From assembly GCA_027083655.1 (NCBI GenBank), contig JALWNS010000458.1, forward strand, positions 1 through 10,130: 10,130 bases of DNA, written 5' to 3'. The stretch comes from Bacteroidales bacterium. Its GTDB lineage: Bacteria; Bacteroidota; Bacteroidia; Bacteroidales; S143-33. The translations under genes were made by a program, and so were the position numbers. The notes below the pieces were generated by a model. That model searched no databases. It was not told the origin of the DNA and saw only the letters and a program-made list of their open reading frames with translations. Positions 1 to 10,130 of the stretch are shown here, one piece after another (position 1 is the first letter of the stretch; every line of letters begins with the position of its first letter).

Positions 1-69
1 GAAGGTGGGGGTAATAACTTTTGGGAGATTATAAAAGAGATAAATATATTTTTTGATAAATTGTTTTAG
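1..69 (+). CDS. C-terminal end of an upstream gene (partial)
   Basis: Frame 1 is open from the first base to a TAG at 67-69. It encodes 22 residues that read like an amphipathic protein tail (…NNFWEIIKEINIFFDKLF). The other two plus frames meet stops by position 32. The fragment is too short to assign a family, and an open stretch this short could occur by chance, so this is a tentative call. Its stop overlaps the proposed -7 box of the next gene, which is plausible for a compact genome. Confidence 0.4.
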   Translation, partial: EGGGNNFWEIIKEINIFFDKLF

Positions 70-74
70 ATTTG
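67..74 (+). promoter_or_regulatory. Candidate Bacteroidota -7 box for the lipoprotein gene
   Basis: TAGATTTG matches the Bacteroidota TAnnTTTG element exactly and would start transcription near position 80, giving a leader of about 18 bases before the ATG at 98. The nearest upstream TTTG (52-55) is only 11 bases away instead of about 20, so the -33 half is not convincing. Confidence 0.45.
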
Positions 75-97
75 CGGCGAAATAAAAAATTTTGTTC

Positions 98-877
98 ATG
101 AAAAAAATTTCTATACTCATAGTTTCTTTGGTCCTGGCTTTTATACTTAGTCTTAGTTCTTGTAAAAAAAAGGTCGAGCAGCCAGTATTGCCTCCGTCCC
201 AGACGATGGAGCTCAATGATAGTGATTTTCAGTCTAATAATTTAAAAGAAGCTACTGCTGTCAATTGGTTGTCTGCTTCTATTACAGTAGGTGTTTGGTC
301 TACTATAGTGAAGGTTAGCTTTGCTTTACCAATTATAGCTTATGAACATGCACTTGATCAAACGCCACAGAGGGTAGATAATAGTACATGGCTATGGCAG
401 TATGATGTGCCTGTTGCAGGTGTTAACCATACTGTAAAGCTATATGGCTCGGTTGACCCAAATGAAGACATGGTCAGCTGGGAGATGTACGTTGATGATT
501 TTAATTGGTTTGTAGGAGAGAATAATATCGCAACCACAGAAGGGTATTGGATTTTTTATTCGCCTGATGATAAGAAAGAAAAGCTTAGGGTAGAATGGAC
601 ATATAACTATTCGGATAGCACAGGTACAACAAAGTTTATTATTATCGACCAGGATGCAGATAATTATAATTCGTATTTATACTATGGCAATAATTTAACT
701 GGATTGTATAATTGTTTCTTTAACATTATTAATACAACGGATACTACATCAGTTGAGATTCAATGGCATAACCAGACAAAAATCGGGCGTATAAAGTCTG
801 TTAAATATTTTGGTGACGAGGCATGGCACTGTTGGGATGAAAATCTTCAAGATTGCCAGTGTCCGACATCTAATTAA
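98..877 (+). CDS. Hypothetical lipoprotein with Cys-rich C-terminus
   Basis: This encodes 259 residues of unknown function. The start is set at the ATG at 98; a TTG two codons upstream is possible but unnecessary. Residues 1-21 form a lipoprotein signal peptide (two Lys, a hydrophobic core, then LSSC), so Cys22 should be lipidated and the protein anchored to the inner or outer membrane facing the periplasm. Lys residues follow Cys22 directly (CKKK). The mature part is rich in Trp, Tyr, Asn and Asp, with alternating patterns that suggest a beta-sheet domain. Four more cysteines (206, 245, 253, 255) lie near the C-terminus and could form disulfides. I recognise no domain. The gene stands alone, with a candidate promoter before it and a strong terminator after it. 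Confidence 0.85.
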   Translation: MKKISILIVSLVLAFILSLSSCKKKVEQPVLPPSQTMELNDSDFQSNNLKEATAVNWLSASITVGVWSTIVKVSFALPIIAYEHALDQTPQRVDNSTWLWQYDVPVAGVNHTVKLYGSVDPNEDMVSWEMYVDDFNWFVGENNIATTEGYWIFYSPDDKKEKLRVEWTYNYSDSTGTTKFIIIDQDADNYNSYLYYGNNLTGLYNCFFNIINTTDTTSVEIQWHNQTKIGRIKSVKYFGDEAWHCWDENLQDCQCPTSN

Positions 878-895
878 AAAAGCTTTTATAGTTCG

Positions 896-936
896 AAATA
901 AAGGCTATCCAGAATGGATAGCCTTTATTTTTTATT
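896..936 (+). terminator. Strong intrinsic terminator after the lipoprotein gene
   Basis: A perfect 15-bp stem (896-910 with 916-930; core AAGGCTATCC/GGATAGCCTT) closes a 5-base loop, AGAAT. Its A-rich 5' arm and T-rich 3' arm run into a further T-rich stretch (TTTATT). It starts 18 bases after the TAA and isolates the lipoprotein gene from crcB. With A and T runs on both sides it could work in either direction. Confidence 0.9.
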
Positions 937-942
937 AAAAGT

Positions 943-973
943 TTTGTAATACTTTGTAGAAAGTTTAATTTTG
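943..973 (+). promoter_or_regulatory. Bacteroidota-type promoter of crcB
   Basis: TTTG (943-946), 19 bases, then TAATTTTG (966-973) fits the Bacteroidota housekeeping promoter (TTTG / TAnnTTTG) in both boxes and in spacing. Transcription should start near 980. A TTG in frame with crcB at 971 lies inside the -7 box, so it cannot be the translation start of this transcript; this supports the ATG at 1004. No fluoride riboswitch is visible in the short leader. Confidence 0.75.
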
Positions 974-1003
974 ACGCCCGTGTTTTTGAAAAAGGAAATT
1001 GCT

Positions 1004-1393
1004 ATGAGTAAAACAGTGGCTGTAGCGGCCGGAGGTGCCGTTGGTGCTATGATGCGTTACTTTGTTGGTCTTATTGCCTCACGGCTGTTTGGCTCAGATT
1101 ATCCATGGGGAACGGTTATTGTAAACCTGGTTGGTGCTTTCCTTATTGGCTTATTGTGGGGTATTTTTGAGCAGGTTAATATATCTGTTAATTTCAAAAG
1201 TTTTGTTTTAGTCGGTATTATTGGTTCTTTTACCACCTTTTCTACATTAAGCCTCGATGCTTTTTCCCTCTTTCGTAGTGGTAATACCCATTTGGCCTTT
1301 TATCATGTTGTTATTACAAATATTCTTGGCTTTATTTTAGTCGGCCTGGGCTATTTTGTAGCCCAGAAAACCTTACGTCTAGCATCTATATAA
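1004..1393 (+). CDS. crcB: Fluoride ion channel CrcB/Fluc
   Basis: The 129-residue protein has the usual length of the CrcB/Fluc family, small four-helix membrane proteins that form dual-topology dimers and export fluoride passively. Family signatures are clear: GGAVGAMMRY (10-19, with Arg18), WGTVIVNLVGAFLIG (35-49, with the pore Asn41) and GSFTTFSTLSLDAF (74-87), which carries the Phe/Thr/Ser residues of the fluoride path and central sodium site. Hydrophobic segments lie at about 4-27, 34-55, 66-90 and 99-120. The start is the ATG at 1004, preceded by AAAGGA at 991-996, an unusually good ribosome binding site here. It is a single gene with its own promoter, and a lone copy would work as a homodimer. 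Confidence 0.96.
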   Translation: MSKTVAVAAGGAVGAMMRYFVGLIASRLFGSDYPWGTVIVNLVGAFLIGLLWGIFEQVNISVNFKSFVLVGIIGSFTTFSTLSLDAFSLFRSGNTHLAFYHVVITNILGFILVGLGYFVAQKTLRLASI

Positions 1394-1405
1394 TATGCTT
1401 AACAA

Positions 1406-1455
1406 AAAAGGTGTCTTGTGGTTTAATGAGCGATATCCCTTTTATGCTATCTTTT
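1406..1455 (+). terminator. Possible weak terminator after crcB
   Basis: AAAAGGTGTC (1406-1415) can pair with GATA (1432-1435) and CCTTTT (1438-1443), allowing one G-T pair and a two-base bulge, with a 16-base loop. A T-run (CTTTTTT, 1451-1457) follows after a short gap. The imperfect stem and the offset T-run make this tentative. The rest of 1394-1609, between two convergent genes, shows nothing clear. Confidence 0.25.
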
Positions 1456-1609
1456 TTAGCTTTAACCTATAGACATTTATTACCGGCTTTGATAGTAAAA
1501 TTTTTTTGGGGAAGTTTGGCTTTTACAGGGGATTTCAGAGAGAAAGTTGATGTGTAGTATCTTGTTAAGCTTGTAACTATTTGATAATTAGTATTTTTGT
1601 TTAAAACTG

Positions 1610-2125
1610 TCAAAACCGGGAAAAGAACTTCTCCACATAGTCAAGAGCCTCTTCAATTGTGGCGGCTGGCAGGATAAGACCGTTGTTTTTCGTATCTAAT
1701 TTTTGTCCTGCCAGCCGCCGTGCCCAACCGTCAAAAGCAGTGATAGCAATAATTGTTTTTTCCTGTTGCCAAGCCAGTGCTATTTCAGACAGTGTACCTG
1801 CCCCGCCGCCAATAGCAATCAGTATTTGTGCTGTGTTGATGATAAGCATATTTCTTGCCCGTCCCATACCAGTGGGTATTACAAAATCGCAAAATTTACT
1901 GGCTACTTGTGGTGTGTCTTGTGGAATTAAACACAGGCTTTGTGCTTGAGGGTTCATGGCCTGGCTAACACCACGGGCGGCGGCGTCCATGACGCCGCCC
2001 AGACCGCCACAAACAATGCTATAGCCACGCTTAGCAAGCTCAAAGCTTAGCGATTGTGTGAATTTGTACATCTCATCGGTACAGAGAGGGGCGGATGATC
2101 CTATGATTCCAATAATTTTTTTCAT
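1610..2125 (-). CDS. LOG-like Rossmann-fold nucleotide-binding protein (TIGR00725 type)
   Basis: The 171-residue protein belongs to the TIGR00725 branch of the LOG/lysine-decarboxylase-like Rossmann proteins. It begins with a beta strand and loop, IIGIIGSS (4-11), followed by CGGLGGVMDAAARG (39-52), GMGRARNMLI (86-95) and IGGGAGTLSEIAL (105-117). The last corresponds to the PGGxGTxxE motif of LOG enzymes, which cleave cytokinin nucleotides or other nucleoside monophosphates; here Pro is replaced by Gly, as is common in this branch. The conserved Arg and Glu are present, but the substrate is not established, so no enzyme activity is assigned. It should be cytoplasmic. Start is ATG at 2125, with no Shine-Dalgarno sequence upstream. 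It is a monocistronic gene divergent from ispE and convergent with crcB. Confidence 0.88.
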   Translation of the reverse strand: MKKIIGIIGSSAPLCTDEMYKFTQSLSFELAKRGYSIVCGGLGGVMDAAARGVSQAMNPQAQSLCLIPQDTPQVASKFCDFVIPTGMGRARNMLIINTAQILIAIGGGAGTLSEIALAWQQEKTIIAITAFDGWARRLAGQKLDTKNNGLILPAATIEEALDYVEKFFSRF

Positions 2126-2171
2126 AACAAGGAGACGATTTTGTAATTTAGTGAAAAGTTAACCCATTTTG

Positions 2172-2188
2172 ATGTTTTTTGGAAACAT
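2172..2188. promoter_or_regulatory. Small inverted repeat between divergent genes
   Basis: ATGTTT (2172-2177) and AAACAT (2183-2188) form a perfect 6-bp dyad around TTTGG, within the 205-base gap between the LOG-like gene and ispE. It sits where an operator could control either gene, but an inverted repeat of this size in AT-rich DNA may be chance. Confidence 0.2.
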
Positions 2189-2255
2189 GACAGTTTTTAA
2201 CAAGAAAACCAGGTTAGTGGATGTGGATGGATCGAAGTAGCCGTAATTGTTTGTG

Positions 2256-2286
2256 TAATTTTGTGTGTATTAGTTTATTATGTTTG
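2256..2286 (+). promoter_or_regulatory. Candidate promoter region of the ispE operon
   Basis: Two exact TAnnTTTG matches occur upstream of ispE: TAATTTTG (2256-2263) and TATGTTTG (2279-2286). Neither has a TTTG at the preferred 19-21 base spacing; for the second, the nearest ones leave 15 or 25 bases. The stretch is very T- and G-rich, so matches arise easily. A promoter is expected here because the divergent LOG-like gene lies upstream, but the exact site is uncertain. Confidence 0.35.
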
Positions 2287-2330
2287 TTTGTTTCGTGTTG
2301 TGAGGTTTTGTCAATTTAAAAGTTTTGCCA

Positions 2331-3152
2331 ATGGTTGGATTTGCCAATGCTAAGATTAACATAGGTTTGCATATTTTATCCCGCCGTAGTGATGGGTATC
2401 ATGATATTGAGACGGTTTTTTATCCGCTTTATGGTTTGCGGGATGTTGTGGAAGTGGTGCAGAGCAGATCTACGGATATTGTTAACACTGGTCTTGTGGT
2501 GGATGTTCCTCTGGAGAAAAATCTTGTTTACCGTGCTTATAAGATGTTGAAGCAGGATTATAACCTTGGGCATGTGATGTTTTATTTGCATAAGGTTGTG
2601 CCTATGGGAGCAGGCTTAGGAGGTGGCTCATCAGATGCAGCCCAGGCATTGGTTTTGTTGAATAAGGAGTTTGACCTGGGGTTTGGCGATGTTGAGCTTC
2701 ATAATTATGCCCGCCGGTTGGGAGCAGATTGTAGTTTTTTTATTTATAACAAACCAATGATAGCCAGGGGTATAGGTGATGTGCTCGAGCCAGTGGATTT
2801 GAACCTGGAGAATTATAATATTGTTGTAGTTAAGCCTGTGTTTAGTATTGGGACTGCAGAAGCGTATTCAATGGTGGAGCCACGGGAGCGTGATATTTCA
2901 CTTGTAGAATTGGTCAACAGACCTGTGGAGGAGTGGAGAGACTTTGTTGTTAATGATTTTGAGAATGCATTATTTCCCAAATACCCGCAGCTAGTAGAGA
3001 TAAAGCAGAGATTATATGATTTGGGCGCTATTTACGTTTCTTTATCAGGAAGTGGGTCGGCAATTTATGGCATATTTAATGATGTTGTAAACATTGAGCC
3101 TTTGGAGGCTGATTACCAATTTGTTTGGCAATCAAAAAATAACCAGATATGA
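2331..3152 (+). CDS. ispE: 4-diphosphocytidyl-2-C-methyl-D-erythritol kinase
   Basis: IspE phosphorylates CDP-methylerythritol with ATP in the MEP pathway to isopentenyl diphosphate; it is a cytoplasmic GHMP-family kinase. The 273 residues fit the family. The N-terminal substrate-site motif ANAKINIGLHIL (5-16) carries Lys8, and DGYHDIETVFYPL (21-33) follows. The GHMP ATP-binding loop is PMGAGLGGGSSDAA (91-104). GADCSFFIY (131-139) contains the catalytic Asp133, and SLSGSGSAIYGIF (237-249) is the C-terminal glycine-rich motif. I chose the ATG at 2331 over a TTG at 2325 because the family usually begins a few residues before the AKIN motif. It is the first gene of a tightly packed run of four; its TGA overlaps the next ATG (ATGA). 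Confidence 0.97.
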   Translation: MVGFANAKINIGLHILSRRSDGYHDIETVFYPLYGLRDVVEVVQSRSTDIVNTGLVVDVPLEKNLVYRAYKMLKQDYNLGHVMFYLHKVVPMGAGLGGGSSDAAQALVLLNKEFDLGFGDVELHNYARRLGADCSFFIYNKPMIARGIGDVLEPVDLNLENYNIVVVKPVFSIGTAEAYSMVEPRERDISLVELVNRPVEEWRDFVVNDFENALFPKYPQLVEIKQRLYDLGAIYVSLSGSGSAIYGIFNDVVNIEPLEADYQFVWQSKNNQI

Positions 3153-4324
3153 AAAAACTTATCTTTGTCCTTATAATATCGCTAATGTCCATTGCAGTAT
3201 GGCCACAGCGTATAGAGAGTAATTTTGTACGTCAGTATAATAAATCGGCTTTTGAGATATATAATAAAATCCTTAACCAGAGAAAAAACCAGGTGTTCTC
3301 ACCATTGTTCCTGTCGCAGAATTTTTCCCCGTTATATTTAGGTTCGCGTGGAGTTACGAGGCAACAGTTGCAGTATGTTTTTGGTTATCCTGGAGATGAA
3401 GCGCAATTTTTTTCATTGCAGAGGTTTTTCAGGGATTTGATGATATCAAACAATAATTATAACACGAGAATAGAGTCATTTGTGGGAATGATAATGCAGG
3501 ATAGTTTACAAAGATTTATGCGCCAAGGGTTTGAACAGAAATTACCACAATTGGATCTGGATACTATAATTTTTCTGGATCTGGCGACATTCGGGGGAGA
3601 AAAACAGGACAAAATTAATGATTTAGTACGCAATTGGACAATAGACAAATTGCCACGTCCTATTCCACAGGTGGAGCAGGAAATGAAAGGAGGTATTTTG
3701 CTTGTTTCCTCAGGTAAATTTAGTGGTAATTGGGCTCAAAACTTTGCAGAGTTATACCGGGCACCATTTTATTTGGATAATTATGGCCGCCATACAAAAA
3801 GCATTAATTACATGACAGTTAGTGGTTATTTTAAGTACAGTGAAGGGACGGAGTATGATGTTGTGGAGGTGCCATACGAGAATGAGAGAATATCGTTAAT
3901 GATTATTATCCCACATGAAGACGTGGATATTAATGAGCTAAAGAAGCACATTAGTTTTGATGAGTATTCGTTGGTGGTGGATGGTCTCAGAAGGCAAAAG
4001 ATACGACTGTTTTTACCACTAGTAGAGATACATTCTGTTTTTTCTTTACGTGATACTTTGCAGTCTATGCTTCCCCAGGTTTTTCGTTTTGGAGCTAATT
4101 TTTCGTCGATGGTAAGTAAGATGGTGTATGTTGATCAGGTTTATCAGGCTATTTCTTTTGTTATAGAGCCAGAGAGGCGGCTTCCTTTCCGGCGTTTTAT
4201 AGATTTTCAGGCAGAGCAAGCACGTAATAAGATCGTTTTTATTAACCATCCGTTTATTTTTATTATCCGGGATGTAAGGTCCAATACTATTTTGTTCATG
4301 GGGCATGTTTATAAACCTATTTAG
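3149..4324 (+). CDS. Secreted serpin-fold protein, probably non-inhibitory
   Basis: The 391-residue protein has a signal peptide (residues 1 to about 20: KK, then LIFVLIISLMSIAV) without a lipobox, so it should be exported. Serpin landmarks run in order across nearly the whole length: FSPLFLSQNFSPLYLGSRG (50-68), INDLVRNWT (156-164), ILLVSSGKFSGNWAQNF (183-199), the INYMTVSGYFKY region (219-230), VVEVPYENERISLMIIIPHE (238-257), the strand RLFLPLVEIHSVFSLRDTL (286-304), NHPFIFIIRD (366-375) and ILFMGHV (381-387). Serpins normally trap proteases when the reactive loop is cleaved and inserted. Here the loop region (about 338-363) keeps a typical length, but the Ala-rich hinge (EGTEAAAAT-like) is replaced by bulky and charged residues around PERRLPFRRF. 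Inhibition by the usual mechanism is therefore doubtful; a chaperone-like or structural role is possible. Its ATG overlaps the ispE stop, and the STAND gene starts 2 bases after its TAG. Confidence 0.85.
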   Translation: MKKLIFVLIISLMSIAVWPQRIESNFVRQYNKSAFEIYNKILNQRKNQVFSPLFLSQNFSPLYLGSRGVTRQQLQYVFGYPGDEAQFFSLQRFFRDLMISNNNYNTRIESFVGMIMQDSLQRFMRQGFEQKLPQLDLDTIIFLDLATFGGEKQDKINDLVRNWTIDKLPRPIPQVEQEMKGGILLVSSGKFSGNWAQNFAELYRAPFYLDNYGRHTKSINYMTVSGYFKYSEGTEYDVVEVPYENERISLMIIIPHEDVDINELKKHISFDEYSLVVDGLRRQKIRLFLPLVEIHSVFSLRDTLQSMLPQVFRFGANFSSMVSKMVYVDQVYQAISFVIEPERRLPFRRFIDFQAEQARNKIVFINHPFIFIIRDVRSNTILFMGHVYKPI

Positions 4325-4326
4325 CC

Positions 4327-6345
4327 ATGGTCAACAAGAGGTTTTTACAGCATCTGGCGCAGGTCTTGAATAAAGTATTCCAGACAGAGTCTTTTAAATT
4401 AACAGATGATGAGTTGGTTCATGTTTATTCAGGAGAAATGAAAATAGGGGTCTATAGTGCAGTAGGAGACCCTAACCAGCTTGGAGAGCTTAGCATGAAA
4501 GATTTGTTTGCCCAGATAGATCAGGTCGTCCAGGGTCTAAGAAATCCTGGATTAGACTTAACCAGGTTGATTATTATCTCGACGAATAATGAGGAGGAGT
4601 TAATCACCAATTTCATTGAATTTTTGAGAAAAAAACAAAACATTAAACCAGAGGTTGAGTTCTGGGGTTGGGAGACAATACAGAAGATTTTTCAACACTT
4701 TCCTGAGCAATCCGAAGATAAATTGCAGATAGGAGATGAAAAGAATTTGAACTTTGTACCAACAGCTAATATTTACCAGCTTTTTGGTATAGATGAGGTT
4801 CTAAAACACATAGACCAGGCCCTGGATGGGTCACTTACACCTGTGGTTATTCACAATCCATTGAGCGGTACAGGCAAGACAGCAATTCTGTTGGCTTATG
4901 CTTTTCATTATGATTATCAAAAGAAGTTTGACCATTATGCTTATGTTGGTGTTTCTGGAAACCTGAAGGTGGGTTTTGTCAGTTCATTTAATGGACAGAT
5001 AGGTTTTTCGTATAGTCCCCTGGTGGGCCTTGAGGAAAATTTGAATCATTTGATAGATATGCTAAACCTGGTTCCTGGACGCAATCTATTACTTGTTGAT
5101 GGTGTTGATACAGTGGAGCAATCGGTTGATTTGTTACATATAAGCTCGAGGCTAAAGTGGAAAATACTCATTACTTCCAGCTTCCGGATTTTTAGTTTTG
5201 AGAATATCTATCTGGAGCATCCTAGTCCAGAGGCATCAGGCAAGATTTTTACTTATTATTTCAAGGATCTGGAGGTCAATGATGCAGTCAGTAAGCTTCT
5301 CGATAAGATATCGTACCATCCTTTTATGAATGTGTTTTTGGCCAGGTTCCTGACGCATTATGATAACCTTTCCGTAGAGGATCTTTTGCTTTTATTGGAG
5401 GAACGGGATAACCGTGTTTACCGCCTTGGTGATTATATAGACCGGCGCCTTTCGAAGAACCAGATTATTCTCATGCGTTCTTTGCTTAAGTATATAATGG
5501 CAATATTTGATTACCAGGCGCGGCAGTTTACAGACATGGAGAAGGAGATTTTATTAATATCAAGTGTGCTCCCGGACAGGTTTACTTCTTTCGCAATGTT
5601 AAAGGAAATTTTGGGTGTGGAGGAACAGGATAAGTTTTCGGATACAGTATTGATGATTTTGAGCAAAGGATGGCTTGAGGCTGATAAAGATAAATTCAGG
5701 GTACCACGTCTGGTAAAAGCAGTATTACACAAGAAATTTAAACCAACGCCTGTTAAACTTAAAAGATATATTGAGTTTTTGTTTAAGCGGTTATCTGGTA
5801 CAACGGGTGATGCGCTGTCATGGATAGATTATGCCAGTGCATTAGTGCATGGTGTCGTAAAATTGAATATTGATGTTGCAAATCTGGCGTTGTTAATGGC
5901 ACAGCATTATGATAATCTCAAGGATGAGAAAAGTGCTATTGATAATTACGAATATGCAGGCTATATAGTAGAGCAGATTTACAATGAGACAGCAGATCAG
6001 GATCTATTGGATCCTCTGGCGCGTATTTGGGCGCGTGTGGGGCGTACACAGAGGGCTTTGTATTACGCAGAGAATATGCTACGGGCTCTGGAGGTGGAGC
6101 AGGAACAAAGCGAGGATCTGGTTTTCTGGTACCAGTTTGTTGCTAGCCTTTATCACAAGTTGGGTAATTATGAAAAAGCAATAGGCTATGCTGATAATGC
6201 AGTGGACATGGCTACAATGCTTTTTGATAAAGATGACCCACGCTTATATGAAGCACAGGAGTTTCATCGACTTCTGAGCCAGGATTTTAATCAATCATTT
6301 CAAAATAACGAGAAAAAACAATGGCTAAGAAAATTTTTTATATAA
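4327..6345 (+). CDS. STAND-type P-loop ATPase with C-terminal TPR repeats
   Basis: This 672-residue cytoplasmic protein has no signal peptide or membrane segment. The NB-ARC/NACHT-like core has a Walker A loop NPLSGTGKT (177-185, Lys184), a Walker B strand LLLVDGVD (254-261, Asp258), a sensor-like strand KILITSSFR (279-287) and YHPFMNVFLARFL (330-342), which matches the GxP/PLAL region of STAND ATPases. A winged-helix-like segment follows (about 403-470), then TPR-type helical repeats (about 516-655; for example KLGNYEKAIGYADNAVDMA, 611-629). Residues 1-125 resemble the nuclease-like N-terminal domains seen on other STAND proteins (LTRLIIIST, 78-86; EFWGWETIQKIF, 111-122), but no catalytic QxK is evident. 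STAND proteins act as ATP-driven switches that oligomerise after ligand binding. The ligand and output are unknown. The gene's end overlaps the next gene by 25 bases. Confidence 0.85.
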   Translation: MVNKRFLQHLAQVLNKVFQTESFKLTDDELVHVYSGEMKIGVYSAVGDPNQLGELSMKDLFAQIDQVVQGLRNPGLDLTRLIIISTNNEEELITNFIEFLRKKQNIKPEVEFWGWETIQKIFQHFPEQSEDKLQIGDEKNLNFVPTANIYQLFGIDEVLKHIDQALDGSLTPVVIHNPLSGTGKTAILLAYAFHYDYQKKFDHYAYVGVSGNLKVGFVSSFNGQIGFSYSPLVGLEENLNHLIDMLNLVPGRNLLLVDGVDTVEQSVDLLHISSRLKWKILITSSFRIFSFENIYLEHPSPEASGKIFTYYFKDLEVNDAVSKLLDKISYHPFMNVFLARFLTHYDNLSVEDLLLLLEERDNRVYRLGDYIDRRLSKNQIILMRSLLKYIMAIFDYQARQFTDMEKEILLISSVLPDRFTSFAMLKEILGVEEQDKFSDTVLMILSKGWLEADKDKFRVPRLVKAVLHKKFKPTPVKLKRYIEFLFKRLSGTTGDALSWIDYASALVHGVVKLNIDVANLALLMAQHYDNLKDEKSAIDNYEYAGYIVEQIYNETADQDLLDPLARIWARVGRTQRALYYAENMLRALEVEQEQSEDLVFWYQFVASLYHKLGNYEKAIGYADNAVDMATMLFDKDDPRLYEAQEFHRLLSQDFNQSFQNNEKKQWLRKFFI

Positions 6346-8741
6346 GTCTGGTTTTGATTTTTTTCAACCCTAGCTTTGGCCAGTCATTGGCAAAGGGTTT
6401 CCGTTTTCTTGAAGAAGGCAAGCCAGACAAAGCTTTACGCGTATTTGAGAAATACATTCAAAAACGCCAGGACCTGCCTGTGGCGTATTATGGTATGTCA
6501 TTAGTTTATAATGATTCATCTTACCGGCATTATGATCCATATACGGCTTATCGTTATATCAAGCAGGCTCTGAAATATTACAATAAATATTCTATGTCGT
6601 GGAGGCGTAAGTGGGTCCAGGTTTACCATGTTGACTACAAAACACTTGTCGCTGAGCATGATAGGATTGTTAACCCGCAGCTAAAGAAAGCATTGGATAG
6701 CAGGGATATCATGCAGATAAATGATTTTATAGTGCGTTATTCAGAGAGTCCTCAGTCTGATAGTGCGCGGCTCTTTATAGATAGTGTATATCTTGAGGAA
6801 GCTATACGCGAAAATACAATAGAAGCCTATCGACGTTATCTCAAGGAGCATCCCACATCGAGGTACACACAGAAAGCTAAAGAACTACTTATGCGGCTAT
6901 GGAAAAGGGAATTTCATAGAGTCTATTCTACCTTGGAGTTGAGTAGTATCCAGAGGTTTGAGAAAAAATACCCTGATTATCCTTATAACCAGGATAGCGT
7001 AATTTTTTATAAAGATCTGGCAATCAGGGGACAGCAATTAATGCTTTATGCTCCATATAGACCTGAATTTTTGGATAAATATATAAATTATATCCACGAT
7101 GCAGCACCTATGGAGCCTGCATATCTGGCTTTGCTCAAGCTAATTGAACCACCATTAATGAAACATGATTTTTCTGCAGCCATAGATACATTGCTTAAGT
7201 ATAAATCTTTTTTCCCACACGAGCAGCGTATTGATACTTTAATATCGATTTTACGCAGGCCTGATGAGAAACTTGTTAGTGCCCCTGTCCCTGGCCAGGT
7301 AAATACTCCGGATGGTTTTGAGCTAATTCCAGTGATCACTGCAGATGGAAAGACTTTATTTTTCTGTGGCGAGGAACGCAAGGATAATCTCGGGCTCGAA
7401 GATATTTTTGTTTCCCATTATGATGGCCGGCAGTGGCAAAAACCAACGGTAGTCGAAGACCTGAGCACAGCTTTTGGCAACGAGGCTCCGTTGTCGGTTT
7501 CGGCCGATGGTAATACTTTGATTTATTTCAGCAATGGAGACGTGTATATGAGTCAGAGGACACGTGACGGTTGGTCTTATCCTCATGAGATAGAAGAGAT
7601 AAATAGCGATTTCTGGGATGCAGATGCTTTCTTGACAGCAGATGGTAATGCTATACTGTTTGTATCCGATAGACCCAATCCTTCGGGAGATTATCATCCA
7701 TTTAATAGCTATTACCATGGAGGATTCATAGGCAATACTGATATTTGGGTCGTAGTCAAAGAGGGGGATCATTGGTCAGAGCCAATAAATCTTGGACAGG
7801 TGGTAAATACACCTTTTTCTGAGCGTACCCCTTTCCTGCATTCAGATATGCGCACTTTGTATTTTGCTTCTGATGGGCATGCTTCCCTTGGGAGTATGGA
7901 CTTATTCGTTTCTTACCGTCTTAGTGATACGGGCTGGACAGAGTGGTCAGAACCGGTAAATCTGGGTAAATGGTTTAATTCTCCACAGAAAGAGTATGGA
8001 TATGCTATTTCCACGGATGGATCGTTGGCGTATTATTCATTGTTTGATTCCGTACAGTCTGATATTTATACAATAAGCCTGCCTGAAGAGGCTAAGCCTA
8101 AGCATGTGGTGACAGTTTATGGATATGTTTATGATGTGGATAGCAATTTGTTATCTGCCAGTCTTATATGGGAAGACCTGGAGACAGGTAAAGAGCTGGG
8201 ACATCTGCGCACAGACCCGCAGACAGGTTATTACGTCATACCTCTACCAGAGGGCAAGAATTATGGATTTTATGTACAATGTGATGGTTATTACCCATCG
8301 GCTAATAATATTGATCTGAGGCAGTATAAAGGTTCTGATGAGATACGGCATGACTTTATACTCACGCCTTTGGAAAAGATGATTAGCGAAGGTAGGTCAG
8401 TGCGGTTGAATAATATTTTCTTTGACTTTGATAGTGATCATTTGCGCCCTGAGTCTTATCCTGAGCTAAAGCGCCTGGCAAAGATCATAAAGCAAAACCC
8501 TACATTACTTTTTGAGATAGCCGGACATACGGATAGTGTGGGCACAGAGGCTTATAATATACAGTTGTCCAAGCGGCGTGCCCAGGCAGTGAGAGACTAT
8601 CTAGTAAAGGAGGGATGTAATCCGCAGCAACTAGTAGTCAAAGGTTATGGTTATTCCCGTCCCGTCGCAAGTAATGAAACCGAGCAAGGGCGACAGGCTA
8701 ACCGGCGTGTGGAAGTCCGTATAATAGGCAAATTAAAATAA
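6321..8741 (+). CDS. TPR/PD40/OmpA-C envelope protein, PorE-like
   Basis: The 806-residue exported protein has a signal peptide (1-20, cleavage likely after NPSFG, no lipobox Cys). TPR-like helices cover about 22-310 (LAKGFRFLEEGKPDKALRVF, 23-42). A PD40/WD40-like propeller spans about 325-590, with repeated ADGxxxxF and WSEPxNLG elements (WSEPINLG 485-492, WSEPVNLG 542-549). A carboxypeptidase-regulatory-like domain follows (about 595-682), then an OmpA-C domain (about 695-803). The latter has IFFDFDSDHLRPES (699-712), IAGHTDSVGTEAYN (733-746), LSKRRAQAV (749-757) and QANRRVEVRI (792-801). Asp738 and Arg753 are spaced as in peptidoglycan-binding OmpA domains. The domain order is that of PorE, a type IX secretion component of Porphyromonas that links the outer membrane machine to peptidoglycan, but paralogues with other roles are common in Bacteroidota. 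The start ATG lies inside the STAND gene. Confidence 0.9.
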   Translation: MAKKIFYISLVLIFFNPSFGQSLAKGFRFLEEGKPDKALRVFEKYIQKRQDLPVAYYGMSLVYNDSSYRHYDPYTAYRYIKQALKYYNKYSMSWRRKWVQVYHVDYKTLVAEHDRIVNPQLKKALDSRDIMQINDFIVRYSESPQSDSARLFIDSVYLEEAIRENTIEAYRRYLKEHPTSRYTQKAKELLMRLWKREFHRVYSTLELSSIQRFEKKYPDYPYNQDSVIFYKDLAIRGQQLMLYAPYRPEFLDKYINYIHDAAPMEPAYLALLKLIEPPLMKHDFSAAIDTLLKYKSFFPHEQRIDTLISILRRPDEKLVSAPVPGQVNTPDGFELIPVITADGKTLFFCGEERKDNLGLEDIFVSHYDGRQWQKPTVVEDLSTAFGNEAPLSVSADGNTLIYFSNGDVYMSQRTRDGWSYPHEIEEINSDFWDADAFLTADGNAILFVSDRPNPSGDYHPFNSYYHGGFIGNTDIWVVVKEGDHWSEPINLGQVVNTPFSERTPFLHSDMRTLYFASDGHASLGSMDLFVSYRLSDTGWTEWSEPVNLGKWFNSPQKEYGYAISTDGSLAYYSLFDSVQSDIYTISLPEEAKPKHVVTVYGYVYDVDSNLLSASLIWEDLETGKELGHLRTDPQTGYYVIPLPEGKNYGFYVQCDGYYPSANNIDLRQYKGSDEIRHDFILTPLEKMISEGRSVRLNNIFFDFDSDHLRPESYPELKRLAKIIKQNPTLLFEIAGHTDSVGTEAYNIQLSKRRAQAVRDYLVKEGCNPQQLVVKGYGYSRPVASNETEQGRQANRRVEVRIIGKLK

Positions 8742-8785
8742 ACAGTAACTATTGAGGATAGCAAAAGGACTAGTTGTTTAGCGCA

Positions 8786-8899
8786 GTGAGGTGCCGTAGG
8801 CACGCTCCCAGCGGAATTATACGGGATAACTTTCATATCTGTAATAATGCGATAAAAAGGTTTTTTGTGCTTCAGGTAATGATTTAGAAAGCACCTCAC
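8786..8899. repeat. 9-bp inverted repeat enclosing smaller hairpins
   Basis: GTGAGGTGC (8786-8794) is exactly complementary to GCACCTCAC (8891-8899), about 96 bases apart. At its left arm, GTGCC-GTA-GGCAC (8791-8803) forms a compact hairpin. At its right arm, GTGCTT (8867-8872) can pair with AAGCAC (8889-8894). These pairings compete with the long-range one. This suggests a folded RNA, or the ends of a small palindromic repetitive element. Confidence 0.5.
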
Positions 8900-8939
8900 G
8901 TCTCCATCCTGCAAGCGAGCAGAAAGCACCTAGCAGGAT
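8886..8939. repeat. 11-bp direct repeat plus 7-bp hairpin
   Basis: AGAAAGCACCT occurs at 8886-8896 and again at 8921-8931, with start points 35 bases apart. Around the second copy, ATCCTGC (8906-8912) and GCAGGAT (8933-8939) form a perfect 7-bp stem with a 20-base loop that contains it. Both copies contain GCACC, so either can pair with GGTGC in the left arm (8790-8794). Confidence 0.5.
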
Positions 8940-9057
8940 AGACAGTTTTTAACTCCTGTGAATGTCATTAGAAGCCAATGTCAGAAGGATATTGGGGAAA
9001 TTTTTTGCATCTATGACTGAAAATGGAGGCAGGGTGCTAATCTATACGATTATTTGT

Positions 9058-9903
9058 TTAGAGGAGCTCTTTGTAGATGAAGCTAATAACCTCTGCAATA
9101 GCATGGTTATTATGATCTGTCGTGCTAGTGAAACGTTTTTTTAGCTCATCAGGGGCATTGTCAACAACAAATGGATAATGCACAAATTCTAGCAGGCTTA
9201 GGTCATTGTAATCATTGCCAATACCAATAGTGTAGCCGGGGTCTATGCCAAGCATCTGGCACAGACGAGTAGCAGTCTGGCCTTTACTAACCTGGTTGTC
9301 GTATATCTCAAGCCATATATTGCTATGGGTAAAAGGTGATGTGGTTCGGGTAATAGATATTTTATCTTTGTATGGGAGAAGACGGTCTTTGAGCCAGAAG
9401 AATTGTTTTTCATCTGGCTCGAGCATGCAAATAATACACGTGCTATTACCAATTTGTTCAATGAATTCAAGTTGATCTGTGTATTCCATGTAATAAGAAT
9501 TTCGCATAGGCAAGTCTTGAGGGGTATAGCTGCCAATATGGTAGAGGTAATAATGGGTCTGTGGTACAGGCCGGTGTACAGTGAAAGTGATACCAAGGTC
9601 TATGAGATGCTGGGCAATGGTTCGTGCTATTTTCAGGGCCATGTTGCGGGAATAAATTATCTCGCCATTATGCCAGTCTAAAATACCTGCACCATTGGAG
9701 AAAACAAGATAGTCAATGGGAATATCAGGCGGGAGCACACGACGTGCACTTATAAAGTTGCGACCGGATATTGCTACGCGTATAATTTGATGTGCATTGC
9801 TAAGAGCTTCTATGTTTTGCCGGGAAATGATTTTTTCCTGGTTGAGTAGAGTACCATCTATGTCGGTAAATAATATGAATTTATGTTTATTGTCTTGTTG
9901 CAT
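9058..9903 (-). CDS. HAD-superfamily phosphatase, Cof/IIB type
   Basis: The 281-residue protein is a cytoplasmic HAD hydrolase of the Cof-like (class IIB cap) group, which dephosphorylates small metabolites such as sugar phosphates or flavin nucleotides. Motif I is FTDIDGTLL (12-20), with the nucleophile Asp14 and acid Asp16. Motif II is AISGRN (44-49, Ser46), and FSNGAG (68-73) is typical of the group. Lys207 (SKG) is motif III. Motif IV is GIGNDYNDLSLLEF (227-240), where the first metal-binding Asp of the usual GDxxND is Asn230 while Asp231 and Asp234 are kept. The cap domain is about 80-190. Start: the ATG at 9903 gives the usual short lead into motif I; an upstream in-frame ATG at 9993 would add 30 atypical residues and run across the candidate promoter. 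The substrate cannot be told. Monocistronic. Confidence 0.93.
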   Translation of the reverse strand: MQQDNKHKFILFTDIDGTLLNQEKIISRQNIEALSNAHQIIRVAISGRNFISARRVLPPDIPIDYLVFSNGAGILDWHNGEIIYSRNMALKIARTIAQHLIDLGITFTVHRPVPQTHYYLYHIGSYTPQDLPMRNSYYMEYTDQLEFIEQIGNSTCIICMLEPDEKQFFWLKDRLLPYKDKISITRTTSPFTHSNIWLEIYDNQVSKGQTATRLCQMLGIDPGYTIGIGNDYNDLSLLEFVHYPFVVDNAPDELKKRFTSTTDHNNHAIAEVISFIYKELL

Positions 9904-9910
9904 GTCAATG

Positions 9911-9921
9911 TACACCGTGTA
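9911..9921. promoter_or_regulatory. Dyad in the HAD gene leader, possible operator
   Basis: TACAC-C-GTGTA is a perfect 5-bp dyad located 8-18 bases before the HAD start codon, next to the predicted transcription start. Its location suits a repressor site, but 5-bp arms are weak evidence. Confidence 0.25.
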
Positions 9922-9928
9922 TTTTTTA

Positions 9929-9936
9929 CGAAAGTA
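9929..9936 (-). promoter_or_regulatory. Candidate -7 box of the HAD gene
   Basis: Read on the minus strand this is TACTTTCG, one base from TAnnTTTG. It would start transcription near 9922, leaving a leader of about 20 bases before the ATG at 9903. No TTTG lies at the expected distance upstream, so only one half of the promoter is supported. Confidence 0.4.
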
Positions 9937-9957
9937 TGAATTTTTTTTTGAAAAAAA

Positions 9958-9990
9958 TTTGGATGTTATTTGTGAAAATATATATATTTG
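9958..9990 (+). promoter_or_regulatory. Bacteroidota-type promoter of the tRNA cluster
   Basis: TTTG (9958-9961), 21 bases, then TATATTTG (9983-9990) matches both boxes of the Bacteroidota housekeeping promoter with acceptable spacing. Transcription should start near 9997, about 18 bases before the tRNA-Gly 5' end, leaving a short leader for RNase P to remove. Confidence 0.75.
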
Positions 9991-10014
9991 CAACGCAATT
10001 CAAGGTTGTGGGAA

Positions 10015-10090
10015 GCGAGTGTAGCTCAGTTGGTAGAGCACAACCTTGCCAAGGTTGGGGCCGCGGGTTCGAGTCCCGTCACTCGCTCCA
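10015..10090 (+). tRNA. tRNA-Gly (anticodon GCC)
   Basis: This is a complete 76-base tRNA with an encoded CCA (10088-10090). The acceptor arms GCGAGTG (10015-10021) and CACTCGC (10080-10086) pair perfectly, leaving T as discriminator. The D arm has TAGCTCAGTTGGTAGAGC. The anticodon stem CAACC/GGTTG encloses TTGCCAA, giving GCC for glycine codons GGC and GGU. The T arm carries the GGTTCGAGTCC loop. The T-run just after it (10093-10099) has no hairpin before it, so transcription probably continues into the next tRNA. Confidence 0.98.
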
Positions 10091-10108
10091 CCTTTTTTTA
10101 TTTATAGT

Positions 10109-10130
10109 GCCCAGGTGGCGGAAGTGGTAG
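10109..10130 (+). tRNA. tRNA-Leu, 5' part only
   Basis: GCCCAGG TGGCGGAAGTGGTAG is the start of a bacterial leucine tRNA: a 7-base acceptor arm, then the TGGCGGAA…GGTAG D-arm typical of tRNA-Leu. The anticodon lies outside the window. It begins 18 bases after tRNA-Gly and is probably in the same transcript. Confidence 0.85.

Follow-up and report, generated by a model that had tools for sequence, protein, structure and literature searches.

The three genes directly downstream of ispE in this Bacteroidales contig are best read, with a probability of roughly 0.6, as a genus-specific extension of the ispE operon, in which a non-inhibitory serpin, a STAND protein acting as a regulator or scaffold and a PD40/OmpA protein would serve envelope upkeep side by side. 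As far as sampled, the set was put together at the level of this small genus of uncultured Bacteroidales, and it has the look of a local arrangement of genes more than of a new, conserved system. The window, that is the whole stretch of 10,130 nucleotides analysed here, corresponds to contig C458; the draft genome containing it has 2.53 Mb and is 75% complete, with 4% contamination.

Gene order and packing behind ispE

According to the list of open reading frames in the window, four genes lie head to tail, all on the plus strand. The first is ispE (2331..3152), encoding 4-diphosphocytidyl-2-C-methyl-D-erythritol kinase (TIGR00154, 165.2 bits against a cut-off of 138.7). Its frame is listed from a TTG at 2325 (2325–3152); the true start is probably the ATG at 2331, where the relatives begin. 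It overlaps the serpin gene by 4 bases; a gap of 2 bases separates the serpin and STAND genes, and the STAND gene overlaps the gene for the PD40/OmpA-like protein by 25 bases. The first-pass annotation had given this order and the three junction sizes exactly to the base. It had also assigned the serpin, STAND and PD40/OmpA families correctly, as judged from Pfam and NCBIfam scans and, for the STAND protein, from a profile of ten relatives.

Three of the 60 relatives searched (G001, G002 and G003) belong to the same genus. All four genes are kept in the order ispE-serpin-STAND-OmpA in G003 and likewise in G001, where the contig end cuts the OmpA gene after 504 residues and the remainder is found next to a HAD gene on a different contig. 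G002 has kept STAND-OmpA-HAD, with a STAND-OmpA gap of 24 bases (18 with a TTG start); its contig breaks off inside the STAND N-terminus, before the serpin. Neither ispE nor an operon-type serpin was found in the G002 assembly, a result that an assembly gap spanning the two genes would explain, so that the serpin may or may not be present there. The 2-base gap and the 25-base overlap are identical in G001 and G003, and the ispE/serpin junction is a 4-base overlap in the former and a 4-base gap in the latter. In the pairs computed, dN/dS was 0.08–0.14 for the serpin, STAND and OmpA genes, approximate values since dS exceeded 1, and on this basis the three genes are under purifying selection.

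Tight packing is nothing unusual in its own right. Among 23 loci of the order, selected around our own hits and analysed with crude ORF calls, 56 of 161 same-strand neighbours are joined by tight junctions (−40 to +25 bases), and three successive tight junctions occur in 6 of 170 quartets, from four loci; the sister operon in L026 falls outside these six, a crude start having inflated its first overlap to 47 bases. Such counts favour the reading that competes best with an operon extension serving the envelope, namely that the genes have no functional link, sharing a housekeeping transcript and keeping their order by slow rearrangement in a young genus. We regard this as a serious possibility, somewhat short of even odds. 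The flanking SLOG and HAD genes are also kept wherever the contigs reach them, so a conserved order is nothing peculiar to the three genes, and slow rearrangement may be all that it reflects. Against the absence of any link stands the fact that the 2-base gap and the 25-base overlap have stayed exact at 66–75% STAND identity.

Co-transcription of the four genes is plausible, and it is the packing that suggests it, because the known Bacteroidota-type promoter pattern, in its strict form, gave no match at the starts of the three genes or in front of ispE. Four strict plus-strand matches to this pattern lie at 294, 943, 2340 (inside ispE) and 9958. A sigma-70 scan, which returned 44 matches against a shuffle mean of 31.7, placed plus-strand matches inside the operon, for example at 3149 and 6170. 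Behind the OmpA gene, a terminator-like stem is located at 8975–8995, within the stretch 8742–8995; a repeat origin of the tail 8742–8985 was considered and rejected, the genome containing one 31-base partial second copy. At the other end of the window, the SLOG gene divergent from ispE (1610–2125) matches PF18306 and scores 98.7 bits with TIGR00725, just under the cut-off of 106.9, and a 261-residue lipoprotein-like protein encoded at 92–877 has no Pfam match at E 0.1.

Properties of the three proteins

The serpin gene (3149..4324) encodes a protein of 391 residues with a clear match to PF00079 (E 1.9e-48; 166 bits, cut-off 27). Its export is predicted because the N-terminus is hydrophobic and devoid of Cys. 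The inhibitory hinge of serpins is of the EEGTEAAAAT type, which is also seen in relatives. None of the eight hinge positions P15–P8 carries a small residue in the window serpin, and the count is 0–1 of eight throughout the three operon serpins and three serpins of group g66, the nearest group outside the genus (see below). Of the other 26 distinct serpins compared, 24 have six to eight small residues, among them a paralogue in the window genome; this set was drawn mainly from top-scoring hits and is therefore biased towards canonical serpins. The two exceptions are G059 (3/8) and L057 (2/8). A tree with 32 rows groups the six hinge-less serpins in a single clade (support 100/99), and since G059 branches next to it (support 97/94), hinge decay may have started earlier. 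L055, which is the same as G059, was dropped before the tree was built, and L039, L046 and further weak or partial hits were kept out of the comparison.

Serpins elsewhere carry the canonical hinge in G049, G192, G279 and G116, four of the five other genomes of the order with a serpin match. A scan of the class at E 1e-45 retrieved serpins from 7 of 395 genomes, one being the window genome itself (G000), and the other six have a canonical hinge. At the thresholds used, hinge-less serpins were found in groups g1 and g66 only, both of which have a full-length STAND.

The equivalent of the reactive centre loop (residues 338–366; 4160..4246, 29 codons) is 86% identical in both comparisons made, as against only 71–77% for residues 20–337. 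The canonical paralogue displays the reverse pattern in the one pair compared (57% in the loop, 68% elsewhere); the loop values are based on 29 residues from three genomes. A non-inhibitory role is most likely for the window serpin, judging from its hinge and loop, and the protease control that the first-pass annotation associated with serpins is not supported here, the inhibitory hinge being lost. In the PDB another serpin gives the best match (9j91, E 2.3e-27), and the sequence matches include chains of HSP47 (SERPINH1), maspin and ovalbumin, non-inhibitory serpins that share the fold. The window protein differs from them in being bacterial, predicted to be exported and without a known ligand. 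The predicted structure of the serpin (pLDDT 36) was too poor for use. Serpin genes also occur in series elsewhere: the window genome has a tandem pair (L052, G000:C274), and in L146 (G001:C204, 1698–11364) a gene for an alpha-2-macroglobulin-like protein of 1972 residues is followed by three serpins head to tail.

The second gene (4327..6345) encodes a 672-residue STAND protein in which no signal peptide was seen. Taken alone, the protein is weakly recognised: TPR_12 scores 25.0 bits, under the cut-off of 30.1, and the domain scan did not detect the NB-ARC region. The profile of ten relatives, by contrast, matches the plant NB-ARC protein 8yl6 over positions 172–350 (E 2.8e-11), and with this profile an NB-ARC/STAND-type NTPase region is present. 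In the alignment of the ten relatives, the P-loop NPLSGTGKT occupies residues 177–185 (4855..4881); the Walker A lysine K184 is found in nine of the ten, with Arg in G002, and the Walker B acid D258 in all ten, followed by an acidic residue in none of them. Given that the P-loop lysine is so widely kept, the protein may still work as an ATP-driven STAND switch. The tail carries TPR repeats (residues 564–629; 6016..6213; TPR_12 in 10/10 members at E up to 1).

Residues 1–125 (4327..4701) constitute a candidate degenerate nuclease-like domain of the PD-(D/E)XK type. The profile of this region matches a protein of G066 with the motif GID..VIQCK (E 1.9e-18), which itself gives subthreshold matches to Mrr_cat (under its cut-off) and SMEK_N; a search of the PDB with P0001 yielded no match. 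The PD-(D/E)XK assignment is based on the motif and on the succession of helices and strands, as read from a poor model. At the aligned catalytic positions the window protein has H32 and Y43-S44-A45 in place of D and QxK. Among the nine family members with the region (the G002 row is without the N-terminus), QxK is kept in none and D in three. The STAND structure model (pLDDT 52) was too poor for use, and its top Foldseek hit, 6mfv, is weak (TM about 0.2) and was not relied on. With the NB-ARC/TPR STANDs 6mfv and plant At5g66900 the window protein shares an NB-ARC-like region, by profile, and the TPR tail; the degenerate nuclease-like N-terminus sets it apart from both.

The third gene (6321..8741) encodes a predicted exported protein of 806 residues with a PD40 propeller (PF07676, E 6.1e-19) and an OmpA domain of the peptidoglycan-binding type at residues 700–795 (8418..8705; PF00691, E 6.4e-26). 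Both domains are shared with PorE of type IX secretion and with the OmpA-like protein CHU_0125. The protein scores 194.6 bits with the PorE model NF052230 and 200.9 bits with that of CHU_0125, far below the respective cut-offs of 600 and 620. PorE carries a lipoprotein cysteine near its N-terminus, and none is present in the first 33 residues of the window protein. A PorE scoring over the cut-off is encoded elsewhere in G001 and G003. Consequently, the identification of the window protein as PorE was rejected; the initial description as PorE-like holds in the sense of a PD40/OmpA paralogue. In the window genome the PorE profile has 20 matches, some of which are pieces of one protein. Type IX secretion tails (Por_Secre_tail) were matched 37–57 times per genome in four of four genomes, 40 times in G000.

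Distribution outside the genus

Genomes were sampled from the order (393) and from the class (395), and the best two to four candidates per genome were scored, so misses are possible. Within the sample of the order, the operon serpin has matches at E 1e-30 in 11 genomes, the STAND protein at E 1e-15 in 24 and the OmpA-like protein at E 1e-100 in 41. The closest serpins, together with full-length STANDs, are found in group g66 (G264, G172 and G068), which counts as near here by its serpins and OmpA-like proteins, the best matches beyond the genus, and not by a species tree. In G264 and G068 the serpin, STAND and OmpA-like genes lie on separate contigs with other neighbours. In G172 the serpin is apart from the STAND gene, and a search at E 1e-100 returned no OmpA-like gene. 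The three genes of the operon are therefore apart in near relatives, an outcome that the first-pass annotation had itself named as speaking against a coupled set.

In both g66 genomes where the locus can be read (L123 and L125), the serpin is followed after 6–7 bases by a Reg_prop/SpoIIE gene: in G264 the order is ispE, the serpin and, 6 bases on, the Reg_prop/SpoIIE gene, and in G068 the distance from the hinge-less serpin to such a gene is 7 bases, the 300 bases at the start of the contig showing no ispE. In G172 the serpin is preceded by a gene which, by eye, resembles that for an ABC transporter ATPase, and the contig ends inside the serpin. The g66 STAND gene adjoins CAP-like genes in all three genomes (L128, L129 and L130; PF00188 was tested for one of them). 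Upstream at the same three loci there is a divergent gene that appears by eye to encode a lipoprotein-like protein. In another locus, L132 (G175:C367, 1429–4280), a SLOG gene 46% identical to that of the window is situated just upstream of a STAND gene.

In G072 of group g70 (L179, G072:C551, 204–4930), a SpoIIE relative (Reg_prop/SpoIIE) follows ispE after 146 bases, with no serpin between. Since the downstream genes differ between groups, as G264 and G072 exemplify, the slot behind ispE is changeable, which again speaks for genes that are neighbours without a functional link.

Possible roles of the gene set

Under the preferred reading, the ispE transcription unit would have been extended in this genus by three genes, with co-transcription suggested by their packing. 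The exported serpin would most likely bind a partner via its fixed loop, with no protease trapping. The PD40/OmpA protein would be a periplasmic beta-propeller anchored to peptidoglycan through its OmpA domain, related to PorE but distinct from it. The cytoplasmic NB-ARC/TPR STAND protein, probably descended from a nuclease-STAND, would most likely act as a regulator or scaffold and not as a defence killer, because the catalytic residues are missing from its nuclease-like domain. The three would probably serve envelope upkeep, by binding or scaffolding, in parallel; connecting them across the inner membrane would take another component.

That component is central to a second alternative, in which the three genes make up one dedicated envelope-sensing system: the serpin, as ligand or sensor, would signal to the PD40/OmpA protein and, via a putative membrane partner, to the STAND switch. 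The tight order kept in the genus is consistent with this, as are the g66 serpins of the same clade, whose genes closely precede one for a propeller sensor that carries a SpoIIE phosphatase domain, and the occurrence of a full-length STAND in both groups with hinge-less serpins. However, the three families are apart in g66, groups g70 and g37 have full-length STANDs but returned no serpin at E 1e-30, and no membrane link was found; we consider such a system unlikely.

The most interesting remainder, whichever reading is preferred for the operon, is the clade of hinge-less serpins, which in two families have propeller or signalling genes as neighbours. This clade might have given up protease trapping and become a periplasmic binding subunit of envelope signalling, paired with the Reg_prop/SpoIIE sensor in g66 and with the nuclease-dead STAND and the propeller/OmpA protein in the operon genus, an improbable scenario at present that is drawn from sequence comparison. 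If the serpin were indeed a dedicated non-inhibitory binder tied to sensor genes, it would be an example from bacteria of serpins put to a use other than protease control, in an operon that is small and testable. If not, the locus advises caution: tight coupling beside a housekeeping gene, in one genus alone, is not enough in itself to define a system.

An island for defence and protease control, with the STAND protein as nuclease effector and the serpin as protease inhibitor, is very improbable: STANDs do act in defence and serpins in protease control in general, but the inhibitory hinge and the nuclease residues are absent here, and the position behind ispE is unchanged in G001 and G003. Neither the window serpin nor the window STAND has a PADLOC match. 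The OmpA protein matches seven MotB-type ZorB models (best E 3.2e-14; no cut-off given); these matches are confined to the OmpA domain, which Pfam assigns to OmpA, and are probably due to shared OmpA/MotB domain homology rather than to Zorya. When ten STAND relatives were compared with PADLOC, three gave a TPR match and one an effector match, all weak (best E 1.4e-4). The joint defence function considered conceivable at first is not supported, and of the proposed coupled set it is the coupling and its conservation inside the genus that stand, not a coherent defence or protease-control system. A mobile origin of the STAND gene was likewise rejected, with no match in 50,697 phage records and two partial matches in 72,556 plasmid records. 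Serpin matches were present in six plasmid records, at under 60% identity, and the five listed are annotated as serpins.
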